Source: Rhodovastum atsumiense (GTDB lineage Bacteria > Pseudomonadota > Alphaproteobacteria > Acetobacterales > Acetobacteraceae). From it: DNA of 64,000 nt. The first letter of the stretch is position 1; every line of letters begins with the position of its first letter. The DNA lies in assembly GCF_937425535.1 (NCBI RefSeq), contig NZ_OW485601.1:4013501-4077500 (forward strand). The letters are read 5' to 3'. Position numbers and translations under genes: made by a program. Shown in pieces: positions 1-64,000 of the stretch. Below the pieces are notes generated by a model. The model did not search any database, was not told the origin of the DNA, and worked only from the letters and a program-made list of their open reading frames with translations.

Positions 1-1154
<1,154 letters not shown>

Positions 1155-1158
<4 letters not shown>

Positions 1159-2381
1159 CCGACATCTCCGAACGCCTCCGCCACGCCATCGACGCCGGCT
1201 TCGCCGAGGAGGTGCGCTTCCTGGCGGAGCTGGTCCGGCATCCCTCGGATAACCCGGCAGGCGATTGCGCCCCGCATGCCGAACGCACCGCCGTGCTGCT
1301 GGAGGAGATGGGATTCACCGTCGAGCGCCACCCCGTGCCGGACGCCCTGGTGCGGGCCAACGGCATGGTGAGCGCGGTGAACCTGGTGGTGCGGCGTCGC
1401 TTCGGCGACGGTCCGGTGGTGGCGCTGAACGCGCATGGCGACGTGGTGCCGCCGGGCGAGGGCTGGACGCATCCGCCTTACGGCGCGGAGATCGTCGACG
1501 GCACGATGTACGGCCGTGGCGTCGCCGTCTCCAAATCCGATTTCGCCACCTATGCCTTCGCGCTGCGGGCGCTGGAGGCGGCCGGCCTCGCCCGCGGCAC
1601 GGTGGAACTGCACCTGACCTATGACGAGGAGGTCGGCGGCGCGATCGGCCCGCAATGGCTGCTGGAGCAGGGGATCAGCAAGCCGGACCTCGCCATCTGC
1701 GCCGGCTTCGGCCATGCGGTGGTCACCGCGCATAATGGCTGCCTGCACCTGGAGATCGAGGTGCGGGGGCGGTCGGCGCATGCGGCGCTGCCCGCGACCG
1801 GGATCGACGCGCTGGAAGCGGCGAACGGCATCCTGACCGCGCTCTATGCCTATCGCCACACCCTGGCCGATACGGTTTCGGCGGTGGCTGGCATCGGCTC
1901 GCCGCAACTGACCGTCGGGCTGATCGAAGGCGGCATCAACACCAATGTCGTGCCGGACCGCGTGGTGCTGCGCCTCGATCGCCGCATGATCCCCGAGGAA
2001 GCGCCGGAGGCGGTCGAGGAGCGGCTGCGCGCGGTGGTTGCCGGGGCCGCGGCGGCGTTTCCGCAGGCGCGGGTGACGGTGCGGCGGATCCTGCTGGCGC
2101 GGCCGCTGGTGCCGCTGCCGGGGGCGGAGCGCCTGGCCGGGCTGCTCTGCACCCAGGCGACGCGGGTGATGGGCGAGCCGGTGCGCAGCCAGGGCGTGCC
2201 GCTCTATACCGATGCGCGGCATTACGCCGAGGCCGGGATCCCGGTGGTGCTGTACGGCGCCGGGCCGCGCAGCATCGAGGCGGCGAACGCGCACCGGGCC
2301 GACGAGAACCTGCGGCTGGAGGATCTGCGCAAGGCCACCGAAGTCGTGGCCTGCGCGCTGTGGGATCTGCTCGCGGCCTGA
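1155..2381 (+). CDS. M20 family deacylase (ArgE/DapE-like)
   Basis: A 408-residue metallohydrolase of the acetylornithine deacetylase/succinyl-diaminopimelate desuccinylase type. The metal ligands are visible: NAHGDVVPP (H94, D96), YGRGVAVSKSD (D129) and TYDEEVGG (catalytic and ligand Glu 158/159). A dimerisation-domain segment GRSAHAALPATG follows. It starts inside the stop codon of the upstream amidohydrolase (ATGA), so the two are almost certainly co-translated. The pairing suggests that the upstream enzyme opens or decarbamoylates a compound and this one deacylates the product. That is inference, and the acyl amino acid substrate is unknown. A dispersed hairpin-rich repeat follows directly and may terminate the transcript. 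Confidence 0.8.
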
Positions 2382-2389
2382 GGCCGGTT

Positions 2390-2590
2390 GCGGGGCGTTG
2401 CCCCGCCCCCACCAGGAGGCTTTGCCTCCTGGACCTCCACCAAGGGCTTCGCCCTTGGAACCCAATACTCTGTGCCGCGCAGCGCGAATGGGCTTGGGCC
2501 GCGAAGCGGACCAAGGGGCCGGCCCTTGGCAGGTCCAGGGCGGAGCCCTGGCCTTAACCTAACGCCTATGGGGCGTTGCCCCGTACCCTG
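2390..2590. repeat. Dispersed modular hairpin repeat, copy A
   Basis: About 200 bp made of successive small palindromes: GGGCGTTGCCCC, CCAGGAGGCTTTGCCTCCTGG-type, CCAAGGGCTTCGCCCTTGG, GCGCAGCGC and CCAGGGCGGAGCCCTGG, then a second GGGCGTTGCCCC. The same modules recur in the same order at 17,590-17,752 and 46,449-46,636 (opposite orientation) and in degraded form near 56,096. It lies between an M20 gene and a GNAT remnant and could fold as a terminator. Confidence 0.8.
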
Positions 2591-2761
2591 ATGGCTCACA
2601 TGGAGGGCCATCTTGCGGCGCGCGGCGTGCGCCGGGCCAGCCTGCTCAGCTCGCACGTCGCACGCCGGTTCTACGGCTCACTCGGCTACGAGGAGGTGGG
2701 CCGGGCGGAAAGCCGGTTCGGCACGCTGGACGCGATCAAGATGGCGAAGCGGCTCGGGTGA
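2576..2761 (+). pseudogene. C-terminal remnant of a GNAT N-acetyltransferase
   Basis: The frame beginning at TTG 2576 (ATG codons at 2591 and 2600) encodes about 61 residues. They match only the end of a GNAT fold: a helix with GHLAARGVRRASLLSSHVA, then RRFYGSLGYEEVGRAE, the conserved FYxxxGF/Y strand-turn, and a closing strand. The acetyl-CoA binding motif A (Q/RxxGxG/A) that should precede it is missing, and the upstream sequence is the dispersed repeat. The reading is a gene truncated at its 5' end, probably where the repeat inserted or recombined. It is unlikely to be an active enzyme. Confidence 0.6.
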
Positions 2762-2815
2762 AGTCTCCCGCCGGCGCCGGCCGCCTGGGCATCAACGGGG
2801 CACGGCCCTTGCGGG

Positions 2816-3229
2816 CTACGTCGTGGCCGTACGGGCATCGGCATCCGGCCCGGCCTGCAGGAGCTTCTGGAACACCTGCTGCAGCGCCTCGATCGTGAAC
2901 GGCTTGGCCAGCACCGGTGCGGCGGCGAAGCGGGCTTCGATGCCCTCGGCGCCATAGCCCGTCGCGAAGGCAAACGGAACGCCCCGCGCCGCCAGCGCCT
3001 CGGCGACGGGGAACACCTTCTCGCCACCGACATTGACGTCGAGCACGGCGGCGTCGAGCGCGCTGGTCTCAGAGGCCGCGGCGGCGAGCCCCCTGGCCAC
3101 CGTCCCGGCCACTTCCACCACCACGCCGCCGAGGTCGGTCAGCATGTCCTCGACGAGCATCGCCACCATGGCCTCGTCCTCGACAACCAGGAGCCGCGCG
3201 CCGTCGAGCGTCCCTGAAGGATCCGTCAT
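2816..3229 (-). CDS. Single-domain response regulator (receiver only)
   Basis: A protein of 137 residues that is nearly all CheY-like receiver domain. ARLLVVEDEAM carries the acidic pocket, LDAAVLDVNVGGE the phospho-acceptor Asp, FATGYGAEG the Thr/Ser switch position, and PVLAKPF the conserved Lys. There is no output domain. The ATG at 3229 overlaps the TGA of the upstream hybrid kinase (ATGA), so the two are co-translated. The HWE-type kinase domain at the end of that neighbour is the natural phosphodonor. Single-receiver proteins of this subfamily often act with HWE kinases, but the downstream target is not visible here. Confidence 0.85.
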   Translation of the reverse strand: MTDPSGTLDGARLLVVEDEAMVAMLVEDMLTDLGGVVVEVAGTVARGLAAAASETSALDAAVLDVNVGGEKVFPVAEALAARGVPFAFATGYGAEGIEARFAAAPVLAKPFTIEALQQVFQKLLQAGPDADARTATT

Positions 3230-6200
3230 GCCTGCACCATGATCTTCGCTGAAACCGGCAGGCACATGTAGCAGTGCAGCCCATCCGTGGTGAAGTCCAT
3301 CCGCACCTCGCCGCCCAGTTCCGCGGGCATGCCGCGTTCGATCAGGCGGGTGCCGAAGCCGTGCCGCCGGGGCGGGCCGGCCAGCCCCGGCCCACCTGAT
3401 TCGCACCAGTCAATGACGACGTCCGCGGAGTCGCCCTCGCGCTCGATCCGCCACGCTATCTGCACTTCTCCCCCGGCGACCGACAGCGACCCATACTTTG
3501 CGGCGTTGGTGACCAGCTCGTGGAAGGTCATGGCCAGCGTCACCGACGCGGTCGGGCCCAGCGTGACCGGTGGCCCTTCCACCCGGACCCGTCGTGTCCC
3601 CGCCGCATCGCCCGCATAGGGCGCCAGCGTGCGGGTGACCACGTCGGCGAGCGAGGCGCCGTCCCACGATGCCGCCGTCAGCAATTCGTGCACCCGCGCC
3701 AGGGCCATGATGCGGCCGACGACATCTTCCATGAACGCGGCCGGATCGGGCGCGCTCCGCCGTGTCTGCGCCACGATCGACTGGACGGTGGCCAGCGTAT
3801 TCTTGACCCGGTGGTTCAGCTCGGCGAGCAGCAGCCGCAGCCGTTCCTCGTCCCGCTTGCGCGCGGTGACGTCGAGCGAGACGCCGATCAGGCGCAGCGG
3901 CACGCCTCCCGGCCCGTAGATCGCGTGCCCCCGGACCTGCAGCCACCTGATGGCGCCGTCGGGGGCAATCACCCGATATTCGATGTCCAGCGCCGAATCG
4001 TTGCCCACCGCGTCTTCCCGCGCCGCCGCGGCGCGGGCCCGGTCGTCGGGGTGGAGGTGCCGGACGATATCGGCCCGCGTCTCCACCTGGTCCTGCGGGC
4101 CAAGGCAGAAATGCTCGCGGCAGATCGGCGAGAGGGTGAAGCCGTCCGTTGCCAGGTCCAGTTCCCAGCTTCCCATGCCACCTGCCCGCATCGCCAGCTC
4201 CAGGCGCTGCTCGCTTTCGCGCAGCGCCGCGCGCCCGCGTTCGGCGGCAAGCTCGGCGCGGAGGTCGCGTTCGCGCTCGGCCGCCTCGCGGCGATGGCGC
4301 GCCAGCGTCACCGCCGCGTCGATGCGCGCGCGTAGCTCCCGCGCGCTGAACGGCTTGACCAGGTAGTCATCGGCGCTGGCGGACAGGCCCTCCACCCGCG
4401 CTTCCTCGCCCGCCCGCGCCGAGAGCAGGATCACCAGCAGCCCCTCCATGGCGGGGTCGGCGCGCACGGTCCGCAGCAGCGCGAAGCCGTCCATCACCGG
4501 CATCATGACGTCGCTCAGCAGCAGGTCCGGCAGCGGGCCGCGCCGCAGCGCAGCGAGGGCGGCGGCGCCGTCGCACACCGTCTCCACCGCGTAGCCGCCC
4601 TGCCGCAGGATCTGCGCCACATAGGCGCGGACATCGCTGTTGTCGTCGGCCAGCAGGATGCGGGGGCCTCCCGCGACCGCGTCCGGCGCCTCTGCCACCG
4701 GGCAGGCCGGGGCCGGCGCGGCGTCGTCGGGCAGCCAGCGCAGGGCCTCTTCCACATAGGCGCTGGCGCGCACGGCGGTGGAGGCCAGGACGCGCTCGCC
4801 CCGGATGCGGTCCGGGGGCAGGTGGGCGGTGCCGAAGGGCACGGTGACGGTGAAGGTCGTGCCGTGCCCCGGCGTGCTGGTGACCCCGATTTTCCCGCCG
4901 TGCAGGCGCACCAGTTCCTCGACCAGGGCGAGGCCGATGCCGCTGCCTTCCTGGGTGCGGCCGCGCTGGCCCTCGATGCGGTGGAAGCGTTCGAACAGCC
5001 GCGGCAGCTCCTCGGCGGCGATGCCGACGCCGCTGTCGCGCACGACCAGTTCCGCCACGGCGCCGGCGTTGCGCAGCGACACGGCGATGCCGCCGTCCAG
5101 CGTGTACTTGAAGGCGTTGGACAGCAGGTTGAGGACGATCTTCTCCCACATCTCCCGGTCCACGTGCACCGGCGCGCCGAGCGGCGGGCAGTCGGCCCGC
5201 AGGTCGAGGCCGGCGCGCTCGCAGGCGGAGCGGAAATTGCTGGCCAGGTCGATGGTCAGGCCGGCGAGGTCGGTGGGCTCGAAGCGTGCCTGCACCCGCC
5301 CGGCCTCGATGCGCGAGAAATCGAGCAGGGAATTGACCAGCCGCAGCAGGCGCAGCGCGTTGCGGTGGGCGACCTGCAGGCGCTCGCGCTGGGCGGGGGG
5401 CAGGGGGGCCGCGTCCGCCAGCGCATCCTCCACCGGGCCGAGCAGCAGGGTCAGCGGCGTGCGGAACTCGTGGCTGATGTTGGAGAAGAACGCGGTCTTG
5501 GCGCGGTCGATGACCGCCAGGGCCTCGGCCCGCCGGCGCTCCGCCTCGTAGGCCTGCGCATTGGCCAGCCCGTTCGCCAGCGCCGCCGCCACCAGCTCGT
5601 AGAAGCCGCGATAGGCGTCGTCGAAGGGCAGCCGCGGGCTGACCCCGGCGATCATCAGCGCCGCGGGCCGGCCCGTCTCCGACGGACCGATGGGCGCCAT
5701 GACGGCGCAGTCGGGCGGTTCCTCGTAAGGGCCGCAGGTGGTGTCGCGGAGCATCGCGGCGAGGCCGGTCACCGTCACCGGGGCATGCGACCCGCCGGGC
5801 GTATCCAGCGGGTAGGGCGAGGCCACGCCATGGGCGAGGACCGGCGGGCTCGCGGCGGTCCCGGTGGCGATGCCGGTCCGGGCGGCCAGGCGGTAGCCCG
5901 CGCCGGCATTGCCCCCGCTTTCGTCGGATTGCCCGCTTTCCTCGAATTGGTAGAGCAGCACGAAAGGCAGATCGAAGGTGTTTTCCGTCAGGGTCGCTGC
6001 CGCCTGCGCGAACACCTCGGCGGGCGTCTTGGCCCTGGCGAGGCGGCCGTTGAGGTCGCGCACGGCGCGGGTCCGCCGCTCCAGCAGCATCGACCGCGTG
6101 GTTTCCGTCACCGGATGGAACAGGCCGCCGATCCCGCCGCTCTCGTCGCGGATCGGGCTGAAGCTGAAGGTGAAGAAGGTTTCTTCAAGATAGCCGTAGC

Positions 6201-6678
6201 GGTCGATGAAGATCCTCTGGTTCTCGAGAAAGACGCTTTGCCCGGCCAGTGCCGTCTCGAAGGCCGCCCCGATGACCGGCCAGGCGGAGGCCCAGCATTC
6301 CCTGAAATCCATGCCCATCGAATGCGGATGCTTGGCGCCGCAGATCGGCCAGTAGCCATCGTTGTAGATCTGGACGTGCTGGGGGCCCCAGGTCATGGAA
6401 ATCGGAAAGGTTGACGCGAGGCACAGGCTGACGGCGGTGCGCAGGCTTTGCGGCCAATCGACGATCGGACCGAGCGGGGTCGCCGACCAGTCCTTCGCGC
6501 GGATCAGCTCCGCCATCTCGCCGCCACCCGCCAGGAAGTCGAGATTGGCCGCGCGGTCGGGCCGCCGCGCCAGGGCGCAGCTCGTGGGATCGCGTCCGCA
6601 GGTGGGGGGCTGGTCGCTGTTCGCCGTTGTCGCCGATCGGCCCATCGGGCTGCCCTTCTCGCGGAATTCGCTCCTCAT
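3226..6678 (-). CDS. Double-kinase hybrid sensor: PAS-GAF-HisKA-HATPase-REC-PAS-HWE kinase
   Basis: An 1150-residue soluble sensor with no obvious membrane helix. Domains in order: a PAS-like sensor (about 55-195), a GAF-like region (205-375), a HisKA dimerisation helix with phospho-His 403 (FFSNISHEFRTPLT), a HATPase (506-616, N521 in LNLLSNAFKY), a receiver (673-790, D723 in LLSDVMMP, KPF at 775), a second PAS (830-940), and a second kinase of the HWE/HisKA_2 type with H956 (AELNHRVKNTLATVQ) and its own ATPase (TFHELVTNAAKYGSL). The first kinase probably feeds the internal receiver. The C-terminal HWE kinase probably phosphorylates the overlapping receiver protein at 2816-3229. Two kinases in one chain allow cross-talk between two inputs. 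The ligand is unknown. Confidence 0.9.
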   Translation of the reverse strand: MRSEFREKGSPMGRSATTANSDQPPTCGRDPTSCALARRPDRAANLDFLAGGGEMAELIRAKDWSATPLGPIVDWPQSLRTAVSLCLASTFPISMTWGPQHVQIYNDGYWPICGAKHPHSMGMDFRECWASAWPVIGAAFETALAGQSVFLENQRIFIDRYGYLEETFFTFSFSPIRDESGGIGGLFHPVTETTRSMLLERRTRAVRDLNGRLARAKTPAEVFAQAAATLTENTFDLPFVLLYQFEESGQSDESGGNAGAGYRLAARTGIATGTAASPPVLAHGVASPYPLDTPGGSHAPVTVTGLAAMLRDTTCGPYEEPPDCAVMAPIGPSETGRPAALMIAGVSPRLPFDDAYRGFYELVAAALANGLANAQAYEAERRRAEALAVIDRAKTAFFSNISHEFRTPLTLLLGPVEDALADAAPLPPAQRERLQVAHRNALRLLRLVNSLLDFSRIEAGRVQARFEPTDLAGLTIDLASNFRSACERAGLDLRADCPPLGAPVHVDREMWEKIVLNLLSNAFKYTLDGGIAVSLRNAGAVAELVVRDSGVGIAAEELPRLFERFHRIEGQRGRTQEGSGIGLALVEELVRLHGGKIGVTSTPGHGTTFTVTVPFGTAHLPPDRIRGERVLASTAVRASAYVEEALRWLPDDAAPAPACPVAEAPDAVAGGPRILLADDNSDVRAYVAQILRQGGYAVETVCDGAAALAALRRGPLPDLLLSDVMMPVMDGFALLRTVRADPAMEGLLVILLSARAGEEARVEGLSASADDYLVKPFSARELRARIDAAVTLARHRREAAERERDLRAELAAERGRAALRESEQRLELAMRAGGMGSWELDLATDGFTLSPICREHFCLGPQDQVETRADIVRHLHPDDRARAAAAREDAVGNDSALDIEYRVIAPDGAIRWLQVRGHAIYGPGGVPLRLIGVSLDVTARKRDEERLRLLLAELNHRVKNTLATVQSIVAQTRRSAPDPAAFMEDVVGRIMALARVHELLTAASWDGASLADVVTRTLAPYAGDAAGTRRVRVEGPPVTLGPTASVTLAMTFHELVTNAAKYGSLSVAGGEVQIAWRIEREGDSADVVIDWCESGGPGLAGPPRRHGFGTRLIERGMPAELGGEVRMDFTTDGLHCYMCLPVSAKIMVQA

Positions 6679-6730
6679 GCCCGCCCGCGGCGATCCGGAT
6701 CATTTCCAGGGGCGTGAATCAATATTTTGA

Positions 6731-6754
6731 AATCGCAGACAATAATATGCGATT
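6731..6754. promoter_or_regulatory. Inverted repeat in the HK/metal-receptor intergenic region
   Basis: A perfect 7-bp inverted repeat, AATCGCA and TGCGATT, is separated by 10 bp inside an AT-rich stretch that stands out against the GC-rich surroundings. It lies in the roughly 400-bp gap between the divergent hybrid kinase (start 6678) and the DUF2946/TonB-receptor operon. A regulator binding site is plausible but the regulator is unknown. I see no gene in the rest of 6679-7062. Confidence 0.35.
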
Positions 6755-7125
6755 ATTTGTGAGATTGGTAGGAAAAGCCACTGCCGGTTTCGCCTGGGTT
6801 GCGCTGCCGGCCGGGGCGCCCTGCTCCGCCCGGCCGGGTCGCAGGGGAGGGCGGCGGATTGGCCCGGCATCCTCCACGGTGGCGGCGGTTTTGGGTGGGT
6901 TTCACGATTTCTCGATTATGGCGGATGCGATCCGGGGGCCGTCGTTCGCGACCGGCCTCGCGGTCTCGGTGGTCCTTGCCTCCATGGGGTGGCGGCAGCG
7001 TGGCATTGCCGCCACAGGTTCGGCAATTCACGCGCGATCGACGCTGGTCGTGATGACTACGTTTGGTAACGGTATTATACGCCATCCGTGACCATTCCCC
7101 GTCGCCTCTCATCGTCGCGCGCGCC

Positions 7126-7521
7126 GTGATCCGTTCCGCCTGGTTGCGCGGGCCGTGGTCATGGCCGGCGCGTGTCGCGTTGCTGGCGCTGCTGCTGATG
7201 CCGCTGCTGCGTGGCCTGCAGGCGCCGTCGGGCGAGGGGCTGACGGTGACGATCTGCACCGAGCATGGTGCGGAGGAAGTGGCGCTCGATGCCGACGGCG
7301 CGAAGCTGCCGCCCGCGGGGAAGGCGTGCTGGTTCTGCATCGCCCATCCCGGCTGGATGGTGGCCGGGGTGCCGGATCCGCCGCCGCCGCGCCGCGTGGT
7401 GCTGACGCAGTTGGCGGCGCCGATGCCGGCCGGCATCGTGGCGCGCCGGGATTTCCTGCTCGGGCGCCGCACCAGGGCGCCGCCCGGAGTGCCCGCTCAG
7501 GGCATGAATCCCCAGGGGTGA
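7126..7521 (+). CDS. DUF2946-like small exported protein
   Basis: About 131 residues from GTG 7126; the frame can also start at TTG 7063. A basic, hydrophobic N-terminus (SWPARVALLALLLMPLLRGL) looks like a signal or anchor. It is followed by VTICTEHGAEEVALDADG and a CWFCIAHPGW segment with paired cysteines and a histidine. This layout matches the DUF2946 type of short cysteine-containing proteins commonly encoded next to copper-type TonB-dependent receptors. The adjacent receptor supports that reading. A periplasmic role in metal binding is inferred only from the cysteines and the context. Confidence 0.6.
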   Translation: MIRSAWLRGPWSWPARVALLALLLMPLLRGLQAPSGEGLTVTICTEHGAEEVALDADGAKLPPAGKACWFCIAHPGWMVAGVPDPPPPRRVVLTQLAAPMPAGIVARRDFLLGRRTRAPPGVPAQGMNPQG

Positions 7522-7669
7522 TCCCGGCCGGACCCGGGCGCCGCCCCTGCGCGGGCATGCCCCGGTGCCGCGACCGATCCGGTGGTCCGACCAACGCGAC
7601 GCGGCGATGCCGCCGTCGCGGCGGCCGCCGGCGGCCCTTCGCTTCGCCTGCGATCCTGGAACGAATTTC

Positions 7670-9844
7670 GTGCGACCCAAGACACAGACCCATTCCGCGC
7701 GCCGGCCCTCCGGGCTTGGCCTGATGACGCTGGCCTCCGCCGCCGCGCTCGCCGCCGGCGGCGCCCGGGCGCAAGCCCCGACCCCGCTTCCGGCCGTGCG
7801 CGTGCAGGCCGATGCCGAGCTGTCGCGGCCGGTGGACGCCTCCAGCCTTGGCGAGGCGGCGCTGGCCAATGGCCGTGCCGCCACCAGCGACACCGCGCGG
7901 CTGCTTGGCACGCTGCCGGGGGTGGCGCTGCAGACCGGCGGGGCGGTGTCCAGCCTGCCGGTGCTGCGCGGCCTCGCCGATGACCGGGTGCGCATCCTGA
8001 CCGATGGCATGACTGCCGCCTCGGCCTGCGCCAACCACATGAACCCGCCGCTGTCCTATGTCGATCCGACCAATGTGGGGCGGGCGACGGTGCTGCCGGG
8101 GGTGACGCCGGTCAGCCTGGGCGGCGACAGCATCGGCGGCACCATCCTGGTCGACACGCCGCCGCCGGCCTTCGCCACCGAAGCGGAAAGCCCACGCTGG
8201 GACGCCAGCGTTTCCACTTTCTACCGCAGCAACGGCGACAGCATCACCACCGCCGGCACGGTCGGGGCGGCGACGCAGCGGGTCAGCCTGGGCTATGCCG
8301 GGTCCTGGGCGCAGGGCCACGACTACGTGGACGGCAACGGCAACAAGGTGCTGTCGACCAACTACCAGACCGCCAACCACCAGGGCACGCTGGGCGTGCA
8401 GGGCGAGAACAGCCTGTTCGTGCTGAAGGGTGGGGTGCAGATCATGCCCTACCAGGGCTTCCCCAACCAGCGCATGGACCTGAAGGGCAACCACAGCAGC
8501 TACGTCAACGGCAGCTACACCCGTGACCTGGGCTGGGGGAAGGTCGACCTGCGGCTGTGGTGGCAGGATGTGCGCCACTACATGAACTTCCTGGCCGACA
8601 AGGGCGGCGACGCCACCGGCGGCATGCCGATGAAGACGCATGGCACCACGCTCGGCTACCGGGTGAAGCTGGACCTGCCGGTGGGCGAGCGCCACCTGCT
8701 GCGCGTCGGCAGCGACCTGGAGGCACTGCGGCTGAAGGATTGGTGGCCGCCGGTCGGCACCGGGATGATGAGCCCGAACACCTACCTCAACATCAACAAC
8801 GGCACGCGCACGCGCCTGGGCGTCTTCGGCGAATGGGAGGCACGCTGGACCGACGCCTGGAGCACGCTGCTGGGCGCGCGCATCGACACGGTGTGGATGG
8901 ATACCGGAACGGTGCAGCCGTACAGCTGGACCTCGATGATGTCGGCCGCCGACATCGCCGCGGCGAAGGTGTTCAACGCGCAGAACCGGGCGCGCACCGA
9001 CGTCAATCTCGACCTGACGGCGCTGACCCGCTACGAGGCGACCGAGACGCTGACCGGCGAGTTCGGCTATGCGCGCAAGACGCGCTCGCCCAACCTGTAC
9101 GAGCGCTATGCCTGGGGCGCGGGCAACATGGCGCAGAGCATGATCGGCTGGTTCGGCGACGTGAACTACTATCGCGGCAACATCGACCTGAAGCCGGAAG
9201 TGGCGCACACCGTCAGCGTCTCCGCGGTCTGGCACGACGCCGCGAAGGAATCGTGGGAGGCGCGGATCACGCCCTACTACACCTATGTCGACGACTTCAT
9301 CGGCGTGACCCGCGTGGGCAGCCTCGCGCAGGGCGGCACCACCATCGCCAAGCTGCAATTCGCCAATCGTGATGCGCAGATCTACGGTGTCGATGTGTCC
9401 GGCCGGGCGGTGCTGTGGCGGGGCCAGGATTATGGCACGGTAGGCGTGCAGGGCGTGATCGGCTGGCTGCAGGGCAACTACATCGATTCCGGCAAGAGCC
9501 TGTATCACATGATGCCGCTGAACGCGCAGGCGGCGCTGACGCACCAGCTCGGCGGCTGGACGAGCCGGGCGGAACTGCGGCTGGTGGCGCCGAAGGCGCT
9601 GGTGGACGGCGACCGCTACGAACCCTCCACGCCGGGTTTCGCGGTGATGAACCTGCGCACCAGCTATGAATGGCGCAACGTGCGGCTGGATTTCGCCATC
9701 GAGAACCTGCTGAACCAGCAATACTATGAACCGCTGGGCGGGGTGGACTATGCCGACTGGCGCGCCACCGGCCGGGTGGGCGAGCTGGGCAGCGTGCCGG
9801 CACCGGGGCGGACCTTCATCGCCGGGGTGACGTTCAGGCTGTGA
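7670..9844 (+). CDS. TonB-dependent outer-membrane receptor, OprC/NosA copper type
   Basis: About 724 residues from GTG 7670. That start is preferred because it gives a clean signal peptide ending AAGGARAQA; the frame stays open back to 7565. The plug domain carries LPGVALQTGG and LPVLRGLADDRVRILTDG. A SACANHMNPPLSY segment (Cys 120, His 123, Met 124) resembles the Cys/His/Met metal-binding motif of OprC/NosA copper receptors. The C-terminus is a beta-barrel ending in aromatic F-R-L, and blocks such as YARKTRSPNLYERY and FAIENLLNQQYYEPLGG are typical of the family. It ends in a GTGA overlap with the tonB-like gene. Copper is the probable substrate by family. No exbB/exbD is nearby. Confidence 0.8.
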   Translation: MRPKTQTHSARRPSGLGLMTLASAAALAAGGARAQAPTPLPAVRVQADAELSRPVDASSLGEAALANGRAATSDTARLLGTLPGVALQTGGAVSSLPVLRGLADDRVRILTDGMTAASACANHMNPPLSYVDPTNVGRATVLPGVTPVSLGGDSIGGTILVDTPPPAFATEAESPRWDASVSTFYRSNGDSITTAGTVGAATQRVSLGYAGSWAQGHDYVDGNGNKVLSTNYQTANHQGTLGVQGENSLFVLKGGVQIMPYQGFPNQRMDLKGNHSSYVNGSYTRDLGWGKVDLRLWWQDVRHYMNFLADKGGDATGGMPMKTHGTTLGYRVKLDLPVGERHLLRVGSDLEALRLKDWWPPVGTGMMSPNTYLNINNGTRTRLGVFGEWEARWTDAWSTLLGARIDTVWMDTGTVQPYSWTSMMSAADIAAAKVFNAQNRARTDVNLDLTALTRYEATETLTGEFGYARKTRSPNLYERYAWGAGNMAQSMIGWFGDVNYYRGNIDLKPEVAHTVSVSAVWHDAAKESWEARITPYYTYVDDFIGVTRVGSLAQGGTTIAKLQFANRDAQIYGVDVSGRAVLWRGQDYGTVGVQGVIGWLQGNYIDSGKSLYHMMPLNAQAALTHQLGGWTSRAELRLVAPKALVDGDRYEPSTPGFAVMNLRTSYEWRNVRLDFAIENLLNQQYYEPLGGVDYADWRATGRVGELGSVPAPGRTFIAGVTFRL

Positions 9845-10701
9845 CGCCTCCGGCAGCGCGGCGCATGCGGCCGGACGGGGCGGTGCCGATCCGCCGCGGC
9901 GTCGCGCTGTCGCTCGCCGGCCATGCCGCGCTGGGGCTGCTGGCGCTGTCCCTGGGCGGCGAGCGGGCGGGGGAAGGGGCGGTTCCCGAGCTTGTGGTGG
10001 AACTGGCGGCGGCAGAGGCCGCGGCGGCGCCGGTGGAGGCCGTCGCGGCGGCGGAGGCCGTGCCGCCCGCCGACATTCCCCCCACGGAAACCGAGGCGGC
10101 GGAAACCGGGCCGGCGGAGGCGGTGACGCCGGCCGCACCGGAACCGCCGGCCCCGCCCGTGCCGCCGGAGCAGGAGCCCTCGCCGGAGGCCCTGCCGGAA
10201 CCGCCCCGTCCGGTCACGCCGCCGCCGGTGCCGCCGCGGGCCCGGACGAAGCCTGCGGCCCCGCGCCCGCCTGTCGTGGCGGCGCCCGCCGTCTCTCCGC
10301 CGCGCGCCGTCGTCCTGGCGGCGGGGGCGCCGGTCGCCATGGCGCCTGCCGCGCCGGCCCCGGCGGTGGCGGCGGAACCGGCGGCGTCCGGCCTGGCGCT
10401 CGCCGCTGGCGTGGTGACCAGCCAGACGTTGGAAGAGCAGTTGCGCACCTATGCGCGGCAGGTCCGCATGCGCATCGAGCGCGCCCGTCCCCGCAGCGTC
10501 CCGGTCAGCGGCACGGTGGTGGCGATCTTCACGCTTGCCGCCGATGGTGCGCTGGAAAGCGCGGGGGTGGAGCCGGGCGGCGACGGGTCGGTCGAGCGGG
10601 TCGCGCTGGAGATCCTGCGCAAGGCCGCCCCGTACCCCGCCGCGCCGATCGGGGCGACGCGCGCGCAACGCAGCTTCACGCTGCCGTTCGTGTTCCGGTA
10701 G
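9841..10701 (+). CDS. TonB-family energy transducer
   Basis: A 286-residue protein with an N-terminal membrane helix (RGVALSLAGHAALGLLALSL). A long Pro/Ala/Glu-rich periplasmic spacer (about 50-180) follows, then a TonB C-terminal domain: RIERARPRSVPVSGTVVAIF, LEILRKAAPYPAAP and a final FTLPFVFR strand. The GTG start overlaps the stop of the receptor gene, so this is a dedicated TonB for that receptor. It would connect ExbBD in the inner membrane to the receptor's TonB box; ExbBD must be encoded elsewhere. The spacer's low complexity makes its exact boundaries uncertain, but both ends are clear. Confidence 0.85.
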   Translation: MTPPAARRMRPDGAVPIRRGVALSLAGHAALGLLALSLGGERAGEGAVPELVVELAAAEAAAAPVEAVAAAEAVPPADIPPTETEAAETGPAEAVTPAAPEPPAPPVPPEQEPSPEALPEPPRPVTPPPVPPRARTKPAAPRPPVVAAPAVSPPRAVVLAAGAPVAMAPAAPAPAVAAEPAASGLALAAGVVTSQTLEEQLRTYARQVRMRIERARPRSVPVSGTVVAIFTLAADGALESAGVEPGGDGSVERVALEILRKAAPYPAAPIGATRAQRSFTLPFVFR

Positions 10702-10817
10702 CGGGCCGGTGGCTGTTCGCCGCGGGCGTCCCACTGCCCCGCCCCTGGAACCGGGATTTCCTTCGTGGGGGTGACCACCGGCATCCCGTGCTGCCGGGTT
10801 TTACTGGCCGGGCGGTA

Positions 10818-11021
10818 TTACAGCAGCTTCAGGAAATACGATGCGACCAGCCCCATCACCGGGGTCAGCAGCAGCACGGGCCAGGACAGCGGCAGCACCA
10901 GGCGGAGCATGAAGCCCCCGGCCCGGCGCAGCGGATGGATCCGTCGGCGCGACGGCGCCGGCGCTTCCCCGCTGTCATGGGCTCCGGTCAGCCCGGCAGC
11001 CATCGGTTCTGCATCCTGCAT
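10818..11021 (-). CDS. Small membrane protein, unknown
   Basis: A 67-residue frame from the ATG at 11021. The N-terminal half is polar (GEAPAPSRRRIHPLRRAGGF). The C-terminal half is very hydrophobic (MLRLVLPLSWPVLLLTPVMG and onward), long enough for one or a short pair of membrane helices, and it ends in FLKLL. It follows the positive-inside rule, with a basic cluster just before the helix. Upstream in-frame ATGs exist and the ribosome-binding site is weak, so the start is uncertain. I do not recognise a family. Confidence 0.4.
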   Translation of the reverse strand: MQDAEPMAAGLTGAHDSGEAPAPSRRRIHPLRRAGGFMLRLVLPLSWPVLLLTPVMGLVASYFLKLL

Positions 11022-11140
11022 GGGGCCAAACCTGTGAGGCGCTGCAAAACGAATTTGTCTCTGCATGGTCGTGATACGGCTGCCGCCGGTTGTTCCCCCG
11101 CGCATATCCATGCGCGCGGGGCGGTGGCCGGGCATGCCGG

Positions 11141-11380
11141 TCACGTCCCGAATTTCAGGCCGGCCTTCCGGACGATGAAGTCTTCCGCGAGCCGCTTGGC
11201 CTGGTCGGGCTCGCGCGCGCTGCCCGTGCTCACGACCTGGCGCCGGCCGGACGCGTCGTTGCGGCGGGATATGACGTATCTGCATTGCCATCCGACTTCT
11301 TCGATGAGCACCTGAATCCCGCCGGCTTCCGATGTCAGACAGTTATTCGGATGGCTGGTCCATTTCAGGATCGGTTTCAT
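11141..11380 (-). CDS. Conserved-looking small hypothetical protein
   Basis: A 79-residue frame. The ATG at 11380 has a good Shine-Dalgarno (GGAG) six bases upstream; the in-frame ATG at 11398 is an alternative. The sequence (MKPILKWTSHPNNCLTSEAG, later VGWQCRYVISRRND, ending LAEDFIVRKAGLKFGT) is balanced and not the arginine- or alanine-rich pattern of spurious GC-rich frames. It looks like a small soluble alpha/beta protein. It is divergent from the TetR gene and shares its operator-containing promoter region, so TetR could control it. The function is unknown. Confidence 0.5.
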   Translation of the reverse strand: MKPILKWTSHPNNCLTSEAGGIQVLIEEVGWQCRYVISRRNDASGRRQVVSTGSAREPDQAKRLAEDFIVRKAGLKFGT

Positions 11381-11579
11381 GCATTGCTCCGGAATCATGA
11401 TCGGTTCGTTGCGCCAGGATGGTGGCGTGCCGCCGGCCCTCGACGTCCCGCCGGGGCGGGGCGGGTCTGGCGTCCCCGCGCCGGGGGCGTGATCCATGCC
11501 GGCGCGCAGAGCGGGGAATGGCGGGGTCCATCGGGGACAGGGGGTGGCGCTGTCTGGGGTGGTCCATCCTTGGATTAAA

Positions 11580-11602
11580 CAGTACCATACAGTACCGTAC
11601 TG
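11580..11602. promoter_or_regulatory. Putative TetR operator with repeated CAGTACC motif
   Basis: Two direct copies of CAGTACC(A/G)TAC lie 10 bp apart. The second extends into the near-palindrome CAGTACCGTACTG. The site is about 60 bp upstream of the TetR start and in the divergent region facing the small gene at 11141-11380. Position and symmetry fit autoregulation by the TetR protein. Confidence 0.55.
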
Positions 11603-11659
11603 ATTGCCGGCAAGGGCGTTTCGGTGGAACATCGGTGCGTAACCAGGGGAAGGACCGGG

Positions 11660-12289
11660 GTGACTGCGATCAGGCTGCAGCAGCGCGGACTCATTCGCCG
11701 GCAGGCCATGCTGGAGGCCGCGACGGCGTTGTTCATGGAGCAGGGCTACGAACGTGTCAGCCTGAGCGATATCCTCGAGCGCTCGGGCGGGTCCCGCACG
11801 ATGTTGTATGCGCAGTTCGGCAACAAGGAGGGCCTGCTGCGGGCCATCATCGAGCGCGCCATCGCGCGGACCTGGCAGGCGCTCGATGTGGATCCGGTCC
11901 CGGCGCTCGGCGCCGAGGCCGCGCTGCGTGAGCTGGGGCGGCGTTTCCTGGATGCGGTGCTGGCCGACGATGCCATTGCCACCTATCGCATCATCACCGC
12001 GGAGGCGCACCGGGTGTCCGGAATCGCTGATTTCTTCTTCGATCTCGGGCCGAGGCGGTTTCAGGGGCGGTTGACCTCCTGGTTCCGGGCCGCGGCCCGG
12101 GCCGGGATGCTGCAGGCGGATGATCCGGACGGGCTGGCCAGGGTCTTCATCGGCGGCGTGCTGGGCGACCTGCATCTGCGCCGGGTGCTGGGGCTGGTGG
12201 ACGGTTACACCGAGGCCGAGATCGAGGCCCATCTGCGCATGGTCATCGCCACCTTCACCTCCGGCGTGCTGCGCCGGGCCGGTGCGTGA
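11660..12289 (+). CDS. TetR/AcrR family transcriptional regulator
   Basis: About 209 residues from GTG 11660, preceded by a GGAAGG ribosome-binding site; the frame is open back to 11624. The N-terminal helix-turn-helix is typical: AMLEAATALFMEQGYERVSL, SDILERSGGSRTMLYAQFGN, KEGLLRAIIE. A helical ligand-binding domain with the C-terminal architecture of AefR-like regulators (FRAAARAGMLQADDPDGLAR) follows. It probably represses its own promoter through the CAGTACC repeats upstream. The only obvious neighbour sharing that region is a small unknown gene on the other strand. No efflux pump is adjacent, so the regulon cannot be named. Confidence 0.85.
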   Translation: MTAIRLQQRGLIRRQAMLEAATALFMEQGYERVSLSDILERSGGSRTMLYAQFGNKEGLLRAIIERAIARTWQALDVDPVPALGAEAALRELGRRFLDAVLADDAIATYRIITAEAHRVSGIADFFFDLGPRRFQGRLTSWFRAAARAGMLQADDPDGLARVFIGGVLGDLHLRRVLGLVDGYTEAEIEAHLRMVIATFTSGVLRRAGA

Positions 12290-12412
12290 CCTGGGCGCGG
12301 GTCGCCATGATGACCGCGATGGTCAGGGTTTCATTGTGAAGGAATGGTGTATGGTGTGGCCTGACCTGTAGTGTGATGTGATAATAAATCAAATGTAGGT
12401 CGCAGGTGGCAC

Positions 12413-12895
12413 ATGAACCGGCCGTATTCGCCTCCATTCGGCAGTGCCTTCACCAGCTTCCCCGGTCTGGAGGATTTCATCTACTTTCCCTGGACGGACT
12501 GGCACAACTTTTGGCGGCAGTGGTTTTGCCCGCAATTTAACTTTGGATGCAATGTCGATGACAGGGATGTCGAGCACCACGTCCTCGACACCGTCGGCAG
12601 CTACGGAAGCCAGCTCAACAAGATCATCGACGCCTTGTCGGTGGTGGTTTCGCACATGCAGTCCGGGGAACTGAAGCTGACCGCGCCTGAAAACGAGGAC
12701 CTCAAACGGTTCGAGATCCTTGCCAAGGCGGCCAGCAAAGCCTCGACCGTGTTCGAGGACCGGCAGGCGGATGCCACGGTGGCGAAATTCCGGGCCATGG
12801 CGCATGAGCTCAAGAAAATGAAGGACAGGAATCCAGGTTCCTTCGCGAAGATCCAGACGCTGTTCCACGAAATCCAGGGAACCATCGGCAGGTGA
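12413..12895 (+). CDS. Hypothetical protein with aromatic N-terminus
   Basis: A 160-residue protein with no family I recognise. The first 50 residues are rich in aromatics and prolines (PGLEDFIYFPWTDWHNFWRQ). The rest is charged and helical (VGSYGSQLNKIIDALSVVVS, then ELKKMKDRNPGSFAKIQTLF). The base composition is less GC-rich than in its neighbours, and a GGTGG ribosome-binding site precedes the ATG. The upstream stretch is AT-rich, as expected for a promoter. The mix suggests a small soluble or surface-attaching protein. No catalytic motif is visible. Confidence 0.6.
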   Translation: MNRPYSPPFGSAFTSFPGLEDFIYFPWTDWHNFWRQWFCPQFNFGCNVDDRDVEHHVLDTVGSYGSQLNKIIDALSVVVSHMQSGELKLTAPENEDLKRFEILAKAASKASTVFEDRQADATVAKFRAMAHELKKMKDRNPGSFAKIQTLFHEIQGTIGR

Positions 12896-12947
12896 CGCCG
12901 GCGCCCGCCGCCTCGACGCCGTCCCGCGTGGGGGCCATGCTGCCGTC

Positions 12948-13391
12948 ATGCAGGACGCTCTTCGCATCACCCCCTTGACAGAGCTTCCCGACGGCATCGA
13001 GGCCTTGCGGGCGCAGGCCGCCGCTGAGGGCTTCCGCTTCATCGACCGGCTGGTCACGGAGTGGCACGCCGGCACGAACCGGTTCGACCGCGCCGGAGAG
13101 GGGCTGCTCGGTGCCTGGGAGGCCACGGGACTGGTGGGGGTGTGCGGGCTCAACCGCGATCCTTACACGGATGACGCGGGGGTCGGCCGGCTGCGTCATT
13201 TGTATGTCCTGGCCTCGGCGCGCCGCCACGGCGTGGCCGCCGCCCTGCTTGCGGAAATCCTCAGGTACACAGAAGGGACTTTCCATACGGTCCGGCTCCG
13301 GACGACGCCGCAGGCGGCCGGCTTCTACATCAGGCACGGGTTCGTTGCCGTTACCGGCGACGCGGCGTCGCATGTCAGGCGGCTGCGCTGA
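12948..13391 (+). CDS. GNAT family N-acetyltransferase
   Basis: A compact 147-residue GNAT. GLVGVCGLNRDP is the beta-4 strand. RLRHLYVLASARRHGVAAAL is motif A, with the acetyl-CoA pyrophosphate loop in the form RRHGVA. VRLRTTPQAAGFYIRHGFV supplies the late Tyr/Phe-containing motif. The length is normal for a single-domain enzyme. It stands alone between the hypothetical at 12413 and a hairpin. The acceptor (amino acid, antibiotic or protein) cannot be told from the sequence. Confidence 0.8.
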   Translation: MQDALRITPLTELPDGIEALRAQAAAEGFRFIDRLVTEWHAGTNRFDRAGEGLLGAWEATGLVGVCGLNRDPYTDDAGVGRLRHLYVLASARRHGVAAALLAEILRYTEGTFHTVRLRTTPQAAGFYIRHGFVAVTGDAASHVRRLR

Positions 13392-13499
13392 GGCAGTTTC
13401 CATGGCTTCGCGGGAATGTTCCCGTGTGGGCGGCGTCATCGCGATCCTGCCACGAAATACCGGCGCTTTTGCGCAGGGCGGTTGCCGCCCCTGGGCCGG

Positions 13500-13520
13500 C
13501 CCCCCGCCATAATCGGGGGG
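13500..13520. terminator. Strong GC hairpin between GNAT and small membrane gene
   Basis: A perfect 7-bp inverted repeat, CCCCCCG and CGGGGGG, has a 7-nt loop (CCATAAT). It lies about 110 bp after the GNAT stop. There is no U-tract, so it is either an atypical terminator or the structured leader of the small gene downstream. Confidence 0.4.
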
Positions 13521-13608
13521 CTGGGTTCCGAATCACGGATATTGTGCAGCGCACAACACACCCCATATTGCCGCCATATACCACCACAATCACAGGGGAC
13601 ACAGCGTG

Positions 13609-13791
13609 ATGCGCCATCCGCTTCTTTCCGACATGCTCGCGATCGCCGCCTTCCTGCTCGGCGGGCTTGCCGTCGTCGCCTTCGCCTTCAGGCTGGAACT
13701 GGCCGCTTTCCTGCTTCTGCTCGCCGGCGTGGCGCTGACGCCGATCATCGGCATGATCGCCGGCGGCCACTCGGGGTCCTCGCACGCCTGA
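13609..13791 (+). CDS. Small two-helix membrane protein
   Basis: A 60-residue protein (ATG 13609; GTG 13606 is also possible). It has two hydrophobic helices, roughly LAIAAFLLGGLAVVAFAF and AAFLLLLAGVALTPIIGMIA, joined by a short charged turn and ended by a polar GGHSGSSHA tail. Such proteins are usually inner-membrane proteins of unknown role. It converges on the AI-2E-type permease; the 27 bp between them includes a GC-rich inverted repeat that could stop transcription from both sides. Confidence 0.5.
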   Translation: MRHPLLSDMLAIAAFLLGGLAVVAFAFRLELAAFLLLLAGVALTPIIGMIAGGHSGSSHA

Positions 13792-13818
13792 ACCGCCGCG
13801 GCCGCGGGCCGCACCGGT

Positions 13819-14847
13819 TCAGGGCCGGCGCGGCCGCGCGGCCAGCAGGTCGGCGATCCACTCGGTCGTCGGCGCCTGGGCGCAGAAGGTCGTCACCGCG
13901 ATCACCACCGGCACCCCGATGAAGGCGCCGGGGATGCCCCACAGGAAGCTGCCGGAAAACACCGCGGCCAGCACCATGAAGGGCGACAGCGACAGCGCCG
14001 CCCCGGCGATCCGCGGCTCCAGGTAGCTGCCGATGAAGAACTGCACGGCGTTGAGGCCCAGGAACGCCACGGCCACCGCCTGCATCGACTCGAACTGCAC
14101 GATCGCCACCAGCGTCGGCAGCACGGTCGCGACCAGCGGCCCCATGAAGGGGATGTAGTTCAGCACGAAGGCCAGCACGCCCCATTCCACCGCCAGATCC
14201 AGCCCGAGCAGCGCGGCCAGCCCGCACACCGCCACCCCGGTCACCGCGCTCATCAGCGTGCGCACCAGCATGTAGCGGCGGAACCGCGATCCGGTCTCGG
14301 CGGCGCCGCGCAGCAGCGCCGCGGCGGCATCCCGGTCGGGCAGGGAGGCGAGCTTGGCGCAGGACGCTTCCACTTCCAGCAGCCCCAGCATCAGGAAGAC
14401 GAAGGTGATGAGCGCAAAACGCAGGAAGCCCTGCAACTGCACCACCAGTTCCTGCAACGCCCGGATCAGCCAGGTCACGTTGAAATGCCCGGCGGCGATG
14501 CTGCCCAGGTAGATGTCATGGCTGGCCAGCCAGTCCGCCTTCTGCGTGTACAGCGCCTGCAGTACCGCGGCATTGCCGGTCAGCCAGCCGCCGACCCGGG
14601 TCAGGCCCCACACCACCGCCGAGGCCAGCGCCACCACGACCACGAGGGCGACGGCGATGGTGATCGCCAGCGCCGCGAGCTGCGGCAGCCATCGCTGCAA
14701 TCTCCGCTGCATCGGCCAGGTGAGCGCGGCGGCGAACACCGCGCAGGTCATCGGCGCGAGAAAGGACGACGCGGCCTGGCATGCGGCGAGCAGCAGCACA
14801 AGACCGCAGATCGAGAGCCATGCGCGCGTGAAGCGATCCTGCGGCAT
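13819..14847 (-). CDS. AI-2E family permease (PerM/YdiK-like)
   Basis: A 342-residue integral membrane protein with about eight hydrophobic segments. It has the family hallmark near residues 235-255, LNYIPFMGPLVATVLPTLVA, and the late motif GIPGAFIGVPVVIAV. The family is named after E. coli TqsA, an autoinducer-2 exporter. Many members have other roles, including ion antiport, so the substrate is open. It is transcribed toward the small membrane gene and divergently from the membrane phosphoesterase at 14970, sharing a 122-bp promoter region with it. Confidence 0.85.
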   Translation of the reverse strand: MPQDRFTRAWLSICGLVLLLAACQAASSFLAPMTCAVFAAALTWPMQRRLQRWLPQLAALAITIAVALVVVVALASAVVWGLTRVGGWLTGNAAVLQALYTQKADWLASHDIYLGSIAAGHFNVTWLIRALQELVVQLQGFLRFALITFVFLMLGLLEVEASCAKLASLPDRDAAAALLRGAAETGSRFRRYMLVRTLMSAVTGVAVCGLAALLGLDLAVEWGVLAFVLNYIPFMGPLVATVLPTLVAIVQFESMQAVAVAFLGLNAVQFFIGSYLEPRIAGAALSLSPFMVLAAVFSGSFLWGIPGAFIGVPVVIAVTTFCAQAPTTEWIADLLAARPRRP

Positions 14848-14969
14848 GCGCGGCTCCTTGCTGTTCCGCAGCCAGGGACTCAGGGCCGGATCCGGCGCGC
14901 TGTCAATCGTACCGTTCCGCCGGCGCGGTCACGGATGCAACAGCCGGCGGCGCGGCGTATGCTGCGCGC

Positions 14970-16667
14970 ATGAGCGAGAACATGGGCCTCGATCCGCGCA
15001 ACGGCGATTTCGAGGATGACGCGTCCTCAACCAAGAGTCGCTCGATGCTGTCGCTGGCCGGCAGCCTGCTTGTCGAGATCAGCCTCTCGCGTCTGCTGAT
15101 CGCCTGGCTGCTGCTGGTCGTATTGCCGGCCGTGGTGCTGGGCGCCGCGCCGATCATCGTCTCGGCCTGGCTGGCCAGCGTCACGACGAAACTGGGACTG
15201 GTCGCGGTGGAGGCGGGCGCGCTCGCCTTGCTGGTGGCGCTGCTGGCCGGCGGCTGGTTCGCCGGCCGCAGGCTGTTGCCATTGGCCGAGCGCAGCGTCT
15301 GGTCGCTGCTCGCGCTGGTGGTGCAGCCGGTCTATGTCGCCTGCCGCGAAGTGCTGCGCCACCTCGCCGAACGGGTGCTGCCGGTCCATGCCGGAAGCGG
15401 CACGCGGGCGGCGCTGCGCCGGGCCGTCGCCGCCTTTGCCGGCGTTCTCGTCAGTGTGCTGGGCGTCGCGGTGATCCTGCTGGCCTGGCCGTTCCTGCAT
15501 CTGTTCGGCGGCATCCCGCCTGTCGCATCCCCGGGCGAACTGGCCGTGATGGTGCTGGCGAACGCCCTGGCCCTGACCTCGGCCGGCCTGGCCGTGGCGG
15601 CGCTGGCCTGGGGGCTGGCCGATGCCATGATGGGGCAGAAGCAGGACCTCGCGGCCTTCGACGCCGCGCCCGAGGGAGCGCGGCGCTGGCGGGTCGCGCA
15701 TCTGTCGGATCTGCATGTCGTCGGCGAGCGCTACGGATTCCGCATCGAGAGCGGGCGCGCCGGGCCACGCGGCAATGACCGCTTCATCGCGCTGCTGGCG
15801 CGGCTCGCGGCGCTGCACGAAGCGGCGCCGCTGGATCTGGTGCTGGTCACCGGCGACATCACCGATGCGGGGCGCTCGGCGGAATGGGCGGAGTTCCAGG
15901 ACGCGCTGGCCGCGCATCCCGCCCTGGCGGCGCGCATGCTGATCGTGCCGGGCAATCATGACGTCAACATCGTCGATCGCGCCAATCCGGCCCGGCTCGA
16001 CCTGCCGACCAGCCCGACCCCGCGCCTGCGCCAGATCCGCATGCTGGCGGCGATGGCGGCGCTGCAGGGCGGGCGCGTGCACAGCGGCGAGGCGACGCTG
16101 GCCCAGGCCCTGGCGCCGCATCGCGACACGCTGGCGGGGTTTGCCACGACCGGGCAGCGGCGGCTGCGCCGGGGCGTGGCGGAGCTGTGGGACGCGGTGT
16201 TTCCGCTGGTCCTGCCGCCGGCGGAGCCGGACGGGCTTGGCGTGCTGATCCTCAATTCCAACGCGGCGACGCATTTCTCCTTCACCAACGCGCTCGGGCT
16301 GGTCACGGCACGGCAGGCGCGCGGCATCGACCGGGCGCTCGCGCGCTGGCCGCGCGCGGTGTGGATCGTCGCCCTGCATCACCACCTCGTCGAATATCCA
16401 GCGCCTGCCTCGGCCCTTTCGGAGCGGATCGGCACGGTGCTGATCAACGGCAACTGGGTGCTGCGCCGCCTGCGCCGCCATGCACGGCGGATCGTGGTGA
16501 TGCACGGGCACCGGCACATCGACTGGATCGGCAGTTGCGGCGGCATCCGCATCGTCTCGGCGCCCTCGCCGGTGATGGCCAAGGGGGATGGCTTCTACGT
16601 GCACACGCTGGCCAATGACGGCGCGGGCCATGTCGCGCTGCTGCGCCCCGAGCGCATCATGCCATGA
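14970..16667 (+). CDS. Membrane-anchored metallophosphoesterase
   Basis: A 565-residue protein. The first 220 residues hold about four hydrophobic helices (near 42-64, 80-98, 155-180, 190-215). From residue 240 there is a calcineurin-like phosphoesterase domain with all metal motifs: AHLSDLHVVG (D247, H249), VTGDITD, VPGNHDVN, ALHHHLVE and VMHGHRHIDW. It should be a metal-dependent phosphodiesterase or phosphatase tied to the inner membrane with a cytosolic active site. Its stop overlaps the start of a class 3 lipase gene (ATGA), which points to joint expression and perhaps a shared lipid or glycerophosphodiester substrate. That last point is inference. Confidence 0.85.
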   Translation: MSENMGLDPRNGDFEDDASSTKSRSMLSLAGSLLVEISLSRLLIAWLLLVVLPAVVLGAAPIIVSAWLASVTTKLGLVAVEAGALALLVALLAGGWFAGRRLLPLAERSVWSLLALVVQPVYVACREVLRHLAERVLPVHAGSGTRAALRRAVAAFAGVLVSVLGVAVILLAWPFLHLFGGIPPVASPGELAVMVLANALALTSAGLAVAALAWGLADAMMGQKQDLAAFDAAPEGARRWRVAHLSDLHVVGERYGFRIESGRAGPRGNDRFIALLARLAALHEAAPLDLVLVTGDITDAGRSAEWAEFQDALAAHPALAARMLIVPGNHDVNIVDRANPARLDLPTSPTPRLRQIRMLAAMAALQGGRVHSGEATLAQALAPHRDTLAGFATTGQRRLRRGVAELWDAVFPLVLPPAEPDGLGVLILNSNAATHFSFTNALGLVTARQARGIDRALARWPRAVWIVALHHHLVEYPAPASALSERIGTVLINGNWVLRRLRRHARRIVVMHGHRHIDWIGSCGGIRIVSAPSPVMAKGDGFYVHTLANDGAGHVALLRPERIMP

Positions 16668-17593
16668 GCACCTCGCTGACGGGCTGGCCGGAAGCGCTCT
16701 ACCTGGGCTGGCGCCCGGCCCCGCTGGTGGCGGACCCGGTGTCGCTCGACAACGCGCGCGCGCTCGGCTGGGCGGCCCAGCTCGCCTACGAGGCCGATGT
16801 GCCGGAGAAAGTGGTGTCGGTGCTCGCCGGGTGGGGCTGGCAGGCGGTGTCGGTCTTCGCCGGCGCCATCGGCACCTTCCTGCCGCTGCCCTGCGCCGGC
16901 GGCTTCGTGGCGCGCGCCGGGACGGCCTGCGTGGTGGCGTTTTCCGGCACCGCGCCGACGCGCATCGGCGACTGGATCCTGGACCTGATGGCGCGGCGCA
17001 CCGAGGACGGGCTGCACGCGGGGTTCGAGGCGGGGGCCACGGCGGTGTGGCCCTCGGTGCAGGCGGCGCTGGAAGGCGACGGGCCGGTCTTCCTGGCCGG
17101 CCACAGCCTGGGCGGCGCGCTCGCGGTGGTGACGGCACAGCGCCTGGTGCGCGAGGGCATCCTGCCCGTCGCGCGCATCGGCGGCGTCTGCACCTTCGGC
17201 ATGCCACGTGTCGGCGACGCCGCCTTCGCGCGCACGCTGCGCGAGGCGGGGCTGGGCGAGCGGATCCTGCGGCTGGTGTACGGCGCCGACCTGGTGGCGA
17301 ACCTGCCGCCGGCCGAGGCGCCCTTCGCCTATCGCCATGTCGGGCGATCGCTGGCCTGTGGCCATGGCAGCCACTTCCATCCCGCGGCGCTGCTGCCGGA
17401 CCGGGAAGAGGCGTCGGCGGAAGAGGAAGCGGGGATGTGGGGCTGGATGCGCACCGCGCTCGCGGCCCCGCCGGCGCAGGACCTGCCGCCCTTTCCCGGC
17501 GACCGTCTGGCCGCCCTGGTGATCGACAGCCTGCCGGTGGTCGTCCGCGACCACGTTCCGGATCGTTACTTGCGGGCACTGGGGGTTTTGTAA
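16664..17593 (+). CDS. Class 3 (alpha/beta-hydrolase) lipase
   Basis: A 309-residue protein with the lipase_3 signature. VVAFSGTAPTRIGDWILDL precedes the nucleophile elbow FLAGHSLGGALA (Ser 148). CTFGMPRVGD follows, then VYGADLVANLPP with the likely catalytic Asp 209, and a His in the 225-237 region. There is no signal peptide, so it probably acts inside the cell. It starts within the stop codon of the membrane phosphoesterase and the two form an operon. The dispersed repeat begins at its stop codon and may be its terminator. Confidence 0.85.
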   Translation: MSTSLTGWPEALYLGWRPAPLVADPVSLDNARALGWAAQLAYEADVPEKVVSVLAGWGWQAVSVFAGAIGTFLPLPCAGGFVARAGTACVVAFSGTAPTRIGDWILDLMARRTEDGLHAGFEAGATAVWPSVQAALEGDGPVFLAGHSLGGALAVVTAQRLVREGILPVARIGGVCTFGMPRVGDAAFARTLREAGLGERILRLVYGADLVANLPPAEAPFAYRHVGRSLACGHGSHFHPAALLPDREEASAEEEAGMWGWMRTALAAPPAQDLPPFPGDRLAALVIDSLPVVVRDHVPDRYLRALGVL

Positions 17594-17752
17594 AGGAAAG
17601 GCCAGGGCTCCGCCCTGGACCCGGCAGGGGTCAGGGGACCCCTGCACCCCAGGTGCGCTGCGCGGCAAGGAATGGGTTCCAAGGGCTTTGCCCTTGGCGG
17701 AGGTCCAGGAGGCGGAGCCTCCTGGTGGGGTGCGGGGCAACGCCCCGCTACG
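17590..17752. repeat. Dispersed modular hairpin repeat, copy B
   Basis: This is copy A's module series in reverse orientation: CCAGGGCTCCGCCCTGG, a GGGGTC/GACCCC pair, GCGCTGCGCGGC, CCAAGGGCTTTGCCCTTGG, CCAGGAGGCGGAGCCTCCTGG-type and GGGGCAACGCCCC. It fills the whole gap between the convergent lipase and LysR genes and even overlaps their ends by a few bases. Confidence 0.8.
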
Positions 17753-18647
17753 GCGCCCCAAGCTGCCCGGCGTATTCCTTCGCGATCCAGTCGATGAACA
17801 CCCGCACCCGCAGGCTGAGCTGCCGGCTGCGCGGATACAGCACGTAGACCGAGGTCGGCGAAGGTGGTGTCTCTGGCAGGCATTCCACCAGCGTGCCGTC
17901 GCCGAGGGACGGCTCGACCGAATAGCGGGGCACCTGGATCAGCCCCAGCCCCTGGCGTGCGGCGGCGATGTAGGTGTCGGCGCCGTTCACCGACAGCACC
18001 GAGGGCAGCATCACCGTCCGGCGCACGCCCTTCACCATGAATTCCAGCGGCAGCACGCCCCCGGTCGCCGAGGAGCGGAAGCCGATCATTCGATGTCCCT
18101 CCAGCGCGTTCCAGCGCCGCGGCCGGCCGAAGCGGGCCACGTAGCCGGCCGAGGCGACCGTTGCTTCCGGCACGGTGGCGAGGCGCCGCGCGACCAGGTC
18201 GCTGTCCTTCGGCTCGCTTGCGCGCAGCACGCAGTCGATGCCTTCGCGCACCAGGTCGACCAGGCGGTCGCCTTCGCTCATGGAGAGTTCGATGTCGGGA
18301 TAGGCGGCGAAGAAGCGGGGCAGGCTGGGCACGATGAAGCGGCGGGCCTGGCTGCCCTGCACGTCGACGCGCAGCAGGCCGCGCGGCCGGGCGCCGCTGA
18401 AGGCGCTCTCGGCGTCCTCGATGTCGTCCAGGATCGACAGGCAGCGCCGGTAATAGGCTTCCCCGTCCGGCGTCGCCCGCACATGCCGCGTCGTCCGCTG
18501 CAGCAGCCGCACCCCGAGCCGCGCCTCCAGCCGCTTCACCGCGTCGGTCGCCGTCGAGGCGGGCAGGTCGAGATCCTCGGCCGCGCGGATGAAGCTGCCG
18601 CGCTCCACCACCCGCGTGAACAGGCGCATGGCGTCGATCCGATCCAT
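17748..18647 (-). CDS. LysR family transcriptional regulator
   Basis: A 299-residue LTTR. The winged helix-turn-helix is near the N-terminus (MRLFTRVVERGSFIRAAEDL, then LPASTATDAVKRLEARLGVR, LLQRTTRHVRAT). An effector domain of the periplasmic-binding type follows. The N-terminal form MDRIDAMRLFTRV is typical of the large DhcR/PecT-like subgroup. It is divergent from the SDR at 18759 with a 111-bp gap between starts, the classic arrangement in which the regulator controls the divergent enzyme. The last residues overlap the edge of repeat copy B. Confidence 0.9.
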   Translation of the reverse strand: MDRIDAMRLFTRVVERGSFIRAAEDLDLPASTATDAVKRLEARLGVRLLQRTTRHVRATPDGEAYYRRCLSILDDIEDAESAFSGARPRGLLRVDVQGSQARRFIVPSLPRFFAAYPDIELSMSEGDRLVDLVREGIDCVLRASEPKDSDLVARRLATVPEATVASAGYVARFGRPRRWNALEGHRMIGFRSSATGGVLPLEFMVKGVRRTVMLPSVLSVNGADTYIAAARQGLGLIQVPRYSVEPSLGDGTLVECLPETPPSPTSVYVLYPRSRQLSLRVRVFIDWIAKEYAGQLGAP

Positions 18648-18758
18648 TCTTCGCGAAATCCGGACAGTGATCCTGAATCATGGCCGATTATGCGCGCATG
18701 GGAAAGGGCCACCTTTGCCCCGTCCGGAGCGACCGGACCTGCACGGGAGAGAGCGAGC

Positions 18759-19526
18759 ATGACGACGAATGGCACGAAGATCGCCCTGGTGACCGGTGCC
18801 AGCCGTGGGTTGGGACGCAACATGGCGATTGCGCTGGCGCGCAAGGGCGTGGACGTGATCGGCACCTATCACAGCAACGGCGCGGAGGCCGATGCCACGG
18901 CGGCGGCGATTGCCGCGCTCGGGCGCAAGGCGGTGATGCTCCGGCTCGACACCGGCGACACCGGTGGCTTCGCTGCTTTCGCGGCGGCGCTGCAGCAGGC
19001 GCTGGCGGATGGCTGGAACCGCGCGAATTTCGATTTCCTGGTGAACAACGCGGGCTTCGGCCTCAATGTGCCCTTCGCCGAGACCACCGAAGCCGATTTC
19101 GACCGGCTGATGGCGGTCCATTTCAAGGGCGTGTTCTTCCTGACCCAAACGTTGCTGCCGCTGCTCGCCGATGGCGGGCGCATCGTGAATATCTCCAGCG
19201 GGCTCGCACGCTTCAGCCTGCCGGGCTACGCCGCCTATGCGGCGATGAAGGGCGCGATCGAGGTGCTGACGCGCTATCTGGCGAAGGAACTGGGCCCACG
19301 CGGCATCGCCGTCAACACCATTGCTCCCGGCGCGATCGAGACCGATTTCGGCGGCGGCGCGGTGCGCGACAACCAGCAGGTCAACGCCTTCATCGCCGGC
19401 GTGACCGCGCTCGGGCGGGCCGGTCTGCCCGACGACATCGGCCCCGCCGTCGCGACGCTGCTGAGCGAGGATAATCGCTGGATCAACGCCCAGCGCATCG
19501 AGGTGTCCGGCGGCATGTTCGTCTAG
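18759..19526 (+). CDS. Short-chain dehydrogenase/reductase (classical SDR)
   Basis: A 255-residue enzyme that starts at the ATG after a GAGAGAG ribosome-binding site. The cofactor motif is TGASRGLG (12-19); the strand/turn motif is NNAG (96-99); the catalytic set is Ser 147, Tyr 160 and Lys 164 (YAAMK). PGAIETDF near residue 190 is the usual substrate-loop start. The residues after strand 2 (TYHSNG) hint at NADP(H) preference. The substrate is unknown. The divergent LysR gene probably regulates it, and it converges with the coumaroyl-CoA-ligase-like gene at a 41-bp gap. Confidence 0.9.
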   Translation: MTTNGTKIALVTGASRGLGRNMAIALARKGVDVIGTYHSNGAEADATAAAIAALGRKAVMLRLDTGDTGGFAAFAAALQQALADGWNRANFDFLVNNAGFGLNVPFAETTEADFDRLMAVHFKGVFFLTQTLLPLLADGGRIVNISSGLARFSLPGYAAYAAMKGAIEVLTRYLAKELGPRGIAVNTIAPGAIETDFGGGAVRDNQQVNAFIAGVTALGRAGLPDDIGPAVATLLSEDNRWINAQRIEVSGGMFV

Positions 19527-19567
19527 GCAGGGGCGAGGGCGGGAAGATGCCACCGGCTGGTCGGGCT

Positions 19568-20800
19568 TCAGCCGTCCGGCGTCGCGCCACCCGCCACCGC
19601 ATCCCAGTCGCCGGCCTTGTCCATCCCCGCGCGTGGCAGGCTCGCGCCGATGGTGAAATGGACCGGTCGCTCCGCCGCGGCGAAGCGTTGCCGGCACCAC
19701 GCATCGAGTTGCCCGGGCAGCAGGGCCGCATCAACCCCTTCCACCGGCACCACGAACGCCTTGAGGCGTGGCTCCGGCAGGGTGGTGTCCAGCCGCACCG
19801 CGCAATCCGCCACGGCGGGATGCGTGCGCAACTGCCCGGCGACCCGCGCTGGGTGGACGTTGACGCCGCCCACCTGCACGGCCTCGTCGCGCCGCCCCCG
19901 CAGCACCAGCCCGTCATCGGGCGTCCAGCTCACGTCATCGACGAGCGGCCAGGGGCGACCGGTCGCCCTCTCGACCAGGGCGGCCGCTCCGGCCGTTCGG
20001 TCGGCGCGCCAGCGCGGCAGCAGGCGGAACGGCGCGTCCGGGGCGGTGCGCCAGCCGATGCCGGCGGTTTCCGAACTGCCATAGACCTGCATCACCTCGG
20101 CGGCCCCGGCGGCCAGCAGCGCCGCGTGCAGATCCTCCGGCAACGGCGCGGTCGAGCTGACGATCCGCAATCCCGCCGGCAGCGCCGGCACCTCGGCGAG
20201 CAGACGTCGCAACGCGGTCGGGAATGCCACCACCAGGTCGTCGGCGTGCAGCGCCTGCCGCAACGGCCCCGGCGCCATGGCGCGGGCATCCAGCACCGGC
20301 CAGCCGGCCTGCTCCGGCAGCAGCACGGTGAAGAGGAAGCCGTAGATGTGATGCGACGGCACGGACTGGACGATACGGCGCCGGTCCGCAAAGGCCGCGT
20401 GCCAGTGCGCCGTTTCCGCCATCAACGTCGTCCAGGGCTGCGGACAGGATTTCGGCAGGCCGGTGCTGCCGGAGGTGAGGAAGGTCACGCCACCCGTGCC
20501 GGCCGCCAGTGCCGCGGCAACGATGTCCGCCCATTCCCCGAGCGTCTTCCGCTCCAGCAGCATTGCCTCGATGCCAGCCTCGTGCAGGCGAAACAGGCCG
20601 TTCACGGCCGCCGCCAGTGCCATCGTCTCCAGGCTGTCGAGGCCCAGCTCGGCGACGAAGTCGATTTGCCCGGGCCAGCCCGCCACCTGCTGCGCAGACA
20701 GGCCGCGCCGCGAGATCTGCCACAGCTCGGCCGCCAGCAGCGAGCGCAGCACGCGCAGGATGGCATGGCGCGGGAGCACGGGGGGCGCAGCTTCCGCCAT
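19568..20800 (-). CDS. pcl: 4-coumarate:CoA ligase-like enzyme, PYP-chromophore activation type
   Basis: A 410-residue adenylate-forming enzyme. ATG 20800 has a GGAG ribosome-binding site. It is shorter than standard acyl-CoA synthetases (about 540). An N-terminal stretch resembles an acyl carrier motif (FVAELGLDSLETMALA, Ser 56). The P-loop TFLTSGSTGLPK is at 106-117, the adenylation motif is QVYGSSETAGIGWR, the hinge is LRGRRDEAVQVGGVNVHP, and a late Lys lies in LPRAGMDKAGDW. Short ligases of this kind activate p-coumarate for attachment to photoactive yellow protein. Here the gene is directly divergent from two PYP genes, which is the main reason for the call. An acyl-ACP or other aryl ligase role remains possible. 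Confidence 0.75.
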   Translation of the reverse strand: MAEAAPPVLPRHAILRVLRSLLAAELWQISRRGLSAQQVAGWPGQIDFVAELGLDSLETMALAAAVNGLFRLHEAGIEAMLLERKTLGEWADIVAAALAAGTGGVTFLTSGSTGLPKSCPQPWTTLMAETAHWHAAFADRRRIVQSVPSHHIYGFLFTVLLPEQAGWPVLDARAMAPGPLRQALHADDLVVAFPTALRRLLAEVPALPAGLRIVSSTAPLPEDLHAALLAAGAAEVMQVYGSSETAGIGWRTAPDAPFRLLPRWRADRTAGAAALVERATGRPWPLVDDVSWTPDDGLVLRGRRDEAVQVGGVNVHPARVAGQLRTHPAVADCAVRLDTTLPEPRLKAFVVPVEGVDAALLPGQLDAWCRQRFAAAERPVHFTIGASLPRAGMDKAGDWDAVAGGATPDG

Positions 20801-20840
20801 TGCCGGTTTCTCCAATAATTTTCGACAAAACCTGACCCTG

Positions 20841-20860
20841 AACGCACGGGGGTGTGCGTT
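20841..20860. promoter_or_regulatory. Palindrome in the ligase/PYP divergent promoter
   Basis: A perfect 7-bp inverted repeat, AACGCAC and GTGCGTT, with a 6-bp GC spacer is followed by the palindrome TTGCGCAA. It sits centrally in the 123-bp region between the divergent ligase and first PYP gene, so one regulator could control both directions. Confidence 0.5.
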
Positions 20861-20923
20861 AATTTTGCGCAACGATACTAGCAGAAGCCATCGATTCCAT
20901 GCATCTGGAGAAATCATTCGAAG

Positions 20924-21286
20924 ATGCCAAGTTTTGCTGATTCGCAATTGCACGACTGGTTGCACGCCAGTTCCACGCAGGCCATCGACGCCCTTCCGTT
21001 TGGCGTCGTCGGCATGGTGCCGGATGGCATCGTGGCCATCTACAACAAGGCGGAATCCAGCATCGCCGGGCTGACGCCGGATCGGGTCATCGGACGCCAT
21101 TTCTTTTCGTCGGTCGCGCCTTGCACCAACAATCACATGGTTGCGGGACGTTTTGATTCAGAGCCGGAAATCGATGACACCATTGATTACGTCTTCACCC
21201 TGCGCATGCGCAGCACGCCGGTGCGGCTGCGCCTGTTGAAGCATCCTGGCTGCCAGTACATGTACCTGGCCGTGGAACGGCGCTAA
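20924..21286 (+). CDS. pyp: Photoactive yellow protein (first copy)
   Basis: A 120-residue single-PAS blue-light receptor. Aligned with Halorhodospira PYP, the chromophore cysteine is Cys 67 in FFSSVAPCTNN, including the preceding Pro. The phenolate partners Tyr 40 and Glu 44 are in AIYNKAESSIAG, and the gate Met 95 is in FTLRMRSTPVRL. PFGVVGMVPDG and VIGRHFF match the PAS core. Positions equal to Thr 50 and Arg 52 of Halorhodospira PYP are Ala and Leu, so spectrum and photocycle may differ. The protein would bind p-coumarate as a thioester to Cys 67. The ATG has a GGAG 13 bases upstream. It heads an operon with a second PYP, a kinase and a receiver. Confidence 0.9.
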   Translation: MPSFADSQLHDWLHASSTQAIDALPFGVVGMVPDGIVAIYNKAESSIAGLTPDRVIGRHFFSSVAPCTNNHMVAGRFDSEPEIDDTIDYVFTLRMRSTPVRLRLLKHPGCQYMYLAVERR

Positions 21287-21323
21287 GGGCCGGAATGGCG
21301 ATTTTTCTGCCTTCGCCGCAGTC

Positions 21324-21710
21324 ATGGGGAGCAGACCACTGACATTCCCTCCCTTCGATGACGCACGGCTCCTGGACTGGCTGCAGGAGGCCGATGGCGA
21401 CAAGGCCGATCGATTGCCGTTCGGCATCATCGCCATGGACCATGACGGTTACGTCGAGCTGTACAATGCCTACGAGGCAAAGGCGTCCGGCTTCACCCGA
21501 GAGCGGGCCATCGGCCGGAACTTCTTCCGGACATTCGGGCGTTGCACGAACAACCCGCTGGTTGCGGGACGGCTGCTGGGGAATGCCGACATCGATGATA
21601 CCATCCATCATACCTTCACCTTCCGCATGAAGGTGGTCCCGGTGCGCCTGCGCCTGCTCAAGCGGCTGCCGCTGGCGCGGATGGCGCTGGCCGTGGACCA
21701 GGGGGCGTGA
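21324..21710 (+). CDS. pyp: Photoactive yellow protein (second, divergent copy)
   Basis: A 128-residue paralogue of the preceding gene, 37 bp downstream. The equivalents of the key residues are Tyr 47 and Glu 51 (ELYNAYEAKASG), the chromophore Cys 74 (FFRTFGRCTNN) and Met 102 (FTFRMKVVPVRLRLL). The Pro before the cysteine is replaced by Arg, and the Thr 50/Arg 52 positions are Ser and Phe. It therefore keeps the attachment site but has a changed pocket, suggesting a different absorption or cycle speed. Its stop overlaps the kinase start (ATGA-like). It may pair with the first PYP as a two-state or two-colour sensor (inference). Confidence 0.85.
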   Translation: MGSRPLTFPPFDDARLLDWLQEADGDKADRLPFGIIAMDHDGYVELYNAYEAKASGFTRERAIGRNFFRTFGRCTNNPLVAGRLLGNADIDDTIHHTFTFRMKVVPVRLRLLKRLPLARMALAVDQGA

Positions 21711-23392
21711 TGATCGATTGCGATCACTCATCCGACCTGGAGATCCTGACCGACTTCCTCTACGTCGTGCCGATCGGCCTGATGCGGTTCCGGCTGGATG
21801 GCGAGGTCGAGCTGGTCAACCCGATGGTGGCGCAGATGCTGATGCCGCTGCTGCCGGACGGCGACCTGTCGAATGTCTACGCGTCCCTGGGGCGCTTCGT
21901 GCCGAACCTGGACAGGCGGCTGAGCGAGTTTCCCTTCAACCACGGCATCGTCATGCACCAGGAGCGCTACCATGCGGTGATGGAGCCCCATCGCGTGGTG
22001 CTTTCGGTCACCATCCATCGCGTCGACCAGACCGCCTGGATCGCCGTCATCGAGGACGTGACGGCGCAGGCCGAGCAGGAGCGGCAGCTCGCCGAGACCA
22101 AGGCGGATCTTACCTGGCGTCGTTACTTCGATCCCTTGACCCGCCTGCCCAACCGCAGCCAGCTGGAACTCAGGCTGGCCGAGTCCGGCCGGCAGGAAGG
22201 CGAACGGCCGACGCTGGTCTTCATCGACATCGCCGGCGTGCGGGCCATCATGGAAATGAGGGGCTACACCGCGGGCGACCGGCTGCTGGTCGAAATCGCT
22301 GACCGGTTGCGCAAGGTCGCGGGCGAGTCCAATTTCGTCGCGCGTCTCGGCGGGACAAACTTCGTCATCCTGTGCCGATGGCTCGGCAACGAGGCGCTGA
22401 AGGACCTGGAATACAGGATCCAGGAGGCGATCGCCGCCCCGTTCCGGATCGAACACGAGAACTGCGTCGTCTCCGCCAACGTCGCCATCGCGCCGGTTGA
22501 CCAGCCGGCCGGCTTCGATCTGATGAAGGCTGCCGGAAAGGCCATGCACGAGCTGCGGCAGCGGCACGAGAGCGAGGAAAATGCCGAACGCCATCGGCAA
22601 AAGATGGAATCGCTCGGCCGCATGATGGGTGGGGTCGCCCATGAGATCAACAATATGCTGCAGCCTATCGGCGTGCTCGCCGAGGAGCTGATCATCAGCA
22701 ACCTGGTCAGGGAGGCGGGGCGTCAGCATCTCGATGTCATGCTGGAGTGCACGGAAAAGACGAAGGAGATCATCGCCGGCCTGCTCGCGTTCTCCAGGCC
22801 GGGGGTGCGCGAGGTCGAGGTGGTGGAGCCCGCCGAGGTGCTCGCTGACAGCCTGCGCCTCGCGCGCCAGGCCATTCCGGTCAACGTGTTCGTACGGACG
22901 GAGGTGGCCGGGGTCGTGCCGCGCATTGCCGTCAACCGCACGGCCTTCTCGCAGATCATCCTCAACCTGCTGACGAACGCAGCGGCCGCGATGGGGTACC
23001 GGGGCAGCGTGAGGGTCACGCTGAACGAGCATCTGGTTGTGGAATCCGGTCACGCCAGGATAGTGCGGCGGCCCCGCTACGTGCGCCTGCGAGTGATCGA
23101 CACCGGGTGCGGCATGAACCGGGAGACGCTTGACCGGGTCTTCGAGCCCTTCTTCACCACCAAGCCCATCGGCCAGGGGACCGGCCTCGGCCTGCCGGTC
23201 GTGTACGGCCTGGTGCAGGAAATGCGCGGGATCATCACGCTGCTGAGCGAGCCGGGGCAGGGAACGACGGTGACGATCCTGATCCCCGTTCACGAGGACG
23301 CCCCGGACCGCGTGGGGGCGGACAGGACGGCTCTTGCGGGCGTCACCGCGCGGCCCGTGTTGCAGGAAGCCATTTCCGATGATGGACAGTGA
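21707..23392 (+). CDS. Soluble sensor kinase: PAS - degenerate GGDEF - histidine kinase
   Basis: 561 residues with no membrane helix. Residues 10-120 look like a PAS or PYP-like sensor without the chromophore cysteine. Residues 138-285 are a GGDEF domain (FDPLTRLPNRSQLELRLAES, VFIDIAGVRAIMEMRGYTAG), but the signature is RLGGTNF instead of GG(D/E)EF, so it is unlikely to make c-di-GMP. The kinase core has phospho-His 312 (GGVAHEINNMLQPIGVLAEE), the N box LLTNAAAAMG, DTGCGM and GTGLGLP. It is translationally coupled to the second PYP and to the receiver gene, so it is the obvious candidate to read the PYP state. Direct contact is inference. Confidence 0.85.
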   Translation: MMIDCDHSSDLEILTDFLYVVPIGLMRFRLDGEVELVNPMVAQMLMPLLPDGDLSNVYASLGRFVPNLDRRLSEFPFNHGIVMHQERYHAVMEPHRVVLSVTIHRVDQTAWIAVIEDVTAQAEQERQLAETKADLTWRRYFDPLTRLPNRSQLELRLAESGRQEGERPTLVFIDIAGVRAIMEMRGYTAGDRLLVEIADRLRKVAGESNFVARLGGTNFVILCRWLGNEALKDLEYRIQEAIAAPFRIEHENCVVSANVAIAPVDQPAGFDLMKAAGKAMHELRQRHESEENAERHRQKMESLGRMMGGVAHEINNMLQPIGVLAEELIISNLVREAGRQHLDVMLECTEKTKEIIAGLLAFSRPGVREVEVVEPAEVLADSLRLARQAIPVNVFVRTEVAGVVPRIAVNRTAFSQIILNLLTNAAAAMGYRGSVRVTLNEHLVVESGHARIVRRPRYVRLRVIDTGCGMNRETLDRVFEPFFTTKPIGQGTGLGLPVVYGLVQEMRGIITLLSEPGQGTTVTILIPVHEDAPDRVGADRTALAGVTARPVLQEAISDDGQ

Positions 23393-23394
23393 GC

Positions 23395-23769
23395 ATGGCG
23401 TCGATTCTGCTGATTGAAGACGTGCCGGCAGTTCTGTTGTCGCTGCGGCTGATCCTGCAGGGCAAGGGCCATCAGGTCACCGACGCCACCAACGGTGCGG
23501 AGGCGGTCGAACTGCTGCGCGTCACCCGGTTCGACCTGGTCATCACCGACATCTGGATGGCGGGGGCCAGCGGGGTGGACGTGATCCGCGAAGGCAGGCG
23601 CCACTCGCCGCCCACGCGCTTCCTGGGGATCACCGGCGGCAACCCCAACGTGTCCGGGCAGGTGGAAGAGCCGCATCCCGACCGGTACGGCGCCGATTTG
23701 CTGCTGCGCAAACCCTTCAAGCGGGAGGCGCTGCTCTCGGCCGTCGAGCAGTTGCTGCGGCCATCGTGA
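23395..23769 (+). CDS. Single-domain response regulator of the PYP operon
   Basis: 124 residues, receiver domain only. SILLIEDVPAVLLSL holds the acidic pair, FDLVITDIWMAGASG the phospho-Asp, FLGITGG the switch Thr, and LLLRKPFKREAL the Lys. ATG 23395 follows a GGACAG; a GTG at 23389 overlapping the kinase stop is also possible. With no DNA-binding or enzyme output it probably acts by protein contact, as CheY does, or as a phosphorelay shuttle. It closes the PYP-PYP-kinase operon, and the efflux genes that follow are on the other strand. Confidence 0.85.
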   Translation: MASILLIEDVPAVLLSLRLILQGKGHQVTDATNGAEAVELLRVTRFDLVITDIWMAGASGVDVIREGRRHSPPTRFLGITGGNPNVSGQVEEPHPDRYGADLLLRKPFKREALLSAVEQLLRPS

Positions 23770-23805
23770 CCGAACGCCCGGGCATGGGGCCCGCCACAGG
23801 CCGGA

Positions 23806-25377
23806 TCAATGCCCCATCGGGGCGGCCCCTCCCAGCCTGACCTTGCGCAGCGTCAGCGCCAGCGGCACCGCGGCGAGCGAGATCAGCGTGAGCACCCAGA
23901 ACACGTCCATGTAGGCAAGCAGCGAGACCTGGGCCTGCACCTGGCGGCCGATCCACGCCGCCGCCTGCTGCTGCGCCAGGCCCGGCGGGCTGCCCTGGGC
24001 GGTGAACCAGCCGACGAGGTGCTGCAGCGTGTCCTGGTAGGCCACCCCGGAGGGCACCACGTGCTCGACCAGCCGGCTCTGGTGGAACTGCTCGCGATGG
24101 GCGAGGATGTTGGACGCCAGCGAGATGCCAATCGAGCCGCCGGTGTTGCGCGCCGCGTTGATCAGCGCCGAGGCTTGGTCGGTCCTGGCCGGCGGGATGC
24201 CGTCGTAGGAGGCCGCGGTGATCGAGAGGAAGATCAGCGGCAGCCCCACGCCGGTCAGCATCCGTGCATGCGCGAGAAACCAGAAGTCGAGGCCCTCGTA
24301 CACGTTGGTCATCTGGTGCATCGAGGCTGCGATCACCAGGGCGCCCGCCATGATCATGAATTTGGGCTGGACCCTGGTCGAGAGCCGGGCGACGACGAAC
24401 ATCATCGCCATGGTCACCAGCCCGCCGGGCGAGAGCATCAGCCCGGCCCAGGTGGCGGTGTAGCCGAAATCCGCCTGCACCAGTTGCGGCAGGAACTGCG
24501 TGGTCGCCATCAGGATGGCGCCGGTCGCCAGCATCACCAGGAAGCAGGCCCCGAACTGCCGGCTTGCCACCATGCGCAGATCCACCGCGGGATTGCGGCG
24601 GGTCATCTCCCACGGGATCATCAGCACGAAGGCCAGTGCGCACACCGTCGCCGCCGCCACGATGAACGAGGAAGCGAACCAGTCATCCTCCAGCCCGCGG
24701 TCGAGCACCACCTCCAGCGCGCCGAGGAAGGTCGCGACCAGTGCGAAGCCGATCCAGTCGAACGCCTCGCCGCGCCGGTGCCGGCGTTGCTCCGCCTCGG
24801 CCGGGGCATCGTGCAGCAGTGATCCGATCAGCACGAAGGTCAGCGCGCCCACCGGGCCGTTGATGAGAAAGCACCAGTGCCAGGAAATGTTGTCGGACAG
24901 CCAGCCGCCGAGCGTCGGCCCGACCACGGGGGCGACCACCACCGCCACGCCGAACAGCGCGAAGCCCTGCCCACGCTTCTCCGGCGGAAAGGAATCCGCG
25001 AGGATCGACTGTGCCACCGGGACCATGCCGCCGCCGCCCAGCCCCTGCAGCACGCGCAGCAGCAGCAGGGCTTCCAGGTTCGGGGCGAAGCCGCACAACA
25101 CCGAGCTGATGGTAAAAAGCGCAAGGCAGATCAGGAAGAAGGTCTTGCGCCCGAGCCGCCGCGCCAGGAAGCTGCTGGCGGTGAGGATGATGGCGTTGGA
25201 AACGAGATAGGTCGTCACCACCCAGGACGCGTCGTCCTGGCTGACGCCCATGCCGCCGGCGATATAGGGCAGCGCGACATTGGCGATGGTGGTGTCCAGC
25301 ACTTCCATGAAGGACGCCAGCGCCACCAGCACCGCGATCAGCCATGGATTGGCGGCGTGGCGCGGCGCGGGGCTCAC
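23806..25377 (-). CDS. DHA2-family MFS drug exporter (EmrB-like)
   Basis: 523 residues with about 14 hydrophobic helices, the DHA2 layout. Signatures include the early motif VLDTTIANVALPYIAGGMGV, the loop motif ARRLGRKTFF, VLQGLGGGGMVPVAQSILAD with FPPEKRGQGFALFG, and APVVGPTLGGWLSD (antiporter motif C). It would export hydrophobic toxins by proton antiport together with the adaptor gene upstream, whose stop overlaps its start. The MarR gene further upstream is the likely repressor. Which compound is exported is unknown. Confidence 0.9.
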   Translation of the reverse strand: MSPAPRHAANPWLIAVLVALASFMEVLDTTIANVALPYIAGGMGVSQDDASWVVTTYLVSNAIILTASSFLARRLGRKTFFLICLALFTISSVLCGFAPNLEALLLLRVLQGLGGGGMVPVAQSILADSFPPEKRGQGFALFGVAVVVAPVVGPTLGGWLSDNISWHWCFLINGPVGALTFVLIGSLLHDAPAEAEQRRHRRGEAFDWIGFALVATFLGALEVVLDRGLEDDWFASSFIVAAATVCALAFVLMIPWEMTRRNPAVDLRMVASRQFGACFLVMLATGAILMATTQFLPQLVQADFGYTATWAGLMLSPGGLVTMAMMFVVARLSTRVQPKFMIMAGALVIAASMHQMTNVYEGLDFWFLAHARMLTGVGLPLIFLSITAASYDGIPPARTDQASALINAARNTGGSIGISLASNILAHREQFHQSRLVEHVVPSGVAYQDTLQHLVGWFTAQGSPPGLAQQQAAAWIGRQVQAQVSLLAYMDVFWVLTLISLAAVPLALTLRKVRLGGAAPMGH

Positions 25378-26537
25378 AGCCGGCTCCGCAGCCGCTCATA
25401 CAGCGAGGGCGTGGGATCGATCCGCACCTCTGGCACCACCGACATGCCGGGACCGAGTGCCACGTCGGTCGGCGGGTTGTCCATCACCACCTTCACCGGC
25501 ACGCGCTGGACGATCTTGACGTAGTTGCCGGTGGCGTTTTCCGCGGGCAGCAGCGAAAACGCGGTGCCGGAGCCGGACTGCACGCTCGCGACATGGCCGC
25601 TGATCCGGCGTTCCGGATAGGCATCGATGCGCAGGGTCACGGCCTGGCCGGGGCGCATGGCATCAAGCTGGGTTTCCTTGAAGTTCGCCGTGACCCAGAC
25701 CTCGTCCGGCACGAACATCGACAGGCTCGCCCCCGCCTGCGCGTACTGCCCGACGGCGGCGGAGAGATTGACCACGCGGCCGGGCTGGCTGGCGGTGACC
25801 GTCGTGTAGGACAGATTGAGCGTTGCCTGGTCGCGTTGTGCCGCCGCCTGCGCGAGGTTCGCCTCGGCGCTGGCCCGCTGCGCCTTGAGCGCGGCCAACT
25901 GGCGGGTGGCGGCGGCCACCGCCGCCTGGGCGGTCTTCAGCGCTGCCTGCTGCTGGCGAAGCTGGGAGGCGTATTGCTGCGCGCTCTGCACGGAGGCGGC
26001 GCCGTTATGGGCGGCGAGGTAGTCATAGCGTGCCGCCTGCTGCTGTGCGAACACCAGCCCGGCCTCGGTCTGTTCCAGTTGCGCCGCGGACTGCGCGACC
26101 TGGGCCTGCTGCACGGCGGTTTGCGCGTCGATATTGCGGATGCTGGCCTCGGCCGCGTCCACCTGTGCCTGCGCCTGGGCGAGCGCCACGCGATAATCGC
26201 GGTCATCGATCCGCGCGATCACCGCGCCGGCCGCGACGTGCTGGTTGTCGGTGACCGGAACGGCAGTGATGTAGCCTGCAACTTTCGGGGCAAGCGCGAA
26301 CTGCCGCGCGGCGATGAAGGCGTCATCGGTGGTTTCGAAGCGTCGCGCCGCATCCCAGTACAGATACCCGCCGGCCGCGAGCGGCACCAGGGCCAGCAGC
26401 GCGGCGCCGACCGCCAGCGCATGGCGGGGCATGCCACGGGGGGCGGCCGGGCGTGGCCGGGCCGCGCGGCGTGCCGGGTCCGGCCGGTCATTTGCGGGCA
26501 GGAGTGCGGGCTCCTGGTCGATCTCGTCGAGGGTCAT
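25374..26537 (-). CDS. HlyD/EmrA-type membrane fusion protein
   Basis: About 387 residues from ATG 26537. That start is chosen because the in-frame ATG at 26564 lies inside an operator repeat and has no ribosome-binding site. A single N-terminal helix (ALAVGAALLALVPLAAGGYL) is followed by a split lipoyl/barrel-sandwich domain (FALAPKVAGYITAVPVTDNQ, later QPGRVVNLSAAVGQYAQAG) around a long Ala/Gln-rich coiled coil (about 120-220). A beta-barrel domain follows. It bridges the EmrB-like exporter to an outer-membrane channel. It overlaps the exporter gene by four bases and shares a regulatory region with the divergent MarR gene. Confidence 0.9.
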   Translation of the reverse strand: MTLDEIDQEPALLPANDRPDPARRAARPRPAAPRGMPRHALAVGAALLALVPLAAGGYLYWDAARRFETTDDAFIAARQFALAPKVAGYITAVPVTDNQHVAAGAVIARIDDRDYRVALAQAQAQVDAAEASIRNIDAQTAVQQAQVAQSAAQLEQTEAGLVFAQQQAARYDYLAAHNGAASVQSAQQYASQLRQQQAALKTAQAAVAAATRQLAALKAQRASAEANLAQAAAQRDQATLNLSYTTVTASQPGRVVNLSAAVGQYAQAGASLSMFVPDEVWVTANFKETQLDAMRPGQAVTLRIDAYPERRISGHVASVQSGSGTAFSLLPAENATGNYVKIVQRVPVKVVMDNPPTDVALGPGMSVVPEVRIDPTPSLYERLRSRL

Positions 26538-26550
26538 GGGGCGCCCTGAT

Positions 26551-26690
26551 TTGTTAGGCTCCATACAGAATAAGTTAGGCGCCTAACAAAGTCAATGCCG
26601 GCGCAACGACGAGAGGGAGGCATGCCGGCCGCCGGCTGCCGAAACTGCAGGCCGGTATTGACGGCATTATTGTTAGGGGCCATACAAAAT
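26551..26690. promoter_or_regulatory. MarR operators between efflux pair and marR
   Basis: The region has two near-identical 21-bp sites: TTGTTAGG(C/G)(T/G)CCATACA with a shared AAT end, at 26551-26571 and 26670-26690. Between them lies a perfect 14-bp palindrome GTTAGGCGCCTAAC at 26574-26587. The sites flank both divergent promoters, as expected for a MarR dimer repressing its own gene and the efflux operon. Confidence 0.7.
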
Positions 26691-26720
26691 GGTTATTGCC
26701 GTTTGGAACGATTGCAGGCC

Positions 26721-27299
26721 ATGAAGTCGCATATCCCGCACCAGCTTCCCCCGGAACCGCCGCCCGCGGTCATGGCGGCCATCCGCGAGCGCATCCCGGC
26801 TTCGCTCGTGGAGGTGCTCGGGTTGGTCTTCGCATTGCGCACCACCGCCCGGCAGGTGGACAATCTGCTCACCGACTGGATGGCCGGCACGGCCGGCTCG
26901 ACGTCGCGCTTCCAGATCATGGCCCTGCTGTGGGCCGCCAAGGGGAGGGCCGTTCCCCACAAGGAAATCGTCGCGACCCTGGAGGTGACCCGTGCCACGG
27001 TTTCCGGACTGATGGCGGGGCTGGAACGCGACGGGCTCGTGAAGTCGGCCGTTGCCCGCGACGACCGGCGGAACCTGCTGGCGACGTTGACCGCGAAGGG
27101 CCGTGCGATCTTCGAAAAGGCGTTTGAAACTAACCTCGCCCGGATGAGTGCGATCTTCGCATCGTTTCCCCCTGATGAGCTGGTGAGCGCCACGGAGCAT
27201 CTGCAGCGCATCCGCCAGGTCTTCGCCAGCGCGAACCTGAAAGAGTCGGAAACGGATCGCCCGGCCAGACGGCGGGGGAGCGGTCAGGGCACGACATGA
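26721..27299 (+). CDS. MarR family repressor of the efflux pair
   Basis: 192 residues from ATG 26721 (the frame is open from 26595). The winged-helix core is typical: RFQIMALLWAAKGRAVPHKE, IVATLEVTRATVSGLMAGLE, the wing VARDDRRNLLATLTAKGRAI. Helices for dimerisation lie on each side. It is divergent from the EmrAB-like pair, with palindromic and repeated sites between them, so it most likely represses both units until a toxic ligand binds. The basic C-terminal tail (RPARRRGSGQGTT) is not part of the family fold. Confidence 0.85.
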   Translation: MKSHIPHQLPPEPPPAVMAAIRERIPASLVEVLGLVFALRTTARQVDNLLTDWMAGTAGSTSRFQIMALLWAAKGRAVPHKEIVATLEVTRATVSGLMAGLERDGLVKSAVARDDRRNLLATLTAKGRAIFEKAFETNLARMSAIFASFPPDELVSATEHLQRIRQVFASANLKESETDRPARRRGSGQGTT

Positions 27300-27599
27300 T
27301 CACCCCCGGCGGCGCAGCGTATCCACCAGCGGGCTGACGGCGGGCGATGACGCGCTGCAGCCGCACTGTCGTCGCAGTTGAAGAGCGCCGCGCCATCACG
27401 GCGTTGTTGCGGTGGGAATGAAACGACGCGCCGACCGGATCTGGACGCGATAGGCGGATTGCCATCGCCCATCACAGTGGCTTCGGTTACGCCGCCCGGC
27501 AGTTCAGAAGGGGGCGAGCGGAACAGGGAGCCCTCCGGACGCACCTGTCGCACCGCATGTTCCGTCCTACATCTCCTGTGCCATCCCAGGAGCGGCCCC
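27300..27599. other. Non-coding gap before the molybdenum oxidoreductase operon
   Basis: I see no credible gene here. The long frame that runs through it into the 2Fe-2S protein is arginine- and proline-rich and lacks a ribosome-binding site. The promoter for the molybdenum enzyme operon must be in this stretch. Confidence 0.5.
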
Positions 27600-28046
27600 A
27601 TGGACCTCATTGTCAACGAAACGGCCCACCGGATCGAGGCGGAGGCCGACACGCCCCTGCTGTGGGTGATCCGTGATGAGCTTGGCCTGACCGGGACGAA
27701 ATATGGCTGTGGCCTGGCGCAATGCGGCGCCTGCACGGTTCTGGTCGATGGCGTGGCGGTCCGTTCCTGCGTGACGCCGGTCGGCAGCGTGGCGGGCCGC
27801 GCCGTCACCACCATCGAGGCGATCGAGCGGGACGAGGTCGGCCGCCGCGTCGTCGATGCCTGGGTCCGCCACCAGGTGCCGCAATGCGGCTATTGCCAGT
27901 CCGGCCAGGTCATGGCGGCGACGGCGCTGCTGAAGCACGTGCCGAAACCGGCCGAAGCGAACATCGCGGCGGCGATGACCAATCTTTGCCGCTGCGGCAC
28001 CTACAACGCCATCGCGGCCGCCGTGGCCGACGTGGCGCAGGGTTGA
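27600..28046 (+). CDS. 2Fe-2S subunit of a molybdenum hydroxylase (IorA/CoxS type)
   Basis: A 148-residue protein with two iron-sulfur clusters. The plant-type cluster motif is C37-x4-C42-x2-C45 with C57 (KYGCGLAQCGACTVLVDG). The second is C96-x2-C99 with C130-x1-C132 (CGYCQSGQVM, NLCRCGTY). The ATG at 27600 has an AGGAG ribosome-binding site. It passes electrons from the molybdenum site in the next gene's product to the cytochrome c encoded third. It has no signal of its own, so it is probably carried through the TAT pathway in complex with the large subunit, as proposed for related aldehyde and isoquinoline oxidoreductases. Confidence 0.9.
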   Translation: MDLIVNETAHRIEAEADTPLLWVIRDELGLTGTKYGCGLAQCGACTVLVDGVAVRSCVTPVGSVAGRAVTTIEAIERDEVGRRVVDAWVRHQVPQCGYCQSGQVMAATALLKHVPKPAEANIAAAMTNLCRCGTYNAIAAAVADVAQG

Positions 28047-28059
28047 GGAGGACACTGCG

Positions 28060-30282
28060 ATGGATGGCATGATCCCTCCTGCCGGCGAAACCTTGTCCGA
28101 AGGCCGGCCGGTCAATCTGTCCCGCCGCGGGCTGCTGGGTGGCCTGGTGCTCGGCGTGGCCTTGCCGGGCCTGGCCGTGCGCGGCCGGGCGGCCGCAGCG
28201 CAGGCGGCGGCCCGGCCGGTGTCCGCCTTCCTGGAAATCCGGCCCGATGGCGCCGTGATCCTGCAAAGCCCCTTCAACGAGGGCGGGCAGGGCGTCTTCA
28301 CCGCCATGGCCCAGATCGTCGGCGAGGAACTGGATTCCGATCCGGCGCGCTTCATCGTGCAGAACGCGCCGGCGAACCCGGTCTACCAGGTGATGAGCAA
28401 CGGCATGCGCATCACCGGCGGCAGCATGTCCGTACGCATGAGCTATGCGGCGATGCGCGGCATCGGCGCCGCGGCGCGGGCGATGCTGCTGCAGGCGGCC
28501 GCCACCCGGCTTGGCGTGCCGGTCGGTGACCTCACCACGGAAAACGGGCAGGTGCGTCACGCCGCCTCCGGCCGCAGCCTCGCCTACGGGGCGCTGGCGG
28601 CCGAGGCCGCCGCCCTGCCGGTACCGGTGGATGTCCCGCTGAAGTCGCCGGGGGAATTCCGCTGGATCGGCAAGCCGCTGGCCCGGCTGGACGTGCACGA
28701 GAAATCCACCGGACGTGCCGTCTACAGCATCGACATCACGGTCGAGGGCATGCTGCAGGCCGCGGTGCGGCATGCGCGGCGGCTCGGTCAGGAGCCGGGC
28801 GCCATCGCCAACGAGGTCGCGGTGCGGGCGATGCCGGGCGTGCATTCCATCCATCGCCTGCCGGGCGCGGTGGCGGTGGTGGCCGATCGCTGGTGGCGGG
28901 CGCGCCGGGCCGTCGAGGCACTGCAGGTGGCGTGGCAGGAACCGGCTGTCGCATCCCCCCGCGCCATGCCTGCCGATTTTTCCAGCGAGGGCCTGCGCGC
29001 CACCCTGGCCGCCCTGCCTGGCCCCGGCATCACCGCCGAGGAAAAGGGCGACGTGGCCGCGGCGCTGCGCGGCGCCAGCCGCATGGTGGAGGCGACCTAT
29101 GACGCGCCGTTCCTCGCGCATGGCCAGTTGGAGCCGCCCTCGGCCACCGCGCGCTGGAACCCCGACGGCACGCTCGACCTGTGGTTGCCCAACCAGGCGC
29201 CGGAGATGTTCCAGCGCGTCGCCGCCACGGCGGCCGGCATCGCGCCGGAGCAGGTGCGGATCCATTCGCCGCTGCTGGGCGGCTTCTTCGGCCGGCACTT
29301 CCTGTACGAGATGGCCAATCCCTTCCCCCAGGCCATCCAACTGGCGAAGGCGGTCGGCCGGCCGGTCAAGGTGATCTGGAGCCGCGAGGAGGAATTCCTG
29401 CGCGATGCCGTGCGGCCGATGGGCGTCGTGCGCTTCCGCGCCGGGCTCGATGCCAGTGGCATGCCGGTGGCGATCGAGGCGCTGGCCCGCGGCGAGGGCC
29501 CGCTCGGGCGGGTGTTCGGGCGCCGCCCGGATGCCGCCGATCCGTCCGTCGTCGAGGGCATGTCCGGCAAGCCCTACGCCATCGCGCACCGCCGCGTTGC
29601 CGATGTGCGGCACGAATATCCGGTCGTCATCGGCTTCTGGCGCTCGGTCGGCCATTCCATGAACGACTTCTTCTACGAAAGCTTCCTCGACGAGATCGCC
29701 GATGCCGGCGGGAAGGATCCGTTCGCGCTGCGCCGCGCCCTGCTCGCGGACAGTCCCCGCCATCGCAACCTTCTCGATGCCGTCGCCGATCTTTCCGGCG
29801 GCTGGAAGCGCGGGCCTTTCACCGCACCCGATGGCTCGCGCCGCGCGCGGGGCGTGGCCATGGCCTCACCCTTCGGGAGCGAGGTGGCGACCATCGCCGA
29901 GGTCTCCCTCGCCGATGGCCAGGTGCGGGTGCATGACGTCTGGGTGGCGATCGATCCCGGCAGCATCGTCAATCCCGCGATCATCGAGGCACAGGTGCAG
30001 TCGGCCGTTGCCATCGGCCTGTCCTCGGCCCTGCTGGAGGAAGTGGTCTACGAGCACGGCATGCCGCGCGCGCGCAACTATGACGGCTACCCGATCCTGC
30101 CGCCGGGCCGCATGCCGCGCGTACACACGCGGATCATCGAGAGCGGCGCCGCGATGGGCGGCATCGGCGAACCCGGCGTGCCCGGCGTGCCGCCGGCGGT
30201 GGCCAATGCCGTGGCGGTGCTGACCGGAAGGCGCCTGCGCAGCCTGCCGCTGTCGAAGGCCCGGTTCGGCGATCAGGCATAA
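28060..30282 (+). CDS. Molybdopterin-binding subunit of periplasmic aldehyde/isoquinoline-type oxidoreductase
   Basis: 740 residues. A twin-arginine signal (VNLSRRGLLGGLVLGVALPG, then AVRGRAAAAQA) marks export of the folded enzyme. The two-domain molybdenum-binding body of the xanthine oxidase family follows, in the single-chain IorB form: FNEGGQGVFTAMAQIVGEEL, LEPPSATARW, GGFFGRHFLYEM and the late GIGEPGVPGVPPAVANAVAV, which contains the usual base Glu. It needs the 2Fe-2S subunit encoded 13 bp upstream and probably donates electrons to the triheme cytochrome downstream. The substrate (aldehyde or N-heterocycle) cannot be read from sequence. Confidence 0.9.
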   Translation: MDGMIPPAGETLSEGRPVNLSRRGLLGGLVLGVALPGLAVRGRAAAAQAAARPVSAFLEIRPDGAVILQSPFNEGGQGVFTAMAQIVGEELDSDPARFIVQNAPANPVYQVMSNGMRITGGSMSVRMSYAAMRGIGAAARAMLLQAAATRLGVPVGDLTTENGQVRHAASGRSLAYGALAAEAAALPVPVDVPLKSPGEFRWIGKPLARLDVHEKSTGRAVYSIDITVEGMLQAAVRHARRLGQEPGAIANEVAVRAMPGVHSIHRLPGAVAVVADRWWRARRAVEALQVAWQEPAVASPRAMPADFSSEGLRATLAALPGPGITAEEKGDVAAALRGASRMVEATYDAPFLAHGQLEPPSATARWNPDGTLDLWLPNQAPEMFQRVAATAAGIAPEQVRIHSPLLGGFFGRHFLYEMANPFPQAIQLAKAVGRPVKVIWSREEEFLRDAVRPMGVVRFRAGLDASGMPVAIEALARGEGPLGRVFGRRPDAADPSVVEGMSGKPYAIAHRRVADVRHEYPVVIGFWRSVGHSMNDFFYESFLDEIADAGGKDPFALRRALLADSPRHRNLLDAVADLSGGWKRGPFTAPDGSRRARGVAMASPFGSEVATIAEVSLADGQVRVHDVWVAIDPGSIVNPAIIEAQVQSAVAIGLSSALLEEVVYEHGMPRARNYDGYPILPPGRMPRVHTRIIESGAAMGGIGEPGVPGVPPAVANAVAVLTGRRLRSLPLSKARFGDQA

Positions 30283-30315
30283 GCTTCGACTTCCTCCAGG
30301 GATGGCTGACAAACC

Positions 30316-31656
30316 TTGAAACGCCTTGTTGTCTTCACGGTGATCCTGCTTGCCGCCGCCCTCGGCGCCTGGGTCTTCGCCACGCGCAGCCCGGCTTCTC
30401 CCTTCGACAACGACGCGCCCCCGGCCGCGCCGTTGCCGCCGGAGCCCGGCGAATATGTCGCGCGTCTCGCCGATTGCGTCGCCTGTCATTCGGTCGAGGA
30501 CGGCGCGCCGTTCGCCGGCGGGCTGGCGATGGGCACGCCGATGGGCACGATCTTCACCACCAACATCACGCCCGATCGGGAAACCGGCATCGGCGGCTAT
30601 ACGCTGGCGCAGTTCGACAACGCGGTCCGCCGCGGCGTGGCGGCGGACGGGCGCCGGTTGTATCCGGCGATGCCCTATCCGTCCTATGCGAAGATGAGCG
30701 ACGCGGATGTGCGCGCGCTCTACGACTATTTTGCCCACCACGTGCAGCCGGTGCGGCAGGCGAACCGGCCGGGCACCATTCCCTGGCCGCTGAACCTGCG
30801 CTGGCCGCTGGCCTTCTGGAACCTCGCCTTCGCCCCATCAGGAGTTTTCGTGCCCGATCCCGCGCGCGACGCGGCGTGGAACCGTGGCGCCTATCTGGTG
30901 CAGGGGCCCGGCCATTGCGGCAGTTGCCACACGCCGCGCGGCCTCGGCATGCAGGAACTGGCGCTCGACGAGCGCGGCGGCCGCTTCCTCTCCGGCGCGA
31001 CGCTCGACGGCTGGTATGCGCCGGGCCTGCGCGGCGATCCTAACACCGGCCTGGGCCGCTGGAGCGAGGCGGAGATCGTTACCTTCCTGCGCACCGGGCG
31101 GAACCGCCATGGCGTCGTCTTCGGCTCGATGATGGAGGCGTTCAACAACTCCACGCAGTTCATGACCGATGACGACCTGCAGGGGATCGCACGCTACCTG
31201 AAGTCGCTGCCCGGCGATGCCGCCCGTGACGGCACGCCCTGGCAGGAAGATGCGGCCACGACGCAACTGCTCGCCGAGGGGCAGGTCCAGGGCGTTCCCG
31301 GGGCGCGGCTTTACCTCGTGCAATGCGCGCCCTGCCACGGGCCGGACGGGCGTGGGCGCGGCGAATGGATCTCTTCTCTCGCGGGGGCGAGTTCGCTGCT
31401 GGCACCCGATGGCGTCTCGGCGATCAATCTCACGCTCAACGGGTCGGGCCGGGTGGTGGCCGGGGGCATCCCGGATGCCTATCGCATGCCGGCGCTGCGG
31501 GCCCATTTGAACGATCGCGAGATCGCCGAGGTGGTCAGCTTCGTGCGCGGCGCCTGGGGCAACAGGGCAGCGCCGGTGTCCGCCGCGGAGGTCCGCACCC
31601 TGCGCGAACGAACCAATCCCGCCAGCAGCGAGGTCATCATCCTGAAGATGCGCTGA
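30316..31656 (+). CDS. Triheme cytochrome c, electron acceptor of the molybdenum enzyme
   Basis: 446 residues beginning at TTG 30316. An N-terminal membrane anchor ([20 protein letters not shown]) is followed by three c-type haem sites: CVACH (54-58), CGSCH (201-205) and CAPCH (337-341). This is the layout of the cytochrome subunits of membrane-bound alcohol and aldehyde dehydrogenases. It follows the Mo subunit by 33 bp, so the three genes form one electron chain: substrate to Mo, to 2Fe-2S, to haem c, and then to quinone or oxidase. Candidate axial Met residues are present after each haem. Confidence 0.9.
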
Positions 31657-31685
31657 GGGGCACTGCACTCACAGGAGAGTCGGCA

Positions 31686-32081
31686 ATGGACATCAGACGA
31701 GCGGGATCACAGCCTTCCGGCACGGGGCCGGCGGACTGGTTCACCGGTGCGGTGCGCATCGACCCGTTGTTCAACCCGCCCGACCCGGCGCGTGTCGCGA
31801 TGGCGCTGGTGACGTTCGAGCCCGGCGCCCGCACCGCCTGGCACACCCATCCGCTCGGCCAGACCCTGATCGTCACGGCCGGCTGCGGCTGGGCGCAGCG
31901 CGAGGGCGGCACCGTCGAGGAGATCCGGGCCGGCGACGTGGTCTGGTTCGCGCCGGAGGAGCGGCACTGGCATGGTGCCACCGCGACCACCGCCATGAGC
32001 CACATCGCCATCCAGGAGAAGCTGCATGGCTCCGCCGTGGACTGGATGGAGCATGTCACCGACGCGCAATACCGGCGCTGA
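31686..32081 (+). CDS. Small cupin protein, manganese hydroxynitrile-lyase type
   Basis: 131 residues, a single cupin barrel. Motif 1 is [20 protein letters not shown] (His pair and Gln) and motif 2 is [20 protein letters not shown] (late His). The sequence style matches the family that includes bacterial manganese-dependent (R)-mandelonitrile lyases such as the Granulicella enzyme, whose natural role is unclear. An AGGAGAG ribosome-binding site precedes the ATG. It follows the cytochrome gene by 29 bp and probably belongs to the same operon, perhaps acting on the aldehyde or acid made there (inference). Confidence 0.8.
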
Positions 32082-32100
32082 GCGCCGCGGCCCCTGAGGC

Positions 32101-33603
32101 TTACCCTGCCAGGGCGTCCTCGGCGTCGGGGGCGCCCGGGGCGGTGGCCCAGGCCAGTTCCACCAGCGTCACGATCCGCCGCCCGGCGCCGTCCATCTGG
32201 CAGACGATCAGCCCCTGTTCCTCGATGTAGTTCAGCACCCGCCGCGCCCGGCCCAATGAATGCGTGCCATAGGCGCGCGCGATCGCCGGGTCGCCCGGAC
32301 AGGGCTGCCCCTCCCGCGCCGCGCGGGCGAGCATCAGGAAGATGCCCTGCATGTCCTCGGGCAGGATGGCGGCGCGGGCGGCGACATCCTGCCAGGCCTC
32401 GTCCTCGGCCATTTCGGCGCTGATGCCGGCGCGCGCGCGGGTCAGCATGCGGCGGAAGCCGCCGAGGTCCGGCACCCCGGCACCCAGGCCCTCGATGCGC
32501 CAGCGCACCAGGAAATCCTGATACAGCACGCCGACGGCGCGGAACCCGGCGTCCGGATCGGCCAGGATGGCGCGCAGGATCTGTTCCTGCCGCTCGCGCC
32601 GCTCGGCCAGCGCCTCGGGGCTCGGCGGGTCCTCGACCGTCTCGGCGCGGGTTTCCTCGGCCGGGGGGCGGGCGGCGGCCATCAACTGGCTCAGCAGGTC
32701 GGGCGCCGGCGGCGCGGGCGGGCGGCGCTGCGGCCGGGCGGCCTCGGGTGGGGGCGCGGCCAGGATCACCGCATGCGCATCCTCCAGCGGCGCCTCCGGC
32801 AGCGGCATCAGCCGCGACGGCGCGTTGCGCGGCCGCGTTTCGGTCGGGCCGATGCGGATGCCCAGCGGGCGGCGGGACAGCGCCGGGCCGAGCGCCACGA
32901 AATGCCCGCGCCCGAGGTCGCGGAACGCGTCCGCCTGCCGCCGCTCCATGCCCAAGAGGTCGGCGGCGCGCGCCATGTCGATGTCGAGGAAGGTGCGGCC
33001 CATCAGGAAATTGGATGCCTCGGCGGCGACGTTCTTGGCGAGCTTGGCCAGGCGCTGCGTGGCGATCACCCCGGCCAGCCCGCGCTTGCGGCCGCGGCAC
33101 ATCAGGTTGGTCATGGCCCCCAGCGAGAGCTTGCGCGCCTCGTCGGAGATCTCCCCGGCGACGGCGGGGGCAAACAGTTGCGCCTCGTCCACCACGACCA
33201 GCATCGGGTACCAGTGGTCGCGATCGACTTCGAACATCCCGCCGAGGAAGGCGGCGGCGCGGCGCAACTGGTTCTCGGCGTCCAGCCCCTCCAGGTCCAG
33301 CACGGTGGAGACGCGGTGAATGCGGGCCCGCTCGCCCGCGACCTGCAGCGCGTACTCGGTATGGGCCTCGGCGTCGATCACCAGGTGGCCGAAACGCTCC
33401 GCCAGCGTGACGAAATCGCCTTCGGGGTCGATGACGGTCTGCTGCACCCAGGGGGCGCTCTGTTCCAGCAGCCGGCGCAGCAGGTGGGACTTGCCGGAGC
33501 CGGAATTGCCCTGGACCAGCAGGCGGGTGGCCAGCAGCTCCTCAAGGTCGAGCGTCGCCGCGGCGCCCGCCTCCGTCTGTCCCATCCCGATCGCAACCGT
33601 CAT
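32101..33603 (-). CDS. HerA-like ATPase (DUF87)
   Basis: 500 residues. The Walker A motif is GNSGSGKS (32-39), Walker B is LVVVDE (135-140) with an AQLF continuation, and the arginine-rich GRKRGLAGVIATQR lies near 170. A long Pro/Ala-rich linker precedes a winged-helix-like C-terminus. It belongs to the HerA/FtsK side of the ASCE ATPases, which pump DNA or extract protein. HerA usually works with the nuclease NurA, and none is seen here, so the partner is unknown. Its start lies inside the 3' end of the MarR gene (62-bp same-strand overlap), suggesting coupled translation, unless the ATG at 33585 is used. Confidence 0.8.
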   Translation of the reverse strand: MTVAIGMGQTEAGAAATLDLEELLATRLLVQGNSGSGKSHLLRRLLEQSAPWVQQTVIDPEGDFVTLAERFGHLVIDAEAHTEYALQVAGERARIHRVSTVLDLEGLDAENQLRRAAAFLGGMFEVDRDHWYPMLVVVDEAQLFAPAVAGEISDEARKLSLGAMTNLMCRGRKRGLAGVIATQRLAKLAKNVAAEASNFLMGRTFLDIDMARAADLLGMERRQADAFRDLGRGHFVALGPALSRRPLGIRIGPTETRPRNAPSRLMPLPEAPLEDAHAVILAAPPPEAARPQRRPPAPPAPDLLSQLMAAARPPAEETRAETVEDPPSPEALAERRERQEQILRAILADPDAGFRAVGVLYQDFLVRWRIEGLGAGVPDLGGFRRMLTRARAGISAEMAEDEAWQDVAARAAILPEDMQGIFLMLARAAREGQPCPGDPAIARAYGTHSLGRARRVLNYIEEQGLIVCQMDGAGRRIVTLVELAWATAPGAPDAEDALAG

Positions 33604-34144
33604 CGTCCGAATCCCAGGCTCCTTCCGGGGGAGGGGTTACCAACCCGGCCGCCCCCCGTCGAGCGCCGCATGCCAGCCCGTCGCCCCTGGCGATGCCCGC
33701 AAGCCATTTTCGGATCACCCCCTGGTCCGCCTCGGAGAGCCCGCCGGAAAGCTCGTCTTCCAGCGCCTGCACTCGCGTCCGGCATTGCTGCAGCAGCGCC
33801 TGGCCGCTCGGGGTGAGCGCGATCCGCAGGATGCGGCCATGCACGTCGTGGGGCACCCGCTGCACAATCCCGCCGCGCTGCAGGTTGGCGACGATGACGC
33901 TGACCGTCTGCGGTGTCAGCAAGGCCAGCCGCGCGATATCGGCATTGGAGATCCCCGGATAGGCGTTCACCATCGTCATGACGGCGAATTGAGGCGGCGT
34001 GACATCCAGGTCCGCCAGTTCGCGATCCATGCGATGGCGATAAGCTCCCGCCGCCTGGCGGAGCAGATACCCGAGATACCCGTCTTCGCCGCGTTTGCCC
34101 TCCCCAGGGCCGGGGGGCTGTGCGGCGTTGGATGGCTTGCGCAT
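33542..34144 (-). CDS. MarR family regulator with long tail
   Basis: 200 residues from ATG 34144. The core is a standard MarR winged helix: VTPPQFAVMTMVNAYPGISN, ADIARLALLTPQTVSVIVAN, LQRGGIVQRVPHDVHGRILR, then SGQALLQQC. The last 40 residues (Gly/Asp/Arg-rich, ending DGGGRRGDARP) look non-globular and are encoded where the gene overlaps the ATPase gene. The original stop may have been lost, extending the frame. The gene is divergent from an epimerase gene and has a clear palindromic operator directly before its start codon. Confidence 0.8.
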   Translation of the reverse strand: MRKPSNAAQPPGPGEGKRGEDGYLGYLLRQAAGAYRHRMDRELADLDVTPPQFAVMTMVNAYPGISNADIARLALLTPQTVSVIVANLQRGGIVQRVPHDVHGRILRIALTPSGQALLQQCRTRVQALEDELSGGLSEADQGVIRKWLAGIARGDGLACGARRGAAGLVTPPPEGAWDSDDDGCDRDGTDGGGRRGDARP

Positions 34145-34145
34145 G

Positions 34146-34182
34146 ATATCAGTGCTCTGATATATTATTCGTGCTCTGATAT
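34146..34182. promoter_or_regulatory. MarR operator, ATATCAG palindrome
   Basis: A perfect inverted repeat ATATCAG-TGCT-CTGATAT (34146-34163) touches the MarR start codon. A second half-site, CTGATAT, preceded by the same TGCT, lies at 34176-34182. The site is between marR and the divergent epimerase gene and would block both promoters. Confidence 0.65.
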
Positions 34183-34232
34183 TATCGGGCCTGATGGCGC
34201 CGCGCCATCGCCTTTGCCCTGGAGTCCGTTGC

Positions 34233-34961
34233 ATGGACAAGACTCTTTTCCTCGCCGGCGCCGGCGGCGCCATTGGCAGAAGACTGGCGCCGCTGCTCAT
34301 CGCCGAAGGCTGGTGCGTCGTCGGAACGACACGTTCGCACGCCAGGGCGGCCGAACTGGAGCGCCTCGGCATGCAGGCGGTGATCGTCGATGTCTTTGAC
34401 GCGCCCGCGGTGAGCGCCGCGGTGATGGCGGCCGGGCCGCAGGTCGTGGTCCATCAATTGACCGATCTGCCGCCGGGGCTCGATCCCGCGCGCATGGCCG
34501 AGGCAACCGCGCGCAATGCCAGGATCCGGGAAGAAGGGACGCAAAATCTCGTCGAGGCCGCCCTCCGTGCCGGCGCCCGGCGCTTCATCGCCCAGAGCGT
34601 TGCCTTCGCCTATGCCGAAGGGAAGCTGCCCCATGACGAGGATGATCCGCTGGCCGTGCAGGCGGAGGGCCGCGCGGGGGTGTCGGCGCGTGGCGTGGCG
34701 AGTCTGGAACGTCAGGTCCTGGCGGCGCCCTTCGTGGGCATCGTCCTGCGCTATGGCCGCCTCTATGGGCCGGGAACCGGCTTCGACGCCCCGGCCGGTC
34801 CGGGACCGCTGCATGTCGATGCCGCGGCCTGGGCGGCGGTGCTGGCGACCGTCCATGGCGCCCGCGGCATCTACAACATCGCCGAGGATGACGGCACGCT
34901 GCGCGGCGACAAGGCCAGGCGGGAGTTGCACTGGTCTGCGGCCTGGAGGCCGGCGCCGTAA
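34233..34961 (+). CDS. NAD-dependent epimerase/dehydratase-like protein
   Basis: 242 residues; the ATG is preceded by a GGAG. An N-terminal Rossmann motif (FLAGAGGAIGRRLAPLLIAE) is followed by TTRS, VVVHQLTDLP, and an extended-SDR core with IAQSVAFAYAEG in place of the usual Ser plus YxxxK region. A canonical YxxxK is not evident, so it may act as a reductase-like or regulatory (NmrA-like) protein and not a sugar epimerase. It is short compared with sugar epimerases (about 310). Control by the divergent MarR is likely from the operator between them. Confidence 0.7.
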   Translation: MDKTLFLAGAGGAIGRRLAPLLIAEGWCVVGTTRSHARAAELERLGMQAVIVDVFDAPAVSAAVMAAGPQVVVHQLTDLPPGLDPARMAEATARNARIREEGTQNLVEAALRAGARRFIAQSVAFAYAEGKLPHDEDDPLAVQAEGRAGVSARGVASLERQVLAAPFVGIVLRYGRLYGPGTGFDAPAGPGPLHVDAAAWAAVLATVHGARGIYNIAEDDGTLRGDKARRELHWSAAWRPAP

Positions 34962-34992
34962 GCGCGAGGCCAGGCTTCGGCGGCGTGCCTAG

Positions 34993-36408
34993 CATTACAG
35001 TTGCATTTTTCGTTTCAGATGCGAGCGTTGTGCAGCGGCTTGGTGGGCGCGTCGCCAGAGCGACCAGGCGATAACGTGTGCGGGCTGGATGCGTCGTTGC
35101 GCAAGACGTGTGGCGACGCGTCGGATTTCCTGCATGGACCAGCGGATGAGCTCGGCAGGTTTGTTGCTGTCCGCAGGATTGTTTTTGGGGGTGGCAGGCA
35201 GTTGGCATGGTGGCGGATGGTCGCCAGCATGGCGAAGGCAAGCATCACCAGGGAGACGTGGCGGTGCCAACCGTGCCAGGACCTGGTTTCGTTGTGGTCG
35301 AGACCGAGCTCGTTCTTCGTGGTTTCGAAGCTGTCCTCGATCGTCCAGCGCTGGCCTTCGACGGTCACCAACCTCTCGATGCCGGTTCCGGCCGGGCACC
35401 AGGTGGTGAAGTAGGCATATTCGCCGTCGGTGATGTTGCGCCGGATCAGCAGACCGCGGGTCCAGAGCCCACTCTGGCTATCGTCGTATTCGGCCGCCTT
35501 GAGGTCGGCCAGTTCAAAGTAGGCCCAGTCATAGAGCCGCGCTCCCTTGGTGCCCGCGCCCGCCGAGAGGCGCTTCCAGGCGGAGGGGGCAAGATCCTTC
35601 GCAATGTCTTCGGCGGTGCCCGATATCTCCGGCTTGCCGATCCAGGACTGGAAGGTCTGGTTCGATTTGACGCCGAGCACGTAACCCTTGCCCGCCTTGC
35701 GCAGCGCCATCTCGATCTCGCCCACGCCGTAGACCGTATCCGCCGCCACCCAGGCAAACGGTACGCCTGCGGTAATGGCTCGCCTGATCATCTCCATCGC
35801 CAACCGCGGTTTGGTGGCAAAGCTCACCCCGGGCGGCACATGCGCGGCCGTAAGGCGCGCCGGGGAGTCGGTCCAGGCTTTCGGCAGGTAGAGGGCACGG
35901 TCGATGAAGGCGTGGCCATGGCGCGACACGTAGGCGGCGAACACCCCGATCTGGCAGTTCGTGATCTTGCCCGCCGAGCCGGTGTATTGCCGCGCCACCC
36001 CGCAAGACGACTTACCCTGCTTGAGGAAGCCGGTCTCGTCGATCACCAGCACCGCTTCCGGGTCGGCCAGCGTCTCCAGCGCATAGTCGCGTACAATGTC
36101 GCGCAAGGCGTCGGCGTCCCAGCGACCACGACCGAGAATGGCCTGTTGCCGCCAGGGGCCCGAATCGCCTGCCGCCTCGGCACGCATCCAACCGGTCTTG
36201 CGCCGCTCAGGCCCGAGCAACCCATCCAGGAACTGCCCCGCAGAGGCCGCCACCCGGTCCTGCGTGAACAGAGAACGCATGCGGGCTTTCACATCCCGCA
36301 GCGACGACGCCCAGAGTTCGAGCGTCGTCTCCATGCCTGCACTGCTCATCCGTTCCTCCCACCAGCGCATCACACATGGAGAGGGAACAGAAAAAAGCAA
36401 CTGTAATG
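34993..36408. mobile_element. Complete IS701-family insertion sequence (1416 bp)
   Basis: The ends carry an 18-bp inverted repeat with one mismatch: CATTACAGTTGCATTTTT at the left, and its complement with T for A at the right. Both ends are flanked by a 4-bp direct repeat CTAG (34989-34992 and 36409-36412). A CTAG-type (YTAR) duplication is characteristic of IS701. One transposase gene on the minus strand fills the element. It sits in an intergenic region between the epimerase and a lipoprotein gene. Intact ends and duplication suggest a recent insertion. Confidence 0.9.
34995..36349 (-). pseudogene. IS701-type transposase with a frameshift
   Basis: The ATG at 36349 has a GGGAGG ribosome-binding site. 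The first 380 or so residues are a DDE transposase: VLVIDETGFLKQGKSSCGVA, FAWVAADTVYGVGEIE, and the late Glu in ENELGLDHNETRSW-type context (written KNELGLDHNETRSWHG here). In frame the protein then runs into a proline/serine-rich tail that stops at 35015. The expected C-terminus (RWSMQEIRRVATRLAQRR, then IAWSLWRRAHQA) lies in the -1 frame and stops inside the terminal repeat at 34995. The shift occurs near 35185-35200 at a C5-A5 run. It is either an inactivating slip or a -1 frameshift signal. Confidence 0.8.
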
Positions 36409-36412
36409 CTAG

Positions 36413-36738
36413 GTGCGCTTCCCGGGCCGGTCCGCGCGGTCGGGGGCGGCATCGCCGGGGCTCTTTTCCGGCGGGGCGGGAGGCGGGTGCAGATCCGGAA
36501 TCCCCGCCACGGCGCCCCCCGAGGCATGGACGTCGAGAAGCCTGAGCGCATGGCCCAGGATCCGGCCCAGAAGCCGGCCGCATGTCTTCAGCATGGTCCC
36601 GCCGCTTTCCCTGATGAATATCGTTACAATATTTCAACTGTTTTGGATTGATATCCAGCTTGCACGAAGGTTGGAATCTGGCAACCTGATCCGCGAAGGC
36701 CGCAATGTGGCGATTTCGGAATGATAACGGGGGCCCGG
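36413..36738. other. Non-coding region right of the IS
   Basis: I see no credible gene. GC-rich sequence up to about 36,600 gives way to an AT-rich 120 bp (around CGTTACAATATTTCAACTG and TTGATATCC) that probably contains the promoter of the lipoprotein gene. The region was joined to 34,988 before the IS inserted. Confidence 0.5.
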
Positions 36739-37098
36739 ATGAAGATGTCGCAGGAATGGCTGGTCTGGCGGTTCTGCACGATCGTCCTGCTGGCCCTGCC
36801 GCTGGCCGCGTGCACGACCTGGGTCAAGCCCGGCGCCGGCCCGGCGGCGCTGGATGCCGCGACCACCCATTGCCGGGCCGTCGCCTATGCTACCCTGCCG
36901 GCCAACATGGTGACGACGACAAGCCGCGGCGCCAGCTACGACGATCGCAAGAAATGCGAATGGTACAACAGCAGCGGCTGCATCAAAAGCGGCGATCAAT
37001 ACTACGCCGTCAACAAGACCACCACCGACACGAACAGTTCCGGACGCAGCGCCATTTTCCGCGACTGCATGTACCAGGACGGGTGGCGCGAGCAATGA
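36739..37098 (+). CDS. Small cysteine-containing lipoprotein
   Basis: About 119 residues from ATG 36739 (ATG 36721 is also in frame). A lipoprotein signal peptide is clear: MKMSQEWLVWRFCTIVLLAL, then the lipobox LAAC with the modified Cys. The mature part is about 90 residues with several cysteines (THCRAVAYATL, KKCEWYNSSGCIKSG, FRDCMYQDGW) that could form disulfides in the periplasm. The C-terminal FRDCMYQDGW resembles a short motif shared by many small proteobacterial lipoproteins of unknown function. It stands alone. Confidence 0.7.
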   Translation: MKMSQEWLVWRFCTIVLLALPLAACTTWVKPGAGPAALDAATTHCRAVAYATLPANMVTTTSRGASYDDRKKCEWYNSSGCIKSGDQYYAVNKTTTDTNSSGRSAIFRDCMYQDGWREQ

Positions 37099-37379
37099 AT
37101 GTCCATCCGGGAACGATGTGAGGGATTGAATCTGCTGCGTCATCGGTCCGATGATTCCGCGCTCCCGCATCATCGCGTGCCATTCGCGGCAGCGCGAAAT
37201 ATTAACGTGTGGATGAAACAGGCCGGGGACGATGAATGGAATGTAATTTTTGATCCAGTGTGATGTTAAAAACCATACACTGGCATTGTCTGATTTCAGA
37301 CGTGCCATTTTTTACTGGAATTAGGGGCTGGATATCACCTAGTAGGAGGCATGCATCCTCAAGCCCCGGAGAATGCCAA

Positions 37380-37508
37380 ATGCATGAGCTTGCCGAAATT
37401 TGCGAAGCCGATGAACGGCGCGCGCGTTACCTGACTGTTGCGGCTATTGTCGTGCTGCCTGTTATCTGTATTGCAATTGCTGCAACAATAAGTAAGGCCA
37501 TTACTTAA
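37380..37508 (+). CDS. Small single-helix membrane protein
   Basis: A 42-residue frame. The ATG at 37380 has a GGAG 11 bases upstream. The polar, charged start (MHELAEICEADERRARYLTV) leads into one hydrophobic helix (AAIVVLPVICIAIAATI) and ends SKAIT. Composition is less GC-rich than in the neighbours. The region before it (37099-37379) is AT-rich and shows no other gene. A perfect hairpin follows the stop. The function is unknown, and expression is supported only by the start and terminator signals. Confidence 0.45.
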   Translation: MHELAEICEADERRARYLTVAAIVVLPVICIAIAATISKAIT

Positions 37509-37522
37509 TAACGGCTGATACT

Positions 37523-37547
37523 GGAAGGGCATCATCAATGCCCTTCC
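37523..37547. terminator. Bidirectional hairpin terminator
   Basis: A perfect 10-bp stem GGAAGGGCAT/ATGCCCTTCC with a 5-nt loop lies 15 bp after the small membrane gene and includes the stop codon of the converging methyltransferase gene. An AT-rich stretch lies just to its left, giving a U-rich tail for the minus-strand transcript. Confidence 0.65.
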
Positions 37548-38167
37548 TGGCCGGTCGCGGGGCCGCGCCGCGCCAGCGCCAGCCAGGTCCAGCGCACGCC
37601 TTGTGCCCGGTTCTCCGGCTGGATCGAATCCGCCTCCCGCCGTCGCAGCAGCGTGAACCCCGACCGGGCCGCCGCCGCGATCGTCCGGTCCGGCACCACC
37701 GGAAACACGCGCCGTCCCGCGGACCCCGGCCCGTGGCGCAGCGACAGGATCACCCGCCCGCCGGCCGCCGCCAGCCGCGCGAGGCTGTCCATGGCCAGCG
37801 CCCGCGCCGCGTCGTCGAGGTGTTGCCAGACCCCGCACAGCACCACCAGATCGAACGGGCCGTGCTCCCGTGCCTTCGCCAGCAGCGGCAGCCGGTCATC
37901 CAGCCACTCGATCCCGGCCGCGCCGTGTCGCGCGAGGCCGGCCTCGCGCAATTCCCGGACCGGCTCGACCGCCAGGACGCGATGGCCCTGGCCGGCGAAC
38001 CAGGCGGCGTCGCGGCCGGTGCCGGCGCCGATATCGGCGATCCGCGCCGGGGCGAGCGGCAACAGGTCGAGCACGGGGGCGTAGACCTGCTCCGGCACCA
38101 GCCCGTCGAAGCGGGCGATCAGCCCGGGCGTCGCGGCGGCGGCATAGCCATCGATGATGTCCTGCAC
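37535..38167 (-). CDS. Class I SAM-dependent methyltransferase
   Basis: 210 residues starting at GTG 38167. The SAM motif I is IADIGAGTGRDAAWFAGQG. AVEPVRELREAG supplies the acidic end of strand 2, FDLVVLCGVWQHLD is motif II/post, and ALAMDSLARLAAAGGRVILS is motif III. The fold is the usual seven-strand type and the substrate is unknown. VWQHLDD is common in small-molecule methyltransferases. The gene is 43 bp downstream of the DUF1254/DUF1214 gene on the same strand, so the two may be co-transcribed. Confidence 0.85.
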   Translation of the reverse strand: MQDIIDGYAAAATPGLIARFDGLVPEQVYAPVLDLLPLAPARIADIGAGTGRDAAWFAGQGHRVLAVEPVRELREAGLARHGAAGIEWLDDRLPLLAKAREHGPFDLVVLCGVWQHLDDAARALAMDSLARLAAAGGRVILSLRHGPGSAGRRVFPVVPDRTIAAAARSGFTLLRRREADSIQPENRAQGVRWTWLALARRGPATGQEGH

Positions 38168-38210
38168 GGCGACTCTCCGGGGAAAGCCAGGACTCTACCC
38201 CGCTCGCCGG

Positions 38211-39746
38211 TCAGGACAACGGTTCGATCTCGCCCGGCCGCCAGCTCTGGTCGAACCACGGCTCCAGCGGGCCATAGAGGCGCAGGATCGTGTTCCAGCC
38301 CTGGCCCGGCACGGTCTGCACCCAGTTCGCCTGCCGGCCTTCCGGCGCCGTGGGGCCGAAATACACGTCCACCGATCCGTCGGGATTGACCTCGAGCCCC
38401 TTGCTCTGGCTGCCCAGGCCGGGGAAGCGCTGGTCGGTCTGCAGCATGGAGCGCGTCTGGTTGCTGTAGAGGATGACCGACCAGAAATCCCGGACCGGGA
38501 TCTTCGGCGGCAGATGCAGCCGGTAGGACTTGCCGCCATCCAGCGGCTCGCCCTTGGCGTCGCGCGCCGCCCACGCATATTGCGAGCCCCGGCCGACCAT
38601 TTTCTCTTCCATCGCCGGCGTCACGCCGGTGGCCAGGAAGTAGTAGAAGCTGTAGGCGCTGAGGTTCAGCACGCCGGGCTGCGTCTGGAAACGGTAGCCC
38701 CCGATGAAGGGTTTCTGCCAGGCGCTGCCCGGGTAGTAGTACGCCTCGGGCTCGCGCGTGTGATAGGCGATGGCGCGGGCGGTGGCGTCGCCGACCGCGG
38801 CGGCCTCGGTCAGGATCTGCTTCATCCGCGCATCCGGGGCGAAGGGCTTGCCCTTCTCGATGCCGATCGACTGGTAGAAGCCCAGCCGGATCTGGTCCAG
38901 CGAGGCGGTGGGTTCCTCCTGCACGACCTGGTTCAGCAGCTCCCAGAAGCTGAAATCGGCCGGATTGACGATGTTGAAGGGCTTGCCGGAGAGATTGACG
39001 AAGGTCAGCTCCGGCGGACGCCTGCCGGCATCGGCCAGCGGATAGATGCGCAGCAGCTTCTTCGTCCGCTCGACCCCGGGTTCGGGGCTGCCTTCCTGCA
39101 GGAAGATGCGCCACGGGATCCACAGGTTGAAGGTCGGCGAATGCACCACGTGGTAGCCGTGCGGCACCGGCCCGGCATGGTCCGGCGGCAGCAGCAGGTA
39201 CTTGCCGCCATGGCCCCGGTCGGGGCCGGTGATGCCGACATCGACCACCCAGCGGAACCAGATGTCGTTGACGGTGCCAAGGACTTCCGGCGGCACCTCG
39301 ATCACCAGCGGGCCGTCGTGCAGGTCGAGCCAGGTCCAGGTGTAGACCGTGTTGTCGTTGAAGGTCAGCCCGACCGTGCGGGAATCCACCAGGTCGGCGA
39401 AGACCGGCACCACCCGGTTGGTCGGGCCGAGCCCGCGGATCGCGTTGCGGTCGGCGACCTGGCTCACCGCGGGGATGGCCAGCAGATAGGCCTGCACCGC
39501 CCGCTGGAAATCCAGGTTGTCGAACAGCTTCTGCGTCGATGCCGCGTCGGGGACGCCGTCGAGGAACTGCAGCGTGCCGAACCGGGTCTCGAGCGTGGGC
39601 GGCGCGGCCACGCCGGGGGGCAGCGGGGTCGAGAAGCGCAGGTCCGGCTGGGCCGGCGCGCCGGTCAGCGGCTGCGCGAGCGCAGCGGATGCGGTCGCCA
39701 GCGCGACCCCGAAGGCGAAGGCGGCCCGGCGGTGGAGGTGCTGCAC
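38211..39746 (-). CDS. Exported DUF1254/DUF1214 protein
   Basis: 511 residues from GTG 39746, chosen for its strong GAGGGAG ribosome-binding site and because it puts a signal peptide (FAFGVALATASAALAQP) at the N-terminus. The DUF1254 domain comes first (about 60-200: DFQRAVQAYLLAIPAVSQVA, FNDNTVYTWTWLDLHDGPLV). The DUF1214 domain lies at the C-terminus (SYRLHLPPKIPVRDFWSVIL, LEVNPDGSVDVYFGPTAP, NWVQTVPGQGWNTILRLYGP). These two domains are typical of large periplasmic proteins of unknown biochemical function. The VKM-type sugar enzymes they are sometimes annotated as are not supported here. Confidence 0.85.
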   Translation of the reverse strand: MQHLHRRAAFAFGVALATASAALAQPLTGAPAQPDLRFSTPLPPGVAAPPTLETRFGTLQFLDGVPDAASTQKLFDNLDFQRAVQAYLLAIPAVSQVADRNAIRGLGPTNRVVPVFADLVDSRTVGLTFNDNTVYTWTWLDLHDGPLVIEVPPEVLGTVNDIWFRWVVDVGITGPDRGHGGKYLLLPPDHAGPVPHGYHVVHSPTFNLWIPWRIFLQEGSPEPGVERTKKLLRIYPLADAGRRPPELTFVNLSGKPFNIVNPADFSFWELLNQVVQEEPTASLDQIRLGFYQSIGIEKGKPFAPDARMKQILTEAAAVGDATARAIAYHTREPEAYYYPGSAWQKPFIGGYRFQTQPGVLNLSAYSFYYFLATGVTPAMEEKMVGRGSQYAWAARDAKGEPLDGGKSYRLHLPPKIPVRDFWSVILYSNQTRSMLQTDQRFPGLGSQSKGLEVNPDGSVDVYFGPTAPEGRQANWVQTVPGQGWNTILRLYGPLEPWFDQSWRPGEIEPLS

Positions 39747-39931
39747 GGCAAACTCCCTCGTTTCTGTGCCATTCCTGCGGCGTGGGCGGGACAATGCGCC
39801 TTCCTGCGGGGCGGCAACTATGCAGTTTCGGCCGGAAGGGCGGGGCAATCCGACGGTCCGGGGTGGACAGCCGGCGGCGGCGTGGGTGAAATCCATCGAT
39901 GCAAAGGACTGGCACCATCGGCGGAGACAAC

Positions 39932-40486
39932 GTGGCAGGGCAGGCGGCCCGCGACCGGCCCGGTCCGTCCGGCGCCGTCCTGGAGACGCCACGGCTTCGC
40001 CTGCGGCCGGGGGGCGAGGGCGACGTCGACGGGCTGTGCGCCGGATTGAACGACTGGGCGGTGGCGCAGTGGGTCGTCCGGCCGCCCTATCCCTACGAGC
40101 CCAGGGACGCGCTCGCGTATATCGCGCTGACCGCCACGGTCTGCGGCGCGGGGTTCCATCCCTTCCGGGTCATCGCGGCGCGGGACACCGACGCGTTGCT
40201 CGGCGGCATCTCGCTTGAACCCGATGGCGCGGGGGCGGTGCTTGGCTACTGGCTGCGGCCCTCGGCCTGGGGGTGCGGATACATGCCGGAGGCGGCCGGA
40301 GCCCTGCTCGCGGATGCGCGGCGGCGGCTGGCCGGGTTGGCCGAGATCCATGCCACCACGGACCCGGAGAATGCGGCCTCGCAGTCGGTGTTGCGGCGGC
40401 TGGGGTTCGCCTGCGTCGGCGACAGGCCGGCCACCGGCTGCCGGCGGGGGGCTTCGAGGTCCCTGGTGTTCGCCAGGCGGCTCTGA
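39932..40486 (+). CDS. GNAT N-acetyltransferase (RimJ/RimL type)
   Basis: About 184 residues from GTG 39932, which has a GGAG ribosome-binding site; an ATG at 39899 is also in frame. LETPRLRLRPGGEGDVDGLC is the start common to RimJ/RimL-like acetyltransferases. LGGISLEPDGAGAVLGYWLR is the beta4-beta5 strand pair, WGCGYMPEAAGALL is the acetyl-CoA loop, and TDPENAASQSVLRRLGFACV is the Asn-containing late motif. Substrates of this subfamily are N-terminal or small-molecule amines. It is divergent from the DUF1254/1214 gene. Confidence 0.85.
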   Translation: MAGQAARDRPGPSGAVLETPRLRLRPGGEGDVDGLCAGLNDWAVAQWVVRPPYPYEPRDALAYIALTATVCGAGFHPFRVIAARDTDALLGGISLEPDGAGAVLGYWLRPSAWGCGYMPEAAGALLADARRRLAGLAEIHATTDPENAASQSVLRRLGFACVGDRPATGCRRGASRSLVFARRL

Positions 40487-40592
40487 CGCCGCCTGGCGCG
40501 CTGCGCCGAAGCGGCTGCCGGCGCGAACGGACAGCAACGCGGCTCAGATGATAGAATGCCTCACCATCCCGGTACCACGGAGTGCAGAGGCA

Positions 40593-40784
40593 ATGAATTT
40601 CCTGAAGGCCAAGACGCCGGATAATCTGGAAATCTCGATAAACCCAAAACAAATTGCTGCTTTTGTTCAACTAAATAACAGCATGACTCGCATTATGTTT
40701 TCTGGTCAAAAAAACGATTTCGTCGATATCATGAAGGAGTACTGGGTAGTTACCCGTATGCTCGAAGATGTCGATGCGAAGTAG
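40593..40784 (+). CDS. Small hypothetical protein, AT-richer than surroundings
   Basis: 63 residues from ATG 40593, preceded by GCAGAGG. The sequence (MNFLKAKTPDNLEISINPKQ, IAAFVQLNNSMTRIMFSGQK, later MKEYWVVTRMLEDVDAK) is well balanced and codon use is much less GC-rich than in the neighbours, so it looks like a real and perhaps acquired gene. The pattern of short beta strands followed by a helix suggests a small soluble fold. I do not recognise the family. Confidence 0.6.
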   Translation: MNFLKAKTPDNLEISINPKQIAAFVQLNNSMTRIMFSGQKNDFVDIMKEYWVVTRMLEDVDAK

Positions 40785-41005
40785 AAGATCATAAGCCTCA
40801 TGCACCCTGGGCAGCATGTCCTGGCGACATGCAGATGCCTGACCTGTCATTGTCGGATAGGCTGCGTCATCAGGATACGATTGTAGGTAGTATTGTCGCC
40901 TGCCGGACGAACCGGATGGAGGGGCTTGCGTGCCCCGGCCCCGGCGACGCCGCCCGATGAACGGCGTTCCGGGATCTCCGCGCCCGGACCGTGGAGGTAA
41001 CCGTC

Positions 41006-43360
41006 GTGGTCTCGGCCCTTTTCGCGCGCTTCCGGTCCGCGCCCCCCCGCACGGGCGGCGGCCCGCGGCTGGGGGCGTTGCTCGTCGGCCTGGCGATGGT
41101 GATCCTGGTGCCGGCGCTGGCGGTCGGTGGCGTCGCCACCTGGCATGCGGTGGAGGGCTACCGCGCCGCCGAGAAGGACCGGCTGCGCGACCTTGCCAGT
41201 GCCCTGGCCTTCACGCTGGACCGGCAGATCGTTGGCAACATCGCCGCCCTGATCGCCTACGCGACCTCGCCGGCCTTCGGCCCCGACGCTGCGTCCCCCG
41301 ACCTGCCGACGCTTTACGCCCAGGCCCGCCTGATCGGCGAAGAGATTGGCGCGGCCATCTACCTGGCGCGGCAGGATGGCACCCGGCTGTTGACCACGCG
41401 CGAGCCGCTGGGACCGAAGCTGCCGCCAGTGGCCGCGCTGGCGATGGTCCGGCAGGTCTTCGCCACCGGACGCCCGGCCGTCGGCGAGATGGTCGTCGGC
41501 ACGGCCTCGCATACCCACACCTATTCCGTCGGGGTTCCGGTGCGCGACGCCGCCGGTCGCGTGATGCTGGTCGCCGGCGCCTCGACCGAGGCGACCCGGC
41601 TGCGCGACCTGCTGATGGCGCAGAAACTGCCCGACACGGCGTATGCGGTGATCCTGGATTCCAGGGGGGTGATCGTCGCGCGATCGGACGGGCTGCACGA
41701 GAAGCTGGTCGGCCAGGGCGCCAGGCCGGCCAATATCAGCCGCTACGCCAGCCAGGAATGGGGCGTCTTCCGTGGCGTCGGAGCCAGGGGCGTGCCTCTT
41801 GTCATCGCCTTTCACGCCGTGGCCTCGGCGCCCGGCTGGACCGTCGTGGTGGCCGAACCGGCCGCCTCCTTCGACGCCGCCTGGCAAGTGCCGCTGCTGG
41901 GCCTTGCCGTCGGCGGGGCCCTGGCGCTGCTCCTGGGCGGCGGCCTCGCCCTGCTGGCGGCGCGGCGGGTGCTGCTGCCGGTCCGATGCCTCGGCGCGCA
42001 TGTCCGCGGCGTCGCCAGCCAGTGGCGGCGCGGCATGCCGACGGCCGACACCGCCGCCGCCCTGCCGCCGGCGGGAATCGGCGAAATCGACGACCTGCGC
42101 CTGGGGTTCGCCGCGGCCGAGGCGGCCCTGCGCGACAGCGAGGAACGTTTCCGCGCCATGCTGCACGCGGTTCCCACGATGGCGTGGGAGGCCGATGCGA
42201 GCGGCAGCCTCACCTGGGTGAGCGATGGCTGGGAACGCTATTGCGGCCTGCCGGCGACGGCGCTGCTGGGCGCGGGGTGGCTGGCCACCGTCCATCCCGA
42301 GGAACTGGCCGAGGCCACCGGGCGATGGCGCGAGGCGATCCGCAGCGGCAGGGGCTACGTCAAGCGCCGGCGCATCCGCCGGGCCAGCGACGGCGCCTGG
42401 CGCTGGCACCTGGTGCATGCCCGGCCGATCCACGACGCCGGCGGCAGGATCCTGCGCTGGGTCGGCTCGGTCACCGATGTCCACGACCTGATCGAGGCCC
42501 AGGCGGCGCTGGCCGAGCTGAACCGCGCGCTGGAGCAGCGGGTCCAGGACGAGATCCTCGCCCGCGAGGCCGCGCTGGAAGGCGCGATGCGGGCGCGGCA
42601 GATGCAGGCGCTGGGGCAGATCGCCGGCGGCGTGGCGCACGAGTTCAACAACATCCTGCAGGCGGTGCAGGGCGCGCTGGCGCTGATCGAGGCGCATCCG
42701 GGCAATGCCGCCAAGGTCGGGCGCTGGGGCGCCATCGGCCGCGGCGCGGCGCAGCGGGGCGCGATCATCACCAGCCGCCTGCTGGCCTTCGCCCGGCAGT
42801 CGCAGTTCAGCGTGGAGCCGATCGACCTCGCGGCCATGCTGGGGGAACTCGGCGAGATGCTGACGCACATGCTGGGGGGCCATGTCGCGGTGCGGGTCGC
42901 GCTGCCGCCCGACCTGCCGGCGATCGCGGCCGACCGGTCGGAGCTGGAGACGGCGCTGCTCAACCTCGCGACCAATGCGCGCGACGCGATGCCGCGCGGC
43001 GGCACGCTGGTGATTGCCGCGACCATGACCCCCCCGGCCGAACCCCCCGGGGTGCCGCTGCCGCCCGGCCGCTATGTCCGCATCGATGTCCGCGACGAGG
43101 GAAGCGGCATGGACCCGCAGACGCTGGCCCAGGCCATCGAGCCGTTCTTCACCACCAAGGAAGTCGGCGCGGGAACCGGGCTTGGCCTGTCGATGGTGAA
43201 GGGGTTCGCCGAACAGAGCGGCGGGGCCATGGCCATCGAGAGCGAGGCCGGTCGCGGCACCACGGTCACGCTGTGGCTGCCGGTGGCGGGGGAAGAGGGG
43301 GCTCAGGCCTGCTCCGTGCCGTCCTCCGCCTCATCGTCCCCGCCGAGCCGCGGCAGGTAG
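41006..43360 (+). CDS. Membrane sensor histidine kinase with Cache-like sensor and PAS
   Basis: 784 residues from GTG 41006, preceded by GGAGG. One N-terminal helix (LLVGLAMVILVPALAVGGVA) and a second at about 295-320 (VPLLGLAVGGALALLLGGGL) flank a 240-residue periplasmic domain of the double-Cache type (LIGEEIGAAIYLARQDGTRL, VMLVAGASTEATRLRDLL). A PAS domain (about 375-500) follows, with RIRRASDGAWRWH also found in the two hybrids at 49890-55994. The kinase has phospho-His 545 (QIAGGVAHEFNNILQ), LATNARDAMP, DEGSGM and GTGLGLSM. No receiver is attached. The 3' end overlaps the convergent kinase gene by 58 bp. Confidence 0.9.
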   Translation: MVSALFARFRSAPPRTGGGPRLGALLVGLAMVILVPALAVGGVATWHAVEGYRAAEKDRLRDLASALAFTLDRQIVGNIAALIAYATSPAFGPDAASPDLPTLYAQARLIGEEIGAAIYLARQDGTRLLTTREPLGPKLPPVAALAMVRQVFATGRPAVGEMVVGTASHTHTYSVGVPVRDAAGRVMLVAGASTEATRLRDLLMAQKLPDTAYAVILDSRGVIVARSDGLHEKLVGQGARPANISRYASQEWGVFRGVGARGVPLVIAFHAVASAPGWTVVVAEPAASFDAAWQVPLLGLAVGGALALLLGGGLALLAARRVLLPVRCLGAHVRGVASQWRRGMPTADTAAALPPAGIGEIDDLRLGFAAAEAALRDSEERFRAMLHAVPTMAWEADASGSLTWVSDGWERYCGLPATALLGAGWLATVHPEELAEATGRWREAIRSGRGYVKRRRIRRASDGAWRWHLVHARPIHDAGGRILRWVGSVTDVHDLIEAQAALAELNRALEQRVQDEILAREAALEGAMRARQMQALGQIAGGVAHEFNNILQAVQGALALIEAHPGNAAKVGRWGAIGRGAAQRGAIITSRLLAFARQSQFSVEPIDLAAMLGELGEMLTHMLGGHVAVRVALPPDLPAIAADRSELETALLNLATNARDAMPRGGTLVIAATMTPPAEPPGVPLPPGRYVRIDVRDEGSGMDPQTLAQAIEPFFTTKEVGAGTGLGLSMVKGFAEQSGGAMAIESEAGRGTTVTLWLPVAGEEGAQACSVPSSASSSPPSRGR

Positions 43361-44718
43361 ATCCTGACCTCCGTGCCGTGCCCGGGCGTGCTCAGCAGCC
43401 GCACATGCCCGCCCGACTGGGCGATGACGCCGTGCACCTCGCTCAACCCCAGCCCGGTGCCCTGGCCGACCTCCTTGGTGGTGAAGAACGGCTCGAACAC
43501 ATGCGCCAGCACCTCGGGCGGCATGCCGCAGCCGGTGTCGCCGATGGCCAGCTCCACATAGGCGCCCGGCCGCGCCTGCGGGCCGGCCGCCGCCGCGTCC
43601 AGGCGGGTGTTGCGCGTGGCGATGCTCAGCCGCCCGCCCGCCGGCATCGCCTCGCGCGCGTTCAGCGCCAGGTTCAGCAGCACCACTTCAAGCTGCGCGG
43701 CGTCCAGCTCCACCAGCCACAGCCCTTCGGCCAGCACCGGACGCAGCTCGATCGCCTCGCCCAGCACCCGCCGCAGCGGCGCCGCCAGCGCCGCGACCAG
43801 CCGGTTGAGGTCCACCGGCCGTGGATCGAGCAACTGCCGGCGCGAAAAGGCCAGCAACTGCCGCACCAGCCGCGCCGCCCGCCCGACGCTGTCGCGCGCC
43901 TGCTCCAGCCCCTCCTGCGTCGCCTCCGCGTCGTCGCCCGCCAGCCCCAACTCCACCAGATCCAGCCCGCCCAGCACCACCGTCAGCAGGTTGTTGAAGT
44001 CATGCGCGACGCCGCCGCTGAGCTGGCCGACCGCTTCCAGCAGCCCCGCCCGTGCCGCCTCCGCCCCGGCCTCGCGGTGCCACGCCATCTCCGCTTCCAG
44101 CAGGCGGGTGCGCGCGGCCACCCGTGCCTCCAGCGTGGCATTCAACTGCTGCAGGGCGCGGTTGAGGCGATCGGCTTCCTCCAGCGCCCGCGCGAGTTCG
44201 CTCGCCCGCGCCGCGGCCTCGGCCCGCGCCGCCTCCAGCGCCGTGGCCAGGGCGGCCGCCCGCGCGCCGGCCTGGCGGGCTTCGGCGGCGCGCGCCGCGC
44301 TGATGCCGGCGAGGCTCTCCGCCCGCAGCAGCGCGGCCAGCAGGGGGAAGCCGAGCCACTCCAGCCCGGCCACGGTCAGCCCCGCCTCGCCGCCCAGCAG
44401 CAGCAGCACCGACCCGTCCGGCCCGGTCGCGGCGCGGCAGCCCACCAGGTGCCCCTGGTCGGGCCAGGCGACCTCCGCGCTGGCCTCGCCCGGGGCGGCG
44501 CAGCGCGCCAGCAGCGCCCGCCAGCCCGCGCCGCCGGGCAGGGTGGCGGGGAAGCCGGGGGCGGGGCGCAGCACCCCAAGCTCGTGGTCGGGGATCAGCA
44601 CCAGCACCGCCTCCACCCCCCAGTGCGCCGCCAGCGCCGCCGCCGCGCGCGGGCGCTGCGCGGGATCGGCGAGGGCGTTGAGCAGGTGGCGGGAGGTGTC
44701 GGTCGGGACGTACGTCAT
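43303..44718 (-). CDS. Soluble histidine kinase of the CBS-FIST operon
   Basis: 471 residues. Residues 1-135 form a GAF-like sensor region without known ligand motifs. An Ala-rich coiled coil runs from about 135 to 225. The kinase core has phospho-His 239 (VGQLSGGVAHDFNNLLTVVL), LALNAREAMPAGG, DTGCGMPPEVL and GTGLGLSEVH. It overlaps the FIST gene by four bases (ATGA) and so probably receives its signal from the FIST protein. No receiver or regulator gene follows; the response partner must be elsewhere. The stop lies 58 bp inside the end of the opposite-strand kinase. Confidence 0.9.
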   Translation of the reverse strand: MTYVPTDTSRHLLNALADPAQRPRAAAALAAHWGVEAVLVLIPDHELGVLRPAPGFPATLPGGAGWRALLARCAAPGEASAEVAWPDQGHLVGCRAATGPDGSVLLLLGGEAGLTVAGLEWLGFPLLAALLRAESLAGISAARAAEARQAGARAAALATALEAARAEAAARASELARALEEADRLNRALQQLNATLEARVAARTRLLEAEMAWHREAGAEAARAGLLEAVGQLSGGVAHDFNNLLTVVLGGLDLVELGLAGDDAEATQEGLEQARDSVGRAARLVRQLLAFSRRQLLDPRPVDLNRLVAALAAPLRRVLGEAIELRPVLAEGLWLVELDAAQLEVVLLNLALNAREAMPAGGRLSIATRNTRLDAAAAGPQARPGAYVELAIGDTGCGMPPEVLAHVFEPFFTTKEVGQGTGLGLSEVHGVIAQSGGHVRLLSTPGHGTEVRIYLPRLGGDDEAEDGTEQA

Positions 44719-45869
44719 TTCGGCAGGATGCAGACCACGGCTGTGCAGTTGTGGAAGCCCTCGAACTGGCCGTCGGCGCGGGCGAACTGGCCGTGGGTGT
44801 TGCAGCCGAGCAGCGGCGCGCCGATGCGCTCCCGCACCGCGGCGAGTTCGTCGGCGAAGCCGGCGCCGAGGCGGCGGCGCGTGGCCACGCAGTCGAAGAA
44901 CAGGGTGATGCCCGGGCGGTAGCCGTCCAGCCCCGCCAGCGCCGCCCGCGCCGCCCGCCCGGCGGCGGCGACGGTCGAGGCGGCGGAGCTGCGCATGATG
45001 TGCACCAGGCTGCCCTGCGGCACCTCGGCGGCGCAGAGCAGGCCGCCGCGCGCATCGATCGCCAGCGGCACGCGCAGGCGATGGAAGCCGCCGGCCTCGA
45101 TGCCGAGAACGTTATTGAGAAAGAACGGTCGCGGTGCCTGCCGGTCGAAGCACCTGCCGAGCCGCCCGGCATGCGCCTCGAACGCCTCGACAGCGGGCAG
45201 GCCGTTGAGGCCGGCCAGGCGCAGACCCTCGGATTCGGTGACGCGCAGCGCCGGGCCGGCCGGTTCCCAGCCATGGCCGACGCCGATGCCCAGCGGCTTG
45301 GGCGAGACGATCTCCAGTGCCACCGCGGCGTCGGAGACCACCTCGGTGCCGTGGAAGACGACGGTGTGGCGGAACCGGCCGTTGTCGCCGGCGCCGCCGC
45401 CGAAGAACTGGTGGCGGCCGGAAGTCGCCAGCGTCAGTTCTTCCAGCAGCAATTGGGCATGGCCGGCCAGGGCATCGGTCAGCACCAGCGCGGTGCGGCT
45501 GTGGGTGGGCGGCGCCTGGCCGTGGAATCCGGCGACAATGGCCCGTGCCGCCGCCGTCGGATCGCCCGCCATCCCCCGGCCCAGCCCGAGCGCGAAGCGC
45601 GCCTGCGGCCAGACCAGCGCCAGGGCGCAGGCGGTGCCCTCGGCCTGCGCGCCTTCGGCGAATTCCCCGGCCGAGGAGGCGCCGAGCATGGCCCGCGCGG
45701 GGCAGGTGTCGGCGAGCGCGTGCAGCAGGGCCGGGTGGTCGTGGCCGGGGCCGGCGAAGACGACCAGCGCATCCGCCGGGCCGCCGATCTGGTCCATCAG
45801 GTCGCGGCCCAGCATGCGGCCGGCGGCCGCGCTGTCCTCGATCCGGGTGAAGGCGGTGGCTGCCTGCAT
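44715..45869 (-). CDS. FIST-domain sensor protein
   Basis: 384 residues from ATG 45869. The N-terminal FIST domain has VFAGPGHDHPALLHALADTC, ARAMLGASSAGEFAEG and GGGAGDNGRFRHTVVFHGTE. The C-terminal FIST_C domain runs from about 220 to 380 (FLNNVLGIEAGGFHRLRVPL and the late LLGCNTHGQFARADGQFEGF, HNCTAVVCIL). FIST domains are predicted small-ligand sensors found with kinases and chemotaxis proteins, and NosP-type members bind haem and nitric oxide. Coupled to a kinase downstream and 49 bp after a CBS gene, it is the likely input module. Several His and Cys residues leave a haem role possible. Confidence 0.85.
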   Translation of the reverse strand: MQAATAFTRIEDSAAAGRMLGRDLMDQIGGPADALVVFAGPGHDHPALLHALADTCPARAMLGASSAGEFAEGAQAEGTACALALVWPQARFALGLGRGMAGDPTAAARAIVAGFHGQAPPTHSRTALVLTDALAGHAQLLLEELTLATSGRHQFFGGGAGDNGRFRHTVVFHGTEVVSDAAVALEIVSPKPLGIGVGHGWEPAGPALRVTESEGLRLAGLNGLPAVEAFEAHAGRLGRCFDRQAPRPFFLNNVLGIEAGGFHRLRVPLAIDARGGLLCAAEVPQGSLVHIMRSSAASTVAAAGRAARAALAGLDGYRPGITLFFDCVATRRRLGAGFADELAAVRERIGAPLLGCNTHGQFARADGQFEGFHNCTAVVCILPK

Positions 45870-45918
45870 CGCGTGTCCGTTCCGCGGGCCGGGGCCAGGG
45901 CCGGCCCCGGCCGCCCTT

Positions 45919-46341
45919 TCAGCGCAGCACCTCGAAGAACCGGGTCTCCTCGTCCAGCCGCGCATGCTCCATGGCGCGGAAGTCATAGCGCGAGACGATG
46001 CCACAGACCCGGCCGTCACGGCAGATCGGCAAATGACGGAAGCCGGCGTCGCTGAACAGGCGCAGCGCGTCGATCGCGTGGTGCTCCGGTTCCAGGGTGA
46101 CCGGCTCGCGCGTCATCACCTGGGCAAGGCGGGTATGCGGGGCGTCGCAGCCCTCGGCGAGGCAGCGCACCGCGTCGCGCCCGGTGAAGATGCCGACCAG
46201 ATGGTCGCCCTCCTCGACGACCAGCACGGCACCAACCCGCCGCTGGTGCATGGCGGCGCAGGCTTCGGCAACCGTCGCCGTCGGGCCTGCCACAAGAGGA
46301 CGCTGATCCCGTACGATCTCAGCCATGGCGCGATCTTGCAT
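45919..46341 (-). CDS. CBS-domain pair protein
   Basis: 140 residues with a strong GAGGAGG ribosome-binding site before ATG 46341. It consists of two CBS repeats: AEIVRDQRPLVAGPTATVAE with GAVLVVEEGDHLVGIFTGRD, and VMTREPVTLEPEHHAIDALR with FRHLPICRDGRVCGIVSRYD. Such free-standing pairs bind adenine nucleotides (AMP, ATP or SAM) and act as energy sensors. It is the first gene of the CBS-FIST-kinase operon, so it may tune kinase input to energy state (inference). Confidence 0.85.
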   Translation of the reverse strand: MQDRAMAEIVRDQRPLVAGPTATVAEACAAMHQRRVGAVLVVEEGDHLVGIFTGRDAVRCLAEGCDAPHTRLAQVMTREPVTLEPEHHAIDALRLFSDAGFRHLPICRDGRVCGIVSRYDFRAMEHARLDEETRFFEVLR

Positions 46342-46448
46342 GATCCGCCTCCTCGCTCCATTCGATCCTGGCGAAGGGTAAACGCAGTCCACCACGGCGA
46401 GGTTGATCCACGGCAAGATCCACGGCGGGAAAAGCGTCACGGATTCTT

Positions 46449-46636
46449 GAGGGAAGGCGAGGGCTCTGCCCTCGACCCGCCGTCGTGCGCAGGCGCGCGG
46501 TCGCGCGACGGCCACAAGGCCCTTGGATCCCATTCTCGCTGCGCGGCAAGGAATGGGTTCCAAGGGCGAAGCCATTGGTGGGAGTCCAGAGGGCGAAGCC
46601 CTTTGGTGGGGTCTGGGGCGAAGCCCCGGCGGATCA
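46449..46636. repeat. Dispersed modular hairpin repeat, copy C
   Basis: Same module order and orientation as copy B, but more diverged: CGAGGGCTCTGCCCTCG, GCGTCGCGCGACGGC-like pairs, GCTGCGCGGCAAGGAATGGG shared with copy B, CCAAGGGCGAAGCCATTGG, AGAGGGCGAAGCCCTTTGG and GGGGCGAAGCCCC. It occupies the intergenic region between the CBS operon and the phosphoesterase operon. Confidence 0.75.
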
Positions 46637-46711
46637 ACGCCTCGTCAGCCGCGAATAAAGCCCCCATGCGGCGGGTCTGCGCCCCGTGAACATTCACGGG
46701 AAACCGCAATC

Positions 46712-47641
46712 ATGCCCAGCCCCACAGGGACTTTCGACCGGCGTGGCCTGCTGCGTTGCATGGCCTGGACCGGCACGGCCATGCTCTGGACCATCAGCGG
46801 CGGCGTGCCGCGTTCGCGCCTGCTCGGCCTGGGCACGGCCGCAGCGGCTGAGGGTGGCCTCAGTTTCGTGCAGATCAGCGACAGCCATATCGGCTTCGCC
46901 GCCGCGCCGAACGCCGACACGCCGGGCACGCTGCGCGAGGCGGTTGCGCAGGTGGCGCGGCAGAAGGGCGATGCCGCCTTCATGCTGCACACCGGCGACG
47001 TGAGCCAGCTTTCCCGGCCCGCGCAGTTCGACACCGCCGCGGAGATCATCCGCGGCGCCGGGCTCGACGTGCATTACGTGCCCGGCGAGCACGACGTGCT
47101 GGTCGATGACGGCGCGCCGTTCTTCGCGCGCTTCACCCCGCAGGCGCCGCGCGGCTGGTATTCCTGGGACCAGCAGGGCGTGCATTTTGTCGCGCTGAAC
47201 AACGTGCAGGATCTCAAGGCCGGCGGCCTGGGGAATCTCGGCGCGGAGCAACTGGACTGGCTGGGGCGCGACCTTGCCGGGCGGCCGGCAAGCCAGCCGG
47301 TGGTGGTGTTCGCGCATGTGCCGCTCTGGCTGGTCAGCGAGGCGTGGGGCTGGGGCACCGATGACGGCGCGCAGGCGCTGGCGCTGCTACGCCGCTTCGG
47401 TTCGGTGACGGTGCTGAACGGGCACATCCACCAGGTGATGCAGAAGGTTGAAGGCACCATCGCCTTCCACACCGCCTGCTCGACGGCGTTCCCGCAGCCC
47501 GCGCCGGGGACGGCCGCCTCGCCGGGGCCGATCCGCGACCTGCCCGCCGGGCGGCTGCGCGCCACGCTGGGCGTGACGCGGGTCGCGCGCGTCGCCGGGC
47601 AGTCCGGCCTCGCCGTCATCGACACCCCGCTCGGCGCCTGA
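46712..47641 (+). CDS. TAT-exported metallophosphoesterase
   Basis: 309 residues from ATG 46712. A twin-arginine signal (TFDRRGLLRCMAWTGTAMLW) sends it to the periplasm. The calcineurin-like domain has FVQISDSHIGF (D57, H59), MLHTGDVSQ, VPGEHDVL (a GEHD variant of GNHD), VFAHVPLW and LNGHIHQVM. The Asn-to-Glu change in the metal/phosphate motif is unusual and could alter activity. It heads an operon with a cupredoxin, an ECF sigma factor and its anti-sigma, so it may belong to the cell-envelope or oxidative response they control. Confidence 0.85.
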   Translation: MPSPTGTFDRRGLLRCMAWTGTAMLWTISGGVPRSRLLGLGTAAAAEGGLSFVQISDSHIGFAAAPNADTPGTLREAVAQVARQKGDAAFMLHTGDVSQLSRPAQFDTAAEIIRGAGLDVHYVPGEHDVLVDDGAPFFARFTPQAPRGWYSWDQQGVHFVALNNVQDLKAGGLGNLGAEQLDWLGRDLAGRPASQPVVVFAHVPLWLVSEAWGWGTDDGAQALALLRRFGSVTVLNGHIHQVMQKVEGTIAFHTACSTAFPQPAPGTAASPGPIRDLPAGRLRATLGVTRVARVAGQSGLAVIDTPLGA

Positions 47642-47664
47642 TGCGGGTGCCAGGGAGAAGTGCC

Positions 47665-48024
47665 ATGCCGCAAGTCCCCGCCTTTTCGAACATCGCCGCC
47701 CTGTCCGGGCTTTTCCTCGCCGTGGCGCTGGCCGTCACCGTGCCCGTGCCCGTGCCCGCCGCCGCCGGGGAGGAGGCGCAGGTGACGATCGACAACTTCA
47801 CGTTCTCGCCGGCCAGCGTCACCGTGGCCGCGGGCACGCGCGTGACCTGGACGAACCGTGACGACATCCCGCACACGGTCACTGGCAGCGACGAGCCGCG
47901 CGTGATGAAGTCACCGCCGCTCGACACCGGCGATACCTTTGCCATGACCTTCGACCATCCCGGTACCTATCGCTATTTCTGCTCCCTGCATCCGCACATG
48001 CAGGGCGTGGTCGTCGTGCGATGA
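47665..48024 (+). CDS. Periplasmic cupredoxin (amicyanin/plastocyanin-like)
   Basis: 119 residues from ATG 47665 with a GGAGA ribosome-binding site (ATG 47641 overlapping the previous stop is an alternative). A signal peptide (AALSGLFLAVALAVTVPVPV, then PAAAGEEA) precedes a single cupredoxin domain. The copper ligands are His 70 (DDIPHTV), Cys 106, His 109 and Met 112 (FCSLHPHMQG), the type 1 blue-copper set. It should carry single electrons in the periplasm. It lies between the phosphoesterase and the sigma factor genes, and its stop codon falls in a 26-bp tandem repeat. Confidence 0.9.
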   Translation: MPQVPAFSNIAALSGLFLAVALAVTVPVPVPAAAGEEAQVTIDNFTFSPASVTVAAGTRVTWTNRDDIPHTVTGSDEPRVMKSPPLDTGDTFAMTFDHPGTYRYFCSLHPHMQGVVVVR

Positions 48025-48080
48025 GCGCGCAGATCATGGTCGTGCGATGAGCGCGCAAATCATGGTCGTGCGTTGAGCCT
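48013..48080. repeat. 26-bp tandem repeat across the cupredoxin stop / sigma start
   Basis: The unit beginning GTCGTGCGATGAGCGCGCAG occurs at 48013-48038 and 48039-48064 (one mismatch) and partially at 48065-48080. Each unit carries ATGAGCGCGCA, an in-frame stop (CGATGA or CGTTGA) and a new start, so it multiplies stop/restart points between the two genes. It may set translational coupling of the sigma factor. Confidence 0.75.
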
Positions 48081-48669
48081 GCGCGGGCGCGGGGCGACGG
48101 TGGTGACCGGCGTCGTTGCCGCGCCCGCCGTGCCGGAGCCGGGCGGGTTCGAAGCCCTGGTGCTGCCGCATTTCGACGCGGCGTACAACCTGGGGCGCTG
48201 GCTGATGCAGGACGCCGCGCTGGCGGAGGACGTGGTGCAGGAGGCGATGCTGCGGGCCTTCGCGCATTTCGCCTCCTACCGCGGCGGCGATGCGCGGGCC
48301 TGGCTGCTGCGGATCGTCCGCAACGTTGCCTATACGGCGCTGGCCGCGCGCCGGCGCGGCGCGACGACGAGCCTGGATGCCGGCGCCGGGCCGGACGGGG
48401 ACGGCGAGGCTCCCGCGCTGCAGGTGCCCGATCCGGCGGACGATCCGGAAACGCGGCTGGCGCGGCGCGAGGCGCTGGCCGGGCTGGACCGGGCACTGGC
48501 GGCGTTGCCGGTTGAATTGCGGGAATGCCTGGTGCTGCGGGAGCTGGAGGAGCTGTCGTACCGGCAGGTGGCGCAGGTCACTGGTGTGCCGGTCGGCACG
48601 GTGATGTCGCGGTTGTGGCGGGCGCGGCGGGCCTTGCTGCAGGCCCAGGCCGAGGGGGGGACGGGGTGA
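48073..48669 (+). CDS. ECF sigma factor
   Basis: 198 residues from TTG 48073; no in-frame ATG exists back to the previous in-frame stop, and GTG 48100 or 48103 are alternatives. Region 2 is NLGRWLMQDAALAEDVVQEA with AFAHFASYRGGDARAWLLRI. Region 4 is LPVELRECLVLRELEELSYR with QVAQVTGVPVGTVMSRLWRA. Only sigma regions 2 and 4 are present, as in extracytoplasmic-function factors. The stop overlaps the start of the anti-sigma gene (TGATG). It probably directs its own operon, including the phosphoesterase and cupredoxin, under envelope or redox stress. Confidence 0.9.
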   Translation: MSLRGRGATVVTGVVAAPAVPEPGGFEALVLPHFDAAYNLGRWLMQDAALAEDVVQEAMLRAFAHFASYRGGDARAWLLRIVRNVAYTALAARRRGATTSLDAGAGPDGDGEAPALQVPDPADDPETRLARREALAGLDRALAALPVELRECLVLRELEELSYRQVAQVTGVPVGTVMSRLWRARRALLQAQAEGGTG

Positions 48670-49457
48670 TGGCCGAGGCATGTCCGGAGATGCGCCTGCT
48701 GATCCAGGCCGATGTGGACGGCGAACTGGCGCCCGCGGAGGCGGCCCGCATCGGCGCGCATGTCGCGGCCTGTCCCGGCTGCGCGGCGCTGCAGGCGCGG
48801 CTTCTGGTGCTGTCCGGGCGCCTGCGCGATGAGCTGCCGTATCACACCGCCCCGGAGACGCTGCGCCTCGCCGTGCGGGCGCGCGTTGCCGCCGCCGCCC
48901 CGGTGACGACGGCGCGGCCGGCCGTGCCGTGGTGGCGGTTGCTGCGGCTGTCCTGGACCGCTCCGGGGCTGGGCTTTGCCGCCGGCTTTGCGCTGGCGGC
49001 CGGGCTGCTGCTGGTGCTGCCGCGCGGCGACGCCGGCCTGCTGTCGGACAGCGTGGTCGCCGGCCACCTGCGTGCCCTGCAGCCGGGGCACCTGACCGAC
49101 GTGGTGTCTTCCGACCAGCACACGGTCCGGCCGTGGTTCGCCGGCCGGCTGGACTATGCGCCGCCGGTGAAGGATCTCGCGGCGGCGGGGTTTCCGCTGA
49201 TCGGCGGCCGGCTGGACGACCTGACCGGGCGGCCGGTCGCGGCGCTGGTCTACCGCAGCGGGCCGCATGTGATCGACCTGTTCGTCTGGCCCGATGCCGC
49301 CCGCCCGGACCAGGACCCCGTCGCGGGCAGCCATCTCGGCTACAACGTCCTGCGCTGGCGCCGGGGCGGGATGGCGTTCTGGGCGGTCTCTGACCTGAAT
49401 GCACAGGAACTGGCCGGGTTCGCGCGGCTCTGGCAGGAAGGGGCGGACATGCCCTGA
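48669..49457 (+). CDS. Membrane anti-sigma factor with zinc-finger motif
   Basis: 262 residues. The zinc-binding anti-sigma motif is H31-x3-C35-x2-C38 (HVAACPGCAALQARLLVLSG). One membrane helix lies near 100-120 (APGLGFAAGFALAAGLLLVL), and a periplasmic domain of about 140 residues follows. This is the usual layout of an anti-sigma that holds the ECF factor at the membrane until a signal arrives. The start overlaps the sigma gene stop (TGATG). RsrA/ChrR-like zinc chemistry suggests a redox or metal signal, but the motif alone does not prove redox sensing. Confidence 0.9.
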   Translation: MAEACPEMRLLIQADVDGELAPAEAARIGAHVAACPGCAALQARLLVLSGRLRDELPYHTAPETLRLAVRARVAAAAPVTTARPAVPWWRLLRLSWTAPGLGFAAGFALAAGLLLVLPRGDAGLLSDSVVAGHLRALQPGHLTDVVSSDQHTVRPWFAGRLDYAPPVKDLAAAGFPLIGGRLDDLTGRPVAALVYRSGPHVIDLFVWPDAARPDQDPVAGSHLGYNVLRWRRGGMAFWAVSDLNAQELAGFARLWQEGADMP

Positions 49458-49484
49458 TGGCGACACCAGATCCGGCATGACGCC

Positions 49485-49808
49485 TCAGGAAACCGCGCCG
49501 AGGCCCGTGGACAGAAGAACGGCCACCAGCAGGCCCAACATGGCGGCGCCGATGCACAGCGCCGCCACCCAGCGATCGCCCGTTTCGGCCAGTTGCCCGA
49601 CGACGCCGCCGATTTCGGTGATCGTGGGAATGGCCGCCAGGATGCCCGTCGTGGTGACCGCGACGAAAACCGCCAGGGCCATGCGGTCTTCCCCGGCGGC
49701 GAACAGGGGCCAGGCCGAGCCGATGTCGATGGCGGCGGGAATGACGCCCAGCAGGCCGAGGAAAGCGGCGGCGGCGAACAGCGTGGTCCTCATTGTGCGA
49801 TGATCCAT
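49485..49808 (-). CDS. Small three-helix membrane protein
   Basis: 107 residues. Three hydrophobic segments are visible: TLFAAAAFLGLLGVIPAAID, ALAVFVAVTTTGILAAIPTI and WVAALCIGAAMLGLLVAVLL. The loops are short and acidic. It is convergent with the anti-sigma gene and lies 81 bp upstream of no obvious partner; the hybrid kinase on the same strand ends at 49890. I do not recognise the family. It could be an accessory or stress-related membrane protein. Confidence 0.6.
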   Translation of the reverse strand: MDHRTMRTTLFAAAAFLGLLGVIPAAIDIGSAWPLFAAGEDRMALAVFVAVTTTGILAAIPTITEIGGVVGQLAETGDRWVAALCIGAAMLGLLVAVLLSTGLGAVS

Positions 49809-49889
49809 GGTTCCGGTTGCCGCCCGCGAGGGAAGCGCATCCGGACGGCCGCCGCCGTGACCTGCGTCACAGGGCCGGCCGCCGTCCGG

Positions 49890-52538
49890 TCAGGCGGTCG
49901 CCCCCCGCCTGCCTTCAAGCCCCGCGTTGCCTTCGGGCCGCGTGGTGCCTTCCGGCGACGTGGTGCCTTCGAGCAATGCCGTGATCCTGTCGGCAAGATC
50001 GGCGATGCCGACCGGCTTGCCCAGCAGCGAGAACGTCGCCGACATCGCGCCCTGCATCGCCAGTTCGACGCCGTCGTCGACATGGCCGGTCAGCAGGATC
50101 GCCGGCAGGCCGCGGCGCCGCGCCTGCGCCTCGCGGATCAGGGCGATGCCGCTGATCCCGGGCATCAGCAGGTCGGTGACCAGCACGTCGACCGCCTCGC
50201 CCGCGTCCAGCCGCGCCAGCGCCGCCGGGCCGTCCCCGGCGGTGGCGACGACGAAGCCGGCCCGGCGCAGGCCGATGGCCAGGCTCCGCAGCAGGGGGGG
50301 CTCGTCATCGACCAGCAGCACCCGCCAGGCGGTCCCGGCGCGGGCCGGGGAGGTGGGGTCCGGCTCTGCCGCCTCCGCTTCCTGGCCGGGCGCCGGCAGC
50401 CAGAGCGAGACGGTGCAGCCTTGTCCGGGCGCGCTGTCGATGACCAGCGCGCCGCCGGATTGCTCGGCGAAGCCGCGGGCCATGGGCAGGCCGAGCCCGG
50501 TGCCGCGGCCGCGCGGCTTGGTGGTGAAGAAGGGCTCGCAGGCGCGCGCCAGCGTCGCCTCGTCCATGCCGGGGCCGGTGTCGCTGAGCGTGAAGCGGAC
50601 ATAGGCGCCCGGCTCCAGCGGCAACGGCGGCGCCGCGTCGGTCCCGACCGTCTCCACCGCGGCGAGGATCGTGAGCGTGCCGCCCTCGGGCATGGCGTCG
50701 CGGGCATTGACGGCGAGGTTGATCAGCGCCGCTTCCAACTGGCCGCGATCGGCCAGCAGGACCGGCAGGCCGGGTTCCACCGTGAAGCGCAGCACCACCG
50801 TGCTGGCCAAAGTGTGGGTCAGCACCTCGCGCATGTCATCCAGCAGGGCGGCGGGGTCGATGGGGCCGGCGCGCAGCTCGCCGCGGCGGGCGAAGGCGAG
50901 CAGCCGGCGGATGATGCCATGGCCGCGCTCGGTTGCGTCGGAAATCATGCCGACGCATTCGCCGACGCCGTTGTCCCCGCCCGCGTCGCCGTCGATCAGC
51001 GCCGCGCAATTGCTGATGATCTGCAGGATGTTGTTGAAGTCGTGCGCGATGCCGCCGGCGAGCTGGCCCAGTGCCGCCAGCTTCTCGCCCTGGCGCATCG
51101 CCTGCTCCGCCTGCTGCTGCTCCGCCGCCGCGCGCGTCAGGGCGGCGGTGCGCTCGGCCACCAGGCGTTCCAGCTCGGCATGGCTGCGCGCCAGCGCCTC
51201 GCGCGCGGCGACGGCGTCGGAGATGTCGGTGCCGGTGGCGAACCAGCGCGTGATGGCGCCGCTCTGCGGGTCGCGCACCGGCACCGCCCGGCCGAGGATC
51301 CAGCCATGGCCGCCATCCGCCCGGCGCAGCCGGTATTCCTGCTCGAACGCCTGGCCGGTGGTCACGCTGTGCCGCCATTGGGCCAGCACGCGGTCGCGGT
51401 CGTCGGGATGCAGGATGAAGGCCCAGTCGTCGTCCGTCCGCTGCTCCGGCGGGATCCCGGTGAACTCGTGCCAGCGCTGGTTATGGTAGTCCGTCATCCC
51501 GTCCGGCCGGGCGGACCAGACGAGCTGCGGCATGGCATCGGTGATGGCGCGGAACCGTGCCTCGCTCGCGCGCAGCGCCGCCTCGGCCTGCTTGCGCGCG
51601 GTGATCTCCTCGGAAAACAGCATCAGCCCGCCGACCGTCCCGTCCGCCCGGTGCCAGGGCGTCATCTCCCAGCGCACCCACTGCACGCGGCCGTCCGGGC
51701 GCCGGAACGGCTCCTCCTCGGCCGAGAGGGTTTCCCCGGCGAGCACGCGCCGGTTGTTGTCCCGCCAGTGCGAGGGTATTTCCGGGAAGATGTCGTAGTG
51801 GCTGAGGCCGATCAGCGCGTGCGGGTCCGGCACCTGCTCCAGCGCGAAGTCGCGCAGGAAGCGGCGGCTGATCGCGAGGTAGCGCATGTCATGGTCGAAC
51901 ATGGCGATGGCGGCGGGGGTGCGGTCCACGAACAGCCGCAGCAGCTCTTCCTGTTCCTGCAGGGCCGCCTTCGCCTCGAGCAGGTCGTGGACGTCGTTCG
52001 CCGTCCCGAGCCAGCGCAGGATCTCTCCCTTCGCCCCGCGCAACGGCACGGCCCGCACCTGGTGCCAGCGCCAGGCGCCGTCGCTGCCCCGGCGGATGCG
52101 CTGGCGGGAGACGAAGTCGGATCCGCTCCCCATCGCGTCCCGCCAGAGCGCCTGCACCCCGGGCAGGTCGTCGGGATGGATGGTGCTGGCCCAGCCTTCG
52201 CCCGCCATCTCCCCCGCACTCCGGCCGACATAGTCGAGCCAGTTGCGGCTGGTCCAACTGTTGGCGCCCGACGCTTCGGCCTCGAACAGCAGGCTTGGGA
52301 CGAACTCGGCCAGCACCCGGAAGCGCGCCTCGTTTTCGGGCAGGGGCTGCGCGCGCACCTGCGCCGCCGGAACGGTGCCGGCGCCGGCCTTGCCGGCCCG
52401 CCAGCGGTTGATCCCTTGCAGGATGCGGGCAACCGGGCGGCGGTTCAGCCATGCGCCCAGCAGCCCCGCGGGTCTCATGGTCCATCCGGTGAAGTGCAAC
52501 GGCAGGATCGCCAGCAGGCATGGCCACGAGCTTCTCAT
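49890..52538 (-). CDS. Hybrid kinase, three PAS domains + HisKA + receiver (copy 1)
   Basis: About 882 residues from ATG 52538 (GTG 52562 also in frame). A weakly hydrophobic N-terminus (SSWPCLLAILPLHFTGWTM) precedes three PAS domains (about 72-190, 195-315, 325-440), a coiled coil, and a kinase with phospho-His 499 (GGIAHDFNNILQIISNCAAL), LAVNARDAMPEGG, DTGPGM and GTGLGLPM. A C-terminal receiver (738-855) has Asp 789 (LVTDLLMPGISG). The last 25 residues repeat EGTT(S/R)PEG. The 3' half is nearly identical to the gene at 53007-55994. Confidence 0.9.
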   Translation of the reverse strand: MRSSWPCLLAILPLHFTGWTMRPAGLLGAWLNRRPVARILQGINRWRAGKAGAGTVPAAQVRAQPLPENEARFRVLAEFVPSLLFEAEASGANSWTSRNWLDYVGRSAGEMAGEGWASTIHPDDLPGVQALWRDAMGSGSDFVSRQRIRRGSDGAWRWHQVRAVPLRGAKGEILRWLGTANDVHDLLEAKAALQEQEELLRLFVDRTPAAIAMFDHDMRYLAISRRFLRDFALEQVPDPHALIGLSHYDIFPEIPSHWRDNNRRVLAGETLSAEEEPFRRPDGRVQWVRWEMTPWHRADGTVGGLMLFSEEITARKQAEAALRASEARFRAITDAMPQLVWSARPDGMTDYHNQRWHEFTGIPPEQRTDDDWAFILHPDDRDRVLAQWRHSVTTGQAFEQEYRLRRADGGHGWILGRAVPVRDPQSGAITRWFATGTDISDAVAAREALARSHAELERLVAERTAALTRAAAEQQQAEQAMRQGEKLAALGQLAGGIAHDFNNILQIISNCAALIDGDAGGDNGVGECVGMISDATERGHGIIRRLLAFARRGELRAGPIDPAALLDDMREVLTHTLASTVVLRFTVEPGLPVLLADRGQLEAALINLAVNARDAMPEGGTLTILAAVETVGTDAAPPLPLEPGAYVRFTLSDTGPGMDEATLARACEPFFTTKPRGRGTGLGLPMARGFAEQSGGALVIDSAPGQGCTVSLWLPAPGQEAEAAEPDPTSPARAGTAWRVLLVDDEPPLLRSLAIGLRRAGFVVATAGDGPAALARLDAGEAVDVLVTDLLMPGISGIALIREAQARRRGLPAILLTGHVDDGVELAMQGAMSATFSLLGKPVGIADLADRITALLEGTTSPEGTTRPEGNAGLEGRRGATA

Positions 52539-52585
52539 TCGGGGTTCCGCTTCGTTGAACACGGCGGCATCGCGTGCGCCGGTAT

Positions 52586-52630
52586 CCCGCCCTGGTTGGC
52601 CCCGCCCTGGTTGGCCCCGCCCTGGTTGGC
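52586..52630. repeat. Three perfect 15-bp tandem repeats
   Basis: CCCGCCCTGGTTGGC is repeated three times without mismatch. It lies just upstream of the hybrid kinase (copy 1) start, within the 468-bp gap between the two hybrid kinases. No gene is seen in that gap. The repeat is a likely slippage site and could lie in the mRNA leader. Confidence 0.8.
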
Positions 52631-53006
52631 ATCGTGGGCACAGGGCGCCGTTCCGGTCCTGTCGATAACCGGGGCAATATCTTCACATAATTGAAATTCC
52701 GCCTGTTTTTGGCGCTTGCTTGGTGTTCTCCGCCGGGTTGGGGCAGGGGATGAAAAAACCACCCGGCGCCTGGTCGAACGGGCATCCCGCCGACCTGGAA
52801 TGCGGCAGCATGACGCGGATTATTGCGGCGTGAAGTGCAGGGCTTGGCATTGCAAGCAACGTGCTTCACTGCTTGCCAGGATGATATAGTATTAAACCGC
52901 ACTCACCAGCAATGACATTACAGGGAGCAAAATATCAGGATTGGAAATATTCGAAAGCGCATCCAATCCTGCGGCAGGTCCCCGGCCGGCGGCGGTGTCC
53001 CCCGGC

Positions 53007-55994
53007 CTATGCCCGCTGGCTGCCGGGCGGGGGCGCGGCGCCCGTCCTGTCCCCTGGCCCCGGCCTGGCTTCGAGCAATGTCGTGATCCTGTCGGCAAGA
53101 TCGGGGATGCCGACCGGCTTGCCCAGCAGCGAGAACGTCGCCGACATCGCGCCCTGCATCGCCAGTTCGACGCCGTCGTCGACATGGCCGGTCAGCAGGA
53201 TCGCCGGCAGGCCACGGCGTCGCGCCTGCGCCTCGCGGATCAGGGCCATGCCGCTGATCCCGGGCATCAGCAGGTCGGTGACCAGCACGTCGACCGCCTC
53301 GCCCGCGTCCAGCCGCGCCAGCGCCGCCGGGCCGTCCCCGGCGGTGGCGACGACGAAGCCGGCCTGGCGCAGGCCGATGGCCAGGCTCCGCAGCAAGGCA
53401 GGCTCGTCATCGACCAGCAGCACCCGCCAGGCGATCCCGGCGCGGGCCGGGGCGGCGGGGGGCGGGGCCGCTGCCTCCACCTCCTGGCCGGGCGCCGGCA
53501 GCCAGAGCGAGACGGTGCAGCCTTGTCCGGGCGCGCTGTCGATGACCAGCGCGCCGCCGGATTGCTCGGCGAAGCCGCGGGCCATGGGCAGGCCGAGCCC
53601 GGTGCCGCCGCCGCGCGGCTTGGTGGTGAAGAAGGGTTCGCAGGCGCGCGCCAGCGTCGCCTCGTCCATGCCGGTGCCGGTGTCGCTGAGCGTGAAGCGG
53701 ACATAGGCGCCCGGCTCCAGTGGCAACGGCGGCGCCGCGTCGGGCCCGACCGTCTCCACCGCGGCGAGGATCGTGAGTGTGCCGCCCTCGGGCATGGCGT
53801 CGCGGGCATTGACGGCGAGGTTGATCAGCGCCGCTTCCAACTGGCCGCGATCGGCCAGCAGGACCGGCAGGCCGGGTTCCACCGCGAAGCGCAGCACCAC
53901 CGTGCTGGCCAGGGTGTGGGTCAGCACCTGGCGCATGTCATCCAGCAGGGCGGCGGGGTCGATGGGGCCGGCGCGCAGCTCGCCGCGGCGGGCGAAGGCG
54001 AGCAGCCGGCGGACGATGCCATGACCGCGCCCGGTTGCATCGGAAATCATGCCGATGCATTCGCCGACGATGTCGTCCTGGCCCGTGGCGCGGCCCCGCG
54101 CGTCGCGCGCGATCAGCGTCGCGCAGTTGCTGATGATCTGCAGGATATTGTTGAAGTCGTGCGCGATGCCGCCGGCGAGCTGGCCCAGCGCCGCCAGTTT
54201 CTCGCGCTGGCGCATCGCCTTCTCCGCCTGCTCCCGCTCTTCCGCCGCGCGCGTCAGGGCGGCGGTGCGCTCGGCCACCAGGCGTTCCAGCTCGGCATGG
54301 CTGCGCGCCAGCGCCTCGCGCGCTGCGACGGCGTCGGAGATGTCGGTGCAGGTGCCGAACCAGCGTGTGATGGCGCCGCTCTGCGGGTCGCGCACCGGCA
54401 GCGCCCGGCCCAGGATCCAGCAATGGCGGCCATCCGCCCGGTGCAGCCGGTATTCCTGCTCGAACGCCTCGCCGGTCACCAGGCAATGCCGCCAGTGCAT
54501 CCGCACGCGCTCGCGGTCGTCGGGATGCAGCATGGCACACCACGTCTCGATGGTGAGCGGCCCCGGCGCGAGTCCGGTGGCGTCCTGCCAGCGCCGGTTG
54601 TGATAATCGCGGGTCCCGTCCGGCCGGGCGGACCAGACCAGTTGCGGCATGGCATCGGTGATGGCGCGGAACCGGGCCTCGCTCTCGCGCAGCGCCGCTT
54701 CGGCCCGCACCCGCGCGGTCACGTCGAGCAGCACGCCGGCATCGCGCACCGCCACCCCCGCGGCGTCGCGCTCCACCCGGCCGCGCCCGAGCAGCCAGCG
54801 CTCGCCGCCATCCGGATGCGGGGCGGCGGAGCGGTAGACATGCTCGTAGGTCGTGGCTTCCGCCATGGCCCGCCGCCATCCCGCCTCGGCGGCGGCGCGG
54901 TCGTCCGGATGCACGGCCTCCAGCCAGTTCTGCGGTGTCATCTCGTGCGGCGCGCGGCCGTGCAGGGCGGGCACCTCGGGGGAGACGTGGTGTTCGCCGG
55001 TCAGGAGGTTCACGTCCCAGGTCCCGACATTCGCGCCTTCGGTCGCCAGTCGCAGCCGCGCCTCGCTCGCGCGCAGCGCCGCCTCGGCCTGCTTGCGCGC
55101 CGTGACCACCTCGGCGAACACCACCGCGCCGCCGATCGTGCCATCGGCGCGGTGCCAGGGCGTCATTTCCCAGCGCACCCATTCGGTCCGGCCGTCGCGG
55201 CGCTGGAACGAATCCTCCTCGGCCGAGAGCGTTTCCCCGGCCAGCACGCGGCGATGGATGTCGCGCCAGCGGGCGGGGTGTTCCGGGAAGGCATCATAAT
55301 GGCAGCGCCCGATCAGCGATTGCGGGTCGCATGGCTGGTCCTGGGCGATGTCGCGCAGGTAGCGGCGGCTGACCGCGAGGTAGCGCATCGCCGTGTCGAA
55401 CATGGCGATGGCGGCCGGGGCGCGGTCGACGAACAGCCGCAACTGCTCCCCTTGTTCCCGCAGCGCGGCCTGGGCCTCGACCAGGTCGTGGATATCGTTC
55501 ACCGCGCCAAGCCAGCGCCGGATCCTGCCGTCCGCGCCGCGCACGGGCAGGGCGCGCACCAGGTGCCAGCGCCAGGCGCCGTCGGCGGCGCGGCGGATGC
55601 GCTGGTGGCCGACATATTCCTTGCCGGTGCGCACCGATTCCTGCCAGCGCGGCAGCACTTCCCGCAGGTCGTCGGGGTGCATCGAACTGGCCCAGCCAAT
55701 CCCCGCCACCTCCGCGGCCCTGCGCTCGACGTAATCGAGCCAGGTCTGGTTGGCCCAGGTGTTGCCGCCCGTGGCATCGGCTTCGTACAGCATGCTCGGG
55801 ACGGCTTCGGCGAGGATCCGGAAACGCGCCTCGCTTTCGGCCAGGGCCTGTTCGCGGGCCCACGCCGTCAGGGCCAGCGGCCATCCGGCCCCGGCGAGCA
55901 GCCACGCCAGCCCGGTGAGAGGGCCGGCCCGGAACCCGATGCCACACAGCACGAGAAGGGCGATCAGCATCAGTGGTGACCTGGTGCATCTCAT
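53007..55994 (-). CDS. Hybrid kinase, four PAS domains + HisKA + receiver (copy 2)
   Basis: 995 residues. Two hydrophobic stretches lie at the N-terminus (LMLIALLVLCGIGF and GLAWLLAGAGWPLALTAW), suggesting a membrane anchor. Four PAS domains follow (about 52-175, 180-300, 305-435, 437-555). The kinase has His 612 (GGIAHDFNNILQIISNCATL) and the usual N and G boxes. The receiver has Asp 907 (LVTDLLMPGISG). From the last PAS to the receiver it is nearly identical to copy 1, with an extra PAS (305-435) inserted. Tandem same-strand placement points to duplication and later homogenisation. Confidence 0.9.
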   Translation of the reverse strand: MRCTRSPLMLIALLVLCGIGFRAGPLTGLAWLLAGAGWPLALTAWAREQALAESEARFRILAEAVPSMLYEADATGGNTWANQTWLDYVERRAAEVAGIGWASSMHPDDLREVLPRWQESVRTGKEYVGHQRIRRAADGAWRWHLVRALPVRGADGRIRRWLGAVNDIHDLVEAQAALREQGEQLRLFVDRAPAAIAMFDTAMRYLAVSRRYLRDIAQDQPCDPQSLIGRCHYDAFPEHPARWRDIHRRVLAGETLSAEEDSFQRRDGRTEWVRWEMTPWHRADGTIGGAVVFAEVVTARKQAEAALRASEARLRLATEGANVGTWDVNLLTGEHHVSPEVPALHGRAPHEMTPQNWLEAVHPDDRAAAEAGWRRAMAEATTYEHVYRSAAPHPDGGERWLLGRGRVERDAAGVAVRDAGVLLDVTARVRAEAALRESEARFRAITDAMPQLVWSARPDGTRDYHNRRWQDATGLAPGPLTIETWCAMLHPDDRERVRMHWRHCLVTGEAFEQEYRLHRADGRHCWILGRALPVRDPQSGAITRWFGTCTDISDAVAAREALARSHAELERLVAERTAALTRAAEEREQAEKAMRQREKLAALGQLAGGIAHDFNNILQIISNCATLIARDARGRATGQDDIVGECIGMISDATGRGHGIVRRLLAFARRGELRAGPIDPAALLDDMRQVLTHTLASTVVLRFAVEPGLPVLLADRGQLEAALINLAVNARDAMPEGGTLTILAAVETVGPDAAPPLPLEPGAYVRFTLSDTGTGMDEATLARACEPFFTTKPRGGGTGLGLPMARGFAEQSGGALVIDSAPGQGCTVSLWLPAPGQEVEAAAPPPAAPARAGIAWRVLLVDDEPALLRSLAIGLRQAGFVVATAGDGPAALARLDAGEAVDVLVTDLLMPGISGMALIREAQARRRGLPAILLTGHVDDGVELAMQGAMSATFSLLGKPVGIPDLADRITTLLEARPGPGDRTGAAPPPGSQRA

Positions 55995-56095
55995 CTGGAA
56001 GGCGCCCTCTCCCGGCAGTATGGGGAACGTTTCGGTCTATAATGGGAGTGCTATCATCTCCTGCCAGTCGTTGTCGCGGAAATGCCGGCGGCGCG

Positions 56096-56175
56096 GCGGG
56101 GGCAACCCGGCTCCCGGCCAGGAGGCTTTGCCTTCCGGACCGCGCTTTCGCGGGACGGGCTTTGCCTTTGGGGGC
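56096..56175. repeat. Dispersed hairpin repeat, degraded copy D
   Basis: About 80 bp in copy A orientation: CCAGGAGGCTTTGCCTTCCGG, CCGCGCTTTCGCGG and CGGGCTTTGCCTTTGGGG. The palindromes are partly broken. It lies in the 200-bp gap between the hybrid kinase (copy 2) and the HlyD-type adaptor. Confidence 0.55.
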
Positions 56176-56194
56176 CGTTATGTCCCCACGCCGC

Positions 56195-57460
56195 TCAGGG
56201 CTGCATCCCGTGCATGCTGTGGCCGAGCAGCGACCGGACCAGCCATTCCATCAGCGAATGGCGGTCGAGGATGATGTCGGCGCGCAACAACATGTCCGGC
56301 TGCAACGACCGCCGCTGGCCCTGGGATTCGACATCGGCGCGGTCGAGTGCCGCGGTCACGCGGTAGACCGGCTCGGTGGGCGTCAGCGGGCCGGTCATGT
56401 CCGCGGCGGTGAGCACGGTCTGCGACACCCGCACGATGTGCCCGCCATAGCTGCCGAAATTCTGGTAGGGGAAGGCGTCGTAGAGGATGCGCACCCGCTG
56501 GCCGAGCCGCACGAAGCCCATGGCCCGGGTCGGCACCAGCAATTCCGCCTGCATCGTGCCGCCGTCGGGGACGATGCTCATTTGCTGGCGCCGCGGGTCG
56601 GCCTGTTCGCCGACGGTTGCCTGCACGGCGGAGACGCGCCCGGAAATCGGGGCGCGAATGACATAGGCGCGCTTGCCGTTCACCTCGACGATGCGCTGCT
56701 GCAACGAGGACAGCTCGACATTCATGGTGTGGACACGTTCCGCCGTTGCCGCCGGCAGCCGCGCCAGCGCCGCCTGCTGCTCGACGAGCTGGTTGCGGCG
56801 GTCGGCGAGCTGCTGCGCCAGCGCGTCGAGGTTGATGCGGTTCTGCAGCACCGTCTCCCGCCGCTGGTTCAGGTCGACGGCGGAGATGAAGCCTTTCTCG
56901 TAGAGCTTGACGGCGGGATCGACCAGCGCCTGCGCCAGCCCGATCTTTTCCTGCTGCAGCCGGATCTGGGCCTGCAGGTCGGCCACGCTTTCGGTCAGGC
57001 CCTGGACCAGGGACTGCAGCCGGCGGGTTTCCGCGGCGGTGCGGATCGGCTCGGCGTCGATACGGTCCTTGAGGCGATCGCGCTGCTGGCGCAACGCGTC
57101 GAGGATCTCGCTGTTGACATCGGCGCCGTCGGTGGAGACCTGCGGCGTGGTGATGCTGAGCAGCGGCTGCCCGGCGACGACGTCCTGGCCTTCCTCGACG
57201 AGCACGGCGCCGATCACGCCGGTTTGCTGCGCGTAGATGCGTGCGGTGCCGGCGGTGGGCATGAGGTATCCCGCCACCGTCTCCTTGCGGCTGTAGGGGG
57301 TCTGGCTGAGCAGCACGACGATGGCCACGACGGCGGCGGTGACGATCCAGACCGCGACGCGCATCGACAGGGAATGCAGCGGCGCGATCTCGCCATCCGG
57401 GTGATGCTGCTGCTGGAATTCGATGACGTCGTGGCGAAACAGGCTGCGCGGGACTGCCAA
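56195..57460 (-). CDS. HlyD-family secretion adaptor, NHLM/bacteriocin-like
   Basis: About 421 residues from TTG 57460, chosen for a GGAG ribosome-binding site; ATG 57502 is an alternative. LFRHDVIEFQQQHHPDGEIA is followed by a helix (VAVWIVTAAVVAIVVLLSQT), a lipoyl half (AGYLMPTAGTARIYAQQTGV), a long coiled coil (about 100-225, with LQAQIRLQQEKIGLAQALVD), and a second lipoyl half with a barrel (VIRAPISGRVSAVQATVGEQ). It matches adaptors of ABC-type peptide exporters. No ABC transporter or peptide gene is visible nearby, so it is an orphan. It is divergent from the binding-protein gene at 57820. Confidence 0.8.
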   Translation of the reverse strand: MAVPRSLFRHDVIEFQQQHHPDGEIAPLHSLSMRVAVWIVTAAVVAIVVLLSQTPYSRKETVAGYLMPTAGTARIYAQQTGVIGAVLVEEGQDVVAGQPLLSITTPQVSTDGADVNSEILDALRQQRDRLKDRIDAEPIRTAAETRRLQSLVQGLTESVADLQAQIRLQQEKIGLAQALVDPAVKLYEKGFISAVDLNQRRETVLQNRINLDALAQQLADRRNQLVEQQAALARLPAATAERVHTMNVELSSLQQRIVEVNGKRAYVIRAPISGRVSAVQATVGEQADPRRQQMSIVPDGGTMQAELLVPTRAMGFVRLGQRVRILYDAFPYQNFGSYGGHIVRVSQTVLTAADMTGPLTPTEPVYRVTAALDRADVESQGQRRSLQPDMLLRADIILDRHSLMEWLVRSLLGHSMHGMQP

Positions 57461-57819
57461 CGCGGGTCTCCGGTTGAGAAAGGGACGAGGGCCGGATCGC
57501 ATCGGGCGCAACGGCTCGATGCACCATACTTCCCGACGGCCGGCCGTGTGGGAACGACGCCGCGAGGACAAACCTTCGTCAGAATCGCGCCGCGCGCGTT
57601 GTCGCCAGGGCACCCCGGGGACAACCGGTGGCTGTCCTTGCAGCCGGGGCCGCAGCCGGAGGGTAATTATAACGAAATAACAACAAAAATGCCGGGGCGG
57701 GATCAGCCTGCGCTTCACATCGATGCGATGCCGGGCATTTGCCGGGGCGGGAACTTGCGGCTGGCGGTCATCCCGAAAATGATGCGGGCAAATATATTGG
57801 TCAATTCAAGGGAGATATT
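57461..57819. other. Divergent promoter region, adaptor/TAXI protein
   Basis: No gene seen. It holds an AT-rich block near 57661-57690 (TTATAACGAAATAACAAC) and two copies of TGCCGGGGCGGGA (57690-57702 and 57740-57752) spaced 50 bp apart. These could be regulator sites for either divergent gene. Confidence 0.45.
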
Positions 57820-58920
57820 GTGAAATACATTATCGCCTTGTGCCTGTTCCTCTGTTCCGCGAGCCTTGCCTGGGCCCAGAAGCCGGGCTCGGCCCAGGTC
57901 GCGCGCGTCAACCAGGGAACCGTCGGCGTGATCACCGGCATGGAAGGCGGCACCTACGCGCGCACCGCCGCCGACCTGACCCTGCTCGATGACGACACGC
58001 TGCGCGTCCTGCCCGCGCTCGGCAAGGGATCGCTGCAGAACCTGTCGGACATCCTCTACCTGCGCGGCATCGACATCGGCTTCGTGCAGGCCGACGCGCT
58101 GGCCTATGCGAAGCAGCACGGGCTGTTCCCCAATCTCACGCAGAGCCTGCGCTACATCGCCAAGCTCTACGACGAGGAGGTTCACGTCATCGCCCGCCAG
58201 GACATCGCGCGGATCGAGGACCTGGAGGGCCAGCGCGTCAATGTCGATGTCGCCGGCAGCGGTTCGGCAATGACGGCGGAGATCCTGCTCGACATGCTGG
58301 GGATCAAGGCGGTGGTCGAGCACGAGCGCCAGGCAAGCGGCGTGCAGCGGCTGAAGGACGGGGAGATCGCCGCGATCATCCATGTCGGCGGCGCGCCGAT
58401 CCCGCTGTTTGCCGGTCTGTCGGCCGCGCAGGGGCTGCATCTCCTGCCGGTGCCGCTGACGCAGGCGCTGGCGGAGACCTACCTGCCCGACCGCTTCACC
58501 CATGACAACTACCCGTTGCTGGTGGCGGAGGGCGAGGCGGTGCCGACGCTGGCGGTTGGCGACGTGATGGCGGTGTTCGCCTGGGCGCCGAACACCGAGC
58601 GGTACAACAAGGTCGCGCGCTTCGTGGAGGCGTTCTTCGGCCGCTTCGACGAATTCCAGCGCCCGCCGCGCCATCCCAAGTGGCGTGAGGTGAACCTGAC
58701 CGCGGAGGTTCCCGGCTGGACGCGCTTCCAGCCTGCGCATGACTGGCTGGTGCGCCAGACCACTGCCGGCACCGCGGGGCAGGCCACGCAGGCGTCGTTC
58801 AATGCCTTCCTGACGCAGAGCGGCGCGCCGGCCAATGCCGCGGCGATGAGCGAGGCCGGGAAGGAAGCGCTGTTCAGGCAGTTCCTGCTCTGGCAGAAGC
58901 AGCGCGCGCCGCGGCCATGA
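57820..58920 (+). CDS. TAXI-family periplasmic binding protein
   Basis: 366 residues from GTG 57820, which has a strong GGGAGA ribosome-binding site. A signal peptide (VKYIIALCLFLCSASLAWAQ) precedes a TAXI-type binding domain: VGVITGMEGGTYARTAADLT, LGKGSLQNLSDILYLRGIDI with GFVQADALAYAKQHG, RQDIARIEDLEGQRVNVDVA and GSGSAMTAEILLDMLGI. TAXI proteins bring ligands to TRAP transporters. No TRAP permease gene is nearby, so it may serve a distant permease or act as a sensor. A small hypothetical follows 31 bp downstream. Confidence 0.85.
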   Translation: MKYIIALCLFLCSASLAWAQKPGSAQVARVNQGTVGVITGMEGGTYARTAADLTLLDDDTLRVLPALGKGSLQNLSDILYLRGIDIGFVQADALAYAKQHGLFPNLTQSLRYIAKLYDEEVHVIARQDIARIEDLEGQRVNVDVAGSGSAMTAEILLDMLGIKAVVEHERQASGVQRLKDGEIAAIIHVGGAPIPLFAGLSAAQGLHLLPVPLTQALAETYLPDRFTHDNYPLLVAEGEAVPTLAVGDVMAVFAWAPNTERYNKVARFVEAFFGRFDEFQRPPRHPKWREVNLTAEVPGWTRFQPAHDWLVRQTTAGTAGQATQASFNAFLTQSGAPANAAAMSEAGKEALFRQFLLWQKQRAPRP

Positions 58921-58951
58921 CCCCTTGCCGTCCCCAGGGAGGAAACATCGA

Positions 58952-59398
58952 ATGCCGTCCGCGCAACAGATCATCCTCGGCCCGTCGTCGGATGCCCGGC
59001 CCTGCCCGATCGACGTGACCTTCGATGCCATCCATCATGGCAGGGCGGCGAGCTGCACCATCATCGGCCCCGGAAACCGGCAGGTGGGGGTGGCCACGCT
59101 GCATGATGTGGGGCCTTTCGTGCTCCCGGGGCACTTGCTGGCGACGCCCGAGCATCTGCACGGGACCATCGAGACCCGGGTGCCGCCTCCGCCGGGAACG
59201 CGGTCGCCGGGGTCCTTCCGGACCGTGGGCAGCATCGATGTCTATCCCTCCTTCATCTCCCCGGTCCACGAGATCCTGCTGCAGATCGGCGGGCGGACGC
59301 AGGACCTGCAGGCAACCTGCGCGGGCGGCAGTGTCCGGGCCACCGCGGCGGATGGTTCCGTCTACGCCTTCACCTTCGCGCAACACGCGCCGCCGTGA
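58952..59398 (+). CDS. Hypothetical protein downstream of the TAXI gene
   Basis: 148 residues; the ATG at 58952 has a GGGAGGA ribosome-binding site. It has no signal peptide. The sequence is beta-rich with Gly/Pro turns (IILGPSSDARPCPIDVTFDA, GPGNRQVGVATLHDVGPFVL) and VYPSFISPVHEILLQIGG. I do not recognise a family. It is probably co-transcribed with the TAXI protein and converges with the crystallin-like gene across a perfect hairpin. Confidence 0.65.
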   Translation: MPSAQQIILGPSSDARPCPIDVTFDAIHHGRAASCTIIGPGNRQVGVATLHDVGPFVLPGHLLATPEHLHGTIETRVPPPPGTRSPGSFRTVGSIDVYPSFISPVHEILLQIGGRTQDLQATCAGGSVRATAADGSVYAFTFAQHAPP

Positions 59399-59407
59399 CG
59401 AGGCCGC

Positions 59408-59431
59408 GGGCGGGAGAGTGGCCTCCCGCCC
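59408..59431. terminator. Hairpin between convergent genes
   Basis: A perfect 9-bp stem GGGCGGGAG/CTCCCGCCC with a 6-nt loop lies 10 bp after the hypothetical's stop and 14 bp before the end of the crystallin-like gene. It should end transcription from both sides. Confidence 0.65.
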
Positions 59432-59444
59432 CGGCGCCGCCCGG

Positions 59445-59732
59445 TCAGCTCAGCCGGATCGAGGAAACAAGGTCGTTCCAGGGGCCGAGATTGGAATAGA
59501 AGCCCGGCCCGAAGGTATGCAGCGCGCCCTGGTAGTTGGGCTCGGCGTAATAGGTCACGTTGCCGCCGACGACGATCATGGAAGAGGCCTTGTTGTCCCA
59601 GTATTCGTCCCGGAACGGCCAGGGGCGATCGGCCAGCTTGTCGTTGCCGAGATCGGGGTCGGAGCGGGTGAAGGTGATGCGGTGCCCGCCGAAGTTGATG
59701 TCTTCGAACAGGATGACGGTTGTCGCTGTCAT
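59445..59732 (-). CDS. Beta/gamma-crystallin-like protein
   Basis: 95 residues, with a GGAGG ribosome-binding site before ATG 59732. Two Greek-key motifs typical of crystallins are visible: VILFEDINFGGHRITFTRSD, then VTYYAEPNYQGALHTFGPGF with LGPWNDLVSSIRLS. The segment DNKASSMIVVGG matches the usual (N/D)-x-S-S calcium-loop style, but with only partial acidic residues, so calcium binding is uncertain. Bacterial members are often stable, calcium-binding stress or spore-coat proteins. The gene stands alone and has an AT-rich upstream region. Confidence 0.8.
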   Translation of the reverse strand: MTATTVILFEDINFGGHRITFTRSDPDLGNDKLADRPWPFRDEYWDNKASSMIVVGGNVTYYAEPNYQGALHTFGPGFYSNLGPWNDLVSSIRLS

Positions 59733-59975
59733 GGTCCCCTCCATTTCACGGCATGGCGAAGCGGAAGTAAAACGGCTTGGTGGATGGGGTCCTGCAACCA
59801 TGAATGGTCCATTTAAGAACCATATCAATCAAAACCCCTTATCGCACGGATCAATATAATCCACCAATTGCTTCATGATTTTCATTTTTCCGCAGGTGCC
59901 GGCCAAAAACGTTGTATGATTTTGGGCGATGCTTTTGTTGATTTTGGTTGACGCAATCCATCGGGGATTTGTGAC

Positions 59976-60001
59976 GGCGGATGGCGCTGCGCTTATCCGC
60001 C
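59976..60001. repeat. REP-like palindrome / MFS terminator
   Basis: GGCGGAT and ATCCGCC arms flank a GC-rich centre (GGCGCTGCGCTT). Read on the minus strand it begins GGCGGATAAGCGCAGCGCC, a form I have seen as a common dispersed palindrome in proteobacteria. It lies directly after the MFS gene's stop codon at 60002 and could stop its transcript. Confidence 0.55.
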
Positions 60002-61285
60002 CTACACGTGCCGTTCCCGGCCCTCCGTGAGATGCGGCGCGAGGGCGAAGGCCAGCGGCAGGATCGCCAGCGCGACGATCGCGGTGGCCGCCGTCGCCCA
60101 TGGCGCGCCGACCTGGTCGCCGAGCATGCCGTACGCCACCGGGGAGATCGCCCCCGATCCGATCGTGCCTGTGTAGAACAGGGCAAAGGCGCGCTCGACC
60201 CGGTCGGGCGGGGTGAGTTCCGGAACCGTGCCGTAGAGCACGGACGAGGTGCCGTTCAACATGACGCCCAGGACCGGCAGCAGCGCGAAGAGCGCCGGCA
60301 GCGGCAGCGCCAGCACGCCGAGGATGCAGGCCGCCGTGCCGCCTTCCGTGGCCAGCACGGTGCGCAGCACGCCGACCCGGGCGCCGAGCCAGCCACAGGC
60401 GAACTTGCCGGCCGCGCCGCCGAGGAAGACCAGCGCCAGGGCCATGCCCACCGTCGGGAGCGACGCGCCTTTCGCCGTCAGCAGGAACGGCAGGAAGGTC
60501 AGCACCCCGGTTCGCACGCCGTTGTCCAGCACGCCGATGACGAACAGCAGCCAGAAGCCGCCGTGCCCGCGGCCGCCTTGCCGGTGCGGCGACCGGGCCG
60601 GCCCGCTCCGGGCCATTGGCGGCATCAGCAGCAGCACCGTGGCCGCCACCGCCACGCCGAGTGTCGCCAGCAGCCAGACCGCCTCGCGCCACGGCATCAG
60701 CGTCAGCAGCAGCGAGGCCAGCGCGGGAATCGCGGCTTTCCCAAGGTCGCCGGTGAAGTTGTAGGTGCCCAGCGGGCCGCGCGCCGAGGCGCCATAGGCG
60801 CGCGAGACCGCGGCGGAGGCGAGCGGATGTTGCGTGCCCGATCCGGCGCCCGAGATCGCCAGGGCCGCGCACAGGCCGATCAGGCCCCCGGTGAGGCCGG
60901 CGAGCGCATAGCCCGCGGCGGCCAGGGCGGTGCCGCCGGCGAGGACGATGCGCCCGTCAACCCGCTCGGCGAGCCGGCCGGCGGGAAGCTGAAACACCGC
61001 CATCATGCCGGAGTACAGTCCGCGCAGCGCGGCCAGCATCCCGTAGCCCAGGCCGAATTCGCCCTGCCAGAGCGGCAGCAGCACGTAGATCAGGTCGGTA
61101 TAGCCGTCGTGCAGGGCATGCGCGGTTCCGGCAACAGCGAGCGTGCGCCGGGCCTGCGCGCGGTCTTCCGGGGGGAGGGCGGAGGCGGCGGCCTCGGTCA
61201 TGCCCATGCCCCGGTCGGGACGATGAAAGCTGACGCAGTGCCGGAGGAGGGGCGGGGCCTGGTGGGATCGGACATGGTCGCTCAT
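60002..61285 (-). CDS. MFS exporter, fosmidomycin-resistance (Fsr)-like
   Basis: 427 residues as an ATG 61285 frame. The polar first 28 residues may be untranslated and ATG 61201 may be the true start. About 12 hydrophobic helices are present. AVAGTAHALHDGYTDLIYVL, MMAVFQLPAGRLAERVDGRI and GSGTQHPLASAAVSRAYGA are typical of the Fsr subfamily of drug/H+ antiporters. It is divergent from the LysR gene at 61384, 98 bp away, which probably controls it. The substrate is unknown. Confidence 0.85.
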   Translation of the reverse strand: MSDHVRSHQAPPLLRHCVSFHRPDRGMGMTEAAASALPPEDRAQARRTLAVAGTAHALHDGYTDLIYVLLPLWQGEFGLGYGMLAALRGLYSGMMAVFQLPAGRLAERVDGRIVLAGGTALAAAGYALAGLTGGLIGLCAALAISGAGSGTQHPLASAAVSRAYGASARGPLGTYNFTGDLGKAAIPALASLLLTLMPWREAVWLLATLGVAVAATVLLLMPPMARSGPARSPHRQGGRGHGGFWLLFVIGVLDNGVRTGVLTFLPFLLTAKGASLPTVGMALALVFLGGAAGKFACGWLGARVGVLRTVLATEGGTAACILGVLALPLPALFALLPVLGVMLNGTSSVLYGTVPELTPPDRVERAFALFYTGTIGSGAISPVAYGMLGDQVGAPWATAATAIVALAILPLAFALAPHLTEGRERHV

Positions 61286-61383
61286 TGGATAAGCTGAGGG
61301 GCAGCCAGGAAGATGTGACAGCTTGCCGACGCCGACAAACGACGAATGTTGCGGCTTCAGGTCAGCTAAACTAGCCTGACACG

Positions 61384-62331
61384 ATGCAGGCCGCCCGTCC
61401 CTCGCTGCCGCCGCTGAATGCGCTGCGTGCCTTCGAGGCGGCCGCGCGGCTCGGCAGCTTCAAGGACGCGGCGCGGGAACTGGCGGTGACGCATGGCGCG
61501 ATCAGCCGGCATGTCCGGCTGCTGGAAGACTGGCTGGGGCCGCCGGCGCTGTTCCGCCGGCTCAACCGGCGCGTCGTGCTGACGCCCACGGGGGCCGCCT
61601 TGCTGGCCGAGACCGGGCCCGCGCTCGACCGGCTTGCCGCCGCCGCGGCGCGGCACCGGGCCGGAGGGGGCCGGCCGCCGCCGGCGGTGCTGCGCGTCAA
61701 CGCGCTCGCCACCTTCAGCCTGCGCTGGCTGCTGCCCCGGCTGGGGCAGTTCCGCGACCGCCACCCGGAGATCGAGGTGCGGCTTTCCACCTCCAACGAG
61801 CCGGTGGACGCGGTGACGGAGCCCTGCGACGTGATCATCCGCGGCGGGCCGGACACGTTCTACGGCTTCACCTGCCACCCCTTCCTGACCGAATGGCGGC
61901 TGCCGGTCTGCAGCCCGGCCTTGCCGGAGCGCGTGCCGCTGCGGGATGTCGCGGATCTGCGGTTCCACACCTTGATCCATGCCTCCACGCTGCCGCGGGT
62001 CTGGCCCGACTGGCTCGCCGCGGCCGGCGTGCCGGAGCTGGCGCCGGCGGCGTCGCTGACGCTGGATCATTTCTACCTGACGCTGCAGGCGGCGCTGGAT
62101 GGGCTGGGGGTCGCCATGGGGCCGACCGCCCTGGTGGCGGAGGATCTCGCGGCGGGCCGTCTGGTGGCGCCGTTTCCCGACGTGACGATCCCGACCCGCG
62201 GCTACCACGCCTACCTGCCCGAGGCACGGGCGGGGGACCTCGCCGCGATGTCCTTCTGCCGGTGGCTGGAGGAAACGGGACGGATGGACGGCACGAAGGC
62301 GCCCGGCGGGGGCGTGTCCGCAGAGAAATAA
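61384..62331 (+). CDS. LysR family regulator, GcvA-like
   Basis: 315 residues. The winged helix-turn-helix has the GcvA style LPPLNALRAFEAAARLGSFK, DAARELAVTHGAISRHVRLL, LFRRLNRRVVLTPTGAALL. It is followed by a binding-protein-like effector domain (LPRLGQFRDRHPEIEVRLST). The tail after about residue 300 (GTKAPGGGVSAEK) is extra. It is divergent from the Fsr-like exporter and probably activates it in response to an effector. Confidence 0.9.
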   Translation: MQAARPSLPPLNALRAFEAAARLGSFKDAARELAVTHGAISRHVRLLEDWLGPPALFRRLNRRVVLTPTGAALLAETGPALDRLAAAAARHRAGGGRPPPAVLRVNALATFSLRWLLPRLGQFRDRHPEIEVRLSTSNEPVDAVTEPCDVIIRGGPDTFYGFTCHPFLTEWRLPVCSPALPERVPLRDVADLRFHTLIHASTLPRVWPDWLAAAGVPELAPAASLTLDHFYLTLQAALDGLGVAMGPTALVAEDLAAGRLVAPFPDVTIPTRGYHAYLPEARAGDLAAMSFCRWLEETGRMDGTKAPGGGVSAEK

Positions 62332-62555
62332 GTTCCGTCATTGCCGCAGGGCGGATCAGCGAAGCGCTCTCGGCCGATGGTTCCCGGGCCGCCGCTTCGC
62401 CTCCGGCGGCGCATTCAACAACCTTGACTCGGAGGCGCGCCAAATCCGTGGCGGATACACTTGTTTTCGCCACGCCGATCTACGGCCAGGAGCAGAGGAC
62501 CATCGTGGTTGGCACCTGTCTGGTTCCGCCGAGGTGCACCGATGCGCTGCCCTGG

Positions 62556-64000
62556 TCAGGCTGCCTTCACACCCGCAAGGAACGAACTGACCTCACGGCT
62601 GAGGCTTGCGGTCTGCCGCGACAGTTCATCGGCAGCCGTGAGCACGTGGTTCGCTCCCTCGCCGGTCCGCTTGGCCCCCGCGTCCACCTCGCCGATGTTC
62701 TGCGTCACGTCCCGCGTGCCGGCGGCGGCCTCCTGGACGTTGCGCGCGATCTCCTTCGTGGCGGAACCCTGTTCCTCGACCGCCGCCGCGATGGCCGAAG
62801 TCCTCTCACTGACCTGGCCGATGGTCGACGAGATGGCCTGGATGGCGCCGACCGCGGCCCGGGTGGACGCCTGGATCTGGCCGATTTGCCCGGCGATCTC
62901 CTCGGTGGCCTTGGCGGTCTGGCTGGCGAGTGCCTTCACCTCGGAGGCTACGACCGCGAACCCTCGCCCGGCCTCGCCCGCGCGGGCTGCCTCGATGGTA
63001 GCGTTCAGGGCGAGAAGGTTGGTCTGCCCTGCGATGCCGCTGATCAGGTTGACCACCTGCCCGATGCGTTCCGCGCTGTCGGAGAGCGACTGGACGATGT
63101 TCCCCGTCTCGCGGGCCTCCGCCGCCGCGGTGTGCGCCGCGGCGGCGGATTGCGTGATCTGGCGGTTGATCTCGGCGACCGAGGACACGAGTTCATTGGC
63201 GGCCGCTGCCACCGTCTGAACGTTCCCGCTGGCCCGTTCGGCGGCCGCGGCAACCGTCTCCGACTGCCGGGCCGTGTTTCCGGAGGTGCCCGACATGGAT
63301 TCCGCCGTCGCGTGCAACTCGGTGGCGGAAGTCGAGAGGATGTTGACCATCGCCTCGATCTTCGCTTCGAATTCGCGCGTCAGGGAATGCAGCCGCGCCG
63401 CGCGTTCAACATCCGCCGCATGCTGCCTCTTCTGCTCGGCGGCAAGTGCGTCCGCCTGCTTCAGGCCGGTGCGGCACTCGTCGATGGCGCGGGCAAGATC
63501 GCCGATTTCGTCGGACCGGGAGGTGCAGGGCAGATCGAAGACATAGTCGCGGCAGGCAAGTTGTCGCATCACCCCGGCCAGGTGCACCACACGGGACGTT
63601 ACGTTTCGGCTCAGCCAGGCGGCGGAGGCCACGGCCAGCATCCCCGCCAGCGCTGTCATCACACTGACGGTCCAGACCGTTTGGGAGAAAGCCGCATCGG
63701 CGGCATCCGCACTCTCAGTCGCCGCGCGATTGCTGTACTGCATGTCGGCTTCGACCGTGGCTCGCACCTTCTCGAAGAGAGCGAGCATCTCTATGTTGAA
63801 CATGCGCCCTGCGGCTGTCTTGTCCGCGCTGATGGCTTGCAGCCTGGCATCTTGCGTCAGGTAGTTCTTCCAGGCGGCATCGATGGCCGGGATGAGGGTT
63901 TCCTTTTCTTCCCCCGGGTCGACAAAGGGTTGGTATGCTTTCCAGGAAGCCTGGATCTCGGCGAGCGCCGCAGCACGACGCTGGGTCACCGCGGTAATAC
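62556..64000 (-). CDS. Methyl-accepting chemotaxis protein (5' partial)
   Basis: The frame is open to the right edge, so the N-terminus is missing. The visible 480 or so residues have the end of a periplasmic four-helix-bundle sensor ([20 protein letters not shown]), one transmembrane helix ([20 protein letters not shown]), a HAMP domain, and a long signalling helix pair whose tip is [20 protein letters not shown] with [20 protein letters not shown]. It would report a small ligand to the CheA/CheW array. No CheB/R-binding pentapeptide is seen at the C-terminus. Confidence 0.9.

Follow-up and report, generated by a model that had tools for sequence, protein, structure and literature searches.

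PYP is a yellow protein that senses blue light. How a free PYP transfers its signal has been named as an important gap (PMC12826048), and a locus in the 64,000-nucleotide stretch of DNA analyzed here (the window) raises the question in concrete form: which protein do its two adjacent PYPs address, and could light reach phosphorylation through it? We favor, with a probability of roughly 0.55, reading it as a clade C PYP module in two-component form, in which PYP1 and PYP2 would dock on the first domain of a histidine kinase, called here the companion domain, and light would alter phosphorylation.

Gene order and catalytic parts of the locus

The host, Rhodovastum atsumiense, is a photosynthetic bacterium. 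The operon is real: a PYP-type p-coumarate ligase (pCL) is divergent from PYP1, PYP2, the kinase and a receiver, which occupy 20924-23769 on the plus strand, and all five genes claimed by the first-pass annotation were confirmed in place (Table 1). The starts of pCL and PYP1 lie 123 nt apart; for pCL the ATG at 20800 was picked, and the open frame extends farther upstream. Translational coupling, also claimed earlier, is suggested at the last two joints, where PYP2/kinase and kinase/receiver each overlap by 4 nt, but not at PYP1/PYP2, which are separated by 37 nt. A promoter scan returned no site between pCL and PYP1 and a single weak one, within the kinase gene.

Table 1. Features of the PYP locus, numbered from the first nucleotide of the window.
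Feature	Positions	Strand	Basis
pCL, PYP-type p-coumarate ligase, 410 aa	19568-20800	-	TIGR02372 match
pCL front domain, carrier-protein-like, Asp55-Ser56 (Ser codon 20633-20635)	20483-20773	-	profile comparisons; direct score weak
PYP1, 120 aa, Cys67 = Cys69 in H. halophila numbering (codon 21122-21124)	20924-21286	+	
PYP2, 128 aa, Cys74 = Cys69 (codon 21543-21545), FGRC replaces VAPC, His94	21324-21710	+	
Soluble histidine kinase, 561 aa	21707-23392	+	domain matches, motifs, hydrophobicity
Kinase companion domain, PAS-like, recurs behind PYP genes elsewhere	21722-22093	+	
Degenerate GGDEF domain, GGTNF at 22349-22363	22124-22570	+	
HisKA, His312 codon 22640-22642 within HEINN	22613-22801	+	
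HATPase_c with NLLTNA, DTGCGM, FEPFFTT, GTGLGL	22940-23290	+	
Single-domain receiver, 126 aa, Asp54 codon 23548-23550	23389-23769	+	

The kinase contains no strongly hydrophobic 19-residue stretch (peak Kyte-Doolittle mean 1.27, versus 2.42 for an adjacent MFS pump), which fits its description as soluble. HATPase_c scores 84.7 bits, above its cut-off, and HisKA 24.1 bits, slightly below its cut-off of 26.9. The motifs HEINN, NLLTNA, DTGCGM, FEPFFTT and GTGLGL, which we take to be the phospho-accepting His and the N, G1, F and G2 boxes, are intact. In the GGDEF domain (77.0 bits), GGTNF replaces the active site and departs from the diguanylate cyclase signature GG(D/E)EF. The receiver matches Response_reg with an E-value of 1.6e-17 and has the acidic pair, Asp, Thr/Ser and Lys (EDV, TDIW, ITGG, RKPF). 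Motifs and domain matches support the earlier picture of a kinase with intact motifs and a degenerate GGDEF, accompanied by a lone receiver. Its label "PAS plus degenerate GGDEF" holds for the second element, but the first domain, taken there as an ordinary PAS, recurs behind PYP genes elsewhere.

A companion domain that recurs behind PYP genes

The first ~125 residues of the kinase match no named family in Pfam or NCBIfam. Their likeness to PAS domains consists of weak matches. Where companion proteins carry a second, ordinary PAS domain, comparing the companion with it gave an E-value of 0.02 and a probability of 2, and an alignment-free structure model had a mean pLDDT of 47, too low for use.

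In 299 genomes of the family we located this domain 20 times; 17 of these copies immediately follow a PYP gene, and three have no PYP adjacent. All 18 PYP rows of at least 87.7 bits in these genomes sit at companion places; the remaining 36 comprise a second PYP fragment at the locus G271 and 35 rows (at most 74.2 bits) without a companion. In 72,556 plasmid records, the companion appears in 11 and PYP in 13, and all 11 companion records also carry PYP. The loci retrieved contain 39 companion domains in all, and 34 of them begin 26-74 nt past a PYP domain on the same strand. Named genera with a companion behind PYP number seven: Caballeronia, Rhizobium, Polymorphobacter, Methylobacterium, Indioceanicola and Sphingomonas, all from plasmids, and the host Rhodovastum; many further relatives share the arrangement. 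The PYP tree contains a 35-row clade in which the companion gene comes next in 34 rows, L145 being the exception (28 of 29 when six rows fetched via a companion match are removed); among the 15 rows outside the clade, none has it.

What lies behind the companion domain varies between GGDEF, GGDEF-EAL, EAL, an unassigned end, nothing, and a kinase. We read it as a putative docking domain for one PYP clade, borne here by a kinase. Constant whatever the output enzyme, it offers a concrete candidate for the site at which a free PYP makes contact, and on a kinase its signal would be readable by a phosphorylation assay. The degenerate GGDEF itself was considered as the remnant of a companion-type cyclase, a reading left unsupported: its best listed GGDEF matches are long proteins (G086:C21:190054 and G786:C45), and the companion cyclases scanned carry another PAS domain ahead of GGDEF, which counts against it.

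Adjacency could arise from co-inheritance without contact. The companion might sense its own ligand or redox state and merely travel with PYP in a light or stress gene set, as PAS-like domains frequently bind small molecules. PYP is missing beside the three family places mentioned above and beside all three weak matches of the companion profile at phylum level. PYP and companion distances correlate over 33 pairs (r 0.65 with PYP1 as the window row, a value reached in 0 of 1000 permutations, and 0.66 with PYP2), which shows joint travel rather than contact and would be expected from joint inheritance alone. Against a separate ligand stand the persistence of the companion beside PYP across six kinds of output, its occurrence there as a 137-aa protein with no output domain (L133), and the lack of any invariant Cys or His in it; we judge this explanation unlikely.

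Also improbable is that the PYPs are shared, controlling both the kinase and an orphan companion cyclase, so that light would act on phosphorylation and c-di-GMP alike. A second companion domain does exist at another site of the genome (C1 969832-970188), in a 455-aa protein with an intact GGEEF and no PYP match in the surrounding 14 kb; however, it groups with other relatives (87/80) and not with the companion domain of the kinase.

The latter groups with the companion at G271 (99/96) and next with those of L119 and L185 (98/96). Among the matches listed from 397 family genomes, G271 is the only other locus with this form of kinase. Its single PYP gene is broken over two frames and has Arg in place of Cys, so that kinase may function without a light sensor. 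Eight further listed loci reach the companion region at 29-35% identity and do not represent the kinase front. Their companion-profile scores are at most 11.7 bits, compared with 103-153 bits for true companion domains, and none has a same-frame kinase core or an adjacent PYP above chance level, which marks them as ordinary PAS-GGDEF(-EAL) proteins. A query with the whole kinase against genome contigs kept 80 loci, mostly catalytic-core matches, and was left out of the analysis.

Two PYPs and a proposed route to the receiver

Both PYPs match TIGR02373 (PYP1, E 2.5e-24, 85.7 bits; PYP2, E 4.3e-16, 59.1 bits) below its curated cut-off of 143 bits, and this model is reported to detect only about 20% of PYP homologs (PMC9664959). 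In the PDB both align best with the PYP portion of Ppr (1mzu), PYP1 at E 1.1e-17 and PYP2 at 2.9e-13, and Tyr42, Glu46 and Cys69 are present in both. The claim that their pockets differ is borne out by residue comparison. In PYP2, positions 67-68 are Gly-Arg (FGRC versus VAPC) and His replaces Tyr94. Of the 35 rows in the clade, 21 have P at position 68, eight Q, three V and two I, with R in PYP2 alone; at position 94, 31 rows have Y and three F, with H in PYP2 alone. Substitutions at 67-68 also occur in other clade members that retain Cys69.

PYP1 has L185 and L119 as its nearest rows in the PYP tree (support only 94/88), in agreement with the phylogeny of the kinase companion domain, and the window row by itself correlates at 0.59 with PYP1 versus 0.51 with PYP2. 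PYP2 groups with L127 (support only 95/71) on a branch of length 1.08, versus 0.35 for PYP1, and looks like an added, diverged sensor. A recent duplication of PYP1 was rejected as its origin: PYP1 matches L185 at 71% and PYP2 at 57 of 120 aligned residues. The long branch and the sole R68 and H94 of the clade would suit a chromophore-free PYP2 that, rather than sensing light, keeps the docking site blocked or stabilizes the kinase complex, but the retained Tyr42, Glu46 and Cys69, and the variation at 67-68 in relatives with Cys69, make this quite unlikely.

In the docking model that we favor, pCL would activate p-coumarate, which would end up in thioester linkage to the conserved Cys of each PYP. 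Both PYPs, as free proteins, would dock on the companion domain; blue light would alter PYP, and the docked pair would move that domain. The shift would travel through the degenerate GGDEF, serving as spacer or relay, and reach the HisKA/HATPase core. There His312 would become more or less phosphorylated, and phosphate would pass to Asp54 of the receiver, which would presumably act through binding to another protein. In most relatives the PYP-companion pair heads a diguanylate cyclase or phosphodiesterase, with the kinase as the output here. PYP1 would be the inherited partner, and PYP2, with its altered pocket, a second input of another color or recovery time at the same docking site.

Clade C PYPs beside GGDEF genes, as described in PMC9664959, have in common with this locus a PYP directly before a signaling protein and a pCL nearby; the differences here are the kinase and receiver output, the degenerate GGDEF and the two PYPs in tandem. 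The locus has a PYP of the clade with a companion directly behind, and a GGTNF kinase where a c-di-GMP output enzyme would stand. By its residues our clade agrees with clade C: Phe92 is absent from 35 of 35 rows, Leu stands for Phe96 in 28 and Met100 is found in 33. Clade A PYPs adjoin kinases (PMC9664959), and a survey that predicted 113 pyp operons reports HisKA/HATPase in 17, the kinase preferentially upstream of pyp (PMC12826048). These 17 share with our locus a predicted operon that joins PYP to a kinase; here the kinase lies downstream, is coupled to the second PYP and carries the companion and the degenerate GGDEF, and some of the 17 may be alike. The first-pass remark that it knew of no described tandem free-PYP/kinase/receiver operon must be narrowed, as operons of PYP with kinase are known from both papers; the exact order PYP-PYP-kinase-receiver was seen at no other examined locus. 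We found no description of the shared first domain of PYP partners in the main texts of the open-licence papers searched. Ppr, a PYP-phytochrome-histidine kinase fusion from Rhodospirillum centenum, also couples PYP input to a histidine kinase, whereas the PYPs here are free, no phytochrome is present, and the PYP of Ppr falls in another tree clade. A PYP and its adjacent cyclase from Leptothrix have reportedly been studied by biophysical methods. For R. atsumiense G2-11, conjugation and deletion methods are published (PMC9938234).

Chromophore supply and the front of the ligase

pCL matches TIGR02372 with an E-value of 1.5e-96 and 323.4 bits, under the curated cut-off of 334.7, with the next family at 69 bits, as befits the PYP-chromophore type assigned earlier; its length, register and neighborhood agree with those of the PYP-type p-coumarate:CoA ligases. 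It is the best of four such matches in the genome (323 versus 58, 49 and 49 bits). Only 4 of 37 genomes pass the cut-off, though 16 matches share the strong kind.

The only PF00221 match in the genome is HutH, within an apparent hut operon, and this search found no tyrosine ammonia lyase. To call the locus a complete light-to-phosphorylation pathway was thus too strong. The first-pass annotation had regarded a genome with no ammonia lyase as evidence against its reading, and this is half the case, an ammonia lyase being present in HutH and the tyrosine enzyme missing. Since TAL genes occur in only seven pyp operons, by the account in PMC12826048, a missing TAL does not refute PYP function here.

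The front of pCL resembles a carrier protein. All 16 PYP-type ligases tested have this front with its Asp-Ser site, against 0 of 12 weaker relatives, and all 43 PDB matches of profile A4, which comprises 12 of 17 PYP-type ligases, share the Asp-Ser attachment site. Comparison with carriers by hhalign gave an E-value of 1.7e-4 and a probability of 49 (controls, E 0.4 and 0.27). Direct scores are lower: the pCL front reaches 16.3 bits against Pfam PP-binding, under the cut-off of 20.8, and PP-binding is absent at E<=1 from the matches of all eight other ligases. Among ten carrier stretches from the same genome the best scores 12.8 bits under A4, versus 9.1 for the best of 2000 shuffled copies; the other nine (7.7 to -0.8 bits) fall within the shuffled range, and the likeness is hence remote. 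An alignment-free structure model, aimed at the four-helix carrier fold, reached a mean pLDDT of 58, too low, and gave no useful Foldseek match.

We raise, tentatively and with some doubt, the possibility that this front takes p-coumaroyl from the adenylate onto a phosphopantetheine arm at Ser56 and hands it to the PYP Cys, a carrier-protein route in addition to that of free coumaroyl-CoA. Charged PYPs might then be exchangeable plug-in light subunits for any companion protein, whether kinase, cyclase or phosphodiesterase. If active, the front would alter the accepted view of PYP chromophore supply. Each of the 26 distinct PYP-type ligases examined has it, so it would be a family-wide trait that has gone unnoticed, nothing special to this locus.

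An operon with two PYPs and its host genome

All five genes that the first-pass annotation had placed in a PYP operon were located in the order it gave: a PYP-type p-coumarate ligase (pCL), two PYPs, a histidine kinase and a receiver. PYP1 and PYP2 are separated by 37 nt, while the PYP2/kinase and kinase/receiver joints are 4-nt overlaps. pCL matches TIGR02372, the model for PYP-type p-coumarate ligases, with E 1.5e-96 and 323.4 bits, slightly below the cut-off of 334.7. PYP1 (E 2.5e-24) and PYP2 (E 4.3e-16) match the PYP model TIGR02373, both below its cut-off of 143 bits, and both also match PYP structures. The kinase and the receiver carry intact motifs, and the GGDEF domain of the kinase is degenerate, as had been proposed, its motif reading GGTNF.

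Features of the operon and of related loci (C1, contig holding the window; L, fetched locus)
Feature	Position	Strand	Remark
pCL ligase, 410 aa	19568-20800	-	divergent from PYP1
PYP1	20924-21286	+	
PYP2	21324-21710	+	
Histidine kinase, 561 aa	21707-23392	+	
Receiver, 126 aa	23389-23769	+	
Third PYP of this genome	L135 7653-8069; C1 2508658-2509014	-	~5 kb from pufLM reaction centre genes
Orphan companion + PAS + GGDEF protein	L139 5948-7315; companion C1 969832-970188	-	GGEEF intact, no PYP nearby
Companion + PAS protein	L121 588-1700		
Companion + PAS protein	L123 5833-6957	-	
Companion + PAS protein	L187 5025-6104	-	
Companion + PAS protein	L188 5169-6266		
Companion + PAS protein	L189 5364-6428	-	

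The window occupies 4013501-4077500 of C1, a contig of 6,482,810 bases in a genome of 7,423,543 bases and 9 contigs. The available part of PMC9938234 describes Rhodovastum atsumiense G2-11 (Acetobacteraceae) as having a single chromosome of 6.48 Mb plus eight plasmids. Two reaction centre genes were found in this genome.

Tyr42, Glu46 and Cys69 are retained in PYP1, PYP2 and the third PYP. The context of Cys69 reads VAPC in PYP1 and FGRC in PYP2, and His replaces Tyr94 in PYP2, in agreement with the earlier proposal of two sensors with different pockets. Across the 35-row PYP clade described below, position 68 is P in 21 rows, Q in 8, V in 3, I in 2 and R in 1; position 94 is Y in 31, F in 3 and H in 1. 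The third PYP has Gly at position 96 and Asp at 100. A 677-aa frame overlapping it resembles CckA-type kinases in NCBIfam (E 3.9e-34), and Pfam detects a receiver only.

A search for a tyrosine ammonia lyase, suggested by the first-pass annotation, found no dedicated one in this genome, HutH being the single match to the ammonia lyase family PF00221. The frames flanking HutH are presumably urocanase-like and imidazolonepropionase-like. p-Coumarate would be supplied externally or by the side activity of some enzyme. According to the accessible part of PMC12826048, TAL occurs in only 7 pyp operons. Beside the operon lie a convergent MFS pump and HlyD-type protein (23806-26564 (-)) and then a gene at 26595-27299 (+). 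We take the latter to be a possible MarR-type regulator. These neighbours perhaps export aromatic acids, near a user of p-coumarate.

The companion domain and its PYP clade

The first ~125 residues of the kinase form a domain, here called the companion, that recurs behind PYP genes elsewhere. It can at best be termed PAS-like from its sequence. Its PDB matches at E<=1 are 12 sequences (eight chains of histidine kinases, three of APC5 and one of TyrR), the matched parts of which we take to be PAS domains, and hhalign against a PYP profile gives E 2e-4 with a probability of 46.

In 299 family genomes, PYP1 as query gave 54 rows in 30 genomes, and kinase residues 1-127 gave 20 companion places in 15 genomes, and at 17 of them a PYP gene immediately precedes the companion. 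Each of the 18 PYP rows scoring >=87.7 bits lies at such a place (including PYP1, PYP2 and one G271 fragment); among the other 36, one is the second fragment from genome G271 and 35 (<=74.2 bits) have no companion. Three companion places lack a PYP, in G235, G156 and this genome; the protein in this genome might make use of PYP1 and PYP2.

A companion was found in 11 of 72,556 plasmid records, all belonging to the 13 records with a PYP; one place was listed per record, which leaves out a second place in Caballeronia SBC2. Ten of the eleven were fetched, and in all ten the PYP lies directly upstream; in the eleventh it is adjacent, as judged from search coordinates. The PYP plasmids without a companion are those of Niveispirillum and Comamonadaceae OTU4NAUVB1, the latter with a PYP of the same clade as the companion-linked ones. 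A phylum search of 398 genomes, scoring at most 11 candidates per genome so that misses are possible, gave PYP profile matches in 5 genomes and companion profile matches in 5. Only this genome and G591 have both, adjacent in G591; the three remaining companion matches (E 4.1e-8 to 1.5e-9) have no PYP match, and the three remaining PYP matches lie inside frames of 900-910 aa. Six further companion places from a search with kinase residues 1-287 (five in newly drawn genomes, one spotted on fetching) all follow a PYP (6/6).

A tree of 50 PYP rows separates a 35-row clade from 15 others with support 100/100. The 15 comprise two reference chains and four PYPs from plasmids, together with 9 of the low-scoring family rows; the other 26 of those 35 family rows are not in the tree. 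The companion gene comes next in 34 rows of the 35-row clade, counting PYP1 across PYP2, in 28/29 when six rows fetched for companion hits are excluded, and in 0/15 rows of the other clade. Phe92 is lost in 35/35 clade rows, Phe96 is mostly Leu and Met100 is present in 33/35; in these residues it agrees with clade C of PMC9664959.

In the companion tree, the window kinase groups with G271 (99/96) and then with loci L119 and L185 (98/96). The rows closest to PYP1 are likewise L185 and L119 (group support 94/88), and PYP2 sits on a long branch beside L127 (95/71). From these placements we conclude that PYP1 and the kinase companion were probably inherited together, with moderate support for PYP2 as a later addition.

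Exchange of outputs behind a constant pair

The 39 companion proteins in the fetched loci, their outputs assigned by Pfam scan for some and by motif for others, are in the majority PAS + GGDEF proteins with an intact motif. GGDEF-EAL outputs occur in L129, L131 and the second copies in L143 and L184, and EAL outputs in L127, L140 and L141. In L143 and L184, the second companion protein (GGDEF-EAL) directly follows the first, and one PYP may serve both a cyclase and a phosphodiesterase. Five proteins have a C-terminal stretch without a family match (table). They share ~100 C-terminal residues with the pattern G-x-x-x-x-F-I-V-W-F, which may be an eroded cyclase domain or else a novel kind of output. 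In L133 (7841-8254), a 137-aa companion stands alone with no output and overlaps the PYP gene by 4-8 nt; this is the smallest PYP-companion pair. Because the pair stays constant while the outputs exchange, the pattern would be best explained by free PYP docking on the companion domain.

A kinase output was seen in the window and in G271 only. Among the matches listed for kinase residues 1-287 in 397 family genomes, one is strong over both front domains, that of G271 (342.7 bits, 59%). Eight weaker listed matches reaching the companion region proved to be ordinary PAS-GGDEF(-EAL) proteins once fetched. The G271 PYP is split across two frames with Arg at the Cys position, and the contig stops inside the kinase gene, so that any receiver would lie beyond the sequence.

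Two PYPs ahead of one companion occur in the window only, among the loci examined. L121 and L187 have two PYP-companion pairs per cluster. A companion is missing from L137 of G207 (4732-5756 (-) and 6250-7467), where tandem PYPs belonging to the other clade stand with a divergent ligase of the PYP type, and from L134 of G006 (6990-7878), which has two divergent PYPs. The first-pass annotation was aware of no described tandem PYP/kinase/receiver operon. PYP and kinase in one operon is already known; a full-text literature search found no description of tandem PYPs before a kinase. Nor did it find one of output exchange on a common first domain.

The front of the PYP-type ligase

The Pfam AMP-binding match of pCL starts at model position 169/384, and those of eight more PYP-linked ligases at 157-170. 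The ~97-residue front contains Asp-Ser in 17/17 ligases of the fetched loci. Run on 37 genomes with an earlier PYP or companion match, TIGR02372 matched 28 sequences from 21 genomes, which divide into a strong set of 16 (245-347 bits) and a weak set of 12 (94-117 bits). Asp-Ser lies 52-79 residues ahead of the ATP loop in 16/16 strong ligases, and within 110 residues ahead of it in 0/12 weak ones. Seven of the strong ligases are also among the 17, giving 26 distinct ligases.

A profile of the front built from 12 PYP-linked ligases (A4) has 43 PDB matches at E<=1, all named acyl carrier proteins, NDUFAB1/SDAP1 (which we take to be mitochondrial carrier proteins) or PigH; single matches are weak, as the best E is 0.0036. 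Against carrier domains of this genome, hhalign gives E 1.7e-4 and a probability of 49 over 24 columns around the Asp-Ser site, with controls at E 0.27 and 0.4. A direct score test of carrier likeness had a weak outcome, Pfam PP-binding is below cut-off in the window ligase and absent from eight others, and structure prediction gave no confirmation of a carrier fold in the pCL front. The front is likely a carrier-like domain, and its use in charging PYP is our guess. The full-text search found no description of such a front, and PMC12826048, in its available part, treats pCL as a CoA ligase. Among the plasmids, a PYP-type ligase (E<=1e-20) occurs in 10 records, and all ten have a PYP.
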